A stretch of 64,000 nucleotides of DNA from Corallococcus sp. AS-1-6 (lineage in GTDB: Bacteria; Myxococcota; Myxococcia; Myxococcales; Myxococcaceae): contig NZ_JAIQDE010000021.1 in NCBI RefSeq assembly GCF_020037015.1, positions 62,001 to 126,000 on the forward strand, in the 5' to 3' direction. A model generated the notes under the pieces. It worked only from the letters and a program-made list of their open reading frames with translations. It was not told the origin of the DNA and did not search any database. The first letter of the stretch is position 1, and every line of letters begins with the position of its first letter. Made by a program: the position numbers and the translations under genes. Shown here one piece after another: positions 1 through 64,000 of this stretch.

Positions 1-216
1 ATGCACCTGCGCGAGCAGCGCGCGAGCAACGGGCTGGTGTTGATCACCTCGGTGGTGTTCGTGGCGGTGCTGCTGGCGGTGTGCGTGCTGGAGGTGCGCA
101 CGCGCTTCCGGCCCACGATTCCGCCGGGTCCGTTCCCGGTGGAGGCCCTGCCGGGCGCGATGAACGACCCGAGGAGCGCGAGGCCTCCGGAGCCGGCGGG
201 GCCGCTGAACCCGTAG
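1..216 (+). CDS. Single-pass membrane protein, probably the C-terminal end of a longer gene
   Basis: The frame is open from the first base to a TAG at 214-216 and encodes at least 71 residues. A hydrophobic stretch at residues 11-29 looks like one membrane helix. A Pro-rich, probably soluble tail follows. The window begins exactly at an ATG in this frame, so upstream coding sequence cannot be excluded. I do not recognise the family. It converges on the DUF2254 gene, whose stop lies four bases away, so the two transcripts meet end to end. Confidence 0.45.
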   Translation: MHLREQRASNGLVLITSVVFVAVLLAVCVLEVRTRFRPTIPPGPFPVEALPGAMNDPRSARPPEPAGPLNP

Positions 217-219
217 GGC

Positions 220-1551
220 TCAGCGCGGGCCGTGGCCCTGGGCGCTGGGGCGGCGGGCCATGGCGGCGTCGCGTTCGTCCTGGAAGGACCGGTCGATGCT
301 GGCGTCCAGCAGGCGCAGTTGCCGCTCCAGCTCCTCGCGCCGGAAGGCCGGGGCCACGCTGAGCAGGTCCGTCACCAGGAAGCGCAGGCGCCGGGACACC
401 TGGAGGTCCCCCGCGCCGAAGAGGCGGACCTCATCCACGGTGAGCCGCACGTAGGTGTCCCAGTCCGGCCGGGGACACAGCAGCCGGAGCGCGCCGGTGT
501 CGTCCTGGCGTGACGGGGACGGGAAGCGCCGGTGGACCATGCGGCGCAGCAGGTCGTGGAGCGGGTCGATGGCCTGCACCGCCGTGGTGGGGTCGTTGAT
601 GCCGGGAGACAGGGCCCGCTCCGCCACGTCCACGAGCTGGCGGAAGCCGAAGGCGGTGTCCTGCTGGAGCGTGCGCTCCCGCCCCGTGCCCACCGCGTCG
701 GTCAGGTCCTTCACGTCGAGCTTCGCGCCGTCGCCCCAGACCTCGAAGAGGGGCGCGCCGTGCGGCACGAAGTCGCCCATCATCGGGACCAGCCCCACCA
801 GTACGCCGGCCTTCTTCGCGCAGGCCAGCAGCCGCTCCTCGTCCACGGTGACGAGCACGCCGGAGGAGCCCCCGTGGGGCACCACCAGCGACGGCGGGGC
901 CTGGGGCCGCTGGAGGGCCGGGTCGTGCGCGTCCTGGCCCACGCCCTCCGGGTACATCCGCTCCAGCGTGGCGCACGTCTCCTCGCGGATGCGATCCAGG
1001 ATGACCACGGCGCGGATGGACTGGGCGACGTGGTGGATGAAGAAGATGAACGCGCCCACGCACGCGAGCACCAGCACCAGGGCCAGCCAGACGGACAACG
1101 ACGGCACGTGGGCCTGGATGTGCAGCTCCTCGGAGGTGCCCCGCACGCTCCGCAGGGTCAGCAGGGCATAGACGAAGGTGCCCACGAAGATGCCCAGGGT
1201 GAGCTGGCTCTGCCGGTCGCTCAGGAACGTGCGCAGGATGCGCGGCGAGTACTGGTTGCTGGCCTGCTGGAGCACGAGGATGGTGACGGAGAAGACCAGG
1301 CCGGAGAACGTCATCATCGAAGAGGCCACGGCGCTGAGCACCGAGCGCGCCCCCTCCGGTCCGCCGCGGAAGAGGTACCAGGCCGACTCCCGCTGCACCA
1401 GCCGCGCGTCGAGCGCCTCGGCGCCGGAGGACAGGGCGACGGCCGCCGCCACGCAGAAGGCGGGGATGAGCCAGTAGCTCGTGCCCAGCTTCTCCGCGAG
1501 ACGTGTGGTGCGCAGCCGGGTGAGGGCGCGCGGGACCACTCCTTGGCTCAT
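220..1551 (-). CDS. DUF2254 family predicted membrane protein
   Basis: This 443-residue protein has about four hydrophobic segments in its first 180 residues (around 26-45, 75-97, 115-135 and 150-175) and a soluble C-terminal half. The N-terminal pattern, with MTFSGLVFSVTILVLQ after the second helix and QYSPR just beyond, is characteristic of DUF2254. Members are about 400-450 residues long, so it looks full length. The family has no established function; inner-membrane location is inferred from the helices. Codon use is ordinary for the window. Confidence 0.85.
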   Translation of the reverse strand: MSQGVVPRALTRLRTTRLAEKLGTSYWLIPAFCVAAAVALSSGAEALDARLVQRESAWYLFRGGPEGARSVLSAVASSMMTFSGLVFSVTILVLQQASNQYSPRILRTFLSDRQSQLTLGIFVGTFVYALLTLRSVRGTSEELHIQAHVPSLSVWLALVLVLACVGAFIFFIHHVAQSIRAVVILDRIREETCATLERMYPEGVGQDAHDPALQRPQAPPSLVVPHGGSSGVLVTVDEERLLACAKKAGVLVGLVPMMGDFVPHGAPLFEVWGDGAKLDVKDLTDAVGTGRERTLQQDTAFGFRQLVDVAERALSPGINDPTTAVQAIDPLHDLLRRMVHRRFPSPSRQDDTGALRLLCPRPDWDTYVRLTVDEVRLFGAGDLQVSRRLRFLVTDLLSVAPAFRREELERQLRLLDASIDRSFQDERDAAMARRPSAQGHGPR

Positions 1552-1627
1552 AGGAGGACGTTATGCACGCCGGGCGTCCGTCACGCGCGGGGAGCGGCTG
1601 CCTGCCTGGTGGCTCGGGACGCGCGGC

Positions 1628-2173
1628 TCAGGCCTCGTGCTTCAAGAGCCGGAGCTGACGGCGCAGCCGGTCTATGCGGGTGAGGACGTCGCGTGCGGCG
1701 GGCACCGTGCCCAGCGCCGCGCCGAAGGCGATGTGCAGGAGGAACAGCATCGACGTCGGGGCCGCGCGCGAGAGCGGGGGGGATGAGAAGGGAATCATCA
1801 ACCAGGTCATCACCGTCCACAGGCCCATGCCGTAGAGCACTCCCAGGCAGAGCGCCGCGACGGCGGTCCCCCGGCGTGGCAGCAGCAGCGCGAAGCCCGT
1901 GGCCAGTCCGCCCGCCACGGCGAAGTGGATGAACAGGCCGAGCACCACGGCGAAGACCCCGTGGGCCGCGCCATCGCGGAAGAACAGCCCCGCCACGAGG
2001 AGCGCGGGCCTCCAGGGCTCGCCGTGCAGCACGCCCGAGAACGCGCAGGCGAGCACCGCCATCACGAACGCGCCCAACGCTCCCGCGCCCGCACCCGGGA
2101 GCACGACATCGCGCACCGGGTTCCATGGCGCCACCGCGAGGTCCACCGCCCGAGTCCGCTGCTGCTTGCGCAT
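1628..2173 (-). CDS. Polytopic membrane protein of unknown function
   Basis: The protein is 181 residues if it starts at the ATG at 2173-2171 (MRKQQRTRAVD). The frame is open further upstream to 2407, but that extension is Arg/Gly-rich low-complexity sequence, so the shorter start was chosen. Four hydrophobic segments are visible at about 28-48, 58-75, 82-102 and 110-130. A short basic tail with an RRQLRLLKHE motif follows. It resembles small uncharacterised membrane proteins of myxobacteria; no function is suggested. It stands alone and is divergent from the enolase-superfamily gene at 2401. Confidence 0.7.
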   Translation of the reverse strand: MRKQQRTRAVDLAVAPWNPVRDVVLPGAGAGALGAFVMAVLACAFSGVLHGEPWRPALLVAGLFFRDGAAHGVFAVVLGLFIHFAVAGGLATGFALLLPRRGTAVAALCLGVLYGMGLWTVMTWLMIPFSSPPLSRAAPTSMLFLLHIAFGAALGTVPAARDVLTRIDRLRRQLRLLKHEA

Positions 2174-2361
2174 GCCCAGCCTCCCGAGCGGCCCGGAGGG
2201 CCCTGGCCTTGCGCGCCCCGGATCCACTCTGGCCTCAACCTGGGGACGGAGGCCCGCGCGGGCACCCGCCAAGAGGACGCGCCTCACGGAGCGCCCGGCG
2301 CACGTCCCGGACAGCGTGCGTGCGAGAGGTCCCGCCGCACTGCCATCCCGCACCCAGCGCC

Positions 2362-2367
2362 TAGCTT
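2362..2367 (+). promoter_or_regulatory. Candidate -10 element TAGCTT
   Basis: The hexamer TAGCTT lies 33 bases before the ATG at 2401 and fits the general -10 pattern TANNNT. The same kind of hexamer precedes many genes in the window. No clear -35 element is seen. Confidence 0.35.
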
Positions 2368-2400
2368 CACCGTGAAGCCCTCGGAACTCGAAGGAACCCG

Positions 2401-3528
2401 ATGCCATCCTCCACCCGCCATGACAGCGCCGCCGCGCCCATCGAGCGGGTCGATGTCTCCGCGTACACCGTGCCCACGGACCCGCCGGAGTCCGACGGCA
2501 CCTTCGCCTGGACGTCCACCACGCTGCTGCTCGTGGAGCCCGTGGCCGGAGGCCAGCGCGGGCTGGGCTACACGTACGCGGCCACGGCCGGCGCCGCGTT
2601 GATCCGCGACATGCTCGTCCCGCTGCTCGTGAGCGAGGACGCCTGGGACCTCCCGGCGCGGATGGCGTCGCTCCTGCGCCGGGTGCGCAACGCCGGCTCG
2701 CGCGGCCTCGTGGCCCGGGCCCTGTCCGCCGTGGACACCGCCCTCTGGGACCTGAAGGCGAAGCTGCTGGGCGTGCCGCTCGCCCGGCTGTTCGGTCAGG
2801 CCCGCCCCGCCGCGCCCCTCTACGGCAGCGGCGGCTTCACCAGCGACTCGGACCGGCGGCTCCAGACGCAGCTCACGGGGTGGGCGGACGCGGGCATCCC
2901 TCGCGTGAAGATGAAGGTGGGCACCCACGCGGACGCCGACCCCGCCCGCGTGCGCGGCGCGCGCGAGGCCCTGGGGCCCGGGCCCGCCCTCTTCGTGGAC
3001 GCCAACGGCGCGTACACCGTGAAGCAGGCGCTGGCCCTGGCGCGCGACTTCCGCGAGGCCGGCGTGTCCTGGTTCGAGGAGCCCGTCTCCAGCGACGACC
3101 TGGCCGGCCTGCGCCTCGTGCGCGACCGCGGGCCCGCGGGCCTGGACGTCGCCGCGGGCGAGTACGGCGACAGCGGCCCCTACTTCCGCCGCATGCTGGA
3201 GGCGGGCGCGGTGGACGTGCTCCAGGCGGACGCCACGCGCTGCCTGGGCTTCACCGGCTTCCTCCAGGCGGACGCGCTGGCGGAGGCCTTCCACGTCCCC
3301 CTGTCCGCGCACTGCGCCCCGGCCCTGCACCTGCACGTGGCCTGCGCCGCCCGGCGGCTGGTGCACGTGGAGTACTTCCATGACCACGCGCGGCTGGAGC
3401 GGATGCTCTTCGACGGCGTCCCTCCGCCCGTGCACGGCGCGATGGCGCCGGACCTGTCCCGGCCCGGACTCGGGCTGGAGCTCAAACGGGCGGACGCCGC
3501 CCGCTTCGCCGTGGAGACCTCCCCATGA
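2401..3528 (+). CDS. Enolase-superfamily enzyme (mandelate racemase / muconate-lactonizing type)
   Basis: This 375-residue protein has the two-domain plan of the superfamily: a capping domain (about 13-130) and a barrel (about 140-360). The catalytic KxK is at K170-K172. Likely Mg ligands are D200 (DANG), E226 or E227 (FEEP) and E254 (GEYGD). D277 and H304 (SAHCAP) could form the acid/base dyad. Such enzymes abstract the proton alpha to a carboxylate of a sugar acid or related substrate; the substrate cannot be named from sequence. The next gene starts inside its stop codon region (4-base overlap), so the enzyme and the flavin/Fe-S oxidoreductase are probably cotranscribed and may act on one organic-acid pathway. 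Confidence 0.85.
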   Translation: MPSSTRHDSAAAPIERVDVSAYTVPTDPPESDGTFAWTSTTLLLVEPVAGGQRGLGYTYAATAGAALIRDMLVPLLVSEDAWDLPARMASLLRRVRNAGSRGLVARALSAVDTALWDLKAKLLGVPLARLFGQARPAAPLYGSGGFTSDSDRRLQTQLTGWADAGIPRVKMKVGTHADADPARVRGAREALGPGPALFVDANGAYTVKQALALARDFREAGVSWFEEPVSSDDLAGLRLVRDRGPAGLDVAAGEYGDSGPYFRRMLEAGAVDVLQADATRCLGFTGFLQADALAEAFHVPLSAHCAPALHLHVACAARRLVHVEYFHDHARLERMLFDGVPPPVHGAMAPDLSRPGLGLELKRADAARFAVETSP

Positions 3529-6500
3529 CAACGACCTTCCTGGACACCCTGCGCCACGCGCGCCGCCCCCGCGCCGCCGCCCCGCGCGAGCGGAGGGCCG
3601 TGGACGTGGCGGGCCTGGAGCGCGAGCTGCGCCGCCGGGTGCGAGGCGACGTGCGCTTCGACCCGGGCGACCGCGCGCTGTACGCCACGGACGCGTCCAA
3701 CTACCGGCAGGTGCCGCTGGGCGTGGTGTGCCCCCGCACCGTGGAGGACGTGGAGGAGACGGTGCGGCTGTGCCGGAGGTTCGGCGCGCCCCTGATGTCC
3801 CGGGGCGGCGGCACCGCGCTCGCGGGCCAGACGTGCAACGTGGCGGTGGTGCTGGACTTCTCCCGGCACCTGGACCGCGTGCTGCACATCGACCCCGAGC
3901 GGCGGCTCGCCCGCGTGCAGCCCGGCACCGTGCTGGACGTGCTCCGCGTGGAGGCCGTGAAGCGCCACGGCCTCACCTTCGGCCCGGACCCCGCCACCCA
4001 CAACCGCTGCACGCTGGGCGGGATGCTCGGCAACAACTCCTGCGGCGTGCACGCGCAGATGGCCGGCCGCGTGGCGGACAACACCGAGTCCCTGGACGTG
4101 CTCACCTACGACGGCGTGCGCCTGCGCGTGGGCCGCACGTCCGACGCGGAGCTGGCGCGCCTGATGCGCGAGCCGGGCCGCGTGGGCGAACTCTACCGGG
4201 GCATGAAGGCGCTGCGCGACCGCTACGCCGGCCTCATCCGCGCCAGATACCCGCGCATCCCCCGCCGCGTGTCCGGCTTCAACCTGGACGAGCTGCTCCC
4301 GGAGAACGGCTTCCACGTCGCGCGCGCCCTGGTGGGCACCGAGGGCACCTGCGTCACCGTGCTGGAGGCCACGCTGAAGCTGGTGCCGGAGCCCGGGGCG
4401 CGCTCCCTGCTGGTGCTGGGCTACCCGGACGTGTTCCGCGCCGCGGACGACGTCCCGGAGGTGGTGGAGGCGGGGCCCATCGGCCTGGAGGGCATGGACG
4501 CGAAGCTCATCGACGGGATGCGGCGCAAGCACCTGCACGTGCAGGACCTGCCGCTGCTGCCGGACGGCGAGGGCTGGCTGGTGGTGGAGTTCGGCGGGGA
4601 CTCCAAGGCGGACTCGGACGCGAAGGCGCACGCGCTGATGGACCGGCTGAAGGCGAGAGGCCACGCGCCGTCCATGCACCTCTACGACGACAAGGCGCAG
4701 GAGGAGCTCATCTGGGAGGTCCGCGAGTCCGGCCTGGGCGCCACGGCGTTCATCCCGGGAGAGGCGGACACGTGGCCGGGGTGGGAGGACTCGGCGGTGC
4801 CCCCGGAGCGCATCGGCCTGTACCTGCGGGACTTCCGCGGGCTGCTGGACCGCTTCGGCTACAAGGCGTCGCTCTACGGCCACTTCGGCCAGGGCTGCCT
4901 GCACTGCCGCATCAGCTTCGAGCTGCGCACGCGCGAGGGCATCGCGCGCTACCGCCGCTTCGTGGAGGAGGCGGCGGACCTGGTGGTGCGCCACGGCGGC
5001 TCGCTGTCCGGCGAGCACGGCGACGGCCAGTCCCGCGCGGAGCTGCTGCCGAAGATGTTCGGAGCGGAGCTGGTGCGCGCCTTCGGGGAGTTCAAGCGGC
5101 TGTGGGACCCGGAGGGCGGGATGAACCCGCGCAAGGTCGTGGACCCGTACCGGCTGGACGAGAACCTGCGCCTGGGCACGCGCTACGCCCCCGCCGAGCC
5201 GCGCACGCACTTCCAGTTCCCGGAGGACCAGGGCAGCTTCTCGCGCGCCACCACGCGCTGCGTGGGCGTGGGCAAGTGCCGGCGCACCGGGGGCGGCACC
5301 ATGTGCCCCAGCTACATGGTCACGCACGAGGAGCGGCACTCCACGCGAGGCCGCGCGCACCTGCTCTTCGAGATGCTGCGCGGCGACGTGGTGGGGAAGG
5401 GCTGGAGGAGCCCGCAGGTGAAGGACGCGCTGGACCTGTGCCTCGCGTGCAAGGGCTGCAAGTCCGACTGCCCGGTGAACGTGGACATGGCCACGTACAA
5501 GGCGGAGTTCTTGAGCCACCACTACCGGGGCCGCCTGCGTCCCCGGCACGCGTATGCCTTTGGCCTGGTGATGTTCTGGGCCCGCGTGGGCGGGAGGGTG
5601 CCGTGGCTGGCGAACCTCCTCACGCACGCGCCGGGGCTGCGGACGCTGGCGAAGGCGGCCGCGGGCGTGCACCCCGCGCGCGAGGTCCCCCGCTTCACCG
5701 CGACGCCCTTCCAGCGGCGCGTGCGCGGCAGGCGCCCGGCGGTGGGGCCGCGAGGCCCGGTGGTGCTCTTCCCGGACACCTTCAACAACTTCTTCCACGC
5801 GGACACGGCCTCCGCGGCGCTGGAGGTGCTGGAGGCGGCGGGCTTCGAGGTGCGCGTGCCCCAGGGCTTCGTCTGCTGCGGCCGGCCGCTCTACGACTAC
5901 GGGATGCTGGACACCGCGAAGGCGCTGCTGCGGCACACGCTGACGCGCTTCCGCGAGGACATCCGCGCGGGGGTCCCCTTCGTGCTGCTGGAGCCCAGTT
6001 GCGCGGCGGTCTTCCGCGACGAGCTGCTCAACCTCTTCCCACATGACGAGGACGCGCAGCGGCTGGCCGCGCAGACGTATGTCTTGAGCGAGCTGTTGCG
6101 GAAGCGGGCGCCGGACTTCCAGCTCCCGAAGCTGGAGGGGAAGGCGCTGGTGCAGGCGCACTGCCACCACCAGGCGGTGATGAAGTTCCACGACGAGAAG
6201 CAGTGGTTGGACCGCACGGGGCTGGACTGGGAGAAGCCGGACTCGGGCTGCTGCGGCATGGCGGGCGCGTTCGGCTACGAGCGCGACAAGTACGGCGTGT
6301 CCCAGGCCTGCGGCGAGCGGGTCATCCTCCCCAGGGTGCGCGCCGCGCCGCGTGACACGCTGCTCATCGCGGACGGGTTCAGTTGCCGGGAGCAGATCCG
6401 CCAGGCCACGGGGCGTCAGCCGCTGCACCTGGCGCAGGTGCTGCGGAAGGCGCTGCGGCGCGGCGAGGACGTGCCGGACGAAGCGCCCGCCCGGCCGCGC

Positions 6501-6566
6501 CTGTCCGCGGCCCTGGCGGTGGGCGGGGTGTTGATGGCCGCGGGGCTGGTCTCCTGGAGGGCCTGA
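3525..6566 (+). CDS. FAD-linked oxidase fused to Fe-S / CCG-domain reductase (D-lactate/glycolate dehydrogenase type)
   Basis: This 1013-residue fusion carries a PCMH-type FAD-binding domain (about 50-230), an FAD-oxidase C-terminal domain (about 240-520), and a 4Fe-4S ferredoxin-like region with the cluster motif CLACKGCKSDCP near 640-655. Two CCG cysteine-rich domains follow (VCCGRP near 785 and SGCCGMAG near 910). A short hydrophobic segment at the very end may touch the membrane. The architecture matches GlcD/GlcF-type or Dld-type 2-hydroxyacid dehydrogenases, which pass electrons from a hydroxyacid through flavin and Fe-S centres to quinones. Its start overlaps the preceding enolase-family gene by four bases (ATGA), indicating translational coupling. 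The exact substrate is unknown. Confidence 0.85.
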   Translation: MTTTFLDTLRHARRPRAAAPRERRAVDVAGLERELRRRVRGDVRFDPGDRALYATDASNYRQVPLGVVCPRTVEDVEETVRLCRRFGAPLMSRGGGTALAGQTCNVAVVLDFSRHLDRVLHIDPERRLARVQPGTVLDVLRVEAVKRHGLTFGPDPATHNRCTLGGMLGNNSCGVHAQMAGRVADNTESLDVLTYDGVRLRVGRTSDAELARLMREPGRVGELYRGMKALRDRYAGLIRARYPRIPRRVSGFNLDELLPENGFHVARALVGTEGTCVTVLEATLKLVPEPGARSLLVLGYPDVFRAADDVPEVVEAGPIGLEGMDAKLIDGMRRKHLHVQDLPLLPDGEGWLVVEFGGDSKADSDAKAHALMDRLKARGHAPSMHLYDDKAQEELIWEVRESGLGATAFIPGEADTWPGWEDSAVPPERIGLYLRDFRGLLDRFGYKASLYGHFGQGCLHCRISFELRTREGIARYRRFVEEAADLVVRHGGSLSGEHGDGQSRAELLPKMFGAELVRAFGEFKRLWDPEGGMNPRKVVDPYRLDENLRLGTRYAPAEPRTHFQFPEDQGSFSRATTRCVGVGKCRRTGGGTMCPSYMVTHEERHSTRGRAHLLFEMLRGDVVGKGWRSPQVKDALDLCLACKGCKSDCPVNVDMATYKAEFLSHHYRGRLRPRHAYAFGLVMFWARVGGRVPWLANLLTHAPGLRTLAKAAAGVHPAREVPRFTATPFQRRVRGRRPAVGPRGPVVLFPDTFNNFFHADTASAALEVLEAAGFEVRVPQGFVCCGRPLYDYGMLDTAKALLRHTLTRFREDIRAGVPFVLLEPSCAAVFRDELLNLFPHDEDAQRLAAQTYVLSELLRKRAPDFQLPKLEGKALVQAHCHHQAVMKFHDEKQWLDRTGLDWEKPDSGCCGMAGAFGYERDKYGVSQACGERVILPRVRAAPRDTLLIADGFSCREQIRQATGRQPLHLAQVLRKALRRGEDVPDEAPARPRLSAALAVGGVLMAAGLVSWRA

Positions 6567-6628
6567 AGGCCCCACACGCGGAGCGTGGGTCCGACTGGAG
6601 CCATGGACGGCCCCTGGGGGGAGGCCGC

Positions 6629-6634
6629 TAGGCT
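6629..6634 (+). promoter_or_regulatory. Candidate -10 element TAGGCT, near-leaderless start
   Basis: TAGGCT ends seven bases before the in-frame GTG at 6642. Transcription would begin about at the start codon. This placement favours the GTG over the upstream ATG at 6603. Confidence 0.35.
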
Positions 6635-6641
6635 TCCGGCT

Positions 6642-7523
6642 GTGATTGCCTCCGTCCGCTTCGAGCACTACCGGTGTCTGCTTCGCGTGCAGCTCGCCCT
6701 GGAGCCGTTGACCGTCCTGGTGGGGCCCTCCGCGTCGGGGAAGACGGCCGTGCTGGAGGGGCTCCAGCACCAGCTCGCGTACGAGCCGTCGGACTTCTGG
6801 CGCCGGGACGAGTCCCGCCCGCTCTCGATTGAGTGGACGTACGCGCACGGCGACCGCACGCGCGTGGAGTATCCGTTCAGCGTGATGGACACCCTGCCCG
6901 GGCAGGGGCACTCCACGCAGCAGTTGACGTTGAGCATGGAGGCGCTGCGGGCGGGAGGCTCATCCGCGAAGGCGACGTGGCTGGAGCGCAAGGGCGGCAA
7001 CCTCGCGAGCGTCTTCGCGGCGCTGCCCATGTCCACGCGGGACGTCATCTCCCGGGAGCTGGCGAAGCGGGTGCCGTCGCTGTCGGAGGTGGACGTGGCG
7101 CGGGACCTGGAGGACCGCGCCTTCCGGCTGCGCTTCCGCGACCGCTGGAGCCCGGACGTGTGGTTCGGCCCCGACGACGTGTCGGACGGGGTGCTGTGGC
7201 TGCTCGCGTTCCTGGTGCTGCCCTACCAGCGCCCGCTGCCGGAGCTGCTCACGCTGGACGAGCCGGAGCGCGCCCTGCACCCGGGCCTGGTGCGCGAGGT
7301 GCTGGAGCTGCTGCGCGCCATGACGCGAGGCGAGTCCACGGGAGGCCAGCCGGTGCAGGTGGTGCTGGCCACGCACTCGCCGGACCTCCTGGAGCACGTG
7401 CGCCCGGAAGAGGTGCGCCTGTTGTCGCGAGAGCCCGCGGACGGCTCCGTGCGCGTGAGCCCCGTGCCCGCCACCGCGCTCCACTGGCGCCGCGAGTGCC
7501 GGGAGCTGCTGGACACGCTGTAG
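6642..7523 (+). CDS. AAA family ATPase (RecF/OLD-like, AAA_21 type)
   Basis: The protein is about 293 residues from the GTG at 6642; an ATG at 6603 is the alternative start. It has a Walker A GPSASGKT near residue 27, an ABC-like signature DDVSDGVLW near 190, a Walker B LLTLDEPERALHP near 220 and a final ATHSPDL switch motif. This set defines the compact SMC-like ATPases related to RecF and OLD. Such proteins couple ATP binding to DNA or nucleotide processing, often in defence or repair. It has typical high-GC codon use, unlike the similar ATPase that follows 80 bases downstream. No nuclease domain is attached, so its effector is unknown. Confidence 0.75.
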   Translation: MIASVRFEHYRCLLRVQLALEPLTVLVGPSASGKTAVLEGLQHQLAYEPSDFWRRDESRPLSIEWTYAHGDRTRVEYPFSVMDTLPGQGHSTQQLTLSMEALRAGGSSAKATWLERKGGNLASVFAALPMSTRDVISRELAKRVPSLSEVDVARDLEDRAFRLRFRDRWSPDVWFGPDDVSDGVLWLLAFLVLPYQRPLPELLTLDEPERALHPGLVREVLELLRAMTRGESTGGQPVQVVLATHSPDLLEHVRPEEVRLLSREPADGSVRVSPVPATALHWRRECRELLDTL

Positions 7524-7592
7524 CACTGGGGGGCAGCGTCCTTCCGGAGACGGGAGGGAAGCGGAATGGGTCCGGAGTGATGGGGTCCCAGG

Positions 7593-7598
7593 TAGAGT
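7593..7598 (+). promoter_or_regulatory. Candidate -10 element TAGAGT before the AAA/DUF4276 unit
   Basis: TAGAGT ends six bases before the ATG at 7605, so the transcript would be leaderless or nearly so. No Shine-Dalgarno sequence lies in the remaining six bases. Confidence 0.35.
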
Positions 7599-7604
7599 GG
7601 TGGA

Positions 7605-8813
7605 ATGCTGCGCAGCATCCGCCTCCGGAATCTTCTTTCATTCGGACCTGGTTCCGAACTCTTCCCTCTTCGGGCACTCAACGTCCTGATTGGCCCGAAC
7701 GCGTCCGGAAAGTCCAACCTCATCGAGGCCTTGGGACTCCTGCGGGCGACCCCTCGCAATCTCCTTGCTCCGATTCGCGAGGGGGGGGGCGTGACGGAGT
7801 GGTTGTGGAGAGGAGGGCAGGACCCCAAGCCGCCTACGGCTCAGTTGGAGATCCTCCTGGAGTATCCCGAAGGCGATATGCCGCTGCGCTACGAGCTGGC
7901 CTTCACGGTCGCAGGACAGCATCTCAGCCTGGTTGACGAAGTTGTTTCGATTGAGCCCCCCGTGGAGCCGGCTGAAACGTCGTCAGGCTTCTACCGGTAC
8001 AACGCGGGCCAACCCGTTATCAGCCTCAGGAAGAATTTGAGCGCCAGGCCTGGCTCTGGGCAGGGGCGTGAATTCAGACTTTTGGAAAATGCCCGGATCA
8101 GTTCGGAGCAGTCCATCTTGTCGCAGCGACGCGATCCGGATCTGTATCCTGAGTTGACCTACGTGAGTTCCTTCCTGGAAGGCATCTCGCTGCATCGTGA
8201 GTGGAGTATCGGCCGATTCACACCTCCGCGTCGGCCTCAGCAAGCGGACCTCCCTGGAGACTTCCTGTTGGAGGACGCGAGCAATCTGGGGCTCGTCCTC
8301 AACGACTTGATGTCCCGGCCAGGAGTGAAGAAGACGCTCTTGGAGAACCTCAAGCTCCTCTATGCGAGGGTGGAGGACTTCTCGGTCAGGATTCAGGGTG
8401 GCACGCTTCAGGTGTACTTCCATGAGGAGGGACTGAACGCGCCGATTCCCGCGACCCGATTGTCCGACGGGACGCTGCGCTACCTCTGCCTGCTCACCCT
8501 GCTGTGCCACCCGACGCCGCCGCCACTGGTCTGCATCGAGGAGCCAGAGCTCGGGTTGCATCCCGACATCCTACCGGTCATCGGAAGGCTCCTGCGCGAA
8601 GCGAGCACACGCACACAGCTCATCGTGACCACGCACTCGGACACGTTGATCTCCGCGCTCTCGGAGGTGCCGGAGTCCGTCGTCGTCTGTGAGCAGGAGC
8701 AGGGTGGAACGGTGCTGCGGCGCCTGGAGAAGGACAAGCTGTCGGAGTGGTTGTCGCGGTACAGCCTGGGGGAGGTCTGGCGGATGGGCGAGTTGGGCGG
8801 AACCCGATGGTGA
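7605..8813 (+). CDS. AAA family ATPase of an AAA/DUF4276 two-gene unit
   Basis: This 402-residue ATPase has Walker A GPNASGKS at 30-37, signature LSDGT at 286-290, Walker B CIEEPELGLHP around 310-320 and the TTHSD switch at 342-346. It is an AAA_21-type ATPase related to RecF/OLD. The last seven bases overlap the next gene (ATGGTGA), so the ATPase and the DUF4276 protein are almost certainly made together. Base composition is visibly lower in GC and the codon choice more relaxed than in flanking genes, suggesting acquisition by transfer. Pairs of such an ATPase with a small TOPRIM-like partner are known in anti-phage systems; a defence role here is inference. Confidence 0.85.
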   Translation: MLRSIRLRNLLSFGPGSELFPLRALNVLIGPNASGKSNLIEALGLLRATPRNLLAPIREGGGVTEWLWRGGQDPKPPTAQLEILLEYPEGDMPLRYELAFTVAGQHLSLVDEVVSIEPPVEPAETSSGFYRYNAGQPVISLRKNLSARPGSGQGREFRLLENARISSEQSILSQRRDPDLYPELTYVSSFLEGISLHREWSIGRFTPPRRPQQADLPGDFLLEDASNLGLVLNDLMSRPGVKKTLLENLKLLYARVEDFSVRIQGGTLQVYFHEEGLNAPIPATRLSDGTLRYLCLLTLLCHPTPPPLVCIEEPELGLHPDILPVIGRLLREASTRTQLIVTTHSDTLISALSEVPESVVVCEQEQGGTVLRRLEKDKLSEWLSRYSLGEVWRMGELGGTRW

Positions 8814-9421
8814 AGGAGATCCGGCTCTACATCGAGGGAGGCGGAAATACCGACTACGGCAAGGCCCGCCTGAGAGCTGGATTCGGTCAGTTCTTCGAGG
8901 AGATCGTCCAGCGCGCCAGGAAACGAAACGTCCGTTGGCGCCTCATTCTCTGCGGTCCGCGCGACGCTGCCTTCGATGGCTTCAGGCATGCGCTCAAGGA
9001 GCATCCTTCCGCGTTCAACATCCTGCTCGTCGATTCAGAAGGTCCGGTGAGCAAGCCGCCCTGGGCCCATCTCGCGACGCGGGACCCGTGGCAGCGTCCC
9101 GAGAACGCTTCGGACGACTCTTGCCAACTGATGGTCCAGACCGCCGAGGCATGGCTCATGGCGGACCCCGAAGCGCTCCAGGGTTACTACGGAAAGGGCT
9201 TCGCGCTCGGGAGCCTCCCCAAGACGAACAACATCGAGGCCATTCCCAAGACCGCCCTCGAAAGCGCCCTGGACAAGGCGACCCAGGGGACGCAGAAGGG
9301 CCGGTACCACAAGATCGAGCACTGCTCGGACCTGTTGGGAAAGGTGGACCCCGCGCGCGTTCGCGCCCGCTCCGTGCACTGCGAGCGGCTGTTCACCGTG
9401 CTGGAAGGCTTGTTGTCCTGA
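8807..9421 (+). CDS. DUF4276 family protein, partner of the upstream AAA ATPase
   Basis: This 204-residue protein starts at the ATG inside the end of the ATPase gene. The N-terminal strand IRLYIEGGGN, a central ILLVDSEGP and the helix TAEAWLMADP fit DUF4276. An acidic residue in the first strand followed by D-x-E resembles the E...DxD metal site of TOPRIM nucleases, though this is inferred from spacing only. The overlap, shared lower GC and exclusive pairing suggest one functional complex, plausibly an ATPase-gated nuclease or toxin. The gene ends 120 bases before the Mrp operon, which has a different composition. Confidence 0.75.
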   Translation: MVKEIRLYIEGGGNTDYGKARLRAGFGQFFEEIVQRARKRNVRWRLILCGPRDAAFDGFRHALKEHPSAFNILLVDSEGPVSKPPWAHLATRDPWQRPENASDDSCQLMVQTAEAWLMADPEALQGYYGKGFALGSLPKTNNIEAIPKTALESALDKATQGTQKGRYHKIEHCSDLLGKVDPARVRARSVHCERLFTVLEGLLS

Positions 9422-9522
9422 GCTGTGTCCACCAGCGCACGGCTCCGGCTCCACGAGTGACCTGGGGGTGACGCTCCGCGCGCGGGGCTGACGGTTGTGC
9501 GCCTGCGTCGGCGGGCCACTCC

Positions 9523-9528
9523 TAACGT
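9523..9528 (+). promoter_or_regulatory. Candidate -10 element TAACGT before the mrp operon
   Basis: The hexamer TAACGT lies 13 bases before the ATG of mrpA and fits TANNNT. It would give a leader of only a few bases for the whole operon. Confidence 0.25.
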
Positions 9529-9541
9529 GGGCCCTTCGCCC

Positions 9542-11821
9542 ATGCCCCTCCTCCTGCCCATCCTCCTGGCCCTGGCGTGCGCGCCGCTCGCCTATGTCGC
9601 GGGCCGGTGGCGTCCGGGCGCCGCGGCCTGGATGGGCGCCGCGGGCGCGCTCGCCGCCATGGGGGCGCTGGTCTACGAATGGATGCAGGGGACCACGCGC
9701 CTCGTGCTCCCCTGGGCCCCCTCCTGGGGCCTGTCGCTGGAGTTCACGCGCGACGGCCTGTCCGGCCTCTACGCCGCGCTGGCGCTGGGCGTCGGCGCGC
9801 TCGTGGTCCTGTACTCGCGCGCGTACATGCCGCACCACCTGGCGCAGGAGCGGCGCCCCCCGGGCGACGAGGTGCGCTTCCAGGGGCTGCTCCTCGCGTT
9901 CATGGCCGCCATGGTGCTGCTCGTCACCGTGGATGACCTGCTGCTGCTCTTCGTGGCGCTGGACCTCACCACCATCATCTCCTACCTGCTCATCGGCTTC
10001 GACCGCGAGGACCCCGAGTCGCGCGCCGCCGCGCTCCTGTCCCTGGTGCTCACCGGCGCCACCTCCGTCGTCTTCTTCGCGGGCGCCATGGCGCTGGGCG
10101 TCCAGTACGGCACCTTCTCCCTGCCGCGCGTCTTCGAGCTCGCCGCGCAGTCCCCCGCGTCCACCGGCGCCCTGGTGTGCCTGGCCGTGGGCGCGCTGGG
10201 CAAGAGCGCGCAGGTGCCGTTCCACTTCTGGCTGCCGCGCGCCATGGCCGCGCCCACGCCCGTGTCCTCGTACCTGCACTCGGCCGCGATGGTCGCCGCG
10301 GGCGTCTTCCTGCTCCAGCGCCTCTACCCGCTGTTCGCCCCCGCCACGGACGTGCGCCACGGCCTGCTCGCCATCGGCTTCGTGTCCATGGGCATGGGCA
10401 GCCTGATGGCCCTGGTGGCGGATCCGTTCAAGCGCGTGCTCGCGTACTCCACCATCGCGCAGTACGGCTACGCGCTGGTGCTGGTGGCGCTGGGCTCCGA
10501 GGGCGCGCCGCTCTACGTGGCCGCCCACGCGCCGTGCAAGGCCGCCCTCTTCCTCACCGCGGGCGCCGTCACCCAGGTCACCGGGAAGAAGAAGCTGTCC
10601 CAGGTCGGCGGCCTGCGCCACTCGCTCCCCGTGCTCGCGGGCGCCAGCGCCGTCGCCGCGGCGGGGCTCTCCGCGCTGCCCCTCACCATGGGCTTCTTCA
10701 AGGACGAGGTCTTCTTCCACGCGCTCGCGAAGGAGGGCCCCGCGTTCATGGCGGCGGGGCTCGTGGGCGCGGGCCTGACGCTCGCGTACACGCTGCGCCT
10801 GTGGTGGGGCCTCTTCGGCGGGCCGCGCCAGGACGTGCCCGCCGCGCCCACGCTCCTCGTGGCCCCCGTGGTCGTGCTCGCCGCGAGCATCCTTTTGGGC
10901 GGCGTGGTGCCGGGGCTCCTGGTCGCGCCCTCGCGCGCCGCCGCGGAGGCGATGCGCGGCGAGCCCTCCACGCTGGAGCTCGCGTACCACCTGGACGCGC
11001 GCGTGGAGAACCTGCTCGCCGTGGGGGCCTGGGCCCTGGGCGCGCTGCTCTTCGCCACCCGGCTCGCGTGGACGCCCGCGCTCGCCCGCGTGCTGGAGGC
11101 CGCGTCCCACGTGGGCGCCGAGCGGGGCTACCGCCTGCTGCTGCACCAGTTGGACCGGCTGTCCACGTGGCTGCACGAGAAGGAGGTGCGCGACCTGCGC
11201 GACCGCGTGGCGTCCGTGCTGGTGCCCACGGGCCTGCTGGGCCTGACGGTGCTGGGCGTGACGCCGCTGCGCGACCGCTTCAAGGTGGGCACCGTGGACT
11301 GGGCGGACATCACCCTGGTGATGGCGCTCGCGTTCGCGTCCGCCGCCGCGCTGGCCACGCTGCGCGCGAAGGGCCACCTGCGGCTGGTGCTGCTCATCTC
11401 CTGCGTGGGCTTCAGCCTGGCCATGGTGTTCGCCTTCGCCGCCGCGCCCGACGTGGCCCTCACCTCCGTGCTGGTGGAGACCACCTTCACGTTGCTCTTC
11501 GCGGGCCTGCTGGCGCTGCTCCCCCGCGACCGGCTCGAGCGCGCCCAGCACGAGGCCCAGAACCCCCGTGGCCGGGACCGACTGGCCGCGGCGGTCGCGG
11601 GCGCGAGCGCCTTCCTCCTGAGCTGGAGCGCCCTGTCCCACCTGCACGCCGAGCGCGTGGGCGCGCGCACGGTGCAGTTGGCGAAGGCCGCGCACTCGCC
11701 CAACGTCGTGGCGGCGGTGCTCACGGACTTCCGGGGCCTGGACACGGTGGGGGAGATGACCGTGGTGGTCGCGGCGCTGCTGGGCGTCACCAGCCTCCTG
11801 CGCCTGAAGGGGAGGCGGTGA
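9542..11821 (+). CDS. mrpA: Mrp-type Na+/H+ antiporter subunit A
   Basis: The protein is 759 residues from the ATG at 9542. The first 540 residues are a NuoL-like proton-translocating unit with conserved helices, including KSAQVPFHFWLPRAM and the SYLHSA loop. A DUF4040 (MbhD-like) segment lies around 600-680, and the C-terminal FRGLDTVGEMTVV motif belongs to the MbhE-like end. This is the largest subunit of the multisubunit cation/proton antiporter that exports Na+ using the proton gradient and helps with pH and salt homeostasis. It leads a compact seven-gene operon in the canonical order A to G. The start was set at the ATG after a non-conserved Arg-rich upstream stretch. Confidence 0.93.
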   Translation: MPLLLPILLALACAPLAYVAGRWRPGAAAWMGAAGALAAMGALVYEWMQGTTRLVLPWAPSWGLSLEFTRDGLSGLYAALALGVGALVVLYSRAYMPHHLAQERRPPGDEVRFQGLLLAFMAAMVLLVTVDDLLLLFVALDLTTIISYLLIGFDREDPESRAAALLSLVLTGATSVVFFAGAMALGVQYGTFSLPRVFELAAQSPASTGALVCLAVGALGKSAQVPFHFWLPRAMAAPTPVSSYLHSAAMVAAGVFLLQRLYPLFAPATDVRHGLLAIGFVSMGMGSLMALVADPFKRVLAYSTIAQYGYALVLVALGSEGAPLYVAAHAPCKAALFLTAGAVTQVTGKKKLSQVGGLRHSLPVLAGASAVAAAGLSALPLTMGFFKDEVFFHALAKEGPAFMAAGLVGAGLTLAYTLRLWWGLFGGPRQDVPAAPTLLVAPVVVLAASILLGGVVPGLLVAPSRAAAEAMRGEPSTLELAYHLDARVENLLAVGAWALGALLFATRLAWTPALARVLEAASHVGAERGYRLLLHQLDRLSTWLHEKEVRDLRDRVASVLVPTGLLGLTVLGVTPLRDRFKVGTVDWADITLVMALAFASAAALATLRAKGHLRLVLLISCVGFSLAMVFAFAAAPDVALTSVLVETTFTLLFAGLLALLPRDRLERAQHEAQNPRGRDRLAAAVAGASAFLLSWSALSHLHAERVGARTVQLAKAAHSPNVVAAVLTDFRGLDTVGEMTVVVAALLGVTSLLRLKGRR

Positions 11822-11825
11822 GGCC

Positions 11826-12269
11826 ATGATCTCCTTCGTCCCGCCCCTGTCGCGCCTGCTGCTGTGGCCGTCGTTGATCATCGCGCTGGCGCTCTGGCTG
11901 AAGGGCGGCGCGTCGGTGGGCGGCGGCTTCCCGGCCGGGGCGCTCGCGGGGCTCGCGGTGCTGCTCCAGTACGTGGTGATAGGCCGGGACCAGACCCGGC
12001 GCTACGCGGCGGTGCGGTACGCGGCGCCGCTGGCGGGCGTGGGGCTGCTGCTGGTGGTGGGCACCGCGTTCCTGCCCGTGCTCGCGGGCTACACGCCCAT
12101 GAGCCTCTTCCCCCGCCCGGACCAGCAGGAGCTGGGCGTGGGCGGGCTCCACCTGCACACCGCGCTCATCTTCGAGGGGGGGCTGATGCTCATCGTCTTC
12201 GGGCTGGTGGTCACCGTCATCGACCGCTTCGCCCTGCGCACCGGGACGGAAGGGGAGTCCGGACCATGA
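11826..12269 (+). CDS. mrpB: Mrp antiporter subunit B (MnhB)
   Basis: This 147-residue protein has four hydrophobic helices and the MnhB signature, including GGASVGGGFPAGA near residue 25. The late helix IFEGGLMLIVFGLVVT is typical. It starts four bases after mrpA ends and overlaps mrpC by four bases (ATGA), so translation is probably coupled. It forms part of the inner-membrane antiporter complex and has no independent known activity. Confidence 0.9.
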   Translation: MISFVPPLSRLLLWPSLIIALALWLKGGASVGGGFPAGALAGLAVLLQYVVIGRDQTRRYAAVRYAAPLAGVGLLLVVGTAFLPVLAGYTPMSLFPRPDQQELGVGGLHLHTALIFEGGLMLIVFGLVVTVIDRFALRTGTEGESGP

Positions 12270-12634
12270 TCCTCATCGCGTCCCTGGTGGTGGGCCTGCT
12301 GTTCGCGTGCGGCGTGCGCATGGTGCTGGAGCGCGAGCTGGTGCGCGTGGCGTGCGGCACGGTGCTCATCACCAACTCCAGCGTGCTGCTCATCCTCGCG
12401 GGCTCCTTCCCGGAGCGGGGCGAGGCGCTGAGCGTGCGGCCCGGCTGGCCGGTGACGGATCCGGTGCTCCAGTCGCTGGCGCTCACGGCCATCGTCATCG
12501 GCTTCGCGGTGTCCGCGCTGCTGCTCACGCTGGTGCACCGCACGCAGCGGGCGCACGGCTCGCTGCGCACGGACCGGCTGGTGGAGGCGGAGCTGAAGCG
12601 CGTCCACGCCGTGGAGCCGGAGGAGGAGCACTGA
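12266..12634 (+). CDS. mrpC: Mrp antiporter subunit C (NuoK-like)
   Basis: This 122-residue protein has three transmembrane helices and is homologous to NuoK of complex I. Residues about 5-60 hold the helix pair with the GVRMVLERELVR loop, and SALTAIVIGFAVSA-like sequence marks the third helix (here LALTAIVIGFAVSALLL). It starts in the mrpB stop region (ATGA overlap) and its stop overlaps the mrpD start by one base (TGATG). In the complex it packs between the NuoL-like subunits A and D. Confidence 0.9.
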   Translation: MILIASLVVGLLFACGVRMVLERELVRVACGTVLITNSSVLLILAGSFPERGEALSVRPGWPVTDPVLQSLALTAIVIGFAVSALLLTLVHRTQRAHGSLRTDRLVEAELKRVHAVEPEEEH

Positions 12635-14001
12635 TGCCGCTCTGGGGGCCGCTGCTCCTGCCGTGGGTGCTGGGCACGGTGCTGGCGTTCCTGGATGGGC
12701 GCCGCGCGTGGGTGGCGTGGCTGGCCATCGCGGGGCTTGGGGGCACGCTCGTGTGCACGGCGTGGCTGTTGCCCCAGGCCTGGAGCGCGCAGGCGCCCCA
12801 GTTCGTCACGGGGGACTGGCCGGTGGGCGTGGGCATCCGCCTGCGGGCGGATCAGCTCTCCATCGTGTTCGCGCTGGTGTCCACGGCGGTGCTGCTGGGC
12901 ACGCTCGTGTACGAGCACGTGGCGGGGGGCATCACGTCGCGCAGCTTCCCCGCGCTGGTGGTCTTCATGGGGGCGGGGCTCACCGGGGTGTTCTTCACGT
13001 CGGACGCGTTCAACTTCTACGTCTTCTTCGAGCTGGCGATGACGGCCGCGTTCGGGCTGGCGTCGTATGGCGAGAAGCCCCGCAACCTGCGCGCCGCGTT
13101 CACCTTCGTGGTGGTGAACCTGATGGGGTCCACGCTGTTCCTCACGGCGGTGGTGATGCTGTACCTGACCACCGGCACGCTGGACATGCTGTCCATCATC
13201 GCGTGGGGCCAGGCGGGGCCGCCGTTCGCGCTGCTGGTGCCGGGCACGCTGCTCTTGTGCGCGTTCGGGGTGAAGCTGGGCTTCTTCCCGTTCCACTTCT
13301 GGGCGCCCGCGGTGTACCGGGACGCGGGCCCCACGGTGGCGGCGCTGCTCGCGGGAGCGCTGGCGAACATCGGCAGCTACGGCCTGCTGCGCTTCGGCGT
13401 GGACGTGATGCCGCAGGTGCTGGCGCAGGCCCGGCCGCTGCTGGAGCTGCTGGGCGCGGCGAGCATCCTCTACGGCTCCGTGCTGGCGCTCTCCCGGCGG
13501 GACACGCGCGAGGTGCTCGCGTACGCGTCCATCTCGCACGCGGGGCTCATCATCGCCGCGCTGAGCCTGGCGGGCCGCGAGGGCCTGTGCGCGGCGGTGG
13601 CGCTGGCGCTGGCGGGCTCCCTGGACAAGACGGCGCTGTTCCTGGCGCAGGACCGGGGCGGCGAGCGGGCGCGCCGCGCCTACTCGGTGGCGGCCTTCAG
13701 CACGGCGGGCGTGCCGCCCACCGCGGGCTTCTGGTCCAAGGCCTGGCTGTTGCGCGCGGCGCTGGAGCAGGGGCACGCCTGGCTCGCGGGGCTGGTGGTG
13801 CTGGCGAGCACCCTGTCGCTGCTGGCCCTCTTCCGCGCCTACCAGCGCGAGCGGTGGCTGAGGGAGGGCGCGGCCCTGCACCGGGGCACCGGCGCGGTGG
13901 TGTACGCGCTGTCCCTGGCGCTCATCGCCGCGGGCCTCTGGCCGGAGCCGCTGCTGCGCGCCGGACGCGACGCCATCCAGGGCCTGGGGACGCTGCCGTG
14001 A
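12634..14001 (+). CDS. mrpD: Mrp antiporter subunit D (NuoM/NuoN-like)
   Basis: This 455-residue, many-helix protein is of the complex I antiporter family. Recognisable pieces are FNFYVFFELAMTA near 128, GVKLGFFPFHFWAP near 212 and the SISHAGLIIAA-type helix near 293. The conserved Lys and Glu of the proton channel are present (FFELAMT, VKLGFFPFH). It is the second proton-translocating subunit beside MrpA. The start codon shares one base with the mrpC stop, and mrpE begins within its stop (GTGA). Confidence 0.92.
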   Translation: MPLWGPLLLPWVLGTVLAFLDGRRAWVAWLAIAGLGGTLVCTAWLLPQAWSAQAPQFVTGDWPVGVGIRLRADQLSIVFALVSTAVLLGTLVYEHVAGGITSRSFPALVVFMGAGLTGVFFTSDAFNFYVFFELAMTAAFGLASYGEKPRNLRAAFTFVVVNLMGSTLFLTAVVMLYLTTGTLDMLSIIAWGQAGPPFALLVPGTLLLCAFGVKLGFFPFHFWAPAVYRDAGPTVAALLAGALANIGSYGLLRFGVDVMPQVLAQARPLLELLGAASILYGSVLALSRRDTREVLAYASISHAGLIIAALSLAGREGLCAAVALALAGSLDKTALFLAQDRGGERARRAYSVAAFSTAGVPPTAGFWSKAWLLRAALEQGHAWLAGLVVLASTLSLLALFRAYQRERWLREGAALHRGTGAVVYALSLALIAAGLWPEPLLRAGRDAIQGLGTLP

Positions 14002-14495
14002 GTCCGCGCACCCTGGTGAACATGCTGGCCCTGGCGCTGCTGTACGCGCTGATGGTGGGAAGCTTCCACCCGGTGGACCTGGCGCTGGGCGCGCTGCTGG
14101 CCCTGGGCGTGATGCGCCTGTTCCCCCTGGCCGGCGCGCCGCCGGTCCTGGGGGCGCGCGAGCACTGGCGCCGCGCGCTGCACCTGCCCCGCTTCGGCTG
14201 GGCCCTGGCCGTGCTGGTGACGCGGAGCTGCTTCCACGTGCTCACCACCATCTTCGGCCCCGCCGGCCGCGCGGACCTCGCGGGCGTGGTGGAGGTCCCC
14301 ATGGGCGAGCGCACCGCGCGCGGCGTGCAGGTGTCCTCGTGGGCCATGTCCCTGGCCCCGGGCACGGTGCTGCTGGAGCTGGACTGGGAGCGGCGCGTGA
14401 TGCGCATGCACGCGCTGGACGCGTCGGATCCGGACAAGCTCATCCGGCAGCAGGACCACTTCTACCAGCGCTACCAGCGCGCGGTGTTCCCGTAG
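13998..14495 (+). CDS. mrpE: Mrp antiporter subunit E
   Basis: This 165-residue protein starts at a GTG overlapping the mrpD stop by four bases. Two or three N-terminal helices are followed by a soluble domain with the family features MGERTARGVQ, SLAPGTVLLELD and a C-terminal acidic/aromatic helix. MrpE (PhaE) is a small structural subunit required for assembly. The position between D and F is the standard one. Confidence 0.9.
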   Translation: MSPRTLVNMLALALLYALMVGSFHPVDLALGALLALGVMRLFPLAGAPPVLGAREHWRRALHLPRFGWALAVLVTRSCFHVLTTIFGPAGRADLAGVVEVPMGERTARGVQVSSWAMSLAPGTVLLELDWERRVMRMHALDASDPDKLIRQQDHFYQRYQRAVFP

Positions 14496-14510
14496 GGAGG
14501 CGGCCCGGCG

Positions 14511-14798
14511 ATGCACGAGACCTTCTTCACCCTGGCCATCGTGTGGATGGTGGGCCTGCTGGGCGCGCTGGTGCTGCTGGCCTCGCGCCAGCGCTCCTCG
14601 GCGGACATGCTCATGTCCGTGGACACCCTGGGCCTGGTCATCTGCGCGGTGCTGGCGCTGTACGGCGCCACCCGCGGCGAGGCCGGCTACCTGGACGCGG
14701 CCCTGGTGCTGGCCCTGCTCTCCTACGTGCAGACCGTGGCCGGCGCGCGCTTCCTGCACCACGGCCGCACCTTCCACGACGAGGAGGACTCCCGATGA
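14511..14798 (+). CDS. mrpF: Mrp antiporter subunit F
   Basis: This 95-residue protein has three helices and fits MrpF (PhaF), with the DMLMSVDTLGLVI segment near residue 31 as the recognisable motif. It begins 15 bases after mrpE behind a GGGAGG Shine-Dalgarno sequence. It overlaps mrpG by four bases (ATGA). Confidence 0.88.
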   Translation: MHETFFTLAIVWMVGLLGALVLLASRQRSSADMLMSVDTLGLVICAVLALYGATRGEAGYLDAALVLALLSYVQTVAGARFLHHGRTFHDEEDSR

Positions 14799-15139
14799 TG
14801 TCCGCCGGGGTGCAGTGGGTGGCCGACGCCCTGGTGGCGCTGGGCCTGTTCTTCATCACCGCCGCCATCATCGGCTTGTACCGGCTGCCCTCGGTGCTCA
14901 CCCGCGTGCATGCGGCGGGCGCGGTGCCCTTCGGCGGGGTGCTGGTCATCATCGGCGCCACGCTGGCGACGGGGGACGGCTGGCTCCTCTTGCGAGGGCT
15001 GCTCGTCGCCGCGTTCCTGATGCTCACCATCCCCAGCTCCGCCCACGCCATCGCCTGGCTGGCGGAGAAGCGCCCGGAGCTCGCCCACGACAAGGGCCAG
15101 CGGCACCGGCCCGGGCCCGGGAAGCCCGAGCGGGAGTAG
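14795..15139 (+). CDS. mrpG: Mrp antiporter subunit G
   Basis: This 114-residue last subunit of the operon has three helices. The family motif GLYRLPSVLTRVHAA lies at about residues 26-40 and the helix SSAHAIAWLA at about 80-90. Two consecutive ATG codons (14795, 14798) can start it; the first overlaps the mrpF stop. The charged tail (residues 95-114) is longer than usual and probably disordered. No clear terminator was seen before the next gene. Confidence 0.9.
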   Translation: MMSAGVQWVADALVALGLFFITAAIIGLYRLPSVLTRVHAAGAVPFGGVLVIIGATLATGDGWLLLRGLLVAAFLMLTIPSSAHAIAWLAEKRPELAHDKGQRHRPGPGKPERE

Positions 15140-15219
15140 CCGCCCGCACGCAGGCCCGCTCACGGAAAGGCGGCACGGGCACCCGGATGCCTCCGGGCTC
15201 CAGGGCCCTTCGTGGTCAC

Positions 15220-15225
15220 TAGCTT
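15220..15225 (+). promoter_or_regulatory. Candidate -10 element TAGCTT before the TPP enzyme
   Basis: TAGCTT lies 45 bases before the ATG at 15271 and belongs to the recurring TAGNNT hexamers of this window. A good Shine-Dalgarno sequence (CAGGAG) lies between it and the gene. Confidence 0.35.
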
Positions 15226-15270
15226 GATGCGCGAGGGACCTCCACCCACCCCTGTCCAGGAGCCTCGCGC

Positions 15271-17064
15271 ATGAGCGCCACCGTCAGCGACTACCTCATC
15301 TACCGCCTCATCCAGTGGGGCGTGCGCCGCGTCTACGGCTACCCGGGCGACGGCATCAACGGCGTGATGGGCGCGCTGGGGCGCAACCCGGAGATGAAGT
15401 TCGTCCAGGTCCGCCACGAGGAGATGGCCGCCTTCGCCGCCTGCGCGCACGCGAAGTTCACCGGCGAGGTGGGCGTGTGCATGGCCACCTCCGGCCCGGG
15501 GGCGGTCCACCTGCTCAACGGCCTCTATGACGCGAAGCTGGACCACCAGCCCGTGGTGGCCATCGTGGGCCAGCAGTCGCGCACGGCCCTGGGGGGCCAC
15601 TACCAGCAGGAGGTGGACCTCACCACGCTCTTCAAGGACGTGGCCAGCGAGTACATCACCATGGTGACCGCGCCCTCCGCCGTCCGGCACGCGCTGGACC
15701 GCGCCGTGAGAATCGCCCGGTGCGAGCGCACCGTGACGTGTCTGGTGTTGCCCAATGACCTGCAGGAGCTGCCCTACGAGCCGCCCGCGCGCAAGCACGG
15801 CACCGTGCACTCCAGCGTGGGCTACGCGTCCCCGCGCGTGATTCCCCAGGACGCGGACCTGCGCCGCGCGGCGGACGTCCTCAACGCGGGCAGGAAGGTG
15901 GCGATGCTGGTGGGCGCGGGCGCCCTGAACGCGGCGGACGAGGTGCTGGAGGTCGCGGACCGGCTGGGCGCGGGCGTGGCGAAGGCGCTGCTGGGCAAGG
16001 CGGTGCTGCCGGACGCGCTGCCCTTCGTGACGGGCCCCATCGGCCTGTTGGGCACGAAGCCCAGTTGGGACCTGATGCAGGAGTGCGACACGCTGCTGAT
16101 GGTGGGGACCAGCTTCCCCTACTCGGAGTTCCTGCCGCCGGAGGGCCAGGCGCGCGGCGTCCAAATCGACCTGGACGGACGGATGCTCTCCATCCGCTAC
16201 CCCATGGAGGTGGGCCTGGTGGGCGACGCGAGGGAGACGCTGCGCGCGCTCATCCCCCAGCTCCAGCGCAAGGAGGACCGGAGCTGGCGCGAGGGCGTGG
16301 AGAAGGGCATGGCGCGCTGGTGGAAGGTGCTGGAGGCGCGCGCCATGAGCGGCGCGAACCCGCTCAACCCGCAGCGCGTGTTCTGGGAGCTGTCCCCGAA
16401 GCTGCCCGCGGACGTCATCCTCACGGCGGACTCCGGCAGCTCCACCAACTGGTTCGCGCGCGACCTGAAGGTGCGCCAGGGGATGCTGGCGTCCCTGTCC
16501 GGCAACCTGGCCACCATGGGCTGCGGCGTGCCGTACGCGCTGGGGGCGAAGTTCGCCTTCCCGCACCGCCCGGTGCTCGCGGTGGTGGGCGACGGCGCCA
16601 TGCAGATGAATGGCAACGCGGAGCTCATCACCGTGGCGAAGTACTGGAAGGAGTGGAAGGACCCGCGCCTCATCATCCTGGTGCTCAACAACCGCGACCT
16701 GAACCAGGTGACGTGGGAGCAGCGCGTGATGGCCGGCGACCCGAAGTACGCCGCGTCCCAGGACCTGCCGGACTTCCCCTACGCGAAGTACGCCGAGTCC
16801 CTGGGGCTCAAGGGCCTGCGCGTGGACCGGCCGGACCGGCTCGCCGCCGCCTGGGATGACGCGCTGGCCGCGGACCGGCCCGTCGTCTTCGAGGCCTATA
16901 CCGACCCGGACGTGCCGCCCCTGCCGCCGCACATCACCGTGGAGCAGGCGAAGATGTTCGCCTCCGCCGTGGTGAAGGGCGACGCGGACGCGGGCGGCTT
17001 CCTCAAGCAGTCCATGAAGGAGGTGGTGGAGACGCTCCTCCCCCACAAGGGCAACAAGTCCTGA
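15271..17064 (+). CDS. Thiamine-pyrophosphate enzyme, pyruvate oxidase / acetolactate-synthase-like
   Basis: This 597-residue protein has the three-domain plan of the POX/AHAS family. An N-terminal TPP-binding domain carries GYPGDGING and the activating Glu in VRHEEMAAF (about 48-56). A central FAD/nucleotide-type domain spans about 195-330. The C-terminal TPP domain has the GDG...N motif (VVGDGAMQMNGN, about 446-457). Pyruvate oxidase (PoxB-like) chemistry is the best guess because no small acetolactate-synthase subunit gene lies next to it. It stands alone with its own promoter-like sequence. A related decarboxylase acting on another 2-oxoacid cannot be excluded. Confidence 0.8.
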   Translation: MSATVSDYLIYRLIQWGVRRVYGYPGDGINGVMGALGRNPEMKFVQVRHEEMAAFAACAHAKFTGEVGVCMATSGPGAVHLLNGLYDAKLDHQPVVAIVGQQSRTALGGHYQQEVDLTTLFKDVASEYITMVTAPSAVRHALDRAVRIARCERTVTCLVLPNDLQELPYEPPARKHGTVHSSVGYASPRVIPQDADLRRAADVLNAGRKVAMLVGAGALNAADEVLEVADRLGAGVAKALLGKAVLPDALPFVTGPIGLLGTKPSWDLMQECDTLLMVGTSFPYSEFLPPEGQARGVQIDLDGRMLSIRYPMEVGLVGDARETLRALIPQLQRKEDRSWREGVEKGMARWWKVLEARAMSGANPLNPQRVFWELSPKLPADVILTADSGSSTNWFARDLKVRQGMLASLSGNLATMGCGVPYALGAKFAFPHRPVLAVVGDGAMQMNGNAELITVAKYWKEWKDPRLIILVLNNRDLNQVTWEQRVMAGDPKYAASQDLPDFPYAKYAESLGLKGLRVDRPDRLAAAWDDALAADRPVVFEAYTDPDVPPLPPHITVEQAKMFASAVVKGDADAGGFLKQSMKEVVETLLPHKGNKS

Positions 17065-17086
17065 CGTGACGCCTTCAGCCCGCGTC

Positions 17087-17557
17087 TCACGGGGACGCGG
17101 GCGCCTCCTCTTTCACCAGCCAGCGCATCGTCGCCTCCGTGACGACGCCGAACAGGGCCGTCTGCGCGAACAGCCAGACGTGCTCCGCGCGCGACCAGGA
17201 CCCTTCCGCGGCCGTCGCCTTGAACACCGGGAAGGCCGCGCGCTCGAACGCCAGCACCCCCAGGCCCAGCAGCGCGCCGCTGTGCAGCAGGGTCCACTTC
17301 GACGTGCGCCTGCGCACCAGGCCCCAGCCCATCCCCAGGAGCGGCCCGTAGCCCGCGCGCAGCGCGAAGGCCCACTGCGACGCCTCACGCCTGGACAGCT
17401 TGCGTCCGAACAGCCGGCTCAGCACGTGCCGGGCGATGTTGCGCGCGGCGTAGGGCGGCGGGTGGCCCAGCCAGGCATTGCGCAAGGTGACCAGCACCCC
17501 CAGGGCGCCCGTGCCCACGGCCCCGGCGACATACGCGGCGGCGTAGGGATTCCTCAT
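17087..17557 (-). CDS. Small membrane protein, unknown function
   Basis: This 156-residue protein has hydrophobic stretches at about 8-25, 68-84, 92-108 and 125-142. A conserved-looking basic loop (RNIARHVLSRLFGRKL) lies between them. It loosely resembles DUF1440-type membrane proteins, but I cannot assign it with confidence. It is three bases downstream of the proline dehydrogenase stop on the same strand, so the two genes are probably cotranscribed. Confidence 0.6.
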   Translation of the reverse strand: MRNPYAAAYVAGAVGTGALGVLVTLRNAWLGHPPPYAARNIARHVLSRLFGRKLSRREASQWAFALRAGYGPLLGMGWGLVRRRTSKWTLLHSGALLGLGVLAFERAAFPVFKATAAEGSWSRAEHVWLFAQTALFGVVTEATMRWLVKEEAPASP

Positions 17558-17560
17558 GGC

Positions 17561-18499
17561 CTACCCCTTCAGCAGGTTGCGCATCACGAACCACAGGTTG
17601 GCCGGACGCTCCGCCAGCCGGCGCATGAAATAGGGATACCAGTGCTTCCCATACGGGACATAGACACGCACCGGATGGCCAGCCTTCACCAGTTGCTCCT
17701 GGAGGTCGCGCCGGATGCCATACAGCATCTGGAATTCGAAGGCGCCCCTGGGCAGATGCTGGCGCGCGGCGTATTCCAACGTGGCGTCGATCATCCGCTC
17801 ATCATGCGTGGCGATACCGTGATACACGCCGCTGTCCAGCAGGATGCGCATGCAACGCACGAAGTTCGCGTCCACGTCCTTCTTGTCCGGGAAGGCCACG
17901 CCAGGGCCCTCCAGGTAGGCCCCCTTGCACAGCCGGACGCGGACGCGCTCGGCGCACAGGGCCTTCGCGTCCGCCTCCGTGCGCCGCAGGTAGCTCTGGA
18001 GCACCGCGCCCACGTGCCGCTCGCCGAACTCCGAGTGCAGGTCCCGCACGATGTCCAGGGTCGTCTGCGTGACGGCGCTCTCCTCCATGTCCACGCGCAC
18101 GAAGGAGTCCCGCGCCGCCGCGTCCGCCGCCACCGCCCGCGCGTTTTGCAGCGCCAGGTTCCGGTCGAACAACAGACCGCACTGCGTGAGCTTCAGCGAC
18201 ACATTGGCCCGCACGCCCACCTGGTCGATGCGCGCCAGCAGCCGCAGGTACTGCTTCACCTCGTCGCGCGTCTCCTGCGGGGAGCGCACCGCTTCGTTGA
18301 GGTGGTCGAAGCTGGCCATCAGCCCCTTCGCCGTGAGGGCCTTCACCGCGTCCACCGCCTCCTCCAGCGTCTCTCCCGCGATGAAGCGGGACGCGAGCTG
18401 GCGAAAGGGTTTGAGCCGCGTGGCCACGTCCTTCAGGTTGGACTGACGCGACAGGAACAGCAGCGCGGAGCGGGACAACTGATCCGAGGCAGTGGTCAT
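17561..18499 (-). CDS. Proline dehydrogenase, FAD-dependent
   Basis: This 312-residue monofunctional enzyme oxidises proline to pyrroline-5-carboxylate with electrons going through FAD to quinone. Family motifs seen are VRLCKGAYLEG (about 205-215), EFQMLYGIR (about 263-271) and the C-terminal RVYVPYGKHWYPYFMRRLAER block, including the paired Arg residues that bind the carboxylate. It matches the short PutA-like proteins of Gram-positive bacteria, Deinococcus and Myxococcus rather than bifunctional PutA. The start was set at the ATG at 18499-18497; an upstream in-frame extension lacks conserved features. It is followed at three bases by a small membrane protein. Confidence 0.88.
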   Translation of the reverse strand: MTTASDQLSRSALLFLSRQSNLKDVATRLKPFRQLASRFIAGETLEEAVDAVKALTAKGLMASFDHLNEAVRSPQETRDEVKQYLRLLARIDQVGVRANVSLKLTQCGLLFDRNLALQNARAVAADAAARDSFVRVDMEESAVTQTTLDIVRDLHSEFGERHVGAVLQSYLRRTEADAKALCAERVRVRLCKGAYLEGPGVAFPDKKDVDANFVRCMRILLDSGVYHGIATHDERMIDATLEYAARQHLPRGAFEFQMLYGIRRDLQEQLVKAGHPVRVYVPYGKHWYPYFMRRLAERPANLWFVMRNLLKG

Positions 18500-18536
18500 C
18501 TGAGTGTGTTCCCCCGCCGCTAGAGATAACGCCTGC

Positions 18537-19418
18537 TCAGTCCGGGTGCCGCGACAGGAAGTCGGACACGCGTGCATTGAACGCTTCCGGGTGGCTCATG
18601 TACGGCAGGTGACTGGCCGTCTCCAGGAACTCCAGCTCGGCGCCCGGCACGTGCGCCGCCACGTCGCGCGCGGCCGCGGGCGGCACCAGCAGGTCCCTGC
18701 CGCCCTCGATGATGAGCGTGGGCACGCGCAGCTCCCGCAGCCGGTGCAGGAAGTCCGCGGCCAGGATGTCGCGCAGCCGCCGCATCAGCTCCACCGACGA
18801 CATGCGCCGCGCCTCGCGGACGATCTCCGCCCGCCCCTCCGGCGGCAGCCACCGGCCCCCCAGGATGCGCGCCACCGTGGGCGCGAACACATACGCCAGC
18901 GGCCGGGGCGCCCGCACCAGCGTGGACAGCGTCAACGCCAGCCGCCGCACCTTGCGCACGCTGGCCACCGGTGACACCAGCACCAGCGCCTTCACCCGCT
19001 GGGGGTGCTCCAACGCATACGCGATGGACAGCAGGCTGCCGTAGGACGACCCCAGCAACGCGAAGCGCTCCGGCAGCCCGGCCTCCGGGTGGTTGAGCAC
19101 CGACAGGTTCCACTGCAGCGGTGTATGTGTCGCGGGCGTCTTCAGCGGCGGTGTCCACAACAGCAGGTTCCACGCCTGGGCCAGCGGCTCCATGGGCGCG
19201 AAGGACCGGCCACTGGCGCCCAGCCCCGGAAGACAGACCACCGTGCGTGATACATCCCTGTTGCCCCCGGGAAAGGTGAACAGCCGCGCCGGCGTGCCCC
19301 GGACGACGCGCTCCTCGCAGTCCAGCCGCTCATAGCCGCGCTGGATGTCTTCCACGTCCGGCACCAGCGGCGGCGGGCGGGGCGGGGCGGGGACGGGAGT
19401 GGAGGCGGTATCAAGCAT
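18537..19418 (-). CDS. Alpha/beta hydrolase
   Basis: This 293-residue hydrolase has the nucleophile elbow G-S-S-Y-G at about residues 123-127, so Ser125 is the likely nucleophile. An acid sits near 238 (IEGGRDLLVP) and the catalytic His near 266 (ETASHLPY). The oxyanion region VVCLPGLGASG lies near 62. The first 25 residues are Pro-rich and probably disordered. The substrate is unknown. It overlaps the upstream acyltransferase gene by eight bases on the same strand, so the two may handle the same lipid or ester pool. Confidence 0.85.
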   Translation of the reverse strand: MLDTASTPVPAPPRPPPLVPDVEDIQRGYERLDCEERVVRGTPARLFTFPGGNRDVSRTVVCLPGLGASGRSFAPMEPLAQAWNLLLWTPPLKTPATHTPLQWNLSVLNHPEAGLPERFALLGSSYGSLLSIAYALEHPQRVKALVLVSPVASVRKVRRLALTLSTLVRAPRPLAYVFAPTVARILGGRWLPPEGRAEIVREARRMSSVELMRRLRDILAADFLHRLRELRVPTLIIEGGRDLLVPPAAARDVAAHVPGAELEFLETASHLPYMSHPEAFNARVSDFLSRHPD

Positions 19419-20133
19419 GGCAGGCCCTCAGCAGCAGGCGCCGGACGCTGGCGGCCACGCGGTCGCGGAAGGCTCGCACGCGCGACTCCGACGCACCCGA
19501 CGGCGGCGGTTCATGGGGTTCACCCACGGCGAAGGTGAGCTGGACGGGCAGCGGCAGGGGGCCCAATCCCATCACCAACGGCATGCGGTATTTGTCCTCC
19601 GCGGCCAGGCGCACGCACCAGCGGTCCTCGTCCGGGGGCCAGAAGAAGGTATCATCCACCCCGAAGCCGGCGAAGGGCACCACCGGCACCCCGGCCTGCA
19701 TGGCCAGCCGGACGAAGCCCAGCGCGCGCTCCCACCGCAGCCGGTAGCGGCCCTGACTGCGTTTGAAGGTCTCCCGCGCGCCGCCCGGATAACACACGAC
19801 GAGCTGCCCCTCCTGGAGCGAGCGGAGCGCGTTCTCCCGCGTCCCCTCCACCCCGCCCAGCCAGGGCAGCACCGTGCGCACGAGGGGAATCTTGAAGAAC
19901 CCCCGCTCCGCCAGCCCCAGCGGATAGCGCCCCGTGGCCTGGTGCAGCAGGTGGAAGAAGGCGGGGGTCTCGTATCCCCAGACACCGTGGTTGCCCACGA
20001 GCAGCAACGGCCCCTGTCCGGGCAGATGTTCAGCTCCCACCAGTCGGGCGCGGTGGTAGCGCGCGGACAGGGCGGCGCCACCCTCCGCGAAACGGAACAC
20101 GGCCTGCCGGACACTCGCGAGTGCGTTTTCCAC
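19411..20133 (-). CDS. Lysophospholipid/glycerol acyltransferase family protein (PlsC-like)
   Basis: This 240-residue protein has the acyltransferase block I as NHGVWGYE (about 48-55, with His and an acidic residue spaced as in HX4D/E). Block III is YPGGARE (about 114-120), and block IV lies near VVPFAGFG. These motifs are used to transfer an acyl chain to a glycerol or lyso-lipid acceptor. Closely similar proteins are often labelled membrane-bound O-acyl or diacylglycerol acyltransferase-like. It is cotranscribed with the downstream hydrolase (eight-base overlap). There is no obvious signal sequence, and peripheral membrane association is expected. Confidence 0.82.
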   Translation of the reverse strand: MENALASVRQAVFRFAEGGAALSARYHRARLVGAEHLPGQGPLLLVGNHGVWGYETPAFFHLLHQATGRYPLGLAERGFFKIPLVRTVLPWLGGVEGTRENALRSLQEGQLVVCYPGGARETFKRSQGRYRLRWERALGFVRLAMQAGVPVVPFAGFGVDDTFFWPPDEDRWCVRLAAEDKYRMPLVMGLGPLPLPVQLTFAVGEPHEPPPSGASESRVRAFRDRVAASVRRLLLRACHA

Positions 20134-20307
20134 GGTGGAGCCAAGATGCGGCCGCCCTCGCGCGCCGGCACCCTGGGACCAGGCGGCCGGGCAGGGGCTC
20201 CACCGCCGCCATCACCGGAAAAGGGCATGCACGCCAGCAGGCTGCCTTTCACGGCGGGGGAAGGGGTGCGGTTGTCTGCTTCCGGAGCCGTGCTGATGCT
20301 TGGGGGC

Positions 20308-20805
20308 ATGGCCGGCCCGTTCGACATCCTCCTTCACCAACACCATGAGCTGGAGGACCTGCTGGAGCGGCTGGCTTCAGAGGCGGACGCGGAGGAGCTG
20401 GCGCACGCCCAGGAGTCCCTGGCGCGCCTCCTGCGCCTGCACTCCCGCCTGGAGGAGCGCTGCGTCCAGCCGCTCGTGACGCGCGTGGAGGGCCGCGCCC
20501 GCGCCCGCGAGGAGGCCGAGGACCACCTCACCCTGCGTGAGCTGATGGAGGAGTTGCAGGAGCTGACACCTCGCGGCGTCGAGTGGCAGGCGCGCCTCTT
20601 CACGCTGGAGGATCAGGTCGTGGCGCATGTTCAGGCCATGGAACACGGGGTGCTCCCCCGCCTGTCCGCGTCCCTGGACGCGGATGAATTGGAGGAACTG
20701 GGACACGACCTGGCACTGACGTACGAGGAACTGCTGGATCGCTCGCAGCACCCCCCCGCCTCCGGTCGTGGCGCGTTGTTGGAACCCCTGCATTGGGATG
20801 CGTGA
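20308..20805 (+). CDS. Hemerythrin-like (HHE) domain protein
   Basis: This 165-residue helical protein starts at MAGPFDILLHQHHELEDLLE. The HQHHELE motif at 10-16, H54-type residues in LHSRLEERC, and HVQAMEHGVLPRL near 108-120 follow the spacing of HHE-type hemerythrins, which bind a di-iron centre and sense or carry O2 or NO. The usual second Glu is partly replaced (MEHG where EE is common), so metal binding should be treated as likely rather than certain. A longer in-frame opening exists upstream but lies across the divergent acyltransferase gene and was rejected. Confidence 0.7.
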   Translation: MAGPFDILLHQHHELEDLLERLASEADAEELAHAQESLARLLRLHSRLEERCVQPLVTRVEGRARAREEAEDHLTLRELMEELQELTPRGVEWQARLFTLEDQVVAHVQAMEHGVLPRLSASLDADELEELGHDLALTYEELLDRSQHPPASGRGALLEPLHWDA

Positions 20806-20985
20806 GAAGCGGCTGAAAGCGTCTCCGCGCCCCATTTCCCGGGCCTTTCTCGCCTGCTGATACGCAGCCGCGTCACAACTTTTTATCGCTTCCTTCGACA
20901 ATTGCCTTTCTGGAAGGTATTGGTAGTCCGGCGTGCCGGTTCACGCCAAGGCAATGCTCCCCCCTTAAACCGAGGATTGTTCGAA

Positions 20986-21510
20986 ATGTCAGTTGACAAG
21001 GCGTTCCGCGAGATGATTCGCAACGAGATTGAAGTCCAGCTCAAGCCCCTGCGCGACGTGGTGTCTCGTCTGGAGTCGGGCACGGCGGACCTGGATGCGC
21101 TGCGCAACGTGGCCGAGCGGCTGGCGCCCCTGGCGCAGGTGGTGGGCCCCCTCTTCGGCGCGAACGCGCCCGCGGCTGGCAAGGCCGGTCGTCGCCCCGC
21201 GGGTCGTCCGGCGGGCCGGGCCGCGGTGAGCGCGCCGGTGGCGGCGGCGGGTGGCAAGCGCCGGGGCCGCAAGCCGGCGGCGGCGGAGGGCGGCGCCCGT
21301 GAGTGCGCCATCAAGGGCTGCGGCAAGCCCAGCCGCACCAAGGGCTACTGCGCGGCGCACTACCAGAAGCTGCGCATGCTGGAGAAGACCAACCGCCGTC
21401 CTTCCGAGTGGTCGGACTACGCCAACCCCAACAGCGTGGAGGACATCAAGCTGCCCCGTGGCCGCGCCGCCTCCAAGGCGCTCGCGGAAGCCGCTCAGAA
21501 GAACGCTTAA
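20986..21510 (+). CDS. AT-hook / Cys-His motif protein, putative DNA-binding protein
   Basis: This 174-residue protein has a helical N-terminus (about 1-55, possible coiled coil). A basic Ala/Pro/Gly-rich linker (about 60-100) includes two AT-hook-like cores, AGRPAGR and KRRGRKPA. A compact motif follows with Cys residues in CAIKGCGKPSRTKGYCAAH (C-x4-C-x8-C-x2-H), which looks like a small zinc-binding knuckle. The conserved tail has RPSEWSDYANPNS. Similar proteins in myxobacteria carry uninformative names. A chromatin or regulatory role is inferred from the AT hooks. The upstream region is unusually A+T-rich for this window, and the ATG at 20986 was chosen because similarity to a helical domain begins there. 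Confidence 0.65.
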   Translation: MSVDKAFREMIRNEIEVQLKPLRDVVSRLESGTADLDALRNVAERLAPLAQVVGPLFGANAPAAGKAGRRPAGRPAGRAAVSAPVAAAGGKRRGRKPAAAEGGARECAIKGCGKPSRTKGYCAAHYQKLRMLEKTNRRPSEWSDYANPNSVEDIKLPRGRAASKALAEAAQKNA

Positions 21511-21624
21511 GCAGTATTTGTTGCCCCGGCCCGGGCAGAGGTGGACCGCGTTCTTCCGGCTGGAAGCACGTGGCAGGAGTGACCGCGCGGAGGATGTGCT
21601 TGCGCCGCGAGGGGGTTGGTGTGC

Positions 21625-22503
21625 ATGAGTGCCCGGGCCATGAACAAACGCGACCTGGAGCCTGGAATCGTCACGGACCTCGCGGGCCGGACGACCTATG
21701 GCGATTACCTGCAGTTGGACCGCCTTCTGTCCGCGCAGGTGCCCCGTTCCCAGCCTCCCCATCACGACGAGCTGCTGTTCATCGTCCAGCACCAGACGAG
21801 CGAGCTGTGGATGAAGCTGCTCATCCACGAGCTGTCCGCCTGCATCCGCTACATCCAGGCGGACCGGCTGGAGCCGTCCTTCAAGATCTTCGCGCGCGTC
21901 GCGCACATCCAGCGGATGCTCTTCGAGCAGTGGAGCGTGCTGGAGACGCTCACCCCCAACGAGTACCTGGAGTTCCGCGACACGCTGGGTCACGCGTCAG
22001 GCTTCCAGAGCTTCCAGTACCGGGCGCTGGAGTTCCTGCTGGGCAACAAGGACGACGCGGCGCTGGGGCCCTTCAAGCACGTGCAGGGCGTGCACGCGGA
22101 GCTGGAGCGCCTGCTGGTGTCGCCCGGCATCTACGACGAGTTCCTGCGTCACCTGGCGCGCAAGGGCCACGACATCCCCAGAAGCCACGTGGAGCGCGAC
22201 TGGCGTCAGCCGTATGAGAAGAGCCCCCAGGTGATGGAGGTGTTCCGCCGCATCTACGAGGACACCGAGAAGCACTGGGACGCGTATGAGATGTGCGAGA
22301 AGCTGGTGGACACGGAGGAGCGGTTCCAGCTCTGGCGCTACCGGCACATGATGACGGTGATGCGAATCATCGGCTTCAAGCAGGGCACGGGCGGCTCGTC
22401 GGGCGTGGGCTTCCTGCGCAAGGCGCTGGACCTGCGCTTCTTCCCGGAGCTGTGGGACGTGCGCACGGCGCTGGCGCCGCCCGCGAAGCCCCGGGGCGCC
22501 TGA
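21625..22503 (+). CDS. kynA: Tryptophan 2,3-dioxygenase
   Basis: This 292-residue enzyme opens the indole ring of tryptophan to N-formylkynurenine using haem and O2, the first step of the kynurenine route. Typical blocks are [20 protein letters not shown] (about 43-62), [17 protein letters not shown] (about 114-130) and [16 protein letters not shown] with the proximal haem His (about 232-247). [15 protein letters not shown] follows. All key regions are present and length is normal. No other kynurenine gene is adjacent. TTG and ATG codons upstream are possible starts, but the ATG at 21625 is closest to the conserved region. Confidence 0.92.
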
Positions 22504-22583
22504 GCCCCCGGGCCGCCCCGCTCGTGTCCCCGCATGCCCCGCGGACCGGCAGGGGCGGGGTGCCAGCCGGGGCGCGGGCTCCC

Positions 22584-22589
22584 TAGCTT
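22584..22589 (+). promoter_or_regulatory. Candidate -10 element TAGCTT before the 58-residue gene
   Basis: TAGCTT lies 39 bases before the ATG at 22629. A small inverted repeat, GAGAGG/CCTCTC (22592-22609), follows at once and would sit at the start of the transcript. Confidence 0.35.
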
Positions 22590-22628
22590 GGGAGAGGTCA
22601 AACCCTCTCAACGCGCGAAGGAGCCACC

Positions 22629-22805
22629 ATGGGTGAGCACGAAAGCCCCCGGAAGGAACCGCAGCTTCCGGAAGACGAACAGGACAACAAGCGTCAGGCG
22701 GGAGACCGCCCCATCCCCACGCCCGGCCACATTGGCAACCTGCCGGACCACGGCGAGGGCCCGGGTGGCATTGGCATCAAGCTGCCCGAGGGCGGCGGCG
22801 ACTGA
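22629..22805 (+). CDS. Small acidic, Gly/Pro-rich protein of 58 residues
   Basis: A clear AAGGAG Shine-Dalgarno sequence lies five bases before the ATG. The product is hydrophilic, starting MGEHESPRKEPQLPEDE and ending IKLPEGGGD, without Cys or Trp and probably disordered. I do not recognise it. The good ribosome site, the upstream TAGCTT element and a hairpin right after the stop support a real, independently transcribed small gene. Confidence 0.6.
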   Translation: MGEHESPRKEPQLPEDEQDNKRQAGDRPIPTPGHIGNLPDHGEGPGGIGIKLPEGGGD

Positions 22806-22807
22806 GT

Positions 22808-22841
22808 GAAACATCCGGAAATGTTTCGGCGGAAATGTTTC
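22808..22841. terminator. Hairpin with a repeated arm behind the 58-residue gene
   Basis: GAAACAT (22808-22814) pairs with ATGTTTC (22821-22827). The 11-mer GGAAATGTTTC occurs at 22817-22827 and again at 22831-22841, so the left arm could pair with either copy. There is no T tract. It may be a terminator or a binding site in front of the Uma2 gene. Confidence 0.4.
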
Positions 22842-22926
22842 AGGCCCGGGGCCCTTCCAGGGCTCCCGGCCACCGGGGTACACGTGTCAGACGGGCATGA
22901 GAGTGTCCGGGCATGTCCCTACCTGC

Positions 22927-22932
22927 TAGGTT
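22927..22932 (+). promoter_or_regulatory. Candidate -10 element TAGGTT before the Uma2 gene
   Basis: TAGGTT ends 13 bases before the ATG at 22946, which would leave a leader of only a few bases. It lies inside the upstream in-frame extension, which argues for the later start. Confidence 0.35.
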
Positions 22933-22945
22933 CTTCGTCCCAGAG

Positions 22946-23503
22946 ATGACCCGAAAGCCCGCCACCTACGCCGACCTGGAAGCGCTCCCCTCGAACCAGG
23001 TGGGGGAGATCGTGAATGGCGAGCTGTACGCCAGCCCCCGGCCGGCATCGCGGCATGCCGTCGCGGCGTCGCATCTGGGAGGCGAGCTCTATGCTCCCTT
23101 CGACCGGGGCCGTAGCGGACCCGGAGGGTGGATCATCCTCACCGAGCCGGAGCTGCACCTGGGCCAGGACGTCCTGGTGCCGGACCTCGCGGGTTGGCGC
23201 CGGGAGCGGATGCCCAGGGTGCCCGACGTCGTGGGCTTCACCCTGGCGCCGGATTGGCTGTGCGAGGTGCTGTCCCCGTCCACGTCCCGGCTGGACCGCT
23301 TCCGGAAGCTGCCCGTCTACGCCCGGGAGGGGGTCAGGCACGTCTGGTTGGTGGACCCGCTCCAGTACACCCTGGAGGTCTTTCGTCTGGAGGGCTCCCA
23401 CTACCTCCTGGTGGGGACCCATCAGGACGCGGAGACCGTCCATGCTGAACCCTTCGAGGCGCTTCCCCTGGAACTGAAGGTCCTGTGGGAGGACGTCGAG
23501 TAG
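22946..23503 (+). CDS. Uma2 family (DUF820) endonuclease-like protein
   Basis: The protein is 185 residues from the ATG at 22946 (MTRKPATYADLEALP); an ATG at 22913 is the alternative. The PD-(D/E)XK fold signature is visible: an early Glu (GEIVNGELY), VPDLAGW with the metal-binding Asp near 83, CEVLSPST with Glu near 109, and a Lys-containing helix (FRKLPVYAREGV). Uma2 proteins are restriction-endonuclease-fold proteins of unknown target and are common in cyanobacteria and myxobacteria. The gene stands alone and ends 13 bases before the RMD1-family gene. Confidence 0.82.
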   Translation: MTRKPATYADLEALPSNQVGEIVNGELYASPRPASRHAVAASHLGGELYAPFDRGRSGPGGWIILTEPELHLGQDVLVPDLAGWRRERMPRVPDVVGFTLAPDWLCEVLSPSTSRLDRFRKLPVYAREGVRHVWLVDPLQYTLEVFRLEGSHYLLVGTHQDAETVHAEPFEALPLELKVLWEDVE

Positions 23504-23516
23504 GCTCTTCCGCACC

Positions 23517-24644
23517 ATGTCCGCGCCCGCCGGAGTGACGCTGCTCTTCGAACAGGCCCACATCCTCTGCTACCGCACGTTCGACATCGCGGAGGAGATC
23601 GACCTGGAGCGCGCGCGCAAGGCGCTCTCGGAGGACTCGCGCCGCTTGAAGCTGTCGCGAGAGAACAGCCAGTACATCCAACTGCCCAACCCGCCCGTGG
23701 CCTATGAGCTGGGCCGCAGGCCGCTCGCGCTGCGCGGCGGCCCCGTCACCGTGGACGCCACCGCGCGCCTGTTCGACCACGGCGCCGCGTCCATCATCCT
23801 GAGGGTCCCCGTCGCGCCCGGCACCACCTGGGAGACGCTCACCCAGGTCGCGGACGAGCTCTATGACAGCCAGGCCCTGGAGGACCTGGCGCGGGAGCTG
23901 GTGGAGGGCGTGCGCCGCACCATCGCCGCCGCCGTGCAGGGGCCGCACCTCTGGGACCAGAGCGAGAGCTACACCGTCATCTTCGCCGAGCGCATCCAGG
24001 GCAACCCCTCCGCGGAGGAGCTGTTCCAGCGCGCGGACATCGCGCGGCTGCTGTTGGGAGAGAGCACCACCGCGCCGCTCGCGCCGCGCGAGCGCGAGGC
24101 CGTCACCCAGGTGCGCTTCAGCTACACCGCCCACGACCTGGTCGTCGTGGACTGGAACAGCGCGTTCGTCTACGAGCCGTCCGGCTCGCGCGACATCCCG
24201 GACCTCCTGGAGATCGCCAACGCGCAGCTCCTGGAGTTCCGCTACTACGACGAGCGCCTGGACAAGCACATCGCGCGCATCCACGACGAGGTGCAGAAGA
24301 AGAAGCCCGGCTGGCTCACGCTGTTCCGCAGCCCGTACCGCAACCTCGCCCGGGAGACGCTGGGCACGCTCGTGGACCTCAACGAGTTCGTGGAGCGGGT
24401 GGAGAACAGCCTGAAGATCATCGGCGACTTCTACCTGGCCAAGGTCTACGAGGCCGCCGTGCGCCGCCTGCGCATCCCCGCGTGGCAGGCCTCCGTCACG
24501 CGCAAGCAGCAGTTGCTCGCGCAGACCTACGGCCTGCTCAAGGGCGAGGTGGACATCGACCGCTCGCACGTCCTGGAGGTGATGATCGTCGCGTTGATCA
24601 TCCTGGAGATCGTCATGGCCTTCAGCCGCGTGTTCGAGCACTGA
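23517..24644 (+). CDS. RMD1/YagE family (DUF155) protein
   Basis: This 375-residue protein has the features of the RMD1/Sad1-interacting family: an N-terminal domain with LLFEQAHILCYR, a central SYTVIFAERIQGNP segment, and a C-terminal helical region ending in one strong transmembrane helix (about 350-370, VMIVALIILEIVMAF). Eukaryotic relatives are mitochondrial and affect translation or inner-membrane organisation. The bacterial role is unknown. It is probably an inner-membrane-anchored protein with most of its mass in the cytoplasm. Confidence 0.75.
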   Translation: MSAPAGVTLLFEQAHILCYRTFDIAEEIDLERARKALSEDSRRLKLSRENSQYIQLPNPPVAYELGRRPLALRGGPVTVDATARLFDHGAASIILRVPVAPGTTWETLTQVADELYDSQALEDLARELVEGVRRTIAAAVQGPHLWDQSESYTVIFAERIQGNPSAEELFQRADIARLLLGESTTAPLAPREREAVTQVRFSYTAHDLVVVDWNSAFVYEPSGSRDIPDLLEIANAQLLEFRYYDERLDKHIARIHDEVQKKKPGWLTLFRSPYRNLARETLGTLVDLNEFVERVENSLKIIGDFYLAKVYEAAVRRLRIPAWQASVTRKQQLLAQTYGLLKGEVDIDRSHVLEVMIVALIILEIVMAFSRVFEH

Positions 24645-24663
24645 CGGCGCTCCCCCGGGCCCG

Positions 24664-24689
24664 CCCGAAGGGACGACGGTCCCGTCGGG
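24664..24689 (+). terminator. Hairpin downstream of the RMD1-family gene
   Basis: GGGAC (24670-24674) pairs with GTCCC (24679-24683) around a GACG loop. Outer CCCG/CGGG arms extend the stem after a two-base bulge on each side. It lies 20 bases after the stop; no T run follows. Confidence 0.45.
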
Positions 24690-24748
24690 TGGGGGACTCC
24701 GGGGTGGGGGAAGGCGGGGTGAGGGGTTCGCGGCGGCCGGGGTTGCGC

Positions 24749-24754
24749 TACGCT
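24749..24754 (+). promoter_or_regulatory. Candidate -10 element TACGCT before the cyclase gene
   Basis: TACGCT lies 31 bases before the GTG at 24786 in the context GCTACGCT, close to the GCTAGGCT seen at 6628. Confidence 0.25.
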
Positions 24755-24785
24755 CCGTGGACGGGCGTGTGACGGAGGCTTCCGC

Positions 24786-26246
24786 GTGAGTGCATCGAAC
24801 CCCCTCTTCGGTGATTTGCTGCTCAAGCTGGGCGTCGTCACGCCGGGACAGGTGCAGGAGGCGCTCGCGCTCCAGGCCCTCACCGGACAGCGCGTGGGGG
24901 AGGCGCTCATCTCGTTGGGCTACGTGTCGCGCGAACAGATTCAGGACGCCTTGGGAGAAGCTCTGGGCCTGAACCAGGAGAAGGGGCCCTCGCAGCCGCC
25001 CCTGGGCGAGCTGCTGGTGGGGCTCAAGTACGTGACGCTCGCGCAGTTGGACGAAGCGCTGGCGCGGCAGCGGCGCGACGGGCGGCGGCTGGGGGAGATC
25101 CTCGTCGAGCTGGGCCACTGCACGTACAAGCAGATCTACGAGGCGCTGGGCGTGCAGAACCGCATCGTGGGCCGGCAGGACCTGCCGCGCCCCGCGACGG
25201 AGGGGCGCCGCCGCGTGGTGGTGGTGGACGACAGCCCCCTGGCGTGCGCGTTCGTGCAGGAGGGGCTGGTGGCCCTGGGCTACGAGGTCCTCTGCTTCCA
25301 GGACCCGTACGAGGCCCTGGAGGGCATGGGGCGGCTGCAGCCGGCCATCGTGCTGAGCGACCTGGAGATGCCGGGGCTGGACGGCGTGGAGCTGTGCCGG
25401 CGGCTGAAGGAGGGCCCGCGCAGCGCCATCCCCGTCATCATGCTCACCGCCAACGACCGCGAGGCGGAGCGCGTGCGCGGCCTGCGCGCGGGCGCGGACG
25501 ACTACGTGAACAAGTCCGCGTCCATGGACGAGCTGGCGGCGCGCATCGAGAGCGTGGTGCGCCGCACGGACGAGACGGAGCGCATGCGCAAGCTGTTCGC
25601 GCGCTACACGTCCGACGCGGTGGTGGAGGAGATCCTCAAGAGCGCGGACGCGGCGGTGCTCGCCGGGGAGAAGCGCGAGGTGACGGTGCTGTTCGCGGAC
25701 ATCCGCAACTTCACCGGCCTGGCGGAGAGCCTGCCTCCGGAGCAGGTGGTGGCGGTGCTCAACCAGGTGCTGGGCCGCCTGTCGGACGCGGTGCTCACCT
25801 GCGGCGGCACGCTGGACAAGTTCCTGGGGGACGGGCTGATGGCCGTCTTCGGCGCGCCGGTGGGCCGCCCGGACGACGCGCTCCGGGGCCTGCAGTGCGC
25901 CAAGATGATGATGGAGGCCGTGGCGGAGCTGCGCGCCGTGGCGGAGGCCGAGTGGGTGGCCCACGGCCGCGAGGGCCGGCCCCTGGTGCTGGAGCTGGGC
26001 GTGGGGCTGAACTCGGGCGTGGTGGTGTCCGGCAACATCGGCGGCGCGATGCGGGCCGAGTACACCTGCATTGGCGACGCGGTGAACGTGGCCGCGCGGC
26101 TGTGCGCGCTGGCCGGGCCGGGGGAGATCCTGGTGGGCGAGCGCACGCGCGAGCTGGTGGACGCGAACGAGACCGCCTTCGAGGACCTGCCGCCGGTGCG
26201 CCTGAAGGGCAAGCAGCAGCCGGTGCCGCTTTACCGCGCCCTCTGA
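24786..26246 (+). CDS. MshEN-like / response-regulator receiver / class III adenylate cyclase fusion
   Basis: This 486-residue protein starts at a GTG. Residues 1-65 and about 70-130 form two copies of a type II secretion ATPase N-terminal (MshEN-like) repeat: [12 protein letters not shown]-type then [12 protein letters not shown]. In some proteins these bind cyclic di-GMP. A receiver domain follows at about 140-255 with VVVDDSP, phospho-acceptor Asp in [11 protein letters not shown] and conserved Lys in VNKSAS. A class III cyclase domain spans about 300-480 with [24 protein letters not shown] and the [14 protein letters not shown] block. The two metal Asp and the transition-state region are present, so it should be active. 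Output is probably cAMP, gated by phosphorylation and perhaps by cyclic di-GMP. Confidence 0.85.
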
Positions 26247-26251
26247 CGCGG

Positions 26252-26257
26252 TAGGGT
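26252..26257 (+). promoter_or_regulatory. Candidate -10 element TAGGGT, near-leaderless start
   Basis: TAGGGT begins six bases after the cyclase stop and ends nine bases before the ATG at 26267. Confidence 0.3.
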
Positions 26258-26266
26258 GGGTGGGCC

Positions 26267-26686
26267 ATGGCCGCCACCCCCGCTCCGTCCGCCCCCTCCG
26301 AGAGGTCCCGCCGCTCCCCGCTGCCCTGGGTGGCGGTGGTGTTCGCGGTGGCGCTCGTCGTGGCCCTGGTGCTCACCGCCTTCCGCCGCCGCGACCCCGA
26401 GCAGGCCCAGCACATCCACTCCGACTTCGCCCTCATCCTGGACGCGCTGGAGCGCTACCGCGCGGACCACGGAGGGAAGCTGCCGGAGGAGGGGGACCTG
26501 AACGCGCTGCTGGTGCCCCGCTACCTCCCCGCCGTGCCCCTGGACCCCTGGGGCCGGCCGTACCACTACGCCAGCAGCGACCAGGGCGTGTTCCTGTCCA
26601 GCTTCGGCCGCGAGAACCAGCGCGGCGGCGTGGGGGACAACCAGGACCACACCAACCACGACGGGCACCAGCAGCTCCTGCGCTAG
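26267..26686 (+). CDS. GspG-like (type II secretion pseudopilin C-terminal domain) membrane protein
   Basis: This 139-residue protein has an N-terminal basic/Pro-rich stretch and one transmembrane helix (about 21-41). A soluble domain resembles the end of GspG: ALERYRADHGGKLPEEGDLNALL, then VPLDPWGRPYHYASS. The prepilin cleavage motif before the helix (G-F-T-x-x-E) is missing, so it is not a normal pseudopilin. A calcium-binding type C-terminal loop (GVGDNQDHTNHDGHQ) is suggested by its Asp/Asn/His content. No other type II secretion genes are close. Its role is unknown. Confidence 0.7.
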   Translation: MAATPAPSAPSERSRRSPLPWVAVVFAVALVVALVLTAFRRRDPEQAQHIHSDFALILDALERYRADHGGKLPEEGDLNALLVPRYLPAVPLDPWGRPYHYASSDQGVFLSSFGRENQRGGVGDNQDHTNHDGHQQLLR

Positions 26687-26831
26687 GGAGGGCCCCGCCG
26701 CCGGGCCGCCCCACCCCGCCAGGCAGGCAGGCCGGCATGCGCGGGCGGCGCGTCACCGGCGTCCGGCGTGCGCATCCTTCGTGGCGAGGGGGGGCTCCAG
26801 CGGGCATCGCCTCCTCCGAGGGGGCCCCGCC

Positions 26832-28190
26832 ATGGCCATCATCTGCGCAACCAACCTGTCCGCCGACGCCGCGCACGCGGCCACCCTCGCGGCGACGCTC
26901 GCCGGCCGCCTGGGAGAGCCCCTGCTGCTCCTGGGGGTGGATGACGAGGTCCCTGACGCGGAGGCCCCCGACGCCCTGTCCACGGCGGAAGGGGGGCTGG
27001 CCGCGGAGGCCGCGCGGCTGAGGGCGTTCGTGGGCACCGTGGAGCCGCGCATGCAGCGGGGCGCCTCCGTGGAGACGCTGCTGGGGGAGGAGGAGTGCAG
27101 GAGCGCCCGGCTGGTGGTGGTGGCCGCGGAGGGCTGGCGCACGTCCCCCTGGCGCAAGACGTCCCTGGCGGAGCGCCTGGCCCGCCACGGCTGCGCCCCG
27201 GTGCTGGCGGTGCGCCGGGACACGGCGCTCCTGGACTGGGCCCGGGGCCGGCGCAGGCTGCTGGTGATGGTGGGGGTGGACCCCCGCTCCGCCACGTCCG
27301 ACGCGGCCATCACCTTCCTGCGGGAGCTGCGGCGCGTGGGCGGGTGCGACGTGCTGGCCACGTACGTGTGCTCGCCGCTGGAGGAGCGCGAGCGGCTGGG
27401 CATCCACACCCCCGTGCACGTGGAGCGGCTGGACGCGCGCGAGCGCACCATGGAGGGGCTGGAGCCGCTGGTGGAGCGCGTGCTCCAGCGCGAGGTGCGC
27501 GAGCGCCTGGGCGACCTGGAGGGCGAGGGCCGCGTGGAGGTGGTGCTGGAGCCCGGCTATGGCCGCCCGGCGGACCACCTGCTGCACGTGGCCCACGCGC
27601 GCAGCGTGGAGCTGACGGTGGTGGGCATGCACCTGCGCGGCGGCGTGCAGCGGCTGTGGCACGGCTCCGTGTCGGAAGGGGTGCTGCGCCACGCGGAGCG
27701 CTCCGTGGCGTGCATCCCGCCCGGAGCGCGCGAGCCGCGCCGGCTGCCGCCGCCCCGGAGCGCGCTGGTGCCGGTGGACTTCACGCAGGCCTCCGGACAG
27801 GCCATCGCGCAGGCGTGCTCGCTGGTGGGGCCGGGCGGCCGCGTGCACCTGCTGCACGTGCACCGGCTCCGGGGCCGCGAGCGGGGCCCCCGGGACTTCC
27901 ACGGCGTGCTCCCGGAGCCCGACAGCGAGCGGGACCGGGTGCTGAAGCGGCTCTGGGCGCAGGTGCCCGGGGACACGGTCGCGCGGGCGGTGCACTGGAG
28001 CGTGGAGGGCGTCAGCGGAGAGGACGTCGCCGTCGCCATCTGCCAGGCCACGGAGCGCGAGGGCGTGGACCTGGTCTGCGTGGGCACGTCCCCCCACCGC
28101 GAGGTGGCGCCGGACGTGCTGGAGGAGGCGGTGGCGCGCGAGCTGGTGGTGCGCTGCCGCCGGCCCGTGATGGTGGTGCCCTCCGTTTGA
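26832..28190 (+). CDS. Universal stress protein with three UspA-like domains
   Basis: This 452-residue protein starts at the ATG at 26832; an upstream extension is unconserved. Domain 1 (about 1-140) begins MAIICATNLS and ends APVLAVRR. Domain 2 (about 145-297) begins LLVMVGVDPRS and has VGMHLRGGVQRLWHGSVSEGVL. Domain 3 (about 305-452) begins SALVPVDFT and ends RRPVMVVPSV. The ATP-binding G-x2-G-x9-G-S/T pattern is best kept in domain 2 (GMHLRGG...HGSVSEG), so at least one domain may bind ATP. Tandem-USP proteins are associated with stress and redox changes. It is transcribed alone. Confidence 0.8.
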   Translation: MAIICATNLSADAAHAATLAATLAGRLGEPLLLLGVDDEVPDAEAPDALSTAEGGLAAEAARLRAFVGTVEPRMQRGASVETLLGEEECRSARLVVVAAEGWRTSPWRKTSLAERLARHGCAPVLAVRRDTALLDWARGRRRLLVMVGVDPRSATSDAAITFLRELRRVGGCDVLATYVCSPLEERERLGIHTPVHVERLDARERTMEGLEPLVERVLQREVRERLGDLEGEGRVEVVLEPGYGRPADHLLHVAHARSVELTVVGMHLRGGVQRLWHGSVSEGVLRHAERSVACIPPGAREPRRLPPPRSALVPVDFTQASGQAIAQACSLVGPGGRVHLLHVHRLRGRERGPRDFHGVLPEPDSERDRVLKRLWAQVPGDTVARAVHWSVEGVSGEDVAVAICQATEREGVDLVCVGTSPHREVAPDVLEEAVARELVVRCRRPVMVVPSV

Positions 28191-28225
28191 CCCGGGAACG
28201 GGCGTCCAGTGCGGGGCTCCCCGCG

Positions 28226-28251
28226 GCGCGGGTCCCTGCTTTTTCCCGCGC
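28226..28251 (+). terminator. Inverted repeat behind the universal stress protein gene
   Basis: GCGCGGG (28226-28232) and CCCGCGC (28245-28251) can form a seven-base stem. The loop of 12 bases contains a run of five T. Confidence 0.35.
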
Positions 28252-28284
28252 GTAATGGATTGAACAGGCGACCCAGGAGGGCGT

Positions 28285-28290
28285 TAGACT
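28285..28290 (+). promoter_or_regulatory. Candidate -10 element TAGACT
   Basis: TAGACT lies 38 bases before the GTG proposed as start at 28329. Confidence 0.3.
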
Positions 28291-28328
28291 TTGGGAGGAC
28301 CCGCTTTCCCAGAAGGGTAGGGCATCCC

Positions 28329-28910
28329 GTGGCTCTTCGCGGTTATCGAGAAGAGGACCTCGTCTCCAACCGTGCGTCGCTGCTCATCCACGGAGGCACC
28401 GAGGACGAGCGCAGGGCCTGGGCGGAGGAAGCCGCCCGCAACTTCGGCGTCCCGCTCACGGAGGTGCGCCAGGCGCCGGAGCTGGCCGGAGCGCTCCGTC
28501 AGCCCAACGGCGTGGTGTTCATCCCGGACGTGGGCAAGCTGCCGCTGGACGCCCAGGGCCTCATCCTGCGCTGCCTCCAGATGCAGGAGGAGCGGCCCAA
28601 GGTGGTGGTGGGCGTGTCCGGCACCGCGATGGCCGCCCTCACCCGGGGCACGCTGCGCGAGGACCTGCACTACCGGCTCCACCAGGCGCAGGTGGACCTG
28701 CAGACGGAGGGCCTGCGGGACGCGCTCAAGCGCCGCTGGGCGCAGCAGGCGGAGGCGCTGGCCGCGCGCGCCGCGGCGCTGAAGGCCGCCGAGGAGAAGG
28801 AGCGCGCCGCCGCCGCGGCCCGCCGCCCCGGCTCCGTCACCCGCATCCTGCCCAAGCGCAAGCCCGCGGCCCCCGTGCGCAAGGGCACGCCCCGCAACGC
28901 GGTCCGCTGA
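28329..28910 (+). CDS. Enhancer-binding-protein AAA+ fragment protein (Fis-family-like)
   Basis: The protein is 193 residues from the GTG at 28329. Residues about 55-120 match the middle of the sigma-54 interaction AAA+ domain: a Walker-B-like GVVFIPDVGKLPLDAQ, then LLRCLQ-like, sensor I VVVGVSGTAM and RGTLREDLHYRLHQ, corresponding to the arginine-finger helix FREDLYYRL of NtrC-type activators. The Walker A, GAFTGA loop and DNA-binding helix-turn-helix are absent, so it cannot be a working activator by itself. The C-terminal 70 residues are Ala/Arg-rich and helical. It may be a degraded or repurposed regulator that titrates enhancer-binding proteins; that is inference. Confidence 0.65.
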   Translation: MALRGYREEDLVSNRASLLIHGGTEDERRAWAEEAARNFGVPLTEVRQAPELAGALRQPNGVVFIPDVGKLPLDAQGLILRCLQMQEERPKVVVGVSGTAMAALTRGTLREDLHYRLHQAQVDLQTEGLRDALKRRWAQQAEALAARAAALKAAEEKERAAAAARRPGSVTRILPKRKPAAPVRKGTPRNAVR

Positions 28911-28918
28911 AACCCGGG

Positions 28919-28934
28919 CGCCCCAGAGGGGGCG
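28919..28934 (+). terminator. Short GC hairpin after the AAA+ fragment gene
   Basis: CGCCCC (28919-28924) pairs with GGGGCG (28929-28934) around AGAG, nine bases after the stop codon. No T tract is present. Confidence 0.3.
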
Positions 28935-28978
28935 GGCGCGTTCCGGGGTGGGGAATGGGTACTACTGGAAAGATGGGC

Positions 28979-28984
28979 TAGAGT
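28979..28984 (+). promoter_or_regulatory. Candidate -10 element TAGAGT
   Basis: TAGAGT lies 43 bases before the ATG at 29028. The stretch around it is less GC-rich than the flanks. Confidence 0.35.
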
Positions 28985-29027
28985 TGTTCCCAGCCGTCTT
29001 TCCTCTCCTCACCGGAGCGAAATCGCA

Positions 29028-29480
29028 ATGTCCCAGCAAGCCCCTGGCAAGAAGCGTGGTCTGTCCCGTCCCGTGGAAGTCGTCCGCGCGGAGCTCCTCA
29101 AGGATCCCGAGACGAAGCGCATCGCGGATGCCGTGGGCATGAAGCTGGAGGACTACGTCGAGCTGGTGCTCGAGTACGCGCAGGACAAGGACAAGGAGCC
29201 CATGCTCAACGTCGTGTCCGACGAGGAGCTGAAGGCGAACGGCTTCCCCGTGCACACGGTGGAGGAGGTCGGGGAGTTCCTGGTCGCGGGCGCCAAGGGT
29301 GAGCTGCCCGGCCAGGGCAACCCCTTCGCCAAGTCCGAGTTCGAGGCCGGCAAGAGCGCCGGCGCCGGCAAGCCGAGCCTGAACCCCGCGGCCGAGACCC
29401 CCAAGGCGCCCCAGGACGAGGCCAAGCGCCAGGAGCTGATGGACCAGCTCAAGAAGGGCGGCGGCGGAACCCGCGGCTGA
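29028..29480 (+). CDS. Conserved-looking hypothetical protein, 150 residues
   Basis: The first 90 residues look globular and mostly helical (RPVEVVRAELLKDPETKRIAD, then LEDYVELVLEYAQD). Residues 90-150 are Gly/Ala/Pro/Lys-rich and probably disordered. It has no signal peptide, membrane helix or recognised motif. A GGAGCG-type ribosome site precedes the ATG. It is followed by a strong hairpin, which suggests a single-gene transcript. Confidence 0.65.
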   Translation: MSQQAPGKKRGLSRPVEVVRAELLKDPETKRIADAVGMKLEDYVELVLEYAQDKDKEPMLNVVSDEELKANGFPVHTVEEVGEFLVAGAKGELPGQGNPFAKSEFEAGKSAGAGKPSLNPAAETPKAPQDEAKRQELMDQLKKGGGGTRG

Positions 29481-29517
29481 GGCCGCCCGGAATCTGCGTG
29501 AAATTGATCGGAAATTC

Positions 29518-29536
29518 GGAGGAAACATTTTCCTCC
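29518..29536 (+). terminator. Hairpin terminator behind the 150-residue gene
   Basis: GGAGGAAA (29518-29525) pairs perfectly with TTTCCTCC (29529-29536) around a three-base loop. C- and T-rich sequence follows. It is the best-looking intrinsic terminator in this part of the window. Confidence 0.55.
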
Positions 29537-29610
29537 CCCTTCCGAGAATCCTTTTGCAGCTTCACTCCGGCTCACACTCTCCAAACCAAATTTAAGCAGG
29601 GGGTTTCACC

Positions 29611-30027
29611 ATGGGCGGCATCGGCAAGGTTGTCAGCAGCGTCGCGAAGACGGTCTCCAACATCGCGGGCGGCGTCGCGAACATCGCGGGCAAGGCGCTG
29701 AACTTCGTTCAGAACCCCATGGGCGCCATCGCGGGCGGCCTGAAGGGCATCGCGGGCGGCCTCCTGGACAAGCTCCCGTTCGGCCTGGGCAAGCTGGCCA
29801 AGCCGTTCGTGGACAAGTTCATCGACTCCGGCGCGTCCCTGCTCGCCAAGGGCCCCCTGGCCGGTCTGTCCCAGCTCACCAAGTTCGCCCCCACCGTGAA
29901 GTCCATCGCGGACATCGCGACCACCGTGAAGCAGGGCGCGGACCAGGTCGGCGCGCTGGCCTCCCAGCCCGCGCAGCAGAACGTGCAGAACCTGTTCGCC
30001 CACGCGCAGGCTGCGCTCATCAACTGA
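29611..30027 (+). CDS. Gly/Ala-rich amphipathic helical protein, 138 residues
   Basis: I do not recognise this protein. It is built from short repeating helical pieces rich in Gly, Ala, Lys and Val: KVVSSVAKTVSNIAGGVANIAGKAL, then MGAIAGGLKGIAGGLLDKL and GKLAKPFVDKF. No Cys, Trp or Tyr is seen and there is no classical signal peptide. Such sequences are typical of proteins that insert in or coat membranes, including pore-forming peptides, phasin-like proteins and secreted amphipathic proteins. It is preceded by an A+T-rich leader with AGGGGG ahead of the ATG and followed by a strong hairpin, as expected for an abundantly expressed single gene. Confidence 0.65.
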   Translation: MGGIGKVVSSVAKTVSNIAGGVANIAGKALNFVQNPMGAIAGGLKGIAGGLLDKLPFGLGKLAKPFVDKFIDSGASLLAKGPLAGLSQLTKFAPTVKSIADIATTVKQGADQVGALASQPAQQNVQNLFAHAQAALIN

Positions 30028-30060
30028 TCTCCCCGCTGAAGCTGGCGTGACTCAGGCACG

Positions 30061-30096
30061 AGGGCCGGTACTCACCGTCAGGTGGGGGCCGGCCCT
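30061..30096 (+). terminator. Long hairpin terminator behind the amphipathic protein gene
   Basis: AGGGCCGG (30061-30068) pairs with CCGGCCCT (30089-30096). The inner part TCACC/GGTGG extends the stem around a GTCA loop. A short T-containing stretch follows. Confidence 0.55.
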
Positions 30097-30204
30097 TCGG
30101 CTTTGCGGGCTTCGCGCCGGGCTCTGGCCCGGGCCTGGAGGCGGGTTGGACGTGACCCGGCGTGTCGCACCCGGAGTGTGGGCGCGATCAGGGAGCGGCG
30201 GGGC

Positions 30205-30864
30205 TCAGCCCTCTTCGCGGGTGATGCGGAGGGCGTCGGCCTCCAGCTTCTGGGTCGCCTCGGGGTCCGCGCTGTCGTAGTAGCCGCGGATCTCCCCCGT
30301 GCCGTCCACCAGCACGAAGTGGGTGCCGTGGAAGATGGAGAGCAGGTCGTCCTCGGGGGCGCCGGCCTCGCGGCCCATGCTGATCTTGAAGCCCTGGACG
30401 ATGGTGTCCTTGAGGGTGGCGTAGTCGCCGGTGAGGAAGTTCCAGCGGGTGAAGTCCGCTTTGTACTTCCGCCCGTACTCGGCCAGCCGCTCCGGGGTGT
30501 CGTAGGCGGGATCCACGGAGAAGGACACCAGTTGGAGGTCCGTCCCCAGCTCCGCGGTGTGCTCCTGCACGCGCGCCATCTTCTGCGTGAAGACGGGGCA
30601 GACGGTGGGGCAGCGGGTGAAGATGAAGTTGGCGATGAACGGGTGGCCGCGGAGCTGCTTCAGTCCGAAGGGCTGCCCGTCCTGCCGCGTGAAGGTGAAG
30701 TCCGGCAGCGCGCCCAGGCGGGGCGGCGGCTGGGCGCGGCCCTTCACCAGGTCGTGGACCGCCACCCCCATGAAGCCGAGCGACGCCACGGCGATGCCCG
30801 CCCAGACCCAGGAGCGGCGGACGGGACGGGAGCGGGGGGCGGCGGACGGAGATTCGACGGACAT
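30205..30864 (-). CDS. SCO1/SenC family copper chaperone for cytochrome oxidase
   Basis: This 219-residue protein has an N-terminal transmembrane anchor (about 20-38) and a thioredoxin-like domain. The copper-binding CPTVC motif is at about residues 85-89, and the distant His ligand is in HGTHFVLVD (about 179-187). SCO proteins deliver copper to the CuA site of CoxB in the periplasm. It is divergent from the oxidase genes that begin 155 bases away, which fits that job. Start chosen at the ATG at 30864; the upstream open frame lies across the divergent genes. Confidence 0.88.
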   Translation of the reverse strand: MSVESPSAAPRSRPVRRSWVWAGIAVASLGFMGVAVHDLVKGRAQPPPRLGALPDFTFTRQDGQPFGLKQLRGHPFIANFIFTRCPTVCPVFTQKMARVQEHTAELGTDLQLVSFSVDPAYDTPERLAEYGRKYKADFTRWNFLTGDYATLKDTIVQGFKISMGREAGAPEDDLLSIFHGTHFVLVDGTGEIRGYYDSADPEATQKLEADALRITREEG

Positions 30865-31018
30865 GCGTCGGCACGTACGGCATCGGCGGGGGACGCACAA
30901 GCGCCGGGCCCGCCGGGGGTAGGGGCTGGCCGCATGCGAGGCATGAGGGAGAGTGGCCGCTTCGCGGAGGGCGGGGTGCTCCTTGAGGGGACGTTGGGTG
31001 CGTGCTAGCCCGGAGGCC

Positions 31019-31345
31019 ATGTCCCAGGCCCTCTTCCAGCCCCCGTGTGGACGCGCTTCGCCGGGCGGGTGGGGAGGCTTCCGGTCGCTGGCGGGGAGGC
31101 TTTCCCGTCGCTCCGGGCCGTGGCTCGGGCTCGCCGGGGGGCTGGTGCCGGCGGCGGCGCTGGCGTGCCCCTCGTGCACGGCCCGGGCGCCGGAGTCCCC
31201 GGGGGGGGCGGGCGAGCTGCTGCTGGCGCTGATGCTGGTGCCCTTCGCGCTGGTGGGCGTGGGGCTCTGGGCGGCCTGGCGGGCGGGGCGAGCGTCGCCG
31301 GGAGCAGAGCGGGCTTCGGCCCCCGTGGAACAGGAGCATCCGTGA
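31019..31345 (+). CDS. Small membrane protein of the cytochrome oxidase cluster
   Basis: This 108-residue protein has a hydrophobic segment at about 36-51 followed by LACPSCTAR, and a second helix at about 66-86. The first helix could be a signal sequence with the CPSC pair exposed outside the membrane. The stop overlaps the coxB start (GTGATG), so it is translationally coupled to CoxB. It may be an accessory factor for the oxidase; no family is recognised. Confidence 0.6.
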   Translation: MSQALFQPPCGRASPGGWGGFRSLAGRLSRRSGPWLGLAGGLVPAAALACPSCTARAPESPGGAGELLLALMLVPFALVGVGLWAAWRAGRASPGAERASAPVEQEHP

Positions 31346-32181
31346 TGGCGGAGTCCCCTGCGTTGTCCCCGTCGTCCGTGAGCGACGTCGCGCCGCCGGA
31401 TGCGCAGGCGCCCCTGGCGGTGCCGCCCGCGCGTGGCGCCTGGAGCCTGGCGCCCCCGGAGAACGCGAGCGCGACGGGCGACCGCATCGACGCGCTGCTG
31501 GCCACGAGCCACAGCTTCGACCTGGCGCTGGCGGCGGTGATGCTCGGGTGGTTGTTGCTGGCGGTGGCGCGCTTCCGGAACGCGCGGAAGGTGGCGCCGG
31601 ACGGGGGCACGCGGCGCTCGCGGGCGTGGGTGCTGGGGCTGGCCGTGTGCGCGTTCGGCGTGGTGGACGGGACGCTGTTCCTGGGCTCGCAGGGCTACCT
31701 GGACGACGTGCTCTGGAACTTCCGCGTCCCCATGGAGGACCCGCGCACGGTGCGCATCCAGCTCAACGCGCACCAGTGGTCGTGGGAGGCGCGGTACGCG
31801 GGCGCGGACGGGGCGTTCGGCACGAAGGACGACGTGGTGACGTGGAACGACCTGCGCGTCCCGGCGGGCGTGCCCGTCTGGGTGCAACTGGTCTCCACGG
31901 ACGTGGTGCACGGGTTCACGCTGCCGGCCTTCCGCGTGAAGCTGGACGCCATCCCGGGCCGGGTGAACCAGACGTGGTTCCAGGCCGCTCGCGAGGGCGC
32001 GTGGGAGGTGGCCTGCTACCAGCACTGCGGCACCAGCCACTACCGGATGCGCGGCATGCTGACGGCGCTGTCCCCGGAGGCGTACGCGGCGTGGCTGCGC
32101 GAGGCGAGCCTCAAGGCGGTGCAGGCCTACGACCCGGATGACACGGCGGCCCACTGGGGCTGGGTGTGGAGGACGCCATGA
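31345..32181 (+). CDS. coxB: Cytochrome c oxidase subunit II (CuA)
   Basis: This 278-residue protein has two N-terminal transmembrane helices (about 60-75 and 93-112) and a periplasmic cupredoxin domain. The complete CuA site is present: His in STDVVHGFTLP (about 195) and the C-x3-C-x3-H-x2-M block CYQHCGTSHYRM (about 228-239). The aromatic patch QWSWEARY, the electron entry region, is at about 146-153. It takes electrons from cytochrome c. The stop overlaps the coxA start by four bases (ATGA). The N-terminus is longer and more Ala/Pro-rich than usual. Confidence 0.92.
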   Translation: MAESPALSPSSVSDVAPPDAQAPLAVPPARGAWSLAPPENASATGDRIDALLATSHSFDLALAAVMLGWLLLAVARFRNARKVAPDGGTRRSRAWVLGLAVCAFGVVDGTLFLGSQGYLDDVLWNFRVPMEDPRTVRIQLNAHQWSWEARYAGADGAFGTKDDVVTWNDLRVPAGVPVWVQLVSTDVVHGFTLPAFRVKLDAIPGRVNQTWFQAAREGAWEVACYQHCGTSHYRMRGMLTALSPEAYAAWLREASLKAVQAYDPDDTAAHWGWVWRTP

Positions 32182-33911
32182 AGGCGGGGGCGCTCGTGAA
32201 GTCGCTCTGGACGACGGACCCCCAGCGCGTGGCGCGGCAGTACCTGTGGGGCGGGTTCCTGTTCCTGCTGATAGGCGGCCTTCTGGCCATGCTCATCCGC
32301 TTCCAGTGGGCGTGGCCCGGGCAGCCGGTGCCGGGGCTCGCGTGGGTGCTGCCCGAGTCGAAGGGCGCGCTCACGCCGCCCACGTACACGGCCGTGTTCA
32401 CGATGCACGGCCTGTTGATGATCTTCTTCGCGGTGACGCCGCTGCTCTTCGGCGCGCTGGGGCACTTCGTGCTGCCGCTGGCGATTGGCTCGAAGCAGAT
32501 GGCGTTCCCCCGGCTGTCGCCGTTCGGCTTCTGGGCCTACGCGGTGGGCGGCGCGCTGATGCTGGTGTCGTTCGTGGTGCGGCTGGGGCCGGCGAGCGCG
32601 GGGTGGACGTCCTATCCGCCGCTGGCGACGCCCGCGTTCACGCCGGGGCTGGGGCAGACGCTGGTGACGGTGGCGGTGCTGTTCGTGGGCGCGTCCGCGT
32701 TCCTGTACGGGCTCAACTTCGTCGTCACGGTGGTGCGCTGCCGCGCGCCGGGGATGACGTGGGGCCGGATGCCGCTGGTGGTGTGGGGGCTGTTCTACGG
32801 CGCGGTGCTCAACGTGCTGTTCGTGCCGGTGCTGGCGGCGGCCACGGTGCTGCTGTTGTTGGACCGGGTGGCGGGCACGCAGTTCTTCATCGCGGGCGCG
32901 GCGGCGGTGGGCGGGGGCGGCGACCCGGTGGTGTACCAGCACCTGTTCTGGCTGTTCGGCCACCCGGAGGTCTACATCCTCATCCTGCCCGCGTGGGGCA
33001 TGGTGGGGGACTTCGTCGCGTTCTTCAGCCGCAAGCCCGCGCATGGCTACCGGCTGACGGCGGGGGCCATGGGCGTGGTGACGGCGCTGAGCGGCGCGGT
33101 GTACGCGCACCACCTGTTCACCAGCGGGATGGCGCCGGTGCTGGGGCGCACGTTCATGGTGCTGACGCTGCTCATCTCCCTGCCCGCGGAGGTGATGTTC
33201 CTCAACTGGCTGATGACGCTGTGGCGGGGCAGCGTGCGGCTCACGTCGCCGATGCTCGCGGCGCTGGCGACGATGGTCGTCTTCGGCCTGGGCGGCATCA
33301 CGGGGCTGGCGCTGGGCGCGGTGGCGACGGACGTGCCGCTGCACGGGACGATGTGGGTGGTGGGCCACTTCCACCTGACGATGGGCGCGGCCAGCTTCCT
33401 CGCGGTGTTCGCGGGGCTCTACTTCTGGTTCCCCCGCATGTACGGGCGCGCGTTGGACGAGCGGCTGGCGAAGGTGCACGTGCTGCTGAGCGCGGTGCTG
33501 TTCATCGCCGTCTTCGGCGGCCAGTTGGTGGCGGGCTACGCGGGGCAGTTGCGGCGGCTCTATGACCCGTACCAGTACACGTTCCTCGAGCACCTGCTCC
33601 CGTTGAACCGGTGGACCAGTTGGGCCGCGTTCGCGCTGGGCGCGGCGCAGTTGGTGTTCGTGGTGAACCTGGTGCGGACGCTCGGGTGGGGCCGGGCCGC
33701 GGAGCCGAACCCGTGGCGGGTGGGCACGCTGGAGTGGACGGACGCGGCGCCCGGCGCGGTGGTGCTGCGCGGGCCGCATGCGCTGTCGCAACCGGAAGTG
33801 CAGGAGCAACTGGGTCGCGATTGGATTGGCCAGGCGGAGCCGCTGTCCCCGGGCGTGCCCGTGGCGGAGCCGGTGGCGCCGCCGGTGCCCGGGGTGGAGG
33901 GCGCCGTCTAG
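32178..33911 (+). CDS. coxA: Haem-copper oxidase subunit I with non-canonical proton-channel residues
   Basis: This 577-residue catalytic subunit has low-spin haem ligands His77 (MHG) and His399. The high-spin haem ligand is His397 (GHFHL), CuB ligands are His262 (GHPEVY), His311 and His312 (AHHLFTSG), and Tyr266 would form the His-Tyr cross-link. These are intact, so it should reduce O2 or a related substrate. Compared from memory with Paracoccus/Rhodobacter enzymes, the D-channel entry Asp (IGAPDMAFPR) is Gln108 here, the Asn pair that follows is missing, and the K-channel Thr and Lys (PTGIK) are replaced by Ala and Met (PAEVM, about 336-340). Glu264 is kept. Proton pumping may therefore differ. 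Confidence 0.9.
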   Translation: MKAGALVKSLWTTDPQRVARQYLWGGFLFLLIGGLLAMLIRFQWAWPGQPVPGLAWVLPESKGALTPPTYTAVFTMHGLLMIFFAVTPLLFGALGHFVLPLAIGSKQMAFPRLSPFGFWAYAVGGALMLVSFVVRLGPASAGWTSYPPLATPAFTPGLGQTLVTVAVLFVGASAFLYGLNFVVTVVRCRAPGMTWGRMPLVVWGLFYGAVLNVLFVPVLAAATVLLLLDRVAGTQFFIAGAAAVGGGGDPVVYQHLFWLFGHPEVYILILPAWGMVGDFVAFFSRKPAHGYRLTAGAMGVVTALSGAVYAHHLFTSGMAPVLGRTFMVLTLLISLPAEVMFLNWLMTLWRGSVRLTSPMLAALATMVVFGLGGITGLALGAVATDVPLHGTMWVVGHFHLTMGAASFLAVFAGLYFWFPRMYGRALDERLAKVHVLLSAVLFIAVFGGQLVAGYAGQLRRLYDPYQYTFLEHLLPLNRWTSWAAFALGAAQLVFVVNLVRTLGWGRAAEPNPWRVGTLEWTDAAPGAVVLRGPHALSQPEVQEQLGRDWIGQAEPLSPGVPVAEPVAPPVPGVEGAV

Positions 33912-35443
33912 CGGTGCTCCCAGAGGTCCACGCCGCCGGCGTCGCCCTGGGGGAAGCGGCGGACGAAGCGCTGCTTGAACCAGGGGCGGCTCTGCGGCGT
34001 GAGCTGCCACTCGCCGCGCCAGCCGAGGACGACGAAGCGGCAGGAGCCCAGCATGATGCGCAGGGCCTGCTGGGCCTCATCGGCGGAGAGGGCCTCGTCG
34101 GTGGTCTCGAAGCGGTCGCCGGTGCTCATGGCGTCCTGGAGCATGGTGGCGTAGCCGTCCACGATGGGCGTGGCGCCCGTGGGGAGCCGGCCCGCCGCGA
34201 GCGCCCAGCCGGGCTCGAAGGAGTAGAGGCACGCATCGGGGGGCACGTCCGCGCGGATGTGCTTCGCGAGCGCCACCACGTCCGGGGCCTGAAGCCGGGC
34301 GCTCTGGTGGACGTGCCTCGCGCCGGGGAGGAACGCGGCGGCGAACAGGAGCGCGGCCACGGCGCGTGAGGCCGCGCGGCCCCAGCGGGTGCTGAAGGCG
34401 TGGAGCACGGAGGCGCCCAGGCCCGCGAGCACGGCCTCCGACGCGGCGAGGTGCGCGTTGTACTGGTTCCAGTAGGTCCGCGACGCGAGGAACAGGGCCA
34501 CGCTGAGGACGAACGCGCAGGCGAAGAAGCGCGCGGCGGGGCGGTGCTCCGGCGCGGCACGGAAGGCGCGCACGCACGCGGTGCCCAGGCCCACGAGGGC
34601 GAGGAGGACCTCGCCCCACCGGCGCTCGTGGAAGATGTCGCGCAGGCGCAGCCAGCGGTCCAGCTCCCCGTCCGGCGGGCGCGTGGCCTGGAAGGTGATG
34701 ACGTCGCGGAGGAACTCGGAAGGGGCGAGCGCGGCCAGCGGGCCCACGACGGCGACGAAGGTGGCGGACGCGACCAGCACGGGCAGGAGGGCGTGACGCC
34801 AGGACTCCCTCCCCGGGCGCGAGAGCAGCGCGGCGACGAGCCACAGTCCGCCCGGGAGCTTCACGGAGATGGCGAGGCCCAGGAGCACGCCCGCGCCGAT
34901 GCGGCGGGCTCGGGAGGGCGGGCCGGAGGCGAGCCAGAGGTTCGCGAAGCCCAGGCACAGGACGTTGAGCAGCGGTTCGAGGAAGGTGCCGCGCTCCACG
35001 AGGGCGGCCTCCGGATACGCGGCATAGGCGAGCGCGGCCACGCAGCCCGCGACAGGACCCCAGGCGCGCCAAGCGACCCGGCCGGCGAGGAACACGCACA
35101 GGGCGCCCACGGCGGCGGCGAGGTAGCGGGTGATGCCGTAGGCGGTGGCCGCGTCGAGCCCCAGCGTGAGCGCTGCGCCGGGGGCCCAGAGCAGGAGGCC
35201 GCCGGGCGGGTGGACGAAGATGAAGTCGCGGTAGGGCAGGTCCCCGCGCAGCAGGAGCGACGCGGCGGAGAAGTAGACGCCCTCGTCGTAGTCCATGGGG
35301 TAGCCCATGGCGCCGGAGCGATGGAAGAACGCCATCGCGCGCAGCACCCAGGCGCCCAGCGCCACGATGATCAACGGCCAGAGGTCCAGGCTCCGCGCGG
35401 CGCGAGGAGGGACGGGCGGGGACGGAGTGGGCGCGGGTTCCAT
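33908..35443 (-). CDS. GT-C type membrane glycosyltransferase (family 39 / ArnT-like)
   Basis: This 511-residue protein has about ten or more hydrophobic helices. The acidic pair typical of polyprenyl-phosphate sugar transferases lies after the first helix (YDEGVYFSAA, about 53-62), with HPPGGLLLW near 79. The C-terminal 130 residues form a soluble periplasmic domain. Such enzymes move a sugar from a lipid carrier to protein or glycolipid. It lies opposed to, and overlaps by four bases with, the end of coxA, and separates coxA from the CoxC-like gene. No other glycan genes are nearby. Confidence 0.8.
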   Translation of the reverse strand: MEPAPTPSPPVPPRAARSLDLWPLIIVALGAWVLRAMAFFHRSGAMGYPMDYDEGVYFSAASLLLRGDLPYRDFIFVHPPGGLLLWAPGAALTLGLDAATAYGITRYLAAAVGALCVFLAGRVAWRAWGPVAGCVAALAYAAYPEAALVERGTFLEPLLNVLCLGFANLWLASGPPSRARRIGAGVLLGLAISVKLPGGLWLVAALLSRPGRESWRHALLPVLVASATFVAVVGPLAALAPSEFLRDVITFQATRPPDGELDRWLRLRDIFHERRWGEVLLALVGLGTACVRAFRAAPEHRPAARFFACAFVLSVALFLASRTYWNQYNAHLAASEAVLAGLGASVLHAFSTRWGRAASRAVAALLFAAAFLPGARHVHQSARLQAPDVVALAKHIRADVPPDACLYSFEPGWALAAGRLPTGATPIVDGYATMLQDAMSTGDRFETTDEALSADEAQQALRIMLGSCRFVVLGWRGEWQLTPQSRPWFKQRFVRRFPQGDAGGVDLWEHR

Positions 35444-35602
35444 CGGAGTCAGCGCGGCAGGCTACTACCGGCGGGCCCAGGGCGGCATCACGGGTGTGAT
35501 GCGCGGAGGTGATTCGGTCGATGGGCGCCGCTCCGAGGGACGGGGGGCCGCCCGGCTTCCTGGTGCTTCGCGCCGGGCCCAGGCATGCGAGAGTCCGGCC
35601 CC

Positions 35603-36166
35603 GTGAGCACGAACGAACGGGCCTCGCCGTCCCCTCATCATGACGAAGGGAACCTCTGGTTCGGGGCCGTCATCGCGCACGGCGCGGCGGCGATGCTCTT
35701 CTGCGCCATGGCCTTCACCGCGGGCTTCTACCGGCTGCGCGGCTTCTGGCCTCCCGCGTCCGCGCGCCCGGGAGTCCTCGTCCCCGCGCTGGCCGGGGGG
35801 CTCCTCGTCATCGGGGCCGTGTTGCTGCACGTCGCGCTCCGGCGGCCCCGGCCGGACCGGCTCACATTGGCGGGCGTGCTGGGCGCCGGGGCGGGGTTCC
35901 TGGCGACGCAGGCGGCCTGGCTGCACGTGCTGTTCTGGTACCGGGACCTGCGCATCCCCGACAGCGGCGTCTTCGCCTCCGCGCTGTATGGCCTGTCGGC
36001 GGTGCACGCCGCGCACCTGGCGGTCGTGCTCCTGGGACTGCTGCGCGCGGGGCTCCGCGTCCTGCGCGGACAGGACGCGAGCGCTCCGGTGCGGCGCGCC
36101 CTGCCCGGCTGGTGGTGTTCGACGATGATGTACGGCGTCCTCTTCGCGGTGGTGTACCTCCCATGA
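35603..36166 (+). CDS. Cytochrome c oxidase subunit III-like protein
   Basis: The protein is 187 residues from a GTG at 35603; an ATG at 35585 gives 193. Five hydrophobic helices are visible. The third and fourth, with AWLHVLFWYRDL and SAVHAAHLAVVLLG, resemble the HxxH-bearing helix of CoxC/CyoC. It is shorter and more diverged than standard subunit III. The stop overlaps the cytochrome c gene start (ATGA). With coxA and coxB 1.7 kb upstream it likely completes the same oxidase. Confidence 0.7.
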   Translation: MSTNERASPSPHHDEGNLWFGAVIAHGAAAMLFCAMAFTAGFYRLRGFWPPASARPGVLVPALAGGLLVIGAVLLHVALRRPRPDRLTLAGVLGAGAGFLATQAAWLHVLFWYRDLRIPDSGVFASALYGLSAVHAAHLAVVLLGLLRAGLRVLRGQDASAPVRRALPGWWCSTMMYGVLFAVVYLP

Positions 36167-37161
36167 AGCCCACTCCCTGCTTCTCGCTCCGCCTGTTCGC
36201 CGTGCTCGCGTTGGGGGCGCTCGCTCCCGCGTGCCGCAAGGAGGCGCCCACCTTCGAGCCCCTGAAGCTCGCGGACGGCACCGTCATCCCCGCCGCGACG
36301 CTGGCGCGCGGATACGACGTCTACACGCACTACTGCGCGTCCTGTCACGGCGAGAAGGGCGACGGTCAGGGCCCCGCGGGCTCCGGGATGCGGCCTCCTC
36401 CGCGCAACTTCCACCAGGGCCTCTACAAGTTCGGCGGCGTGGCGGCGGGCGAGCTGCCCACCGACGACGCGCTGAAGCGCACGCTGCGGCGGGGCCTGCA
36501 CGGCACGCCCATGTTCGCGTGGGACGTGCCCCCGGCGGACGTGGACGCCGTGGTGCAGTACCTGAAGACGTTCAGCCCGCGCTGGACGCAGGAGTCCCCC
36601 GGCGCGGCCATCGCCGTGTCGGACGACCCGTGGAAGGGCCGCGAAGCCGAGGCCGTGGAGCGCGGCCGCACCGTCTACCACGTGGCCGGCAAGGGCAACG
36701 CGGGCTGCGCCAGTTGCCACGTCGCGTACCTGCCCCGCGCGGAGCTCGCCGCGCTCACGGAGAGCGTCACCGGCCGCAAGGTGAACCTGGCGAACGCGGA
36801 TCCATACACGGCGCTGCAGCGGGATTCGGACTACTCGCTCACCGTGGACGCGAAGGGGGAAGCCACGCAGATGGCCAAGGTGCTGCCGCCGGACTTCCTC
36901 TTCCACCGCCTGCGCACGGTGTGGCCCCAGGGCACGCGCGTGGAGGGCCAGCCGTACACCGCGCAGGCCCAGCGCGAGGACCTCTACCGCGTGATGGCCG
37001 CGGGCGTCGGCGGCGCGGCCATGCCGTCATGGAAGGGCGCCATCCCGGAGGAGAACCTCTGGGCGCTCACGTACTACGTGCAGAGCCTCGTCGTGATGCA
37101 CGACACCCGCGCCGCCCGCGACCTCCAGCAACGGTTGCGTGACTCGAAGGTGCAGGAATAG
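36163..37161 (+). CDS. Dihaem c-type cytochrome lipoprotein
   Basis: This 332-residue protein has a signal sequence ending in a lipobox-like LAPAC (Cys around 25) and two CxxCH haem sites: CASCHGEKGDG near 63 and CASCHVAYL near 184. Candidate Met axial ligands are in GMRPPPRNF/GTPMFAW and GGAAMPSW. The first domain resembles cytochromes of cbb3- and caa3-type systems. It probably donates electrons to CoxB in the periplasm or is the electron-entry partner of this oxidase. It is cotranscribed with the CoxC-like gene. Confidence 0.85.
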   Translation: MKPTPCFSLRLFAVLALGALAPACRKEAPTFEPLKLADGTVIPAATLARGYDVYTHYCASCHGEKGDGQGPAGSGMRPPPRNFHQGLYKFGGVAAGELPTDDALKRTLRRGLHGTPMFAWDVPPADVDAVVQYLKTFSPRWTQESPGAAIAVSDDPWKGREAEAVERGRTVYHVAGKGNAGCASCHVAYLPRAELAALTESVTGRKVNLANADPYTALQRDSDYSLTVDAKGEATQMAKVLPPDFLFHRLRTVWPQGTRVEGQPYTAQAQREDLYRVMAAGVGGAAMPSWKGAIPEENLWALTYYVQSLVVMHDTRAARDLQQRLRDSKVQE

Positions 37162-37194
37162 CGGATAGATGCAGCAACCTGAAAAGTAGGTCTT

Positions 37195-37215
37195 CCTGGG
37201 AAACTAATTCCCAGG
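37195..37215. promoter_or_regulatory. Inverted repeat between the cytochrome and LysM-GH19 genes
   Basis: CCTGGGAA (37195-37202) and TTCCCAGG (37208-37215) form a perfect eight-base stem with an ACTAA loop. It lies 34 bases after the cytochrome stop and 51 bases before the next start, so it may be a terminator or an operator. The stretch from 37165 to 37265 is relatively A+T-rich. Confidence 0.45.
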
Positions 37216-37265
37216 CGTCGCGAAAATCCGGGCACTGATTACCTCTTTTTCCCGGAGTTTCACCC

Positions 37266-38378
37266 GTGACGACCTATTCCGTTCGCAGCGGCGACACGTT
37301 GAGCGGCCTCGCGCAGCGCTTCAACACGTCGGTGTCTTCGCTCCAGAAGACGAACCACATCGCGAACGCGAACCTCATCCGCGTGGGGCAGCGGCTGACG
37401 GTCCCGGACGGGTTCCAGGCGGCGCCGTCGAAGGCGGGCAGCTACACGGTGCGCAGCGGGGACACGCTGAGCGGCATCGCGGGGCGGCACGGCACGACGG
37501 TGGGGGCGCTGGCGAAGGCGAACCACATCGCGAACCCGAATAAAATCTACGTGGGCCAGCGGCTGACGATTCCGGGCGCGGGTGGGGGCGCGGCGCCGGT
37601 GACGTCGAAGCCGCCGCCGTCCGGAGGCGCTTCGTACACGGTGCGCAGCGGGGACACGCTGAGCGGCATCGCGGGGCGGTACGGCACGACGGTGGGGGCG
37701 TTGCAGCAGGCGAACCACATCGCGAACCCGAACAAGATCTACGTCGGGCAGAAGCTGACGATCCCGGGCCGCACGGGCGGGACGGGCGGGGCGTCGAAGC
37801 CGCCTCCGTCGACGGGGGGCGTGGGTGGGACGCCGGGCACGTCGGGAGGGAAGGGCGGGGTGACGGTGGCGCAGTTGCGGCGGATCATGCCGAACCTGTC
37901 GCAGGCGAAGGCGGAGCAGTACCTGCCGCACCTGAACAAGGCGATGGCGGAGGCGAACATCAACACGCCCCGGCGCAAGGAGATGTTCCTGGCCCAACTG
38001 GCGCATGAGAGCGGCGAGCTGCGCTACATGGAGGAGATCGCCTCCGGCGCCGCGTACGAGGGCCGCAAGGACCTGGGCAACACGCAGCCGGGCGACGGCA
38101 AGCGCTACAAGGGCCGAGGCCCCATCCAGTTGACGGGCCGCGCGAACTACCGCGCGGCGGGCAAGGCGTTGGGCATCGACCTGGAAGGGCACCCGGAGCG
38201 CGCGAAGGATCCGGACGTCGCGTTCCGCATCGCGGGTTGGTACTGGGGCTCGCGCAACCTGAACAGCTACGCGGACGCGGGCAACTTCCGCGAGGTCACC
38301 CGCCGCATCAACGGCGGCTACAACGGCCTCGCGAGCCGCGAGATGTACTACCGCCGCGCGCAGGACGTGCTGGGCTGA
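37266..38378 (+). CDS. Three-LysM GH19 family peptidoglycan/chitin hydrolase
   Basis: This 370-residue protein starts at a GTG. LysM modules lie at about 3-47, 59-103 and 123-167, joined by Gly/Pro/Ser linkers. Modules 2 and 3 are almost identical at DNA level. A GH19-type domain spans about 198-370 with the likely acid Glu248 (LAHESGE), a second Glu near 256-257 (YMEEIASG), [12 protein letters not shown] and the WYW-type aromatic cluster. GH19 enzymes cut chitin or peptidoglycan. LysM points to a cell-wall target. No signal peptide is present, so export must use another route or lysis. In a predatory myxobacterium it could attack prey walls. Confidence 0.85.
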
Positions 38379-38389
38379 GCCCGTCTGGC

Positions 38390-38411
38390 GCGTGGGACCC
38401 GGGTCCCACGC
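38390..38411. terminator. Perfect 22-bp palindrome behind the GH19 gene
   Basis: GCGTGGGACCC is directly followed by its reverse complement, 11 bases after the stop. A second stem, AGGTGCC/GGCACCT (38432-38438 and 38449-38455), follows. Together they look like a transcription end signal. Confidence 0.5.
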
Positions 38412-38512
38412 CCGGGCACATGGACGCGAAGAGGTGCCTGTGATTCCGGGCACCTGACCGTGGCGCACCGGCTGCACAGGGCGCGGGCTCCTCCTTCCTC
38501 GGAGCGAGCCTG

Positions 38513-39988
38513 ATGTCCCGAATCGATGCGCCCGGTAGCAGCCCCCTGTCCCCTGAGCCCCCGCTTCCTGAATCTGATGCACCCGCGCCGGAGCTCCGCG
38601 TGGGCACGACCGCGTCCCGCAGGACCTCCGTCAGTGAGAGCAGCGCGTCCTCGCCCTCTCGCAACGAGCTGCGGCCGTATGACGGTCCCTCCGTCACTCC
38701 CACCGCGCCCCGTCCCTCCACGCTGGCGGACGGCCCCGCCGTGTCCGCGCGCGAACTCGCGGCCCTGGGGGGCCGGCTGCGTCCCTCCTCCGCTCCCGTG
38801 CCGGAGGACGTCTATGCCTCGGTCCGCTCGCACCTGACGCGCAGCCTGTCGAGCCCCTTCCTCACCGGCGGCGATGTGCAGGCCACGCACGATGCGCTCG
38901 GCTCCGTGCCTCGCGAGGCATACCGCGCCACGCTGGAGCGCATGGACCGTGACGGGCTGCTCGCCGCCTATGTGTCCCGGATGGATGCTCCGGCTCGCCA
39001 GGCCTTCCTCGAACAGGCCGCGTCCAACGGCGTCGTCTCGCGGCGCCCGGGCGGCGTGGAGGGACCGCTCGGCATGCCCGGACACCCGGAGACCTTCGTC
39101 AATGATCCGAAGCTGCCCGCCGCCCTTCGCGACGCGGTGAACGCCCACGCCACCGACACCGGCCGCGCCACCGTCGTCGCCTACGACGCCTACCTGCAAC
39201 GCTATGGCGACGCCGTGGCCCGGGCCGGCAGCCTCCAGGCCCTTCGCGCGCTCGGGCCTCCCCGGTCGCTGGACCTGCGTGAGACGTCGCTCGGCCTCTC
39301 CTGGTCCGACCCCCAGCGCGAACGCTACGAGTCCGAGTGGAAGGCCGGCCTGGGACGCCCCCGACACTCGCTCGTCCAGGCCTACGGGACCGTCACCGCC
39401 CGCGCGCAGGTCCTCTCCGGCGAACGCCCCGCCGGGGCCTTCGTCTCCGCCGAAGCGAGCGCGTCCCTCGAGATGCTCCACTTCAAGCGCACGGCCCACG
39501 TCTCCGCGCGCGGCACCACCGACGTCCAGACGCAGGCGGGCGTCGCCTCCAAGGCCGGGCCTCTGGGCCTGGAGGTGATGATGGACGCGCACGGCAAGAC
39601 GGAGGCCCAGCTCCAACTGGAGCTGGGCATCGCCAGCGTGAGCCGCGACTCGGAGGGCAAGGTGGAGCTGTCCCTGGGCGCCGGCCCTCACGCCCGCGCC
39701 CACGCGTCCCTCAACCCTCGCACCGCGGAGTTCGGCGGCGGCGTCTCCTTCGAAGCCTCCCACCAGGAAAGCCAGAGCCACGCGGGCCTCAAGCTGAGCT
39801 ACGGCCTGCGCGGCCTCACCCCGGAGCGCGCCTCCCAGGCCGTCCGCGGTGACGTCCCCGGCCTCTTCAGCCGCCCCGGGGACCTGGACCCCGGCGTCGC
39901 CTGGGAGGCCCTGCCCGCGGAGCGCCGCGCCCTCTATGAACGGCAGGGCTGGACGCGCGAGGAGTGGTCCCAGGACGCGCGGCGCTGA
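38513..39988 (+). CDS. Large hypothetical protein, 491 residues
   Basis: Residues 1-95 are Pro/Ser/Ala-rich and disordered. About 100-300 are helical with many charged residues. About 300-430 read like beta-strand-rich repeats with alternating hydrophobic residues (AHVSARGTTDVQTQAG, KVELSLGAGPHARAHASL), as in antiparallel sheets. No signal peptide, Cys or membrane helix is seen, and I recognise no family. Its neighbours do not suggest a function. Codon bias is normal, so the gene is likely real. Confidence 0.6.
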   Translation: MSRIDAPGSSPLSPEPPLPESDAPAPELRVGTTASRRTSVSESSASSPSRNELRPYDGPSVTPTAPRPSTLADGPAVSARELAALGGRLRPSSAPVPEDVYASVRSHLTRSLSSPFLTGGDVQATHDALGSVPREAYRATLERMDRDGLLAAYVSRMDAPARQAFLEQAASNGVVSRRPGGVEGPLGMPGHPETFVNDPKLPAALRDAVNAHATDTGRATVVAYDAYLQRYGDAVARAGSLQALRALGPPRSLDLRETSLGLSWSDPQRERYESEWKAGLGRPRHSLVQAYGTVTARAQVLSGERPAGAFVSAEASASLEMLHFKRTAHVSARGTTDVQTQAGVASKAGPLGLEVMMDAHGKTEAQLQLELGIASVSRDSEGKVELSLGAGPHARAHASLNPRTAEFGGGVSFEASHQESQSHAGLKLSYGLRGLTPERASQAVRGDVPGLFSRPGDLDPGVAWEALPAERRALYERQGWTREEWSQDARR

Positions 39989-40273
39989 CTACCGCACGTT
40001 CGCCAGCAACAGCTTCTCCACCACCACCACGTCGTGCCACACGCCATCGAGCGGGGCGTGCTTCTCATGCACGCCCACCTCCCGGAACCCCAGCCGCTTC
40101 AGCAGCGCGCGGCTGAGCACGTTGGTGGCGAAGACCCGCGACGTCAGCTTGTGGAAGCCCGCGCCCTCCGCCTCCGAAGGTGGAGGCGCGCTCGGCGAGG
40201 CCGCGTTGTAGATGGCCGCGATGGAGGCGCGGTCCTCCCGTGTGGCGGCACGGAGGGTGGGCGGTGGGCTCAC
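39989..40273 (-). pseudogene. GNAT N-acetyltransferase remnant with an internal deletion (PAT-like)
   Basis: The 94-codon frame starts at a GTG overlapping the preceding gene by four bases. The first 22 residues (LRAATREDRASIAAIYNAA) match the beginning of phosphinothricin-acetyltransferase-like GNAT enzymes. The last 55 (HKLTSRVFATNVLSRALL and then LGFREVGVHEKHAPLDGVWHD) match the end. The central 75-80 residues, holding the acetyl-CoA P-loop (R/QxxGxG/A), are missing and replaced by a short Pro/Ser linker. The reading frame is kept. An enzyme of this kind cannot bind acetyl-CoA normally, so it is called a pseudogene, though a new function is possible. Confidence 0.65.
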
Positions 40274-41046
40274 GGAAGGCGAGGGCCCTTCACCGGCGCG
40301 TCCTCTGACTCGGCCTCCGGGCGCAGGGAGATGGCGGTCCACAGCGCCAGGTGCCACGGGACGAAGAGCAGGGCCACGCCATAGGAGAACACGGCCATCG
40401 GGAGCGCGACGATGATCCACAGCACCGCCGCCACCCACAGCACCACCGAACCGATGGACTGCAGGTCCCGCGACCGGGAGTGGTGGCCCACCAGGGAGAG
40501 CAGCGTGAAGAGCCAGAGGACCGCGCCCGTGCCGAACGACACCTCGGCCGCCGCCGGTATCCGCAAGTAGCTGAGGAAGAACCACACCACCCCCAGGCCC
40601 GCCGACTGGTACAGCGCGCTCCCCAGCGCCAGGACGGCGTTGCCCACGCTCAGCCCCGGCTCCCTGCCGTCCGCGCCCTTCGTCTCCAGCAGCTCGGGCG
40701 GCAGCTCCAGCGCGTACGGGTAGCCCATGGCGAGCAGTGCCTCCTTCGCCGCGTGCCGCACCTTCACCCCGCCCGACCCCGTGGAGTCCCCCACCGGGTT
40801 GCTCCGGTCCAGCAGCCCCAGCAGCAGGTCCGCCCGCTCCCTCGGCGGTTCGTCCGGCGCGGCCGGCCGGCCCAGGCCCACGATGAGCGCGTCGATGTCC
40901 GCGCGCACCACCCCCGGCGAGCGCACCTCCTCCAGCAGGAGCGCCAGCGGCGGGGACGACTCCGCCGCGATGGGCGCGGCGACGTCGCCGGGCACCTCGT
41001 CGACGGAAGCGAGCGGCGGCGCGGAACGGAGGGCTTGCTGGGACAT
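40270..41046 (-). CDS. Membrane protein with N-terminal cytoplasmic helical domain
   Basis: This 258-residue protein starts at the ATG at 41046 (MSQQALRS). The first 120 residues are soluble and charged. Hydrophobic helices follow at about 140-158, 166-183 and 195-235. The ending LFVPWHLALWTAISLRPEAE suggests a re-entrant or final helix. No family is recognised. The stop overlaps the start of the GNAT remnant (GTGA), so the two formed an operon. Confidence 0.65.
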   Translation of the reverse strand: MSQQALRSAPPLASVDEVPGDVAAPIAAESSPPLALLLEEVRSPGVVRADIDALIVGLGRPAAPDEPPRERADLLLGLLDRSNPVGDSTGSGGVKVRHAAKEALLAMGYPYALELPPELLETKGADGREPGLSVGNAVLALGSALYQSAGLGVVWFFLSYLRIPAAAEVSFGTGAVLWLFTLLSLVGHHSRSRDLQSIGSVVLWVAAVLWIIVALPMAVFSYGVALLFVPWHLALWTAISLRPEAESEDAPVKGPRLP

Positions 41047-41218
41047 GGGTGCTCCTGGAGGGCAGTCATCCTCCGGCGGAGGCCCGGGAGCAAGGGGGTG
41101 GTACCTCCGTCCGGGGGCCAAGGGAGCGGCCTCCGGTGACAGGCCACCCGCCCCTCGCGTGCGCACCCTTTCCGGGCACACCCCTGACTTCCTCTTTCGC
41201 GACGAGCGAGGACACCCG

Positions 41219-41644
41219 ATGCCGATGGAACGAGCGCAGCGGTTCGTGGACGCACTGTTGAAACTGGAGGAGCACGGCGACCTCGAGCCGCTGGTCGCCC
41301 TCTTCACCGAGGACGCGCAGGTGAGCAACGTCGCGTCACCCAACGTCTTCTCCGGCATCGACGGCGCCCGCCGCTTCTGGACCGAGTACAAGGGCACCCT
41401 CGGGCAGGTGAAGTCCACCTTCCGCAACATGATTGAGTCCGGTGACCGCGTGGCCCTCGAATGGGAGACGCAGGGCACCGCGCGCAACGGGGCCGCCATC
41501 GCCTACGAGGGCGTCTCCATCATCGAGTGGGACGGCGACCGCGTCCGTCGCTTCTTCGCCTACTTCGACCCGCACGCCCTGGGCCAGGAGCTCGCGCACG
41601 GCACCGCGGCCCGGTCGCAGGTGCCCTCGACGACACCGGCCTGA
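41219..41644 (+). CDS. SnoaL-like / NTF2-like domain protein
   Basis: This 141-residue protein starts at MPMERAQRFVDALLKLEEHGD. The fold pattern (helical start, LVALFTEDAQVSN, then GARRFWTEYKGTLG and strands ending RVRRFFAYFDPHAL) matches SnoaL-like members of the NTF2 superfamily. These include small isomerases, cyclases and ligand-binding proteins. Catalytic residues cannot be assigned. It is divergent from the membrane-protein gene. Confidence 0.78.
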   Translation: MPMERAQRFVDALLKLEEHGDLEPLVALFTEDAQVSNVASPNVFSGIDGARRFWTEYKGTLGQVKSTFRNMIESGDRVALEWETQGTARNGAAIAYEGVSIIEWDGDRVRRFFAYFDPHALGQELAHGTAARSQVPSTTPA

Positions 41645-41722
41645 CCCCCGAGCGCGACTTCCGGCGCTCCCTGGGGTTCTTATGGTTCCGCCCCTCCAGG
41701 GACCCGCTGACGGCGCAAGGTT

Positions 41723-41759
41723 CACCCGGACCCGGTGTGCACTGCCGTGCACCCGGACC
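41723..41759. promoter_or_regulatory. Direct and inverted repeats upstream of the electron-transfer module
   Basis: CACCCGGACC occurs at 41723-41732 and again at 41750-41759. Between them GTGCAC-TGCC-GTGCAC (41737-41752) forms an inverted repeat. A TAGCCT hexamer follows at 41771-41776. The arrangement fits an operator next to a promoter for the gene at 41831, but no regulator can be named. Confidence 0.35.
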
Positions 41760-41830
41760 GGGAGCCGGGGTAGCCTGGAATGGCATGGCCCGCCCTTCTC
41801 TGACGGGCCGCGTTGTCCCCCAGGAACCCC

Positions 41831-42646
41831 ATGATGACTCGCGTCATTTCCCCTCTCCTGGCTGTCCTGCTCCTGGCGGCCTCCCCCGCTGGCGCGGCCT
41901 TCGCGCCGGACGCCCCCGTGCTCGTCGCCGCGGCCAAGCGCAAGCCCGTGAAGCGCAAGCCGGCGCGTCCCGTGTCGGGCACGGTGCAGGAGACCGCCCC
42001 CGCGGCGTCCCCCGCCGCCGCGCCGCCCATGACACCGGACGTCACACCGCCCGTGTCCGCCACGCCGGAGCCCGGCTCGACGGGCGCCGCCGCGCCGCAG
42101 GACACCGGCAGCGGCACGCCGTCCCCGGAGGAGCCCAGCCTGGACTTCGACCTGCTCACGCCGGAGGCGGAGGCGTCCAAGGGCCTGTTGGATCCAGACC
42201 TCCAGAAGGACCTGGAGACGCGCCGCACCATGCTCAAGCTGCACCAGGGCCTGGGCCTGGCCATGGCGGGCGGCCTCACCGCGGCCACGGTGCTGGGGCA
42301 GCTCCAGTTCAACGAGTCGTTCCGGGGCGGCGGGGACAACCGCACGCTGCTCGCCTGGCACCGGGGCGTCATCATCGGCACGTCGGTGCTGTTCGCCACG
42401 GTGGGGACGCTGGGCCTGCTGGCGCCGGATCCGGTGGAGCGCCCGTTCCAGTGGGACACGGTGACGTTCCACAAGATCTTCATGAGCCTGGCCACCGCCG
42501 GGATGATCACCCAGGCCATCCTGGGCATCCTGGCCACCCACAGCTACGGTGAAATCACGGAGCCGAAGTACGCAACCGCGCACCAGGTGGTGGGCTATGC
42601 CACGTTGGGTTGCGTCGCCGCGGGCATCGTCACGCTCACCTTCTGA
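41831..42646 (+). CDS. Exported four-helix, His-rich membrane protein (cytochrome b561-like)
   Basis: The protein is 271 residues from the first of two ATGs. A signal peptide (1-23) is followed by a Lys/Arg cluster and a Pro/Ala/Thr-rich linker (about 40-110). Four hydrophobic helices lie at about 139-157, 176-197, 215-236 and 251-271. A histidine stands at the beginning of each: His138, His177, His214 and His251, with His237 extra. Regularly placed His at helix ends is how cytochrome b561-type proteins hold two haems. The downstream YceI and tandem-Rieske genes support an electron-transfer role. Haem binding is inferred from pattern, not shown by a known family motif. Confidence 0.6.
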   Translation: MMTRVISPLLAVLLLAASPAGAAFAPDAPVLVAAAKRKPVKRKPARPVSGTVQETAPAASPAAAPPMTPDVTPPVSATPEPGSTGAAAPQDTGSGTPSPEEPSLDFDLLTPEAEASKGLLDPDLQKDLETRRTMLKLHQGLGLAMAGGLTAATVLGQLQFNESFRGGGDNRTLLAWHRGVIIGTSVLFATVGTLGLLAPDPVERPFQWDTVTFHKIFMSLATAGMITQAILGILATHSYGEITEPKYATAHQVVGYATLGCVAAGIVTLTF

Positions 42647-42724
42647 CCCTCATCCCCCTGTCGTGAATGTCTCCGCGCGCCGGCCGTTGTGCGGAGGCAA
42701 GCCGTATCCCCTCTGGAGGCCGCT

Positions 42725-43297
42725 GTGATTGCTCGACGACTCGTTCTGTCCGCTGCCCTGCTGCTCGCGCTGCCCGCCGCCGCGCAGAACGCGAAGATGT
42801 ACTCGGTGAAGAAGGACGCCAGCTCCCTCACCTACAAGCTCATCCACAAGATGCACACCGTGTCCGGCAAGGCGCCGCCCAGCGAGGGCAAGGCCGTGCT
42901 GAAGCCGGACGGCACCCTCCAGGTGGCCGTGCGCGCGCAGGTGAAGGACTTCGACTCGCAGAACTCCAACCGCGACACGCACATGCTGGAGGTGACGGAG
43001 GCCTCCAAGTTCCCGCTGGTGGAGGTGAAGGCCGTGGGCACGGGCGTGAAGCCGCCCGCCACCTTCCCCGGCAGCGTGCCGGTGACCCTCAAGGGCAAGC
43101 TCACCTTCCACGGCGTGACGAAGGACGTGGAGATCCCCATGACGGTGAGGTTCGACTCCGAGAAGCAGGTGACGGCGGACGGCTCCTTCAAGATCAGCCT
43201 GGAGGGCTACAACATCGAACGGCCCACGCTGCTGCTCGTGAAGGTGGAAGACGAGCTGGTGCTGGAGCCGCACCTCGTCTTCACGGAGGGCACGTGA
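42725..43297 (+). CDS. YceI family periplasmic protein
   Basis: The protein is 190 residues from a GTG at 42725. A signal peptide (about 1-21, ending LPAAAQ) is followed by the YceI lipocalin-like barrel: SSLTYKLIHKMHTVSG, VKDFDSQNSNRDTHML and GKLTFHGVTKDVEIPM are typical blocks. YceI proteins bind isoprenoid chains such as polyprenyl-pyrophosphate or ubiquinone-like lipids. Here it sits between a putative b-type membrane protein and a Rieske protein, so a quinone-related role is plausible. The stop overlaps the Rieske gene start (GTGA). Confidence 0.85.
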   Translation: MIARRLVLSAALLLALPAAAQNAKMYSVKKDASSLTYKLIHKMHTVSGKAPPSEGKAVLKPDGTLQVAVRAQVKDFDSQNSNRDTHMLEVTEASKFPLVEVKAVGTGVKPPATFPGSVPVTLKGKLTFHGVTKDVEIPMTVRFDSEKQVTADGSFKISLEGYNIERPTLLLVKVEDELVLEPHLVFTEGT

Positions 43298-44097
43298 GCT
43301 CGTCGCGTCGGGACTTCTTCAAGAAGCTGCTGGGCACGGGCGTGGTGGTCGCGGGCCTGCCGCCCGCGTGCGCGCCCAACATCGACCCCGCGCCGGTGCT
43401 GGACGTGCCCATGCCCGGTGACGACGGCATCGTGGCGCTGGTGGTGCAGCGCTACCCGGACCTGTCCCGCGAGGGCGGCGCGGTGACGCTGCGCTTTCCG
43501 GGCGGCTCCGGGCAGGAGAACCTGCTGGTGGTGCACCCCACGGCGAACACCTACGCGGTGCTGTCCGCGACGTGCACCCACGTGGGCTGCCCCATGGGGT
43601 TCGACGGGACGGAGGCCGTGTGCCCCTGCCACCTGTCGAAGTTCTCACTCGACGGCAAGGTGACGCAGGAGCCCGCCACGGTGCCGCTCAAGACGTACGT
43701 GTGCACGTACAACGCGGGCACGCAGGTGCTGAGCATCAACATCAAGGCCGGTGACGACTCCTTCCCCGCAGTGGAGAGCGGCAAGGTGACGCTGACCTTC
43801 GCCCAGTTCCCGGACCTCCAGAACGCGGGCGGCATGGTGAGCGGCAAGCCCAGCGGCTACGGCAAGCGCATCTTCGTCTTCAAGCTGGACGACGGCTCCT
43901 ACTCGGCGGTGGACGCGGACTGCCCGCATCAGCACTGCGAGGTGGGCTTCGAGGCGAGCATCGACGAGCTGCTCTGCCCCTGCCACGCGTCCACGTTCAC
44001 CAAGACGGGCGTCGTCACGAAGGGCCCCGCCACCAGCGACCTGAAGAAGTTCACGGTGACCGCGGACGCGTCCGCCGTGGTCGTCACCATCGCCTGA
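43294..44097 (+). CDS. Tat-exported protein with two tandem Rieske [2Fe-2S] domains
   Basis: This 267-residue protein starts at a GTG. The twin-arginine motif SRRDFFKK lies at 4-11 with a hydrophobic stretch to about 22. The first Rieske domain has Cys94-x-His96 and Cys110-x2-His113, with Cys99 and Cys112 available for the stabilising disulfide. The second has Cys210-x-His212 and Cys228-x2-His231, with Cys215 and Cys230. Both clusters therefore have full ligand sets, which is unusual since most Rieske proteins carry one. The disulfide pairs suggest high redox potential, as in quinol-oxidising Rieske proteins. It is coupled to YceI. Confidence 0.85.
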   Translation: MSSSRRDFFKKLLGTGVVVAGLPPACAPNIDPAPVLDVPMPGDDGIVALVVQRYPDLSREGGAVTLRFPGGSGQENLLVVHPTANTYAVLSATCTHVGCPMGFDGTEAVCPCHLSKFSLDGKVTQEPATVPLKTYVCTYNAGTQVLSINIKAGDDSFPAVESGKVTLTFAQFPDLQNAGGMVSGKPSGYGKRIFVFKLDDGSYSAVDADCPHQHCEVGFEASIDELLCPCHASTFTKTGVVTKGPATSDLKKFTVTADASAVVVTIA

Positions 44098-44155
44098 GTC
44101 CCGGAGGCCCGGACGGGAGGCCCACCATGCCTCCCGTCCTCACGGGCCGGCCCGC

Positions 44156-45220
44156 TCAGCGCAGCCGGCTCCAGAACGAGCGCCGGGACGAGATGCGCTC
44201 CAGCGCCTCCTGGAGCTCCTCGTCCTGATCCGCGCGGCTCGCGATGTCCCCCAGCGCGATGATGCCCACGAGCCGGTCGTCGGGCTCCACCACGGGGATG
44301 CGGCGCACCTGGTGGCGGCCCATCAGCTCGATGACGCCGTGCAGGTCCTCCTCCGGCAGCACCGCCTCCAGCTCCTCCGTCATCACGTCCGCGGCGCGCA
44401 GGCCGTCCACTGCGCGCTGGCCGGTGAAGGCGCGCAGCGCCAGGTCGCGGTCCGTGACCAGCCCCAGGAGCCGCCCCTGCGCGTCCACGATGGGCACCAC
44501 GCCGCAGTCCTCGTCCCGCATCAACTGCGCCACCTCGCGCAGGGAGCTGTCCCGGCGGGCGGTGCGCACCTGGCGGGTCATGATGTCGCGCGCGGTGAGC
44601 GGCTCGCGCCTCCAGCGGCGGCGCGAGGCCCCGGCCGCGGTGGAGGTGGCGCGGGACTCGCGGAGCCTCGGGTCCAGGGGGAAGGTCTCCTCCCGCCGCG
44701 GGGCCAGCCGGTCGCGCGGCCGCGCATCCTCGCGCGAGGCGGCGCGGCGCGAGCGGTCTCGCAGCAGGGGCTCCTCGCCGCCGTAGCCGCTGCGGTCCCA
44801 TTCTCGGTAGTCCGCGCGCTGGGGCTGCATCTCCTGGACGGTGTCCTCGCCCTGGGTGCGCAGGGGGCCGGCGCCGTTGGCGTAGCGCGGGTCCCGGTCG
44901 TCGCGGCCGTAGGGGCCGGTGGTGCCGCCGTCGCGCTCGCCCTCGCGGTCCCTGCGCCAGGTGCCGGTGTCGTCCACGTCCGTGCGCACGCGGCCCAGGC
45001 GCCACGCGGCGGCGCGGTGGAAGCGCCCCTGACGGTCGGCGGGGAGCTCGTCGCGCCCGGGGCTCCAACCGCTCACGTCGGACTCGGAGCGCTCGCGCGA
45101 GCCCGGCGGCGCCACGTCCGGCGAGCGGTGCGTGGCCATCGCTTCGGTGGGAGGCGTGGAGATGTCCGCGCGCCCCAGGTCATGCCTGCCGTTTCCGTTG
45201 CTGTAGTCCTTGGTGCCCAT
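44156..45220 (-). CDS. Protein with disordered N-terminus and two CBS domains
   Basis: This 354-residue protein starts at MGTKDYSNGNGRHD. Residues 1-205 are Arg/Asp/Glu/Gly-rich, without hydrophobic core, so probably disordered. A CBS pair follows: about 212-265 (ARDIMTRQVRTARRDSSLREVAQLM, then GLVTDRDLAL) and about 275-330 (AADVMTEELEAVLPEEDL, then GIIALGDIAS). CBS pairs bind adenine nucleotides such as AMP or ATP and regulate partner proteins. The C-terminal EALERISSRRSFWSRLR is a basic helix. A Shine-Dalgarno sequence lies in the loop of a hairpin just upstream. Confidence 0.82.
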   Translation of the reverse strand: MGTKDYSNGNGRHDLGRADISTPPTEAMATHRSPDVAPPGSRERSESDVSGWSPGRDELPADRQGRFHRAAAWRLGRVRTDVDDTGTWRRDREGERDGGTTGPYGRDDRDPRYANGAGPLRTQGEDTVQEMQPQRADYREWDRSGYGGEEPLLRDRSRRAASREDARPRDRLAPRREETFPLDPRLRESRATSTAAGASRRRWRREPLTARDIMTRQVRTARRDSSLREVAQLMRDEDCGVVPIVDAQGRLLGLVTDRDLALRAFTGQRAVDGLRAADVMTEELEAVLPEEDLHGVIELMGRHQVRRIPVVEPDDRLVGIIALGDIASRADQDEELQEALERISSRRSFWSRLR

Positions 45221-45225
45221 GTGCG

Positions 45226-45248
45226 TCGCAAGCCTCCTCGACTTGCGA
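45226..45248 (-). promoter_or_regulatory. Hairpin presenting the ribosome binding site of the CBS gene
   Basis: On the minus strand TCGCAAG and CTTGCGA (plus 45242-45248 and 45226-45232) form a seven-base stem. The loop TCGAGGAGG contains the Shine-Dalgarno sequence. The ATG follows the stem after five bases. Such a structure could tune translation. Confidence 0.4.
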
Positions 45249-45345
45249 ACATGGGAAGCGGGCCCGGACGCGCAAAGCTCCAGCCGGCCAGGTGCGGCGC
45301 CGCTCGCCCGTCCGCCCTGGCGCGCAGGCCCGCCCGGGCGGGGCG

Positions 45346-46455
45346 TCAGGCGATGGTGAGCGCGTCCCCCAGGTGCACCAGCCCCCGGAAGTCCTCCAGG
45401 TCCGCGCCCGCGTCCGGCGCGGCGATGGCCAGCGCGCCCCGGGGCAGCCCCTCCGCCAGCCTCGCCAGCAGCGAGCGGTGGGCCTTCGCGCGCGCGTCCT
45501 CCATGCCCGCCAGGTGCTCCAGCGCGCTGACGGCGTCCGTGTCCGCGGCGTTGCTCGCGTGCGGCTTCAGCGCGGCGGCCGGGGCCAGGCCTTCGTCCCG
45601 CGCCCAGCTCCGGTTGAGCACGTAGCCCGCGAAGGGCAGCCCCTTGGCCTGGAGCGCCTCCTGGAAGAAGGTGGCCTCGCGCAGCGCGGCGGCCTCCGGC
45701 GACGTGACGAGCAGGAACGCCGCGTCCTTCGACGACAGGTGCTCGCGCAGCCGGTCCGCGTGCAGGCGGATGCCGGCGAACAGGCCCCCGAAGGCGGCGA
45801 CGAAGCTGCGCATCTCCTGCGCGAAGCCGCCGCCGAAGATGCCGTCCAGCACCTTGCCCACCAGCGCCTGCGCGCCCTGCCACAGCCTGCCCGCGCGGCC
45901 CTGCTCCTGCCCGAAGAGGGAGATGACCCGCTCATCCAGGAAGCGCGACAGGCGGCCCGGCGCGTCCAGGAAGTCCAGCGCGTGGCGGCTGGGCGGGGTG
46001 TCCAGGATGATGAGGTCGTAGTGGCCCTCCGCGATGAAGCCGTCCAGCGCCTCCGCGGCGGCGTACTCCTGCACGCCCGCGACCAGCTCCGACAGGAAGC
46101 GGTACAGGCGGTGCTCCAGGATGGCGCGCGCGGCGCTCTCCGTGGCGGACATCCGGCGCACCATGCGCTCGAAGACGACGCGCGGCTCCAGCATCCACAC
46201 GTCCAGCCGCCCCTCGCCGCGCTTCCCGTCCGCGTACAGGCGCTCCGGAGGCACGGAGGTGGGCTCCGCGCCGTTCTCCTTCAGCCCCATGGCCTCCGCC
46301 AGCCGCCGCGCCGGGTCGATGGTGAGCACCAGCACCTTGCGCCCCGCGCGCGCCGCGGCCACGCCCAGCGCCGCCGCCGTCGTCGTCTTGCCCACGCCGC
46401 CCGCGCCGCACAGCACGAGGATCCGCTTGTCGCGCAGCATGCCGTCCAGGTTCAT
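45346..46455 (-). CDS. ArsA/GET3-like ATPase (first of a pair)
   Basis: This 369-residue protein has the deviant Walker A CGAGGVGKTTT (about 16-26), switch I DPARRLAEAMG (about 47-57) and switch II LDTPPSRHALDFLDAP (about 160-175) of the ArsA/GET3 family. Eukaryotic members insert tail-anchored proteins; bacterial ArsA drives an arsenite pump. No arsenical pump or ArsR is nearby, and a Cys cluster for arsenite is not visible, so arsenic resistance is unlikely. It starts four bases inside the end of the other ArsA-like gene. Two half-size ATPases encoded together suggest a heterodimer. Confidence 0.85.
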   Translation of the reverse strand: MNLDGMLRDKRILVLCGAGGVGKTTTAAALGVAAARAGRKVLVLTIDPARRLAEAMGLKENGAEPTSVPPERLYADGKRGEGRLDVWMLEPRVVFERMVRRMSATESAARAILEHRLYRFLSELVAGVQEYAAAEALDGFIAEGHYDLIILDTPPSRHALDFLDAPGRLSRFLDERVISLFGQEQGRAGRLWQGAQALVGKVLDGIFGGGFAQEMRSFVAAFGGLFAGIRLHADRLREHLSSKDAAFLLVTSPEAAALREATFFQEALQAKGLPFAGYVLNRSWARDEGLAPAAALKPHASNAADTDAVSALEHLAGMEDARAKAHRSLLARLAEGLPRGALAIAAPDAGADLEDFRGLVHLGDALTIA

Positions 46456-47405
46456 GGCGTGGCCTCCCGGCCGCGTGGCGCGGCCCCTTCGAGTGTGGAC
46501 TCCAGCAGCTCCGCCAGCCGCTCCACCAGCGCCATGCCCGTCAGCGCCAGCTCCGGCAGGCCCCAGTGGGGCACGCCCACGCCCGCCGCCAGGCGCTGGC
46601 GGGCCTGCCGCGCGCGCTCCAGCCGCTCCAGGGCCCGCTGCCCCTGGTGCGGCCCGTGCGTCTCCAGCAGCCGCTCCAGCGCCGCGCGCGACTCCGGCGT
46701 GAAGGGGTCCTCCGGCATGCGGTTGAGCACCGCGGCGGACAGGGGCAGGCCCACGTCCCGGAGCTCGCCCACCAGCGCCAGCGTCTCGCTCACCGGCAGG
46801 GGCTCCGGCAGCGTGGTGAGCACCACGCCCGTGCGGGCGGGGTCCTGGAGCAGGTCCAGCCCCTCGCGCACCGCGCGCCCCACCGGCCCGCCCGGCATCA
46901 GCGACAGGATGCTCCGGGGCAGCGTGGCCAGCGCCAGCGCGTGGCCCGTGGCGGGCAGGTCCACCACCGTGAGCGGGTGCACCCGGCGGCCGTCCGGGTG
47001 CGAGAGGCGCAGGAGCGCCAGGAGCTGGAACATCAGCCCCATCTCCTTGAGCGCCGGGCCCGCCTCCAGGAAGCGCCGCAGCGCCCGCGAGCGCAGCGCC
47101 GCCTCCGCCAGCCACTTCACGGGCAGCGTCTCCTCCAGGAACAGCCGGTGCCCCTCCTGCGCGGACAGGCGCACGAAGGACAGGTTCGGCCCCGCGGGCA
47201 CCACGCGCGGCCCGGCCTCCTTCACGCCCACCAGCCCCGAGAGCGCGGACGGGCCGCCCTCGTCCGGGGACAGCTCCGCCAGCAGCACCGGCCGGCCCGC
47301 GCGCGCCGCCGCCACCGCCAGCGCGGCGGAGAGCGTCGTCTTGCCCACGCCGCCCTTGCCCGACACGAGCACGGCGCGTCTGTTCCACAAGGACTCCAGC
47401 ACCAC
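46452..47405 (-). CDS. ArsA/GET3-like ATPase (second of a pair)
   Basis: The protein is 317 residues from a GTG at 47405 behind a GGAGGA ribosome site. An upstream ATG at 47525 would add 40 Arg/Ala-rich residues and is less likely. Walker A is SGKGGVGKTTLS (about 14-25). Switch II VVDLPATGHALALATLP keeps the D-x-P-x-x-G-H arrangement. It overlaps the partner ATPase by four bases (ATGA). Only about a quarter of residues seem shared with the partner, so the pair is old. Client or membrane role is unknown. Confidence 0.82.
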   Translation of the reverse strand: MVLESLWNRRAVLVSGKGGVGKTTLSAALAVAAARAGRPVLLAELSPDEGGPSALSGLVGVKEAGPRVVPAGPNLSFVRLSAQEGHRLFLEETLPVKWLAEAALRSRALRRFLEAGPALKEMGLMFQLLALLRLSHPDGRRVHPLTVVDLPATGHALALATLPRSILSLMPGGPVGRAVREGLDLLQDPARTGVVLTTLPEPLPVSETLALVGELRDVGLPLSAAVLNRMPEDPFTPESRAALERLLETHGPHQGQRALERLERARQARQRLAAGVGVPHWGLPELALTGMALVERLAELLESTLEGAAPRGREATP

Positions 47406-47769
47406 GCCCCCATCCTCCGCGCCAGCGGCGCGACCCTTCACGGTGAGCAAGGAAGCGCGTCCCGACAACCGGCCGGCGATGCGCCCAGGGGCGACCGTCC
47501 GTCTGGCCGCCCGCTCCACGAGCATAGCGGCTTTCCGTCCACGACCCCCCGCACCCCTTCGCCGCGCTGACCCGGCCGTGACACAACGGCCACGCACAAA
47601 CGCCATGACGCGACGTGCGAGGAATGACCCGGCCCGGAGGGACACGTGGCGTGCGCGCACGCGTGACCCGGGGGGTTGGACGGGCGGACGCCGGGGGAAA
47701 GAAGGGGTCACGGACTGGTGACGGCCCCCGGGTTTTGGGTACCCTGCGGCCCTCTGCGTGGGAGAGGGC
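47406..47769. other. Long non-coding gap between the ArsA pair and the STAS-like gene
   Basis: No convincing gene lies here. It contains a perfect 14-bp palindrome GCGTGCGCGCACGC (47649-47662) and a TACCCT hexamer (47740-47745) 24 bases before the ATG at 47770. Divergent promoters for the two flanking genes are the likely content. Confidence 0.4.
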
Positions 47770-48192
47770 ATGGTGGTGATGCGGGAGTGGGTCTTCGGGA
47801 CACAGCGTGTCTCGCTGGAGTCCTCCGACATCCTCTGGATCAAGGTCCGGGGAGCGTTCTCAGAGACGGATGTGCGGGCGCTGGTGGACGTGTTCCACGA
47901 GCTGGGGGCGAGCCCGGAGAAGCCCCTGTACCTCGTCGTGGACCTGAGCAGCTCCGAGGGGCTGTCGGTCGCGCCGCGCAAGTACCTGGCCGAACATGTG
48001 AGCACCACGTGGTTCCGCGCGGCCGTCTTCTTCGGCGCCAAGCGCACCCACCGGGAGGTGCTGCGCGCGCTCGTGGTGGCGCTCAACTTCATCCGCGACA
48101 CGAAGCTGGAGGCGGAGTTCGTGGACTCGGAGGCCCAGGCCCGCGCGTGGCTGGAGTCCCACCGGCGCCGTCACGAAGCGGCGCCGCGCTGA
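47770..48192 (+). CDS. STAS/SpoIIAA-like protein A
   Basis: This 140-residue protein has an alternating strand-helix pattern: ILWIKVRGAF, helix to HELG, PLYLVVDLSSS, APRKYLAEHV, AAVFFGAK and a C-terminal EAQARAWLESHR helix. This fits the SpoIIAA-like/STAS fold used in anti-sigma antagonists and lipid-binding proteins. The SSSEG stretch could be a phosphorylation site, but this is not established. A clear paralog of the same length (49068-49490) lies 0.9 kb away, with an unrelated gene between them. Confidence 0.6.
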   Translation: MVVMREWVFGTQRVSLESSDILWIKVRGAFSETDVRALVDVFHELGASPEKPLYLVVDLSSSEGLSVAPRKYLAEHVSTTWFRAAVFFGAKRTHREVLRALVVALNFIRDTKLEAEFVDSEAQARAWLESHRRRHEAAPR

Positions 48193-48214
48193 AGCCGCGC
48201 CTGGGGCGCTCGCC

Positions 48215-48898
48215 TCAGTGGACGGCCCAGCGCTCGGCGATCTCCTCGCACGCGAGCACCACGTCCCCCAGCCGGCGGATGTGCGCGCGCGGCGCGACGA
48301 ACAGCGAGCCCGCGAACACGTCCACCACCGTCATCAGCCGGTGGTCCGCCGGGCCCAGCCGGCACAGGTGCTGCTCCGCGAAGCGCTGCAACAGCGTGCC
48401 AATGTACTGGCCGCTGCGCTCGTCCAGCGGGTGCGTCTTGGAGAAGTAGAGCTTCATCAACCCCACGCGCGGGTTGCCCTGCTTGTCCAGCCGCTGCACC
48501 ACCACCTCCGGGCGCACGCTGATGGTGACGCCGGCCATCTCCAGCACGGGCGGCTCCGCGCCCACCGCGCTGATGATGGCGTCGTCCAGATCCAACCACG
48601 GCACCAGGTCCGCGAAGCGCTCCAGCGCCTCCGAGCACAGTTGCATGCGCTGCGCCTCGAACTCCGTCTGCGGCACCGCGCAGGCGAACCGGCGCTGGGA
48701 CTCCCGCAGCACGCTCAGGTCCAGGCCCCGGCAGAGGAACTCCGTGATGGCCTGGGACGCCTCCGGATAGCGCAGGTACTGGGCCTCCGGCGGGTGCTTC
48801 TGGTCGTGGATGATGCGCTTGCGGCGGGCCGGCGTGGCGACCAGGTACTCGCCCAGCTTGTTCACCGAGACGCGCGGCAGTTCACGGGTTTCCGTCAT
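48215..48898 (-). CDS. Hypothetical protein, 227 residues, between the STAS-like paralogs
   Basis: I do not recognise this protein. It begins MTETRELPRVSVNKLGEYL with a basic segment PARRKRIIHDQKHPPEAQYLRY. The body has mixed strands and helices (VTISVRPEVVVQR, GLMKLYFSKTHPL, HRLMTVVDVFAGSLFVAPR). The central GLMKLYFSK and DVFAG parts recall nuclease-like cores, but no catalytic set can be assigned. It is convergent with STAS-like A (22 bases apart) and divergent from STAS-like B. Confidence 0.6.
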   Translation of the reverse strand: MTETRELPRVSVNKLGEYLVATPARRKRIIHDQKHPPEAQYLRYPEASQAITEFLCRGLDLSVLRESQRRFACAVPQTEFEAQRMQLCSEALERFADLVPWLDLDDAIISAVGAEPPVLEMAGVTISVRPEVVVQRLDKQGNPRVGLMKLYFSKTHPLDERSGQYIGTLLQRFAEQHLCRLGPADHRLMTVVDVFAGSLFVAPRAHIRRLGDVVLACEEIAERWAVH

Positions 48899-49033
48899 GG
48901 TGTTTCCCCCTCAGGAATGCTGTCGGAATGGGTACACAGTACAGAGGGGGTCTGACATCCAATGGACAGGGATGCCTTGTACGAAAGGGCAGGAGCGCGT
49001 CCGGGCACTTCCCCGGGGTGGTGGGGTCCGGCG

Positions 49034-49039
49034 TAGGGT
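49034..49039 (+). promoter_or_regulatory. Candidate -10 element TAGGGT before STAS-like B
   Basis: TAGGGT lies 28 bases before the ATG at 49068, and a GGGGGAGGA ribosome site lies between. Confidence 0.3.
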
Positions 49040-49067
49040 TTCCTCCAGTAGCCGGGGGGAGGACCGC

Positions 49068-49490
49068 ATGGAGCAACAGATTCGCGAGTGGACGTGTGGC
49101 GCGCACCGCATCCGCATGACGGCGCCGGACGTGTTGCACACGAAGTACACGGGCGTGGTGGGGCTGCAGGACGCGAAGTGGGCGCTGCGCGTCTACGAGG
49201 AGATGGCGGCGCAGGGGCCGTTCTACCTGGTGGCGGAGGTGCCGGGGTCGGAGCTGCCCGCCGAGTCGCGCAAGTACCTGGCCAACAACGTGCGCGCGGA
49301 GTGGATGCGCTCGGTGGTGTACGTGGGGTCCGACCTGTCACAGCGCGTGGTGGGCAAGGCGATGTCCGTGGCCATGCTGCTCACCGGCCACGCGTCCAGC
49401 TTCGACACGGTCTTCGTGGACACGATGGCGCAGGCGGAGGCGTGGGTGGACGCCCACCGGTTGGATCACGCCCCGCGCCGCGTGGGCTGA
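49068..49490 (+). CDS. STAS/SpoIIAA-like protein B
   Basis: This 140-residue paralog of the gene at 47770 has the same order of elements: VLHTKYTGVVG, YLVAEVPGSEL, SRKYLANNV, SVVYVGSD and the AQAEAWVDAHR tail. The Ser-rich stretch of protein A is changed to PGSELPAES. The strong ribosome site (GGGGGAGGA) suggests good expression. A joint signalling role with protein A is likely but unproven. Confidence 0.6.
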   Translation: MEQQIREWTCGAHRIRMTAPDVLHTKYTGVVGLQDAKWALRVYEEMAAQGPFYLVAEVPGSELPAESRKYLANNVRAEWMRSVVYVGSDLSQRVVGKAMSVAMLLTGHASSFDTVFVDTMAQAEAWVDAHRLDHAPRRVG

Positions 49491-49583
49491 CGCCTCACTG
49501 TCGGACGTGACGAAGGGCCAGGCCGGGACGGATGCCCGGGTCCTGGCCCTCGCTGTTTCCAGGCGCCGTGCGCGGCGGCCGGC

Positions 49584-49979
49584 TCAGCGCTCGCGGTCCG
49601 GCATGCGGTCCGGGTGGCCGTAGCGGTACACGTCGGACACCGGGTTGGTGCCCGCGTCGCTGCGAGGGCCGTCGCCGTCCGGCATCTCGTCGAGCGATGC
49701 CCCCGGGGCGCGCTCGCGCGGGTCATACGGATGCACGCCGCTGGCGTGGCGCGTGTCGCTGTCGTCCTCCTCGGTGCGCGGGCGGACGCCCTTCTCGTCG
49801 GCCTCGGTCAGCTCGCGGCGGGGCTTGCGCTCGTCTTCCTCCTCCTCGTCCTCGCGGGAGCGCTGGGGCGTCGGGTCCTCGTGCGGCGCGGAGCCCTGGC
49901 CTTGGCGCGGGTGGGTCGGACGCCCGTAGAAGTCCTCGGCGGGCTGCGGGGGTACGGGATGCGTGTCGGTGCTGGCCAT
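49584..49979 (-). CDS. Highly charged disordered protein, 131 residues
   Basis: It starts at MASTDTHPVPPQPAEDFYGRP. The sequence is very rich in Asp, Glu, Arg, Pro and His, including SREDEEEEDERKPRRE, and has no hydrophobic core. A disordered, possibly stress-related protein is suggested by composition only. Codon bias and a stop-free frame support a real gene. It lies just outside the left repeat of the toxin island. Confidence 0.5.
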   Translation of the reverse strand: MASTDTHPVPPQPAEDFYGRPTHPRQGQGSAPHEDPTPQRSREDEEEEDERKPRRELTEADEKGVRPRTEEDDSDTRHASGVHPYDPRERAPGASLDEMPDGDGPRSDAGTNPVSDVYRYGHPDRMPDRER

Positions 49980-50079
49980 GAAGGATGCCCTCCGTCGGAG
50001 GAGGTTCTTCATCGCCCCCTGCGTCCGGCAACCTGCTCCGGAAGCACCCGCCCGGGCCTGGAGGGCAGGCAGCCGAGCG

Positions 50080-50120
50080 TCGAGGCCCTCCCGTGCGCGG
50101 CGTCAGGGCGACACGAGGAG
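50080..50120. repeat. Left copy of a 41-bp direct repeat bracketing the toxin island
   Basis: Positions 50080-50120 match 61948-61988 at 40 of 41 bases (the difference is C at 50101 versus T at 61969). In the right copy the repeat holds the last codons (LLVSP-stop) and 3' flank of the RCC1-repeat gene. Here the same codons follow a short unrelated frame. It may be the remnant of a second RCC1 gene end or the footprint of a recombination. Confidence 0.7.
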
Positions 50121-50175
50121 CGAGCCTGGCCCGCCGGATCAAGCCCACAGGGTGAATCCAACCCTGAGTTGGGAG

Positions 50176-50772
50176 CTACCAGTCCCGGTCAGGCTTCGTC
50201 GTCGGGGAGGAGCGTCCGGAGAACCTCGTCATCAGGACCGAGCGGGCGCCATCCAGCGGGGGGATTGGCACGAAGTGCCTCCCTGGCCAGTCGAACCCTC
50301 CCCTAATGGGTTTCTGGGGTGTATCCAGCACGGTCGGCCAGCCGTTTGGGAGATATGCGCACAGTTCTCGCACGAACTGCCCGCGAACGAGGCGTGTGAC
50401 CCGATGGCTGCGCTCCGCCTCGGCCACCAGTCCTCTGAAGACCTGCACACCGGCAAGGTCCTCTCGACCAGTCTCCTCGGCCAGCGCCACCAGCGAAGCA
50501 GTAGGGTGGGCCTCGGCAAGGTCAGTGAGTGAGTCGAAGCCGAGTTCGCGGACGCGCTCATGGTCGCGCAGTACCTCCATGATCTGCCGATTCCACTCAC
50601 CGGGCCAGGTGCGCCCCAGCTTCCAGTTCCCCCCGCCGTGAATCGCCTCATGGTGGGCCTGCTCCAACCGGACGCAGAATGGGTCGATGTCCATGTCACC
50701 CCTGAAGCCGCGTTGCTCGAACCATTCGCGGTGCTCTTGCGAAAGCACGTGATGTTTTGGGGCGTCCGACAT
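50176..50772 (-). CDS. Orphan polymorphic-toxin C-terminal module (DUF2380/SitA6-like)
   Basis: The protein is 198 residues from the ATG at 50772. Its first half reads KHHVLSQEHREWFEQRGF, HHEAIHGGGNWKLG and WPGEWNRQIMEVLRDHE. This resembles the His-rich toxin domain at the end of myxobacterial lipoprotein toxins (DUF2380/TIGR02269, SitA6-like). No signal peptide, lipobox or N-terminal domain precedes it. The in-frame sequence upstream (to about 50900) reads as a Pro/Gly linker (PSPGESGGRGRNSAG), so this looks like a cassette cut from a larger toxin. It follows the immunity gene on the same strand. No matching immunity gene lies beside it. Confidence 0.6.
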   Translation of the reverse strand: MSDAPKHHVLSQEHREWFEQRGFRGDMDIDPFCVRLEQAHHEAIHGGGNWKLGRTWPGEWNRQIMEVLRDHERVRELGFDSLTDLAEAHPTASLVALAEETGREDLAGVQVFRGLVAEAERSHRVTRLVRGQFVRELCAYLPNGWPTVLDTPQKPIRGGFDWPGRHFVPIPPLDGARSVLMTRFSGRSSPTTKPDRDW

Positions 50773-50915
50773 ACCCGCCCCCGCGCTGTTCCGTCCCCGA
50801 CCACCGGATTCCCCCGGGGAGGGGCGATATGGGGGCAATGGGGCGCGGTCCTCTGGCAGGGCGTGAAGCCGTGCAATGGGGGGGCCGAGTCGTCCGCTGC
50901 TCGGCTCCCATGCGC

Positions 50916-51641
50916 CTACTCTTGGGGCTGGAGAGGATTCAACAACCCCGCTCGGTCCAACAACTCGCGCACTCGCTCGGCCAGCGCTACGTGTTCCGTG
51001 TTGCTGACCGTGAAGCGCTCGGGGGTCAGGACGATGAGCATGCCCTTGTCCTCCACGGGTTCGATGCGCACTGGGGCAGGGAGCGGAGGCACCGTGCCTC
51101 GACGGGCTGACAGATAGGTGACCCAGCCGACGTGCGGAGCCCCTTTGGCACGGCGGGGCTTTGCCAAGTCCCGGTGTTGCTCCGAAATCGCCACGCCCCA
51201 ATCGGGTTCCCAAGCCGCAGCCGTCTTGCCCAGGAGTGCAGTCAGCGCAGATGCCGTCACGAGCCTGTCCTGGCTTGGGCCTTTGCTTGGCAACGTGAAG
51301 ACACAGCGGTTCCCTCCACCTTCAGAGTACGCCCCGCATCGGACGAGGAATCCGCTGACTTCGTAGTCATCACTTGCTCCACTCCAGCCACCAACGCTGA
51401 AACCAAGATCTTCAAAGATCCGATCCTTGCCCTGCCGGACAAACAACTCCAATTCGGCAGGGTCGGGACGAAGCGGTTTCTTCAAGGCATCCCTGCGAGA
51501 CTTTCCCTGCTGGTACCAACTCGCCAGGGATGGATCCACACTGGGGAGTCCCGCAAGCAGGGCGCCCATTCGCCGAGCACATTCCTCGGGCGACTCTCGC
51601 CTGGGTCCCCAGTAGGCTCCTGCGTAGTAACTCTCGCTCAC
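50916..51641 (-). CDS. Imm52-like immunity protein of toxin copy 1
   Basis: The protein is 241 residues from a GTG at 51641. The opening SYYAGAYWGPRRESPEECARR, a middle FEDLGFSVGGWSG, and PPLPAPVRIEPVEDKGMLIV near the end fit the Imm52 family. Members neutralise Tox-REase-5-type nuclease toxins. It starts 14 bases after the toxin stop, as expected for a toxin-immunity pair. It is shared in plan with, but clearly diverged from, the second immunity gene at 59167. GC content is lower than in the flanking housekeeping genes. Confidence 0.8.
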   Translation of the reverse strand: MSESYYAGAYWGPRRESPEECARRMGALLAGLPSVDPSLASWYQQGKSRRDALKKPLRPDPAELELFVRQGKDRIFEDLGFSVGGWSGASDDYEVSGFLVRCGAYSEGGGNRCVFTLPSKGPSQDRLVTASALTALLGKTAAAWEPDWGVAISEQHRDLAKPRRAKGAPHVGWVTYLSARRGTVPPLPAPVRIEPVEDKGMLIVLTPERFTVSNTEHVALAERVRELLDRAGLLNPLQPQE

Positions 51642-51654
51642 GGTCCACTGCTCC

Positions 51655-53268
51655 TCATGGAAGAGGCAGGGTGAAGACAATTTCAATCCCCTCAACCTCG
51701 TTGGCGTCCAGCAGCTTCCGGATGGCGTTGGCTGTCTTCTCTTCCGCGACATGCCACCGAATCGGCGTGCCCCCTGCTGCCCTGAGTTGTCGCTCGGCCT
51801 GATCGAGGAGGCTCTTCGCGCCTGAACTCTTGAACCAGAATTTCGGATCCAAGTTGTCCATGAACTTGTTCGCATAACCCGGCCCCTTGGCCTCCAGGAG
51901 TACGCCCTCCTTGAAGCCGTCGAACCTCACGCCGCCGGCCTTCGTGCTCGTGCCTCCGACCCAATACGCCTCATCCGCCGTGTGCCCGGTGATCTGCTCC
52001 TGGTAGCGCCGGGCACGCGGGGACATCGACTCGTTCGCGGGCCCCCATTGTCCAGGTCCCTTGGCGGGCGCTCCTCCCTTCGAGGCCATATTGGCCCGCT
52101 GAAGGATGATGGCTGCCCCTGGGCCTCCGTTCAACACCGCCGCCGCGCGCCCTGCCGGCACCGCGACGCGCTCCAGGGCCAGCGCGCCCTCCGCAGATAG
52201 CGAGAGCACCGGCACCGAGACTTCCGCGCCCAGCGCCATCCCCTTCAGCGTCCGTGTCGTGGCAGACGCCGCGCCCCCCGTGAGGAGCAGGCCCGTCGTG
52301 AGCCGCGACACCTCGCGGATCTGCTCGCCACGGGTCATGGACTGGAAGCGCTCCCAGTACACGGGCGAGGACGCGATGAGCGCCGCCACACCCGTTGGGA
52401 GGTGGCTCAGCCCCGTGAGGCTGTCCACGGGACGCGTGAGCAGTTGTCCCAGCGCGTGGTACAGCTCCACGAGCGCGTCTTCCGCTCCATCAAGGGTGCG
52501 GCTGAGGACGTCCGCGTCGTCGTACACCTCCGCCAGGGGCCGCCAATCCGAGGCCTGGAGCCGCGTGTCCACTGCGCGGAAGACACCGCCCTTGCCGCTG
52601 TAGAAGCGGCCCAACTCGAAGCCATGCGCACGGAAGGCGCCGTCCTTCCACTCAACCGTCGCCACCTTCTGCTGCGTGCGCCCGGTGAGGGCCCACGCCA
52701 GGTAGCCGTCCGGGCGCAGCACCGCTACCTGCTCCCGGGAGAAGCGCTCCACCCGCCGCAGCAGCTCCTGCCGCGTGACGTCGCCTCCTGCCATCACCTC
52801 GCGCAGGAGGAAGCCCGCGGCCATGCGGGGTGGGAAGGTGCTCAACGTGACGGGCTTTCCCAGCAGCACCTCCAGCAGACGCGCGGCTTGTGCGGGCGTC
52901 AGCCCCCCTCCCAGAGGGCGCTCGTCCCGCGCTTCCAGGCCCGCGTTCGTCAGCAACCGCTCCCAGATGTCCGACTGCGAATCGTCAGGGTGGGTGACGT
53001 CCGCCGTGGCCACCATGCGAACGGGGCTTGCCCTCGTCACCACTTCGCGCACGGCCTTGCGGCGGTACAGCGGCGGCGCTTCCTCATGGGAAGTGACGCT
53101 CGGCATCGGAGCGGATGCACGCGGCGCCTCGTCGTTCGATACCCATCCCCCAGGGGAATCCGTGGCCGTGGGGGACGCGTAGCTCAGCGTCCTTCCAGGC
53201 GCGTGCGGCACTGAAGCGCATCCGGTGAAGAAGAGGGCCACGCACCCGAGCAGGACTTCAGCGCGCAT
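51655..53268 (-). CDS. Lipoprotein polymorphic toxin, copy 1 (Tox-REase-5-like C-terminus)
   Basis: The protein is 537 residues from the ATG at 53268. The lipoprotein signal ends in FFTGC (Cys17). Residues 18-439 are nearly identical to copy 2 and end in the boundary DEAYWVGG. The last 98 residues carry a restriction-endonuclease-fold toxin with D450 (RFDGF), E460 and K462 (LLEAKG) as the likely PD-(D/E)XK site, then WHVAEEK. The layout matches Sit-like lipoprotein toxins that myxobacteria pass between cells by outer-membrane exchange, killing sisters that lack immunity. Transfer by that route is inferred from the lipobox and organism. It overlaps the partner gene by 11 bases. Confidence 0.85.
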   Translation of the reverse strand: MRAEVLLGCVALFFTGCASVPHAPGRTLSYASPTATDSPGGWVSNDEAPRASAPMPSVTSHEEAPPLYRRKAVREVVTRASPVRMVATADVTHPDDSQSDIWERLLTNAGLEARDERPLGGGLTPAQAARLLEVLLGKPVTLSTFPPRMAAGFLLREVMAGGDVTRQELLRRVERFSREQVAVLRPDGYLAWALTGRTQQKVATVEWKDGAFRAHGFELGRFYSGKGGVFRAVDTRLQASDWRPLAEVYDDADVLSRTLDGAEDALVELYHALGQLLTRPVDSLTGLSHLPTGVAALIASSPVYWERFQSMTRGEQIREVSRLTTGLLLTGGAASATTRTLKGMALGAEVSVPVLSLSAEGALALERVAVPAGRAAAVLNGGPGAAIILQRANMASKGGAPAKGPGQWGPANESMSPRARRYQEQITGHTADEAYWVGGTSTKAGGVRFDGFKEGVLLEAKGPGYANKFMDNLDPKFWFKSSGAKSLLDQAERQLRAAGGTPIRWHVAEEKTANAIRKLLDANEVEGIEIVFTLPLP

Positions 53269-54598
53269 TGTCCACCCCCAGGCCCACCGACGCGAAAGCC
53301 CCCGGCCGCAGCGTCCCGTCACCTACTGGGAACAGCAGCGTGCCACCCGTGGCCACCGCGTAGAGCTTCCCCTCCATGACTCGCCAGCGCGCTTCCGCCG
53401 CGCCCAGGTAGCGCGCCCCAGGTTGACCCAAGCCCACGCCCAGCCCCTTCACCGCCACTTCCAGGCTGCGCTCCAGGAGCTGCACCGCCACGCGCCCGTC
53501 CGCGTCCAGGCGGCCCCAGGAGAAGGCCTCCGCGCTCAGCGACACCATCAGGTGCCGTTGCAGGCCGCGATAGCCTACGGCATCCCATCCCACGCGAGCC
53601 TCGGCCTGGAGCGAGGACCCGTCCGGAAGGGGAACGGACGCCAGCGGCACGCCCTCCGGGCCCACTGCCTGGAATCGCGCCAGCTCGTAGTCCGGGCCGA
53701 AGAAGCCCTGCCGGAAGCCGCCGTGCTGCCTGCGCGCCTCCAGGCGCAACGACACATCCCACGCGGGGGCCACCGCGTCCGCCCCCATGCCCAGCACCGC
53801 GCCCCAGGTACCTCCAACGCCCGGCCGTCCTCCCCAGCCCGCCAGCAGGTGCGCTTCCAGCCCCGGACGCCTCAGCACCACCGCCGTTGCGTCCAGGTGC
53901 GCCAGCGTCACGGACGGCGCGTGGCCTCCGGCCCGTCCCCAGTCGTGCACGGCGGAAACAGCGAGCGAATAACGCCCCGGTGGCTGCGCGGCGCCAAGGA
54001 GAACGCGCCCCACGTCCAGCGCGACCTCCGCCCCCATCAACCGCGCGCCCAACACGTCCGAGGCGAAGGCCTCCGTGTAGAGCGGCCCCACGGTTGCGGT
54101 GAGGAATCCCCCGGCCGGGTGGTAGTCCGGGTTCGTCCGGTTGGAGTAGCGGCGCACCAGATGCGCCGACAGCAGGCTGTAGTCCTCCAGGGCCCCGAGC
54201 CACACGCCGACGGGCGCCGCGTCCGAGCCCAGCTTGAGGCCGCGCACGAGCTGGCCCCAATCAGAGAGGCTGTCCCAGTCCTCGCGTCGCACGAAGCCCG
54301 CGTCCCCTCCGCCACCCCAGAGCCGCAACCGCACGGGCGCGCCCAGGTTGAGGCCGAACTCCGCGCCTCCGTCGAGAATGAGTGTCGGCTCCACCTGGAG
54401 GAAGCCCTCGCTCGAGCCGACGCCCACGCGCGGCAGAAAGGCCAGCGTTGTCGCCTCCACGCGCAGCAGGTTGCGCCAGGCCTCGTCCCATGTGCGCCGT
54501 TCCTCCTCCACGGGCGGCACCCGCGGAACGGCCCCGGCCCATGCGGCGACCGGCAACAGCAGCCACAGCCAGACAGCCCCACTTCGCGTCATTCGCAT
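53258..54598 (-). CDS. Exported beta-rich protein, partner of the lipoprotein toxin
   Basis: The protein is 446 residues from the ATG at 54598 (a second ATG lies at 54592). A signal peptide is seen at about 1-20 (LWLLLPVAAWAGA). The body alternates hydrophobic and polar residues in short strands with frequent Gly and Trp/Tyr (RLRLWGGGGDAGF, DVSLRLEARRQHGG, GAFASVGLGVD at the end), as in outer-membrane beta-barrels. It precedes the toxin and overlaps it by 11 bases, the place held by an accessory gene in some Sit loci. It could help toxin placement or transfer. In the second copy of the unit it is broken. Confidence 0.7.
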   Translation of the reverse strand: MRMTRSGAVWLWLLLPVAAWAGAVPRVPPVEEERRTWDEAWRNLLRVEATTLAFLPRVGVGSSEGFLQVEPTLILDGGAEFGLNLGAPVRLRLWGGGGDAGFVRREDWDSLSDWGQLVRGLKLGSDAAPVGVWLGALEDYSLLSAHLVRRYSNRTNPDYHPAGGFLTATVGPLYTEAFASDVLGARLMGAEVALDVGRVLLGAAQPPGRYSLAVSAVHDWGRAGGHAPSVTLAHLDATAVVLRRPGLEAHLLAGWGGRPGVGGTWGAVLGMGADAVAPAWDVSLRLEARRQHGGFRQGFFGPDYELARFQAVGPEGVPLASVPLPDGSSLQAEARVGWDAVGYRGLQRHLMVSLSAEAFSWGRLDADGRVAVQLLERSLEVAVKGLGVGLGQPGARYLGAAEARWRVMEGKLYAVATGGTLLFPVGDGTLRPGAFASVGLGVDNAR

Positions 54599-54606
54599 CC
54601 ACGCCC

Positions 54607-54628
54607 CCTGGGAGTGACACCTCCCAAG
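54607..54628 (-). promoter_or_regulatory. Hairpin in the leader of the partner gene, copy 1
   Basis: CTGGGAG-type arms around TGACAC (six consecutive pairs) lie nine bases before the ATG at 54598. The same element is perfect in copy 2 (61889-61910). Confidence 0.4.
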
Positions 54629-54712
54629 GTGACCAAAGGACATACGTCTGACATTCAGCCCGGCACCCACCAGCCGCGCACCCCTGCCCAAGGGGGGAAG
54701 GTCGGCTGACTG

Positions 54713-55969
54713 CTAAGGCCGTGTCAGTCGCAGGGCGCCCGGTCCCGGCTCCGTCGTCGTCTCGTCCGCGCTGCGCGGCGGGTGTGGCTCCGTGGGGATG
54801 GCGTCCTGACTCCGCGGCGGAAAGGCCGGGACGATGCCCCCCTCGTCCTCCAGCACATTCAGCTCCTCCAGGGCCTCGCCGCCTTCGAAGAGGGCGGTCT
54901 CTACTTCCTTCACCGCATCCGCGGCGCTGTACGGCCCCAACCGCGCGAGCTGCCCGCGCAGCTCCAGCTCCAGCGCCGCCGCTGTCGGGTAGCGAGACGC
55001 CGGCTCCCGGCACAGCAGCCGGAGGAAGACGGAGCGCAGCGAGGTGGACAGTCCGAACGCGGCCTCCTTCACGTCCTTCCCGCTGAACACCATGGCGCGC
55101 TGGACGGCGTCCTCCACGACGGGCGGCAGGTGCATGTCCATCGTCGTGGCCAGTGCAGCGAGCACGCGTTGGCTCTGCTCCCGCGAGAGCCGCGGAGACT
55201 CGTCCTCCACCTTGAGGTTCCCCGGGTAGTAGAGGTGTCGCCCCGTGGCGAATTCCAACAGCACCAGTCCCAGGGAGAAGAGGTCGCTTCTCGCATCCGT
55301 CACCGCCCCCACCAGCGCCTCGGGAGAAGCGTAGATGACTTCCCCTGGAGGACGCGGCAGCGTCGTGGCCAGGCGCCCTTGCAGCCTGGAGCAAGCGACG
55401 CCGAAGTCCGTCAGCACCACGCCCCCGCCAGGCCGCAGGCGGATGCAGCCGGGGTTGATGTCACGGTTGACGATGCCCAGCGAGTTGCCCGCGTCGTCCG
55501 TGCGGGTGTGCGCATGCGCGAGGGCCGCCGCCACCTCCGCGCCCACGTAGAGGACGAAGGCCTCGGAGAAGTAGCGCCCACGCAGTTGGGCGATGGTGAG
55601 GAGGGTGTTCAGACTGAAGCCTTCCACGCACTCCATGACGGCGCCCAGGCCCCGCGCCTCCCCGAACTTCATCTCGAAGAGGCCATGGACGCGGGCGATG
55701 TTGGGGTGCTGGAGGAATTGCGCCAGCCGCACCTCCTCTTCCAGCCGCGCACGCGCACGCTGGAACTTCTCTGGCACGGCCCCTTCCGGCAGGGGCACGC
55801 ACTTCACGAGGACCTTCCCCTTGTAGCCGGAGGGCGTCCGGGGCCGGGCGAAGAGGACGCGCTCGCCATTGCGGCCGATGCCCAGTTCTTGGAAGAACTC
55901 GTAAGCGATTCCCGCGTGGGAAAAGAGGACCGTGCCCCCGGCGAGCCGGGAGTCAGCACCACGGGACAT
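54713..55969 (-). CDS. Hanks-type Ser/Thr kinase-like protein with altered catalytic loop
   Basis: This 418-residue protein has a kinase domain at about 20-345. The ATP Lys is in KVLVKCV, DFG is present (LTDFGVA) and the APE motif is SPEAL. The catalytic loop reads VNRDINPGCIRL where H-R-D-x-x-x-x-N is normal, so His is Asn and the metal-binding Asn is Cys. The Gly-rich loop (LGIGRNGERVLFA) is also unusual. It may be a weak or pseudokinase. No membrane helix is seen. The rest is a Pro/Glu-rich tail. It lies in line between the kinase-DUF2381 pair and the toxin unit. Confidence 0.8.
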   Translation of the reverse strand: MSRGADSRLAGGTVLFSHAGIAYEFFQELGIGRNGERVLFARPRTPSGYKGKVLVKCVPLPEGAVPEKFQRARARLEEEVRLAQFLQHPNIARVHGLFEMKFGEARGLGAVMECVEGFSLNTLLTIAQLRGRYFSEAFVLYVGAEVAAALAHAHTRTDDAGNSLGIVNRDINPGCIRLRPGGGVVLTDFGVACSRLQGRLATTLPRPPGEVIYASPEALVGAVTDARSDLFSLGLVLLEFATGRHLYYPGNLKVEDESPRLSREQSQRVLAALATTMDMHLPPVVEDAVQRAMVFSGKDVKEAAFGLSTSLRSVFLRLLCREPASRYPTAAALELELRGQLARLGPYSAADAVKEVETALFEGGEALEELNVLEDEGGIVPAFPPRSQDAIPTEPHPPRSADETTTEPGPGALRLTRP

Positions 55970-56142
55970 GAAGGGGGCTCCTGAATGCCCGCGCGAGGGA
56001 GCCGCGCAAAGGCAGACGGGAAACTACCCCCGGCTGCCTCCACACGTGAACGACGCCACGGGTCATCTATTTCAAATTTTCCTGCTATCCCCGGAATGGG
56101 CCCCGCAGCGACGGAAACGCAACGAGCCTTTACGTTCCGGTC

Positions 56143-57966
56143 TCAGGGCCAGCGGTCCACGGCATACGCCACCTGGACACGCGATTGGCGAACTGCCCCC
56201 GGCTCGGAGCCCTCCCAAGCCTTATGTGGGCCCTTCAACCCAACGGCAAAGCACACCGGCAGCGTGCGTCCGTCCGGGAGGTGCGCTTCGGTGTAGCGGG
56301 CCAACAGGAACGTCCCATCTCCCGTCCACAACCGGCCGGAGAACACCGTTCCCTCGGGGATTGCATAGCTCGCCGTGAAGACAACCCCTGTCACGGGGCC
56401 ATCCCTGAACACCCCTTCATCACCAGGATCGCCCGGCTGGCTCCTGTCGACGGTGACCTGCACGGAAGATTGGTTCGGCACCATACCGAGCCATCCTTCG
56501 TCTTTTCCTCGAAACATGGCGGTGCGCGCTTCCTCGGGGCACGCCCCTGATTCAGGACGCACCTGGGAGCTGCTGGGGCAGCCTAGCTGCAAGGCGACGA
56601 CAGCGCTTGCCGCAGCACACTTCGCGAGGAACTCCGCCCTGGTGCTGGAGGTGAATTCCTTTTTGGACGGGCTTGCGACGATGGGAGCACGCTTCACGGC
56701 GGAGCTTTCCTTCCGGACAGGAGCAAGAGGGGGTAAAGCTACCCCAGGGGACGACGCAGCCAGCATGTCGCCCGTGTCAGGCGAGGGGCCCGCATCCTGG
56801 AGGGACAGGGGCGCTGGAACGAGGGAGGCGACTCCCGCGTCCCCAGGCGAAGTGGGCGCGGTCGGGTGCGCCACACCCTGACTGGAGACTGGAGGCGATG
56901 CGGGACGCAGCCACAGGAAGGCCCCCGCCACGGCCGCCACGACGAGGAGCGCCACTCCGGCATCCACTACCCGAGCCCTCCTCACGCGGCGGGCGGGGGG
57001 CGTTTCCTCATCCGTGTTGGAGGCGGGAGCAGCCGGTGGCCTCAGCGAAGGGGCATGAACGGGCACGGTCCACTCCGGCCCCGCCTCCCCCAGCAGTGCC
57101 GCCAGTTCGCGCCGCATCACCTCCGCCGTGGGTGGGCGCTGCTCGGGCTCGCGCGCGATGAAGCGCATCGCCACGTCACTGAGTCCCGCCGGCACCCGCG
57201 CGTTCAATTCCCGGGCGGACCTGGGCACCCAGCGTCCCTCCACGGCCGCCTTCGGGGAACCGCTCGCGGGCTCCGCCGTTGTCAGCACGTCATAGAGGCA
57301 GACGCCCAGCGCGTAGACGTCATCCGTCACCTTGAACTCGTAGCGCGCCCCCTTCTCGTCTCCATGCTCCTTGAAGAAGCGCGCAGCCTCGGGCGAGCGA
57401 TAGCGGCGGGTGCCGGGCGGCAGGGGCGCATCCGTCAAGTCCTCGGCGTGCGTGTAATCGCCAGCGCTGAAGTCGAGGATGGAGGGCTCGCCGTCCTTGG
57501 CGCGTACCATGATGTTGGCGAGCTTCAAGTCGCGGTGGAAGACGCCGCGCCCATGCATGTACTCCATGGCGCCTGCGAGCTTCTCGAATACGCGGACCAC
57601 CTCCTGAGCCGTGGGGTGCATCCGCTCCACCCACTCCGCCAAGGTGTAGCCCTCTACGAAGGAAAGCAGGACGTAGAGCCACCCCGTTTCGAAGTCCGGG
57701 AAGCGACCGTGGCCGTGCACGCCGACAATGTTCGGGTGCGTCAGGTGAACGAGGCAGCCCAGCTCACGCTTCAGCCGTGCGTCCGCCTGCTCCGCGTCGC
57801 CGCTCCCGGGCCGGTGCATCGCGATCTTCATCGCGAAGGGGCGGCCGTTCATCTCCACGCGGTAGACGGCACCGTAGGTGCCAGCGCCCAGCAGTTTCAC
57901 CACGCGCCAGCCGTGAATCATGTACCCGGGCGGGAGCTGCGCGGGGTGGTGGATGACCGTCAACAT
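56143..57966 (-). CDS. Transmembrane Hanks-type Ser/Thr protein kinase
   Basis: This 607-residue protein has a kinase domain at about 20-295. The Gly-rich loop is LGAGTYGAVY, the ATP Lys is in FAMKIAM, and the catalytic loop is HRDLKLANI. DFG is changed to DFS (LDFSAGD), and the activation segment ends in SPEA. A single transmembrane helix lies at about 335-355 (VDAGVALLVVAAVAGAFLWL). The C-terminal 250 residues would be outside, with a folded part at the end. The loop is intact, so activity is likely. It starts nine bases after the DUF2381 stop, suggesting cotranscription. Confidence 0.85.
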   Translation of the reverse strand: MLTVIHHPAQLPPGYMIHGWRVVKLLGAGTYGAVYRVEMNGRPFAMKIAMHRPGSGDAEQADARLKRELGCLVHLTHPNIVGVHGHGRFPDFETGWLYVLLSFVEGYTLAEWVERMHPTAQEVVRVFEKLAGAMEYMHGRGVFHRDLKLANIMVRAKDGEPSILDFSAGDYTHAEDLTDAPLPPGTRRYRSPEAARFFKEHGDEKGARYEFKVTDDVYALGVCLYDVLTTAEPASGSPKAAVEGRWVPRSARELNARVPAGLSDVAMRFIAREPEQRPPTAEVMRRELAALLGEAGPEWTVPVHAPSLRPPAAPASNTDEETPPARRVRRARVVDAGVALLVVAAVAGAFLWLRPASPPVSSQGVAHPTAPTSPGDAGVASLVPAPLSLQDAGPSPDTGDMLAASSPGVALPPLAPVRKESSAVKRAPIVASPSKKEFTSSTRAEFLAKCAAASAVVALQLGCPSSSQVRPESGACPEEARTAMFRGKDEGWLGMVPNQSSVQVTVDRSQPGDPGDEGVFRDGPVTGVVFTASYAIPEGTVFSGRLWTGDGTFLLARYTEAHLPDGRTLPVCFAVGLKGPHKAWEGSEPGAVRQSRVQVAYAVDRWP

Positions 57967-57975
57967 GGCCGACCT

Positions 57976-58896
57976 CTACAGCGCAACAGACGGAACGAGA
58001 AGAGGACGTGTGCCCGTGGCATCCACCAATTCCAAGCGGAGCAACGTACCCCGCACCCAGGCAGGCTTCTCCGTCTCCAGCACGACGGTGCCAACCTCTC
58101 CGGGCCCAATCCGCGGCTGCTTCATGTGAACGCCGAGCACCTGCACCGGCACACCGCCCGCTGAACGGATGAGGCGCGCTTCCGTAGGCGTCCAGGGCGT
58201 CTTGCCGTAGTTCTTCACCTTCATGGACACCACTGCCCATGCGTTGGCCCGAAAGCTGACGCCGTCCAGGATACGCAGTGACGACTGCATCTCCGTCTTG
58301 GACTGAAGGTCAACCCTGCTAGTCGATACCCCATCCTCGTCAAGAAGCCCCGCCAGCGCGAGAGCCGCAGGGCTACCCGCATCGCCGCGTGCGCGGAGCG
58401 CGGCAAGTTCGGCGTCCTTCGCCGCAAGCTGGGCGCGCACCTCGGACAGCTCCGCTTGAAGTGCATCGGGAGCCAGTGGCCGACGGGACACTTCCACGCG
58501 GGTGTCCACCACTGCCGGGTGCGACACGAGCGCGAAGACCGCATGCTCTGGGAAGGCCCCATCCGCGAAGCGCACGCGGAGCATCAGATGCTCACCCGCG
58601 CCCAACTCCATCACGGGCTCCAGGTTGATGGCGCGCTCGCCCACGTCCACGAGCTTGAAGCGAGTGCGGCCCTCCAACTCCAGGGAGGCCCGGTCCAGCG
58701 CCGAATCGAGAACAAGGGTCGTCAGGATGCCCGCCGCGACTGGAACCTCCAGGACGGGCTCACCAGGGCGTGGGAGCACCACCCGCCTGTCCCTGCGCTC
58801 GCGGACCGATGATGCCGACTGAGCCTGGGCCGCCGTGAAGAGAAGCAGTCCCCCGAGCACGAGGGGCAGGTTCAACGCGGAGAAGGGGAAGGGCAA
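57976..58896 (-). CDS. DUF2381 family protein (myxobacterial paralogous family)
   Basis: This 306-residue protein has a signal peptide (about 1-26, ending TAAQAQ). An N-terminal strand-rich domain has RRVVLPRPGEPVLEVPVA and FALVSHPAVVDTRVEVSRR. A coiled-coil stretch near 145-170 (ELSEVRAQLAAKDAELAALRA) and a C-terminal domain with a KNYGKTPWTP motif follow. This is the plan of DUF2381/TIGR02268 proteins, found in many copies in Myxococcus next to protein kinases. It is probably periplasmic or outer-membrane. It lies nine bases before the kinase gene and may present a signal to its outer domain. Confidence 0.8.
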   Translation of the reverse strand: MPFPFSALNLPLVLGGLLLFTAAQAQSASSVRERRDRRVVLPRPGEPVLEVPVAAGILTTLVLDSALDRASLELEGRTRFKLVDVGERAINLEPVMELGAGEHLMLRVRFADGAFPEHAVFALVSHPAVVDTRVEVSRRPLAPDALQAELSEVRAQLAAKDAELAALRARGDAGSPAALALAGLLDEDGVSTSRVDLQSKTEMQSSLRILDGVSFRANAWAVVSMKVKNYGKTPWTPTEARLIRSAGGVPVQVLGVHMKQPRIGPGEVGTVVLETEKPAWVRGTLLRLELVDATGTRPLLVPSVAL

Positions 58897-59005
58897 GCGG
58901 GGCGGCCTCCGCTCGCGAAACTACCAAACCGGCAGGAGCCACAGGCCTGGAAACTCCGCTGACGGTCCACGGGCAAGGAGCGGGTCTCCCCGCACACATG
59001 GTCGA

Positions 59006-59020
59006 TGTTCTGAAAGAACA
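59006..59020. promoter_or_regulatory. Interrupted palindrome upstream of the DUF2381-kinase operon
   Basis: TGTTCT and AGAACA are separated by GAA. The site lies in the 270-bp gap between the immunity gene and the DUF2381 gene, 110 bases before the latter's start. It resembles a regulator binding site. Otherwise nothing clear is seen in this gap. Confidence 0.4.
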
Positions 59021-59166
59021 CCGGCCCCTGCGCGGGGTCTACGTGTGCTGTCAGTGCGGATGGTCAGCCATCCCTCCGTTGGCTTGATGCGGCGACCGCT
59101 GGAGCGCTGCTTGTGTCATGGGAGCACATGGCAGCCCTGGGCCCGCGGGCAGAGCCACCTTGACGT

Positions 59167-59922
59167 TCAACAGGTGAGGACGGGGCGCAACAGCCCAGCC
59201 CTGGCCAGCAGTTCACTCACGCGCCTCGCCAGCGCGATGTGCTCGGGATCACTCGCGGTCAAATGCGCAGGGGTCAGGATGACGAGCGCGCCTCTGTCCT
59301 CAACAGGCTCGACGCGAACAGGGGCAGGGAGCGGTGGCACCGTTCCGCGATGCCGCGACAGGTACGTGGCCCATCCCACGAAGGTTCCCGTCGAGCCGTC
59401 CTCTGACAGAACGTCACGAAAGTTCGTTGAAGTAGCCACGGCCCAATCAGGCGCCCATGCGGCCTCCATCATTCGGAGCAGAGCGGCCATCATGGGTGCG
59501 GTCAGGAGGCGGTCCGCATTGTGGCCCTTACGTGGCAATTTCAGGACACATGAATTGGGCGTAGCCCCGCAGTAGTCCCCGCACTTGATGCGTAGCTCCG
59601 CGCTGTCGGCTCCGGTTCCCCCATTGCCGAACCAGAAGCTGAAGCCGAGATCCTCGAAAACAGGTCCCCCCTTCTCTCGATTGACTCCGCTTCGGAACAA
59701 CTCCGTGAGCGTGGCCAGGTCGGGAGGCATGATCGGATGCTGGTGCGCATCCTTTTTTGACCTTGTGGGCTTGTACCAGCGCGACAGGAATGGGTCGCTC
59801 TGCGCCAACAGGTTGAGAAATGTTGCCGTTCGCTCGGCGCATTCTTTGGGTGACTCCTTCCGAGGTCCCCAGTACGCCCCCACGTAGTAACTGTCCGCGA
59901 AGGTTTCCATTGTGTCGGACAC
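59167..59922 (-). CDS. Imm52-like immunity protein of toxin copy 2
   Basis: The protein is 251 residues from a GTG at 59922 with a GGGAAAGG ribosome site; an ATG at 59910 is the alternative. Family features are SYYVGAYWGPRKESPKECAER, FEDLGFSFWFG and PPLPAPVRVEPVEDRGALVI. It is related to the immunity gene at 50916 but differs at most positions in the middle, parallel to the divergence of the toxin tips. That is the pattern expected if each protein fits only its own toxin. GC content is lower than average for the window. Confidence 0.8.
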   Translation of the reverse strand: MSDTMETFADSYYVGAYWGPRKESPKECAERTATFLNLLAQSDPFLSRWYKPTRSKKDAHQHPIMPPDLATLTELFRSGVNREKGGPVFEDLGFSFWFGNGGTGADSAELRIKCGDYCGATPNSCVLKLPRKGHNADRLLTAPMMAALLRMMEAAWAPDWAVATSTNFRDVLSEDGSTGTFVGWATYLSRHRGTVPPLPAPVRVEPVEDRGALVILTPAHLTASDPEHIALARRVSELLARAGLLRPVLTC

Positions 59923-59935
59923 GATGACCTTTCCC

Positions 59936-61549
59936 TCAGAGCGCCGGAGTGTGAAGAACCTTCACGCCTTCAACACCCGCTTCCCGCAGTAGTGAGCGTA
60001 GAGCAGCAGCGGCTTTCTCCTCCGCGACATGCCACTCGATCCAGACACCCAGGCCCCGCGCCTTCTTGGTCTGTCGCTCCGCCTGCTCGATAAGGTCCTT
60101 GGCCCCAGAGTGGCGGAACCAATCCTTGGGCTCCAGTTCATCGAAGAACCTGGCATACCCGGGGCCTTTTGCCTCCAGCAGTGCGCCGTCCTTGAAGCCA
60201 TCGAACTTCACGCCTCCACTGCTCTGGCCCATGCCTCCGACCCAATACGCCTCATCCGCCGTGTGCCCGGTGATCTGCTCCTGGTAGCGCCGGGCGCGCG
60301 GGGACATCGACTCGTTCGCGGGCCCCCATTGTCCAGGTCCCTTGGCGGGCGCTCCTCCCTTCGAGGCCGTATTGGCCCGCTGAAGGATGATGGCTGCCCC
60401 TGGGCCTCCGTTCAACACCGCCGCCGCGCGCCCTGCTGGCACCGCGACACGCTCCAACGCCAGCGCGCCCTCCGCAGATAGCGAGAGCACCGGCACCGAG
60501 ACTTCCGCGCCCAGCGCCATCCCCTTCAACGTCCGCGTCGTGGCAGACGCCGCGCCTCCGGTCATCAGCAGGCCCGTCGTGAGCCGCGACACCTCGCGGA
60601 TCTGCTCGCCACGGGTCATGGACTGGAAGCGCTCCCAGTACATGGGTGAAGCCGCGATGAGCGCCGCCACACCCGTTGGGAGGTGGCTCAGCCCCGCGAT
60701 GCTGTCCACGGGACGCGTCAGCAATTGGCCCAGCGCGTGGTACAGCTCCACGAGCGCGTCTTCCGCTCCATCCAGGGTGCGGCTGAGGACGTCCGCGTCG
60801 TCGTACACCTCCGCCAGGGGCCTCCAATCCGAGGCCTGGAGCCGCGCGTCCACTGCGCGGAAGACACCGCCCTTGCCGCTGTAGAAGCGGCCCAGCTCGA
60901 AGCCATGCGCTCGGAAGGCGCCGTCCTTCCACTCGACCGTCGCCACCTTCTGCTGTGTGCGCCCGGTGAGGGCCCACGCCAGAGCGCCATCCGGTCGCAG
61001 CACCGCTACCTGCTCCCGGGAGAAGCGCTCCACCCGCCGCAGCAGTTCCCGCCGCGTGACTTCGCCACCCTCCATCACCTCGCGCAGGATGAAGCCCGCG
61101 GCCATGCGAGGCGGAAAGGTGCTCAACGTGACGGGCTTGCCCAACAACACGTCCATCAGACGCGCGGCTTGCGCGGGCGTCAGCCCCCCTGCCAGAGGCC
61201 GCTCGTCCCGCGCTTCCAGGCCCGCGTTCGTCAGCAACCGCTCCCAGACGTCCGGCTGCGAATCGTCAGGGGAGGTGACGTCCGCCATGGCCACCCTGCG
61301 AACAGGGCTTGCCCCCGTCACCACTTCGCGCACGGCCTTGCGGCGGTACAGCGGCGGTGCTTCCTCATCGGGCGTGACGCTCGGCACCGGAGCGGATGCA
61401 CGCGGGGCTTCGTCGTTCGATACCCACGCCCCAGGGGCATCCGTGGCCGTGGGGGACGCGTAGCTCAGCGTCCTTCCGGGCGCGTGCGGCACGGATGCGC
61501 AGGCGGTGAAGAGGAGGGCCACGCACCCGAGCAGGACGTCAGCGCGCAT
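59936..61549 (-). CDS. Lipoprotein polymorphic toxin, copy 2 (Tox-REase-5-like C-terminus)
   Basis: The protein is 537 residues, the same length as copy 1. The lipobox is LFTAC (Cys17). The conserved part to DEAYWVGG is almost identical to copy 1. The 98-residue tip shares the nuclease motif (KFDGF, LLEAKGPG, WHVAEEK) but only about half of its residues with copy 1. The upstream partner gene is a broken remnant, so this toxin may depend on the partner protein from copy 1 or none. The Imm52-like gene follows at 13 bases. Confidence 0.85.
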   Translation of the reverse strand: MRADVLLGCVALLFTACASVPHAPGRTLSYASPTATDAPGAWVSNDEAPRASAPVPSVTPDEEAPPLYRRKAVREVVTGASPVRRVAMADVTSPDDSQPDVWERLLTNAGLEARDERPLAGGLTPAQAARLMDVLLGKPVTLSTFPPRMAAGFILREVMEGGEVTRRELLRRVERFSREQVAVLRPDGALAWALTGRTQQKVATVEWKDGAFRAHGFELGRFYSGKGGVFRAVDARLQASDWRPLAEVYDDADVLSRTLDGAEDALVELYHALGQLLTRPVDSIAGLSHLPTGVAALIAASPMYWERFQSMTRGEQIREVSRLTTGLLMTGGAASATTRTLKGMALGAEVSVPVLSLSAEGALALERVAVPAGRAAAVLNGGPGAAIILQRANTASKGGAPAKGPGQWGPANESMSPRARRYQEQITGHTADEAYWVGGMGQSSGGVKFDGFKDGALLEAKGPGYARFFDELEPKDWFRHSGAKDLIEQAERQTKKARGLGVWIEWHVAEEKAAAALRSLLREAGVEGVKVLHTPAL

Positions 61550-61880
61550 TGTCCACATCCAGGCCCACGCCCAGCCCCTTCACCGCCACTTCCAGGCTGC
61601 GCTCCAGGAACTGCACCGCCATGCGACCACGGGCGCCGCGTCCGGGCCCAGCCTGAGTCCGCGCACCGGGTTGGCCCCAGCAGGAGTGCCGGTGTCCGTC
61701 CGTGCGTCGCACGAGGTCAGCGTCCCCCCCACAGCCCCAGAGGCGCAACCGCATGGGCGTGCCCAGCTTGAGGCCGAACTCCGCGCCTCCGTTGGAAATG
61801 ACGGTGGACGCCACCTGGATGAAGCCCTTGACCCGCAACAGCAGCCACAGCCAGACAGCCCCACTTCGAGTCATTCGCAT
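61539..61880 (-). pseudogene. Decayed copy of the toxin partner gene
   Basis: It starts like the intact gene (MRMTRSGAVWLWLLL) and ends like it (FLERSLEVAVKGLGVGL, then DVDNAR). Only about 340 of 1341 bases remain. Three internal blocks are lost, and the piece matching VRGLKLGSDAAPVG lies in another frame, so the reading frame is broken relative to the intact gene. The stop still overlaps the toxin start as in copy 1. A 113-codon open frame remains but cannot make the barrel-like product. Confidence 0.85.
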
Positions 61881-61888
61881 CCACGCCT

Positions 61889-61910
61889 CCTGGGAGTGAC
61901 ACCTCCCAGG
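61889..61910 (-). promoter_or_regulatory. Perfect hairpin in the leader of the decayed partner gene
   Basis: CCTGGGAG (61889-61896) and CTCCCAGG (61903-61910) pair fully around TGACAC. On the minus strand the last bases of the stem run into AGGAGG, the ribosome site. The element is kept although the gene behind it is broken. Confidence 0.45.
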
Positions 61911-61947
61911 GAGAGCAAAAGACACACGTCTGACATGCGGCCGGGTA

Positions 61948-61988
61948 TCGAGGCCCTCCCGTGCGCGGTGTCAGGGCGACACGAGGAG
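61948..61988. repeat. Right copy of the 41-bp direct repeat bracketing the toxin island
   Basis: It matches 50080-50120 at 40 of 41 bases in the same orientation. It covers the end of the RCC1-repeat gene and about 23 bases behind its stop. Confidence 0.7.
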
Positions 61989-64000
61989 GATGCCCCCGGC
62001 GAGCGCGGGTGCCTCGTCATCGCCGATGGCGCGCACGTGCCCGTAGCCGAGCTGCCCGGAGGCGTTGAAGCCCCAGCACAGCGCACGGCCGGAGGAGAGC
62101 ACGGCGCACGTGTGCTGGCCGCCCGCGGTGACGGACGTGGCGGGAGCGCCGCCCACGTCGATGACGGCGGCGCCGGGCGCGGAGAGGGAGCGCGTGTTGG
62201 CGTACCCCAGCCGTCCCCGGGCGCCGTTGCCCCAGCACTGGAGCTGGCCGGACTCGAGCAGCGCGCAGGTGTGCTGTGCGCCGGCCGCGACCTGGACCGC
62301 GCGCAGGCCCGCGCGCAACGCCACCGCGGTGAGGGGCGTGGCGTAGTCGGGGTTGCCGTTGCCCACCTGGCCCCAGGCGTTGGCGCCCCAGCAGCGCAGG
62401 GCGCCGGTGTCCAGCAGGGCGCAGGTGTGCTGGGTGCCCAGGGCGAGCTGCACGGCGGTGCCGCCCACGTCCACGTCCCCCGCTGACGACGGCAACTCGG
62501 TGTCACCGACATCGTCGTCACGGTTGTAACCCAGTTGTCCGTAGGCGTTCGCGCCCCAGCAGCGCGGACGGCCGGAGAAGAGCAGGGCGCACGTGTGGTC
62601 CCCGCCCGCGACCAGGTCCTGCACGGGGGCGCCGACGGGGACGTCGGTGGTGGGCGGAGGCTCGTCGTCGCCCAGCGTGTCGGTGTGGCCCAGGCCCAGT
62701 TGCCCGTGGGTGTTGTCGCCCCAGCAGCGCACGTGGCCGGAGGTGAGCAGCGCGCAGGTGTGGCGGTCACCCGCCGTGACGCGCAGCGCGCGGGCGCCGC
62801 CCAGGTCGACGGTGCCCACGGTGGCGATGGGCTCGTCGTCGCCGATGGCGCGCGTGTGGCCCAGGCCGAGCTGGCCGGAGGCGTTGGCGCCCCAGCAGCG
62901 CACGCGCCCGGTGGAGAGCAGCGCGCAGGTGTGGCCCAGGCCGGTGGCCAACTGCACGGCCTTCTCGCCCGGGGCGAGCGGCACGGGGCCCTTCGACGCG
63001 GGCGTCTCGTCGTCACCGACGTTGGCGGTGCCGGTGTAGCCGAGCCGGCCCTGCGCGCCGCCGCCGAAGCAGCGCACGGAGCCGTCGTTGAGCAGGGCGC
63101 AGGTGTGGCTGTCCCCGGCGCGGAGCTGGGCGACGTCGGTGGGGCCGCCGGTCTGCACGGGGGCGTCGGGGAACTGCTGCGCGCCCAGGCGGTAGGTGGC
63201 GGTGGTGCGGGCCCCGGCGGCGTCGGTGACCTGGAGGGACAGGCGGCCCTGGAGCGCGGGCGCGTAGTGCTGGAGGACGGTGGGGTTGGCCTGGGTGGTG
63301 AAGCCCGGCGCGGGCGTCACGGGCGCGTCCGGGGTGAAGCTCCACGTGTAGTCGAGCGTGCGGGCGGGTTGATCATCCGACACGGTGGCGGACCACGCGA
63401 CGTCGGAGGTGCCCGCGAGCCGCGACGCGGCCAGGCCCTGGATGACGGGCGCGAAGAGGATGCGCACGGTGGTGCCCAGCGAGTCCGTGGACTGATCCGC
63501 GGGGAGCACGCGCGTCACGAACGTGGTGCTGACCGAGTGCCCCGCCGGGTTCGTGACGGTGAGCGAGTGCGTGTAGTCGGTGGGGCTGGGGACGCCGAAG
63601 GGCGGCAGGTAGCGGGCGACGAAGGCGCCGGAGGTCCCGGTGAGCGTGAACGTCCCGCTGGAGGGAACGAAGGCGCCGCCGTTGCTCGCGGCGGTGAGCG
63701 CGAAGGTGAGGGCCTCGCCGGAGGTGGCCTCGACGAAGAAGGTGACGGTGGCGGGCTGGCCGAAGACGAGCTCACCGGGGAGCTGGATGCGGGGGATGCG
63801 CGGCAGGGTGATGGGCGCGCCGTCGTTGGAGGGCGCCAGCGTGATGGCCACGGACTCCCGGTCCGCGATGAGCGTCTGCGTGGTGCTGCCCTGGAAGAGG
63901 AGCGCGCCGCTCCCGTCATGGGCCCGCGCGATGAAGGTGAGGGCCTGATGGCGCGGCAGGGACGGCAGGGTGCCGGACCAGCCCGAGGGGGACGGCACCA
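61971..64000 (-). CDS. RCC1-repeat (regulator of chromosome condensation-like) protein, 5' end outside the window
   Basis: The frame runs off the window, so at least 675 residues are encoded without a visible start. The visible N-terminal part (about 1-280) is strand-rich with Ig-like or lamin-tail-like sequence. Then come seven RCC1 blades, each marked by HTCALL...RCWG and GQLG. RCC1 propellers bind proteins or ligands; in myxobacteria such proteins are numerous and usually exported lipoproteins. Its 3' end is repeated at the far side of the toxin island. Confidence 0.85.
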   Translation of the reverse strand, partial: VPSPSGWSGTLPSLPRHQALTFIARAHDGSGALLFQGSTTQTLIADRESVAITLAPSNDGAPITLPRIPRIQLPGELVFGQPATVTFFVEATSGEALTFALTAASNGGAFVPSSGTFTLTGTSGAFVARYLPPFGVPSPTDYTHSLTVTNPAGHSVSTTFVTRVLPADQSTDSLGTTVRILFAPVIQGLAASRLAGTSDVAWSATVSDDQPARTLDYTWSFTPDAPVTPAPGFTTQANPTVLQHYAPALQGRLSLQVTDAAGARTTATYRLGAQQFPDAPVQTGGPTDVAQLRAGDSHTCALLNDGSVRCFGGGAQGRLGYTGTANVGDDETPASKGPVPLAPGEKAVQLATGLGHTCALLSTGRVRCWGANASGQLGLGHTRAIGDDEPIATVGTVDLGGARALRVTAGDRHTCALLTSGHVRCWGDNTHGQLGLGHTDTLGDDEPPPTTDVPVGAPVQDLVAGGDHTCALLFSGRPRCWGANAYGQLGYNRDDDVGDTELPSSAGDVDVGGTAVQLALGTQHTCALLDTGALRCWGANAWGQVGNGNPDYATPLTAVALRAGLRAVQVAAGAQHTCALLESGQLQCWGNGARGRLGYANTRSLSAPGAAVIDVGGAPATSVTAGGQHTCAVLSSGRALCWGFNASGQLGYGHVRAIGDDEAPALAGGILLVSP

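Follow-up and report, generated by a model that had tools for sequence, protein, structure and literature searches.

Which channel of cytochrome oxidase carries the protons used in chemistry, and which carries those that are pumped, has been debated for some 30 years on the evidence of mutants. A natural enzyme, kept under selection, without the D-channel Asp, the Asn pair and the K-channel Lys would make the channel question directly testable. The coxA gene (32178..33911, forward strand) of the window, by which we mean the whole 64,000-nucleotide stretch of Corallococcus sp. AS-1-6 DNA that was analysed, appears to encode such an enzyme, a family A catalytic subunit I without D- and K-channel residues, and it raises the question of how protons would reach its active site and whether it pumps. 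The reading frame is open throughout and its 577-residue product matches Pfam COX1 at 414.8 bits. Residues were placed by alignment with E. coli CyoB and relatives, and numbers were transferred through that alignment; the equivalences among bovine, Rhodobacter and Paracoccus numbers are in part ones that we take as given. The family A ligands of haem a (H77/H399), haem a3 (H397) and CuB (H262/H311/H312) and the active-site Tyr-I are all in place, as are R459/R460, and the segment Glu264-Val-Tyr266 (32967..32975, forward strand) retains both the Glu at the top of the D-channel and the active-site Tyr. A sequence-only reading of the locus had listed the haem and CuB ligands, the Tyr and Glu264 as present, and the alignment bears it out.

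The channel residues are lost although the metal, Tyr and Glu sites are invariant across relatives. As listed in the relevant section of PMC3084760, the D-channel comprises Asp124, Asn199, Asn113, Asn131, Tyr35, Ser134, Ser193 and Glu278 (Paracoccus numbering), and five of these eight differ in CoxA: the entrance Asp124 (Asp135 in CyoB) is Gln107 (D124Q, codon 32496..32498), Asn113 is His96 (N113H, 32463..32465), Asn131 is Ser114 (N131S, 32517..32519; Ser in 14/14 aligned rows of the group without the Asp, hereafter D-less), and S134G and S193A are two further changes, so that Asn199, Tyr35 and Glu278 alone are retained. The Asn pair that follows the Asp reads S114-P115. The K-channel list of the same section (Lys354, Thr351, Ser291 and Tyr280) fares no better; three of the four differ and Tyr280 alone remains, Ser291 being Gly277 (S291G, 33006..33008) and the motif PTGxK having become PAEVM, with A337 and M340 at the Thr351 and Lys354 sites (T351A and K354M within Ala337-Glu-Val-Met340, 33186..33197; all of these codons lie on the forward strand). 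CoxA is thus without the D- and K-channel signatures of family A; the Gln for Asp, the loss of the Asn pair and the change from PTGIK to PAEVM had all been read correctly from the sequence, and these counts lend good support to the suggestion that any pumping would not follow the standard route, as far as the listed residues define the channels. Glu338 of PAEVM was considered as a new proton-carrying acid and rejected as unconserved (Glu in 10/14 D-less and 10/24 D-retaining rows). An AlphaFold model of CoxA has a mean pLDDT of 76.6 and a pTM of 0.83, with residues 242-263, 315-321 and 382-394 under pLDDT 50, and its best Foldseek match is 2gsm_A (35% identity, TM 0.79).

The surroundings of coxA are those of a cytochrome c oxidase. 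Immediately 5' of it, and overlapping it by 4 bases, lies coxB (31345..32181, forward strand), whose subunit II product carries the complete set of CuA ligands of a CuA-bearing cytochrome c oxidase (H...CxQxCxxxHxxM), in agreement with the earlier claim of a full CuA site; the Glu that forms the K-channel entrance in subunit II is Ser. The coxB start is overlapped by the stop codon of a small membrane protein with an ACPSC motif (31020..31345, forward strand), for which a family search with the longer open reading frame from 30953 matched no family, and a SCO1/SenC copper chaperone gene is divergently oriented beyond it (30205..30864, reverse strand; PF02630, 100.7 bits). Downstream, a GT87-like gene lies on the strand opposite coxA (33908-35443), followed by a subunit-III-like protein (35585..36166, forward strand) that is too diverged for Pfam COX3, no Pfam family being matched; a model that was built with it included shows its likeness to the COX3 encoded downstream in relatives. 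Overlapping this gene is one for a c-type cytochrome bearing two CxxCH motifs (36163..37161, forward strand; PF13442, 63.8 bits), the probable electron donor. The genome holds three COX1 genes in all, and the two others (L001 and L093) are of A2 type (YSHPAVY) with the D-channel Asp and K-channel Lys intact; its only two PF00510 genes each adjoin one of these A2 oxidases. Regulation of coxA by NmpR, a regulator of the M. xanthus O2 regulon according to the part of PMC11841059 consulted, was rejected: the consensus occurs twice in the window (45808 and 54152), both times far from coxA, and as many matches arose in 18 of 100 shuffles.

Trees were built without the trait columns, by FastTree on 136 rows and under LG+C20 PMSF on 94 and 133 rows. 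CoxA falls inside family A in them; by descent it is a family A enzyme, and by channel definition not a canonical A1. Its closest relatives form a single group, clade I, with support of 100 in the 136- and 94-row trees and 99 in the 133-row tree (26 rows). Clade I comprises 50 matches at >=56% identity in 49 genomes, from 117 genomes of the order searched, two of the matches being partial (G039 and G057). Within it, a D-less group, which we name Myxococcaceae after its named Corallococcus, Pyxidicoccus and Myxococcus loci (a Corallococcus terminator locus is 91% identical to the window gene and is apparently L012 of the window's genus code), has Gln, Arg or Gly at the D-channel Asp in 31/31 genes readable there (family code f1), and all 31 are without the K-channel Lys. 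A sequencing error or a pseudogene was rejected, given this agreement of 31/31 relatives and dN/dS values under 0.4. D-loss does not cover the whole of family code f1, since four D-retaining members of clade I (L039, L042, L045 and L046) carry the same code. Two further clade I members are D-less, L050, which has Arg at the site, and L106, which comes from a Kofleriaceae assembly and has Asn; in the 136-row FastTree their joining may be a long-branch artefact. Other named members come from Planctomycetota and one Thermoanaerobaculia assembly. Outside the D-less group, Asp, Asn113 and Asn131 are retained in 24/24 rows and the Lys is replaced by Leu, Val, Ile or Phe.

The Lys is in fact missing from every clade I member read, so that this clade of Myxococcota, Planctomycetota and Acidobacteriota has lost the Lys, along with the entrance Glu of subunit II in nearly all cases, with the D-channel retained outside the D-less rows. 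Because the D-less rows are nested within Lys-less clade I, the K-channel was lost first and the D-channel later; the minimum numbers of changes on the 133-row tree are six for the Lys and three for the Asp. All rows without a D-channel Asp or Glu are Lys-less too (the Myxococcaceae group, L050, L106, L252 and the Lys-to-Gln row L079), while the site is Asp or Glu in 71/71 Lys-bearing rows, and rows added later concur. One of these, L252, carries D124Q, N113T, N131S, N199T and K354L, is acidobacterial by the phylum of its genome, and belongs to a different Lys-less group; on this placement it is a second, independent double loss. The entrance Glu of subunit II is present in 63/64 Lys-bearing and 18/65 Lys-less rows (129 of 136 rows readable), and within clade I in L106 only, so that the dismantling spans two genes; counted by independent pairs, the association of Lys with this Glu comes to four pairs and is not significant. 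The channel changes are ancient and inherited, and they accumulated in steps.

A column scan, tabulated by group, indicated what accompanies loss of the Lys. Residue 334 of CoxA (CyoB 356; codon 33177..33179, forward strand) sits on TM8, six residues ahead of the Lys position, and is Ser or Thr, together with Ser305 on TM7, in 62/62 Lys-less rows from seven groups; in Lys-bearing rows Ser/Thr334 occurs in 2/71 and Ser305 in 7/71. Three Lys-to-Gln rows (L079, L080 and L163) were counted apart and have Ser334 in 1/3 and Ser305 in 0/3, L079 and L163 being without Ser/Thr334. The switch was tested on 87 further loci, 27 of which were set aside as near copies, leaving 60 rows with <90% identity to every earlier row: both residues were found in 28/29 new Lys-less rows, as against Ser/Thr334 in 0/31 and Ser305 in 7/31 Lys-bearing ones, and the exception, L214, is Lys-less without Ser/Thr334 and has lost the Glu of HPEVY too. 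In the 133-row tree set Ser/Thr334 stands in 51/54 Lys-less and 1/79 Lys-bearing rows. Since two Lys-less lineages with Thr334 have Lys-bearing sisters in which the residue is Ala or Gly, the switch arose more than once; the set yields five independent contrasts between Lys and Ser/Thr334 (3-4 for, 0-1 against), too few for significance to be reachable, and the result is not significant.

In clade I the TM7 stretch Thr294-Tyr309 (33057..33104, forward strand; column scan) adds Thr294, Thr302 and Tyr309 to Ser305, and Tyr309 stands where 71/71 Lys-bearing rows have Trp. By arithmetic at 100 degrees per residue, the resulting polar stripe of T294, T302, S305 and Y309 lies on the same helical face as the CuB ligand His312, and we infer that the TM7 and TM8 hydroxyls may form a replacement proton wire. 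The association of Lys loss with Ser/Thr at 334 on TM8, as it appears in these columns, is new here, and searches of the open literature turned up no report of it or of the double channel loss; it also singles out a residue to mutate.

The explanation that we favour, with belief and doubt about evenly balanced, is that CoxA is a working accessory family A cytochrome c:O2 oxidase whose two channels were dismantled stepwise, with a hydroxyl route in their place and weak or no pumping. The K-channel was the first to go, both in subunit I and at the subunit-II entrance, and its loss dates to the ancestor of a wide clade; the D-channel followed later, in Myxococcaceae. CuA, haem a and the haem a3-CuB-Tyr site would between them still reduce O2. 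It tells against this explanation that in ordinary enzymes haem a3 reduction is blocked by the K362M/K319M changes, according to the passages on them in PMC10341450 and PMC12901375, so that a working Lys-less enzyme needs a substitute route; chemical protons might take one around Ser334 (TM8) and Ser305 (TM7), lengthened in clade I by Thr294, Thr302 and Tyr309 toward His312. Having lost Asp124 and Asn131, CoxA would pump weakly or not at all, where about one H+ per electron is expected of a family A enzyme. The position of Asn131 is, we assume, that of bovine Asn98. Mutants of the latter, N98S among them, keep O2 reduction and lose pumping in the account given by part of PMC12901375, and by this analogy CoxA carries naturally, in Asn131-to-Ser, a change that decouples the enzyme when made in the laboratory. 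Its role may be that of an electron sink or low-coupling oxidase alongside the genome's two ordinary A2 oxidases. A wider proposal, put forward tentatively and with the doubts outweighing the confidence, is that there are family A O2 reductases with neither cytoplasmic channel, in which a Ser/Thr-Tyr wire on TM7/TM8 arose through a recurrent switch of Lys362 loss and Ser/Thr356 gain (CyoB numbering), after which the D-channel became dispensable and pumping was abandoned. Turnover by CoxA would mean that O2 chemistry requires neither channel, and an absence of pumping would make the enzyme the natural counterpart of the decoupled mutants.

Chemical protons might instead come from the periplasm, as in cytochrome-c-dependent NO reductases, so that O2 reduction would not be electrogenic. 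Both cytoplasmic channels are gone, and the periplasmic side has been remodelled in the same lineage: the site of R. sphaeroides Asp412 (Gly390 in CoxA, codon 33345..33347, forward strand), which we take to be a Mg ligand, is Gly or Ala in 14/14 D-less rows as opposed to Asp in 24/24 D-retaining ones, and the Glu within the CuA motif is Gln. This Gln, however, is common to D-retaining relatives, on which ground loss of the Mg site was also rejected as the cause of the channel loss; L050 and L106 have lost Asp124 yet retain Asp412, and the conserved hydroxyls lie on the cytoplasmic half of TM7. We consider periplasmic uptake unlikely, if not negligibly so.

The D-channel might also still work through a widened, water-filled entrance, with Gly or Gln for Asp, that feeds Asn199 and Glu278. 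Each of these two residues is retained in 14/14 D-less rows, in which Tyr35 is Tyr or Phe, and Gly occupies the Asp site in 10/14. Two of the rows have Arg there, however, Asn113, Asn131, Ser134 and Ser193 are mostly lost too, Asn199 is lost as well in L252, and replacement of the Asp by Asn stops proton uptake in model enzymes according to the part of PMC8361435 that treats them; such an entrance is distinctly improbable.

A third possibility, improbable to much the same degree, is that CoxA is a catalytically weak or regulatory relic, an O2 sensor or assembly partner, on its way to loss. Its distribution is patchy: the full gene is present in 12 of the 14 genomes of the window's genus code (one other has a fragment and one none), in 12/25 of g6, 2/2 of g2 and 5/5 of g3. 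Selection on CoxA is purifying, with dN/dS of 0.12-0.29 over 11 pairs, well below 1, and its constraint is looser than that of the A2 paralogue (0.38 for CoxA versus 0.24 for A2 CoxA in the same two genomes). Subunit III is degenerate or missing. An extra COX3 besides the downstream one, or an upstream-type COX3, is found at 17/23 D-retaining clade I loci, the flanks being short in some of the other six, and both kinds match PF00510; a clear upstream-type COX3 was found at 0/7 D-less loci (the window, L034, L090, L096, L097, L050 and L106), a weak 28-bit COX3 match adjoins L106, and in L252 a weak COX3-like domain is fused to CoxA. Since subunit III sustains D-channel uptake, as cited in the part of PMC8361435 consulted, its decay fits the loss of the D-channel, but as a cause it was rejected, being a tendency only. 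Against a relic stand the retention of all metal ligands, the Tyr and the Glu across deep divergence, the low dN/dS, and the CuA site, SCO1 and c-type cytochrome retained alongside.

Normal pumping along a different path, for example the H-pathway that has been put forward for the bovine enzyme, is very unlikely; such a pathway is argued to be present in all three families in the relevant part of PMC12901375, and were CoxA to pump, it or another path would have to do so, but the chemical protons would still be in need of a route.

The sequence-only reading had also raised NO or some other substrate. CuA-bearing NO reductases exist, and the absence of both channels resembles NO reductases. The best NCBIfam model for CoxA, however, is CtaD_CoxA (TIGR02891; 497 bits, E 5e-149, short of the equivalog cut-off of 670.75), with SoxB at 61 bits and no NorB model at E<=0.001. 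A CuA-bearing NO reductase is scarcely credible, and was rejected, given the family A placement, the retained active-site Tyr, which a Glu replaces in NO reductases, and the absence from the CoxA translation (HPEVY; HHLFT) of both motifs that the pertinent section of PMC3084760 gives for them, H-x-Arom-x-E and HH-x-Arom-Arom-x17-E; the suggestion of NO as substrate is thus unsupported.

Among oxygen reductases, CoxA resembles the A1 aa3 enzymes of R. sphaeroides and P. denitrificans in fold, metal ligands, Tyr, HPEVY and a CuA subunit II, and differs in being without the D-channel Asp/Asn, the K-channel Lys/Thr/Ser and a Pfam-detectable subunit III of its own, and in having Tyr for Trp beside the CuB His. 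Like CoxA, the B- and C-type enzymes are without an acid entrance to the D-channel and probably have one proton route. Their K-channel residues are replaced by Thr/Ser/Tyr in B-type and Ser/Tyr in C-type enzymes, in the comparison given in part of PMC3084760; CoxA has neither the alternative B-type channel (Met340, Ala337, Gly277) nor that of the C-type (cbb3) enzymes, having Ala337 and Gly277 at Thr351/Ser291 and Tyr-I instead of Tyr-II. It would thus be an A-type enzyme shifted toward the single-channel design of these types along a different line of residues. Loss of the K-channel is shared with archaeal family A oxidases, for which PMC8239418 offers a supplementary classification of variants and, in the parts drawn on here, which treat archaea, allows on one hypothesis for as many as seven losses; the main-text parts make no mention of both channels being lost together. 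The R. sphaeroides aa3 mutants K362M (3om3) and D132A (3omi), both among the top Foldseek matches of the CoxA model, are changed at the same two places, whereas CoxA combines the two changes naturally, under selection, with Ser334, Ser305 and many other changes.

An ordinary oxidase of the A2 type, with the D-channel Asp and the K-channel Lys intact and with its own COX3, is encoded in the same genome (L093, G000:C13:50001-62000); this locus lies approximately 1 kb ahead of the start of the window, and approximately 34 kb separates it from the unusual oxidase. Upstream of the cox cluster, a gene of the universal stress protein family (26781-28190) matches PF00582 in three stretches, and 9497-11821 encodes a large membrane protein that resembles subunits of multisubunit Na+/H+ antiporters or of the NADH dehydrogenase type. 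The product of 37266-38378 carries three LysM domains and, after them, a domain resembling class I chitinases (PF00182); it is probably a wall-cutting enzyme.

Another unusual oxidase, represented by L079 and L091 and carrying the same genus code as the window, has Asn at the D-channel Asp and Gln at the K-channel Lys, and lacks the Ser/Thr switch at position 334. In a relative, L080, the Glu of the HPEVY motif is replaced by Trp. Among the Lys-less rows with a residue other than Gln, Ser/Thr334 was missing solely from L214, a CoxA with Val at the HPEVY Glu position and Leu at the Lys position. A separate loss of both channels marks the CoxA of L252 and L264 (genome G362, of the acidobacterial phylum), where Asp is replaced by Gln and Lys by Leu, and a weak COX3-like domain is apparently joined to the same protein.

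Follow-up and report, generated by a model that had tools for sequence, protein, structure and literature searches.

Gene pairs that join a cytochrome b561 to a YceI-family protein are widespread, with known examples in two bacteria. In E. coli, yceJ (encoding a putative cytochrome b561) lies immediately upstream of yceI, and in Burkholderia cenocepacia the b561-type gene lcoA is followed directly by the YceI gene bcnA in one operon (PMC9113575). YceI homologues bind isoprenoids including ubiquinone-8 (PMC9113575, PMC8981238). LcoA was proposed to re-reduce the quinone held by BcnA, and Burkholderia lcoA-bcnA mutants contain more peroxidised lipid (PMC9113575). Fusion of a YceI domain to a c-type cytochrome is also known: in Cbp2D of Cellvibrio japonicus a quinone-binding YceI-like domain is linked to c-type haems, with electron delivery outside the membrane (PMC8981238).

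The locus described here is located in a 64-kb stretch of DNA (the window) on contig C13 of a 9.5-Mb Corallococcus genome (G000). It comprises three genes on the same strand which encode a b561-like membrane protein (protein 1), a YceI protein (protein 2) and a tandem Rieske protein (protein 3; Table 1). The open reading frame coordinates agree with the spacing given by an earlier, sequence-only reading of this DNA, i.e., a gap of 78 bases (42647–42724) between the first two genes and an overlap of the last two, which amounts to 4 bases (GTGA, 43294–43297). That reading took the genes for a possible new electron-transfer module. Almost certainly, the three neighbours do make up a single electron-transfer set, and the idea was likely right in kind; its suggestion of novelty was half right because the b561–YceI pair is known from yceJ-yceI and lcoA-bcnA (PMC9113575). 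Among the papers searched, none joins YceI, cytochrome b561 and Rieske, and none of the three that mention YceI and Rieske treats both as a module, as far as their titles and abstracts tell.

The locus shares with lcoA-bcnA the direct succession of a b561-type gene and a YceI gene. However, LcoA is classed with the ordinary bacterial b561 cytochromes; protein 1, by contrast, lacks a Pfam match and shows a histidine layout of the eukaryotic type, and myxobacteria add either a Tat lipoprotein with tandem Rieske sites or a two-haem c-type lipoprotein. The E. coli pair has neither a Rieske nor a c-type partner, and Cbp2D, which is secreted as one protein of several domains, includes a carbohydrate-binding module and lacks a b561. 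Based on these comparisons, we read the set as a myxobacterial variant of the b561–YceI pair, with a candidate b561 that has escaped recognition and an exchangeable lipoprotein as putative redox partner.

Table 1. Coordinates of the three-gene locus and its surroundings (positions in the 64-kb window) and of features at related loci (positions preceded by a locus number)
Feature	Position	Strand	Remarks
SnoaL-like (NTF2-fold) gene	about 41219–41644		Pfam assignment; upstream of protein 1
b561-like membrane protein (protein 1)	41831–42646	+	271 aa; 63 distinct relatives
His138 codon	42242–42244	+	heads helix 1; predicted to share the outer-side haem with His214; conserved 63/63
His177 codon	42359–42361	+	heads helix 2; predicted to share the inner-side haem with His251; conserved 62/63
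His214 codon	42470–42472	+	head of helix 3; conserved 63/63
His251 codon	42581–42583	+	head of helix 4; conserved 63/63
YceI-family periplasmic lipocalin (protein 2)	42725–43297	+	190 aa; GTG start; Sec signal peptide; PF04264
Tandem Rieske protein (protein 3)	43294–44097	+	267 aa; GTG start; PF00355 twice; AF2 model
Tat signal (SRRDFF) with lipobox-like LPPAC end	43294–43371	+	Cys26 codon 43369–43371
Rieske site 1: C94-T-H96-V-G-C ... C110-P-C-H113	43573–43632	+	complete (CTHVGC...CPCH)
Rieske site 2: C210-P-H212-Q-H-C ... C228-P-C-H231	43921–43986	+	complete (CPHQHC...CPCH)
Two adjoining genes with ArsA/Get3-like P-loop starts	45346–48101	-	SGKGGVGKTT, CGAGGVGKTT
Two-haem c-type lipoprotein (DHC) genes beside b561–YceI	L066:4604–5134, L073:5653–6138, L074:3830–4312, L077:4306–4833, L078:5830–6330, L080:5659–6102		
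DHC unit fused to multihaem cytochrome (genome G049)	L079:2796–4364		ten CXXCH in all; directly after YceI
Divergent protein 1 family members	L083:3676–5040, L084:3622–4188		each missing a helix-head His
ECF sigma/anti-sigma-like genes at module	L088:3696–4921, L101:3390–4612, L087:7391–8622, L090:6873–8242, L076:5948–7040		L088 and L101: pair on opposite strand between YceI and b561
b561 and tandem Rieske genes about 4 kb apart	L099:1822–7378		681-aa protein and 443-aa Tat-signal protein between
Alternative Complex III and caa3-type oxidase cluster	L199 (G000 C3:8000–26000)		

Recurrence and the exchangeable lipoprotein partner

Relatives of protein 1 are encoded in 86 of the 195 Myxococcota genomes searched, and plasmids carried relatives of neither protein 1 nor protein 3. 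After removal of duplicates of G000 and G006, 95 distinct b561 loci were tallied. A YceI gene lies on the same strand within 2.5 kb at 82 of them, a Rieske gene is present at 64 and a gene for a two-haem c-type lipoprotein (DHC) at 14, and there is not a single one of the 95 where Rieske and DHC genes occur together. Since locus counts are inflated by close relatives, the numbers of genera matter more. Loci with Rieske are distributed over 12 genera in 5 families, those with DHC over 10 genera in 6 families. The gene order b561–YceI–Rieske, for which the sequence-only reading had suggested a search in other phyla, was found again within Myxococcota in 9 genera belonging to 3 families (g1, g4, g8, g9, g18 and g41 of family f1; g24 and g30 of f5; g61 of f15, outside the taxonomic order), and chance therefore does not explain the gene set. 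Further genera show other arrangements (YceI–b561–Rieske or b561–Rieske).

DHC stands in the place of the Rieske protein beside b561–YceI in about ten genera. The DHC proteins have two CXXCH sites (PGxDCxxCH ... CNxCH) on either side of a conserved middle part, and most members carry a lipobox-like cysteine. A DHC profile was run over the phylum, and 12 of its 14 best matches (E ≤ 1.3e-41) adjoin a protein 1 gene. Genome G037 has both a Rieske-type and a DHC-type locus, at separate places. As judged from gene neighbourhoods, the strongest evidence of electron transfer by the set is that a single core pair associates with either of two unrelated and exchangeable lipoproteins, each a putative one-electron carrier. 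The third, exchangeable redox lipoprotein that myxobacteria add to the b561–YceI pair provides candidate partners for the reduction or oxidation of YceI-bound quinone and for the onward path of its electrons, and genetics in Myxococcus and similarly amenable bacteria can put these candidates to the test.

The DHC family follows the pattern PG[QE][DN]CxxCH ... AGNFY ... CNxCH and is not represented by a good Pfam model. Weaker DHC paralogues occur away from the module in many Myxococcota, including G000 (contigs C18 and C81).

Protein 1 and its four histidines

Protein 1 consists of a Sec-type signal peptide (about residues 1–25), a linker rich in lysine, proline and alanine, an FDLL motif (residues 106–109) and four transmembrane helices corresponding to four hydrophobic segments, each of which opens with a histidine (positions 138, 177, 214 and 251). 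The sequence-only reading had likened these residues to the haem ligands of b561-type dihaem proteins, and their conservation among 63 distinct relatives (Table 1) is in line with that proposal. Of the two observations which that reading said would refute it, unconserved histidines and a gene order that does not recur, neither was made within Myxococcota. A fifth histidine, His237, is not conserved in these relatives; near-invariant residues besides the histidines are R131, R132, G142, G156-Q157, P199, D209 and G255.

In eukaryotic b561/Dcytb proteins (PF03188) a histidine likewise heads each of four consecutive helices, and the spacing is similar, i.e., 39/37/37 residues in protein 1 versus 36/34/39 in human Dcytb, taken from a sequence identical to 5zle over 240 residues. 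The haem ligands of human Dcytb are H50, H86, H120 and H159, with the pairs H50–H120 and H86–H159 (PMC6123691). By analogy, i/i+2 pairing is expected in protein 1, where His138–His214 and His177–His251 would each hold a haem. The eukaryotic proteins have six helices; protein 1 has four, together with a signal peptide and a long linker, and its similarity to them is below every curated cut-off.

No Pfam match was obtained for protein 1 of the window. When 35 diverse relatives were scanned singly, weak matches to PF03188 (eukaryotic b561) appeared in 15 and to PF01292 (prokaryotic b561) in 12 of them, the best E value being 0.0011 in both cases; other weak matches were to PepSY_TM (4 relatives) and ferric reductase (2 relatives). 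Reversed sequences of 18 members gave no b561 match and no recurrent family. Together with the conserved histidines, these sub-threshold matches and their absence from the reversed controls support a b561-like dihaem pattern, with haem itself predicted. No protein 1 locus was above the curated cut-off in a genome search with PF03188, and profile–profile comparison gave a non-significant probability of 34% against prokaryotic b561 (PF01292 members) and of 2%, likewise not significant, against two eukaryotic b561s. In view of these comparisons, we claim only likeness to b561 and not membership in either b561 family. To current family models, this family of four-helix, four-histidine proteins is not recognisable as cytochromes. 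An AF2 model of protein 1, built on an alignment of ten close Corallococcus sequences, was poor (pLDDT 54.7), a fold search with it matched just nonspecific helix bundles, and the model was not used further.

Use of the signal peptide would place the His138/His214 pair at the periplasmic face. However, an invariant RR precedes helix 1, which is unusual for a periplasmic face and makes the topology less certain. The mean number of K+R residues in the family is 4.0 on the N-terminal flank versus about 2 in every loop.

The missing Pfam match and the poor model would also fit three adjacent genes that share no redox function, in which case protein 1 would be a structural or sensory membrane protein. 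Given the recurrence in 9 genera, the exchange between two redox partners and the four invariant histidines, we regard this as highly improbable. Two divergent members of the protein 1 family (L083, L084) have each lost a helix-head histidine, and neither YceI, Rieske nor two-haem c genes are found beside them.

YceI and tandem Rieske proteins

Protein 2 belongs to the YceI family, as the sequence-only reading had recognised, with a score of 67.5 bits against a Pfam cut-off of 23.7 (PF04264). Four genes of the host genome encode YceI proteins and two encode b561 proteins of PF01292; since these are located on different contigs, the genome has no ordinary LcoA–BcnA pair.

The Rieske model PF00355 matches protein 3 twice (87.6 bits; cut-off 20.3). 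Its two complete Rieske sites and its Tat signal were correctly seen by the sequence-only reading; to be precise, the signal is of the Tat lipoprotein kind (SRRDFF...LPPAC). In relatives the lipobox reads LP[AG]C (LPGC, LPAC), followed by APD, or LGGC or LSGC, from which LPPAC of the window is slightly off. Because the Tat signal ends in a lipobox-like cysteine that is canonical in relatives, protein 3 is probably a membrane-anchored Tat lipoprotein rather than a bc1-like transmembrane subunit. It is also below the equivalog cut-offs for bc1/b6f Rieske proteins (TIGR01416, 53.3 of 97.4 bits; NF045928, 74.1 of 250 bits). The AF2 model (pLDDT 82.7) matches Rieske structures. By sequence, the best solved structure is PetC3, the plasma-membrane Rieske protein of Synechocystis (5cxm, 4e-11), which is also among the best fold matches of the model. 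PetC3 has a single Rieske domain, whereas protein 3 is a tandem pair with a Tat lipoprotein signal.

All relatives examined have an intact site 1. Site 2 has degenerated in L063, is missing from L087 and L022, and is devoid of its disulphide cysteine in L018; this second site is dispensable. Phenylalanine takes the position of the bc1 cluster tyrosine (after CPCHxS) at either Rieske site of protein 3, a replacement that would lower the potential of the clusters. A contig scan with the Rieske query gave matches limited to Corallococcus and one Myxococcaceae metagenome-assembled genome.

Respiratory context and possible functions

The sequence-only reading suggested that the module could move electrons between a quinol and a periplasmic acceptor without a bc1 complex. 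Indeed, cytochrome b of bc1 (PF00033, PF13631) was not detected in the host genome, whereas eight control genomes were matched. The genome does encode Alternative Complex III (five-CXXCH cytochrome, Fe-S subunit, NrfD and ActD), followed by genes of a caa3-type oxidase. Because of Alternative Complex III, we rejected the idea of an obligatory bc1 replacement, and the notion that the module serves in place of bc1 is weakened. A second NrfD/pentahaem cluster (L198) is located on contig C13, which also harbours the window.

Our best explanation, to which we would give about an even chance, is an envelope redox module of the b561–YceI kind with an antioxidant or stress-responsive role and outside the main respiratory flux. 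Protein 1 would be a b-type cytochrome with two haems, one held by His138/His214 towards the periplasmic face and one by His177/His251 towards the cytoplasmic face. Electrons would cross the inner membrane through it one at a time, linking the (mena)quinone pool with the periplasm. The YceI barrel may hold an isoprenoid quinone, and YceI may trade electrons with the b561 in the manner suggested for LcoA–BcnA. The next one-electron relay would be the Tat-exported lipoprotein with its one or two Rieske clusters or, in other genera, the two-haem c-type lipoprotein. The likeliest purpose of such a chain would be redox balance of envelope quinone and lipid chemistry, and the module probably serves envelope quinone/antioxidant chemistry.

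Besides the recurring gene order, the four conserved histidines with their Dcytb-like spacing, the weak b561 matches and the precedents of LcoA–BcnA and Cbp2D, several observations support this explanation: the proteins of L083 and L084, in which a helix-head histidine is lost, are also without both partners; quinol oxidation is already served by Alternative Complex III; lipobox-like signals occur on Rieske as well as two-haem c proteins; and genes for ECF sigma factors, in some cases paired with anti-sigma genes, adjoin the module in several relatives (L076, L087, L088, L090 and L100), suggesting that it may be under stress control. What counts against it are the properties of protein 1 of the window, i.e., the missing Pfam match, the weak profile comparisons, the poor AF2 model and the RR before helix 1.

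Alternatively, and in line with the sequence-only reading, the set might form a respiratory branch in which the b561 oxidises menaquinol of the inner membrane and electrons pass via YceI and Rieske (or two-haem c) proteins to a periplasmic or outer-membrane acceptor; relatives with multihaem cytochromes might feed extracellular acceptors. The lack of bc1 cytochrome b, the fusion of the partner to a ten-CXXCH cytochrome in G049, and the exchange of electrons between b561-type proteins and quinone (SOO; PMC11869295) are compatible with this. Nonetheless, we consider it somewhat unlikely, given Alternative Complex III with caa3 oxidase and the second NrfD-type cluster; moreover, 109 of the 195 genomes searched do without the module, which marks it as accessory.

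Electrons might also flow inwards, from periplasmic radicals, superoxide or reduced lipoprotein partners via the b561 to the membrane quinone, with YceI and Rieske collecting or buffering electrons. The precedent is the superoxide oxidase CybB of E. coli, a four-helix dihaem b561 which oxidises superoxide and reduces quinone (PMC11869295; PMC9113575). Protein 1, however, is not recognisable as a member of the CybB family, and a donor rather than an acceptor role of Rieske proteins is presumed, which makes inward flow clearly unlikely in our view. The cofactor types expected for the set are those of the bc1/b6f complex, i.e., two b haems in a helix bundle, a Rieske cluster and a c haem. From that complex the set differs in that the genome has no PF00033/PF13631 cytochrome b and the Rieske protein is a lipoprotein instead of being transmembrane-anchored. 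A further reading, which we judge to be very unlikely, is a dismantled bc-type quinol oxidase. YceI would offer quinol outside the membrane, and bifurcation would be spread over three separate proteins, one electron passing to the lipoprotein Rieske (or two-haem c) protein while protein 1 would receive the second on its low-potential b haem. The antioxidant envelope module remains our preferred reading.

Judging from relatives, the genes on either side of the module reflect synteny rather than membership in the set. The SnoaL-like gene is also found upstream of the module in the f1 relatives L086, L091–L093, L095 and L096, yet in L091 and L092 an opposite-strand gene parts it from the module, which argues for placing the flanking genes outside the set. 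Downstream of the Rieske gene, a gene encoding a CBS-domain protein is located on the other strand. The arrangement in L099 (Table 1) is possibly a larger variant of the module. The ArsA/Get3-like gene pair is likewise present beside the module in the Myxococcaceae loci L091, L092, L095 and L096.
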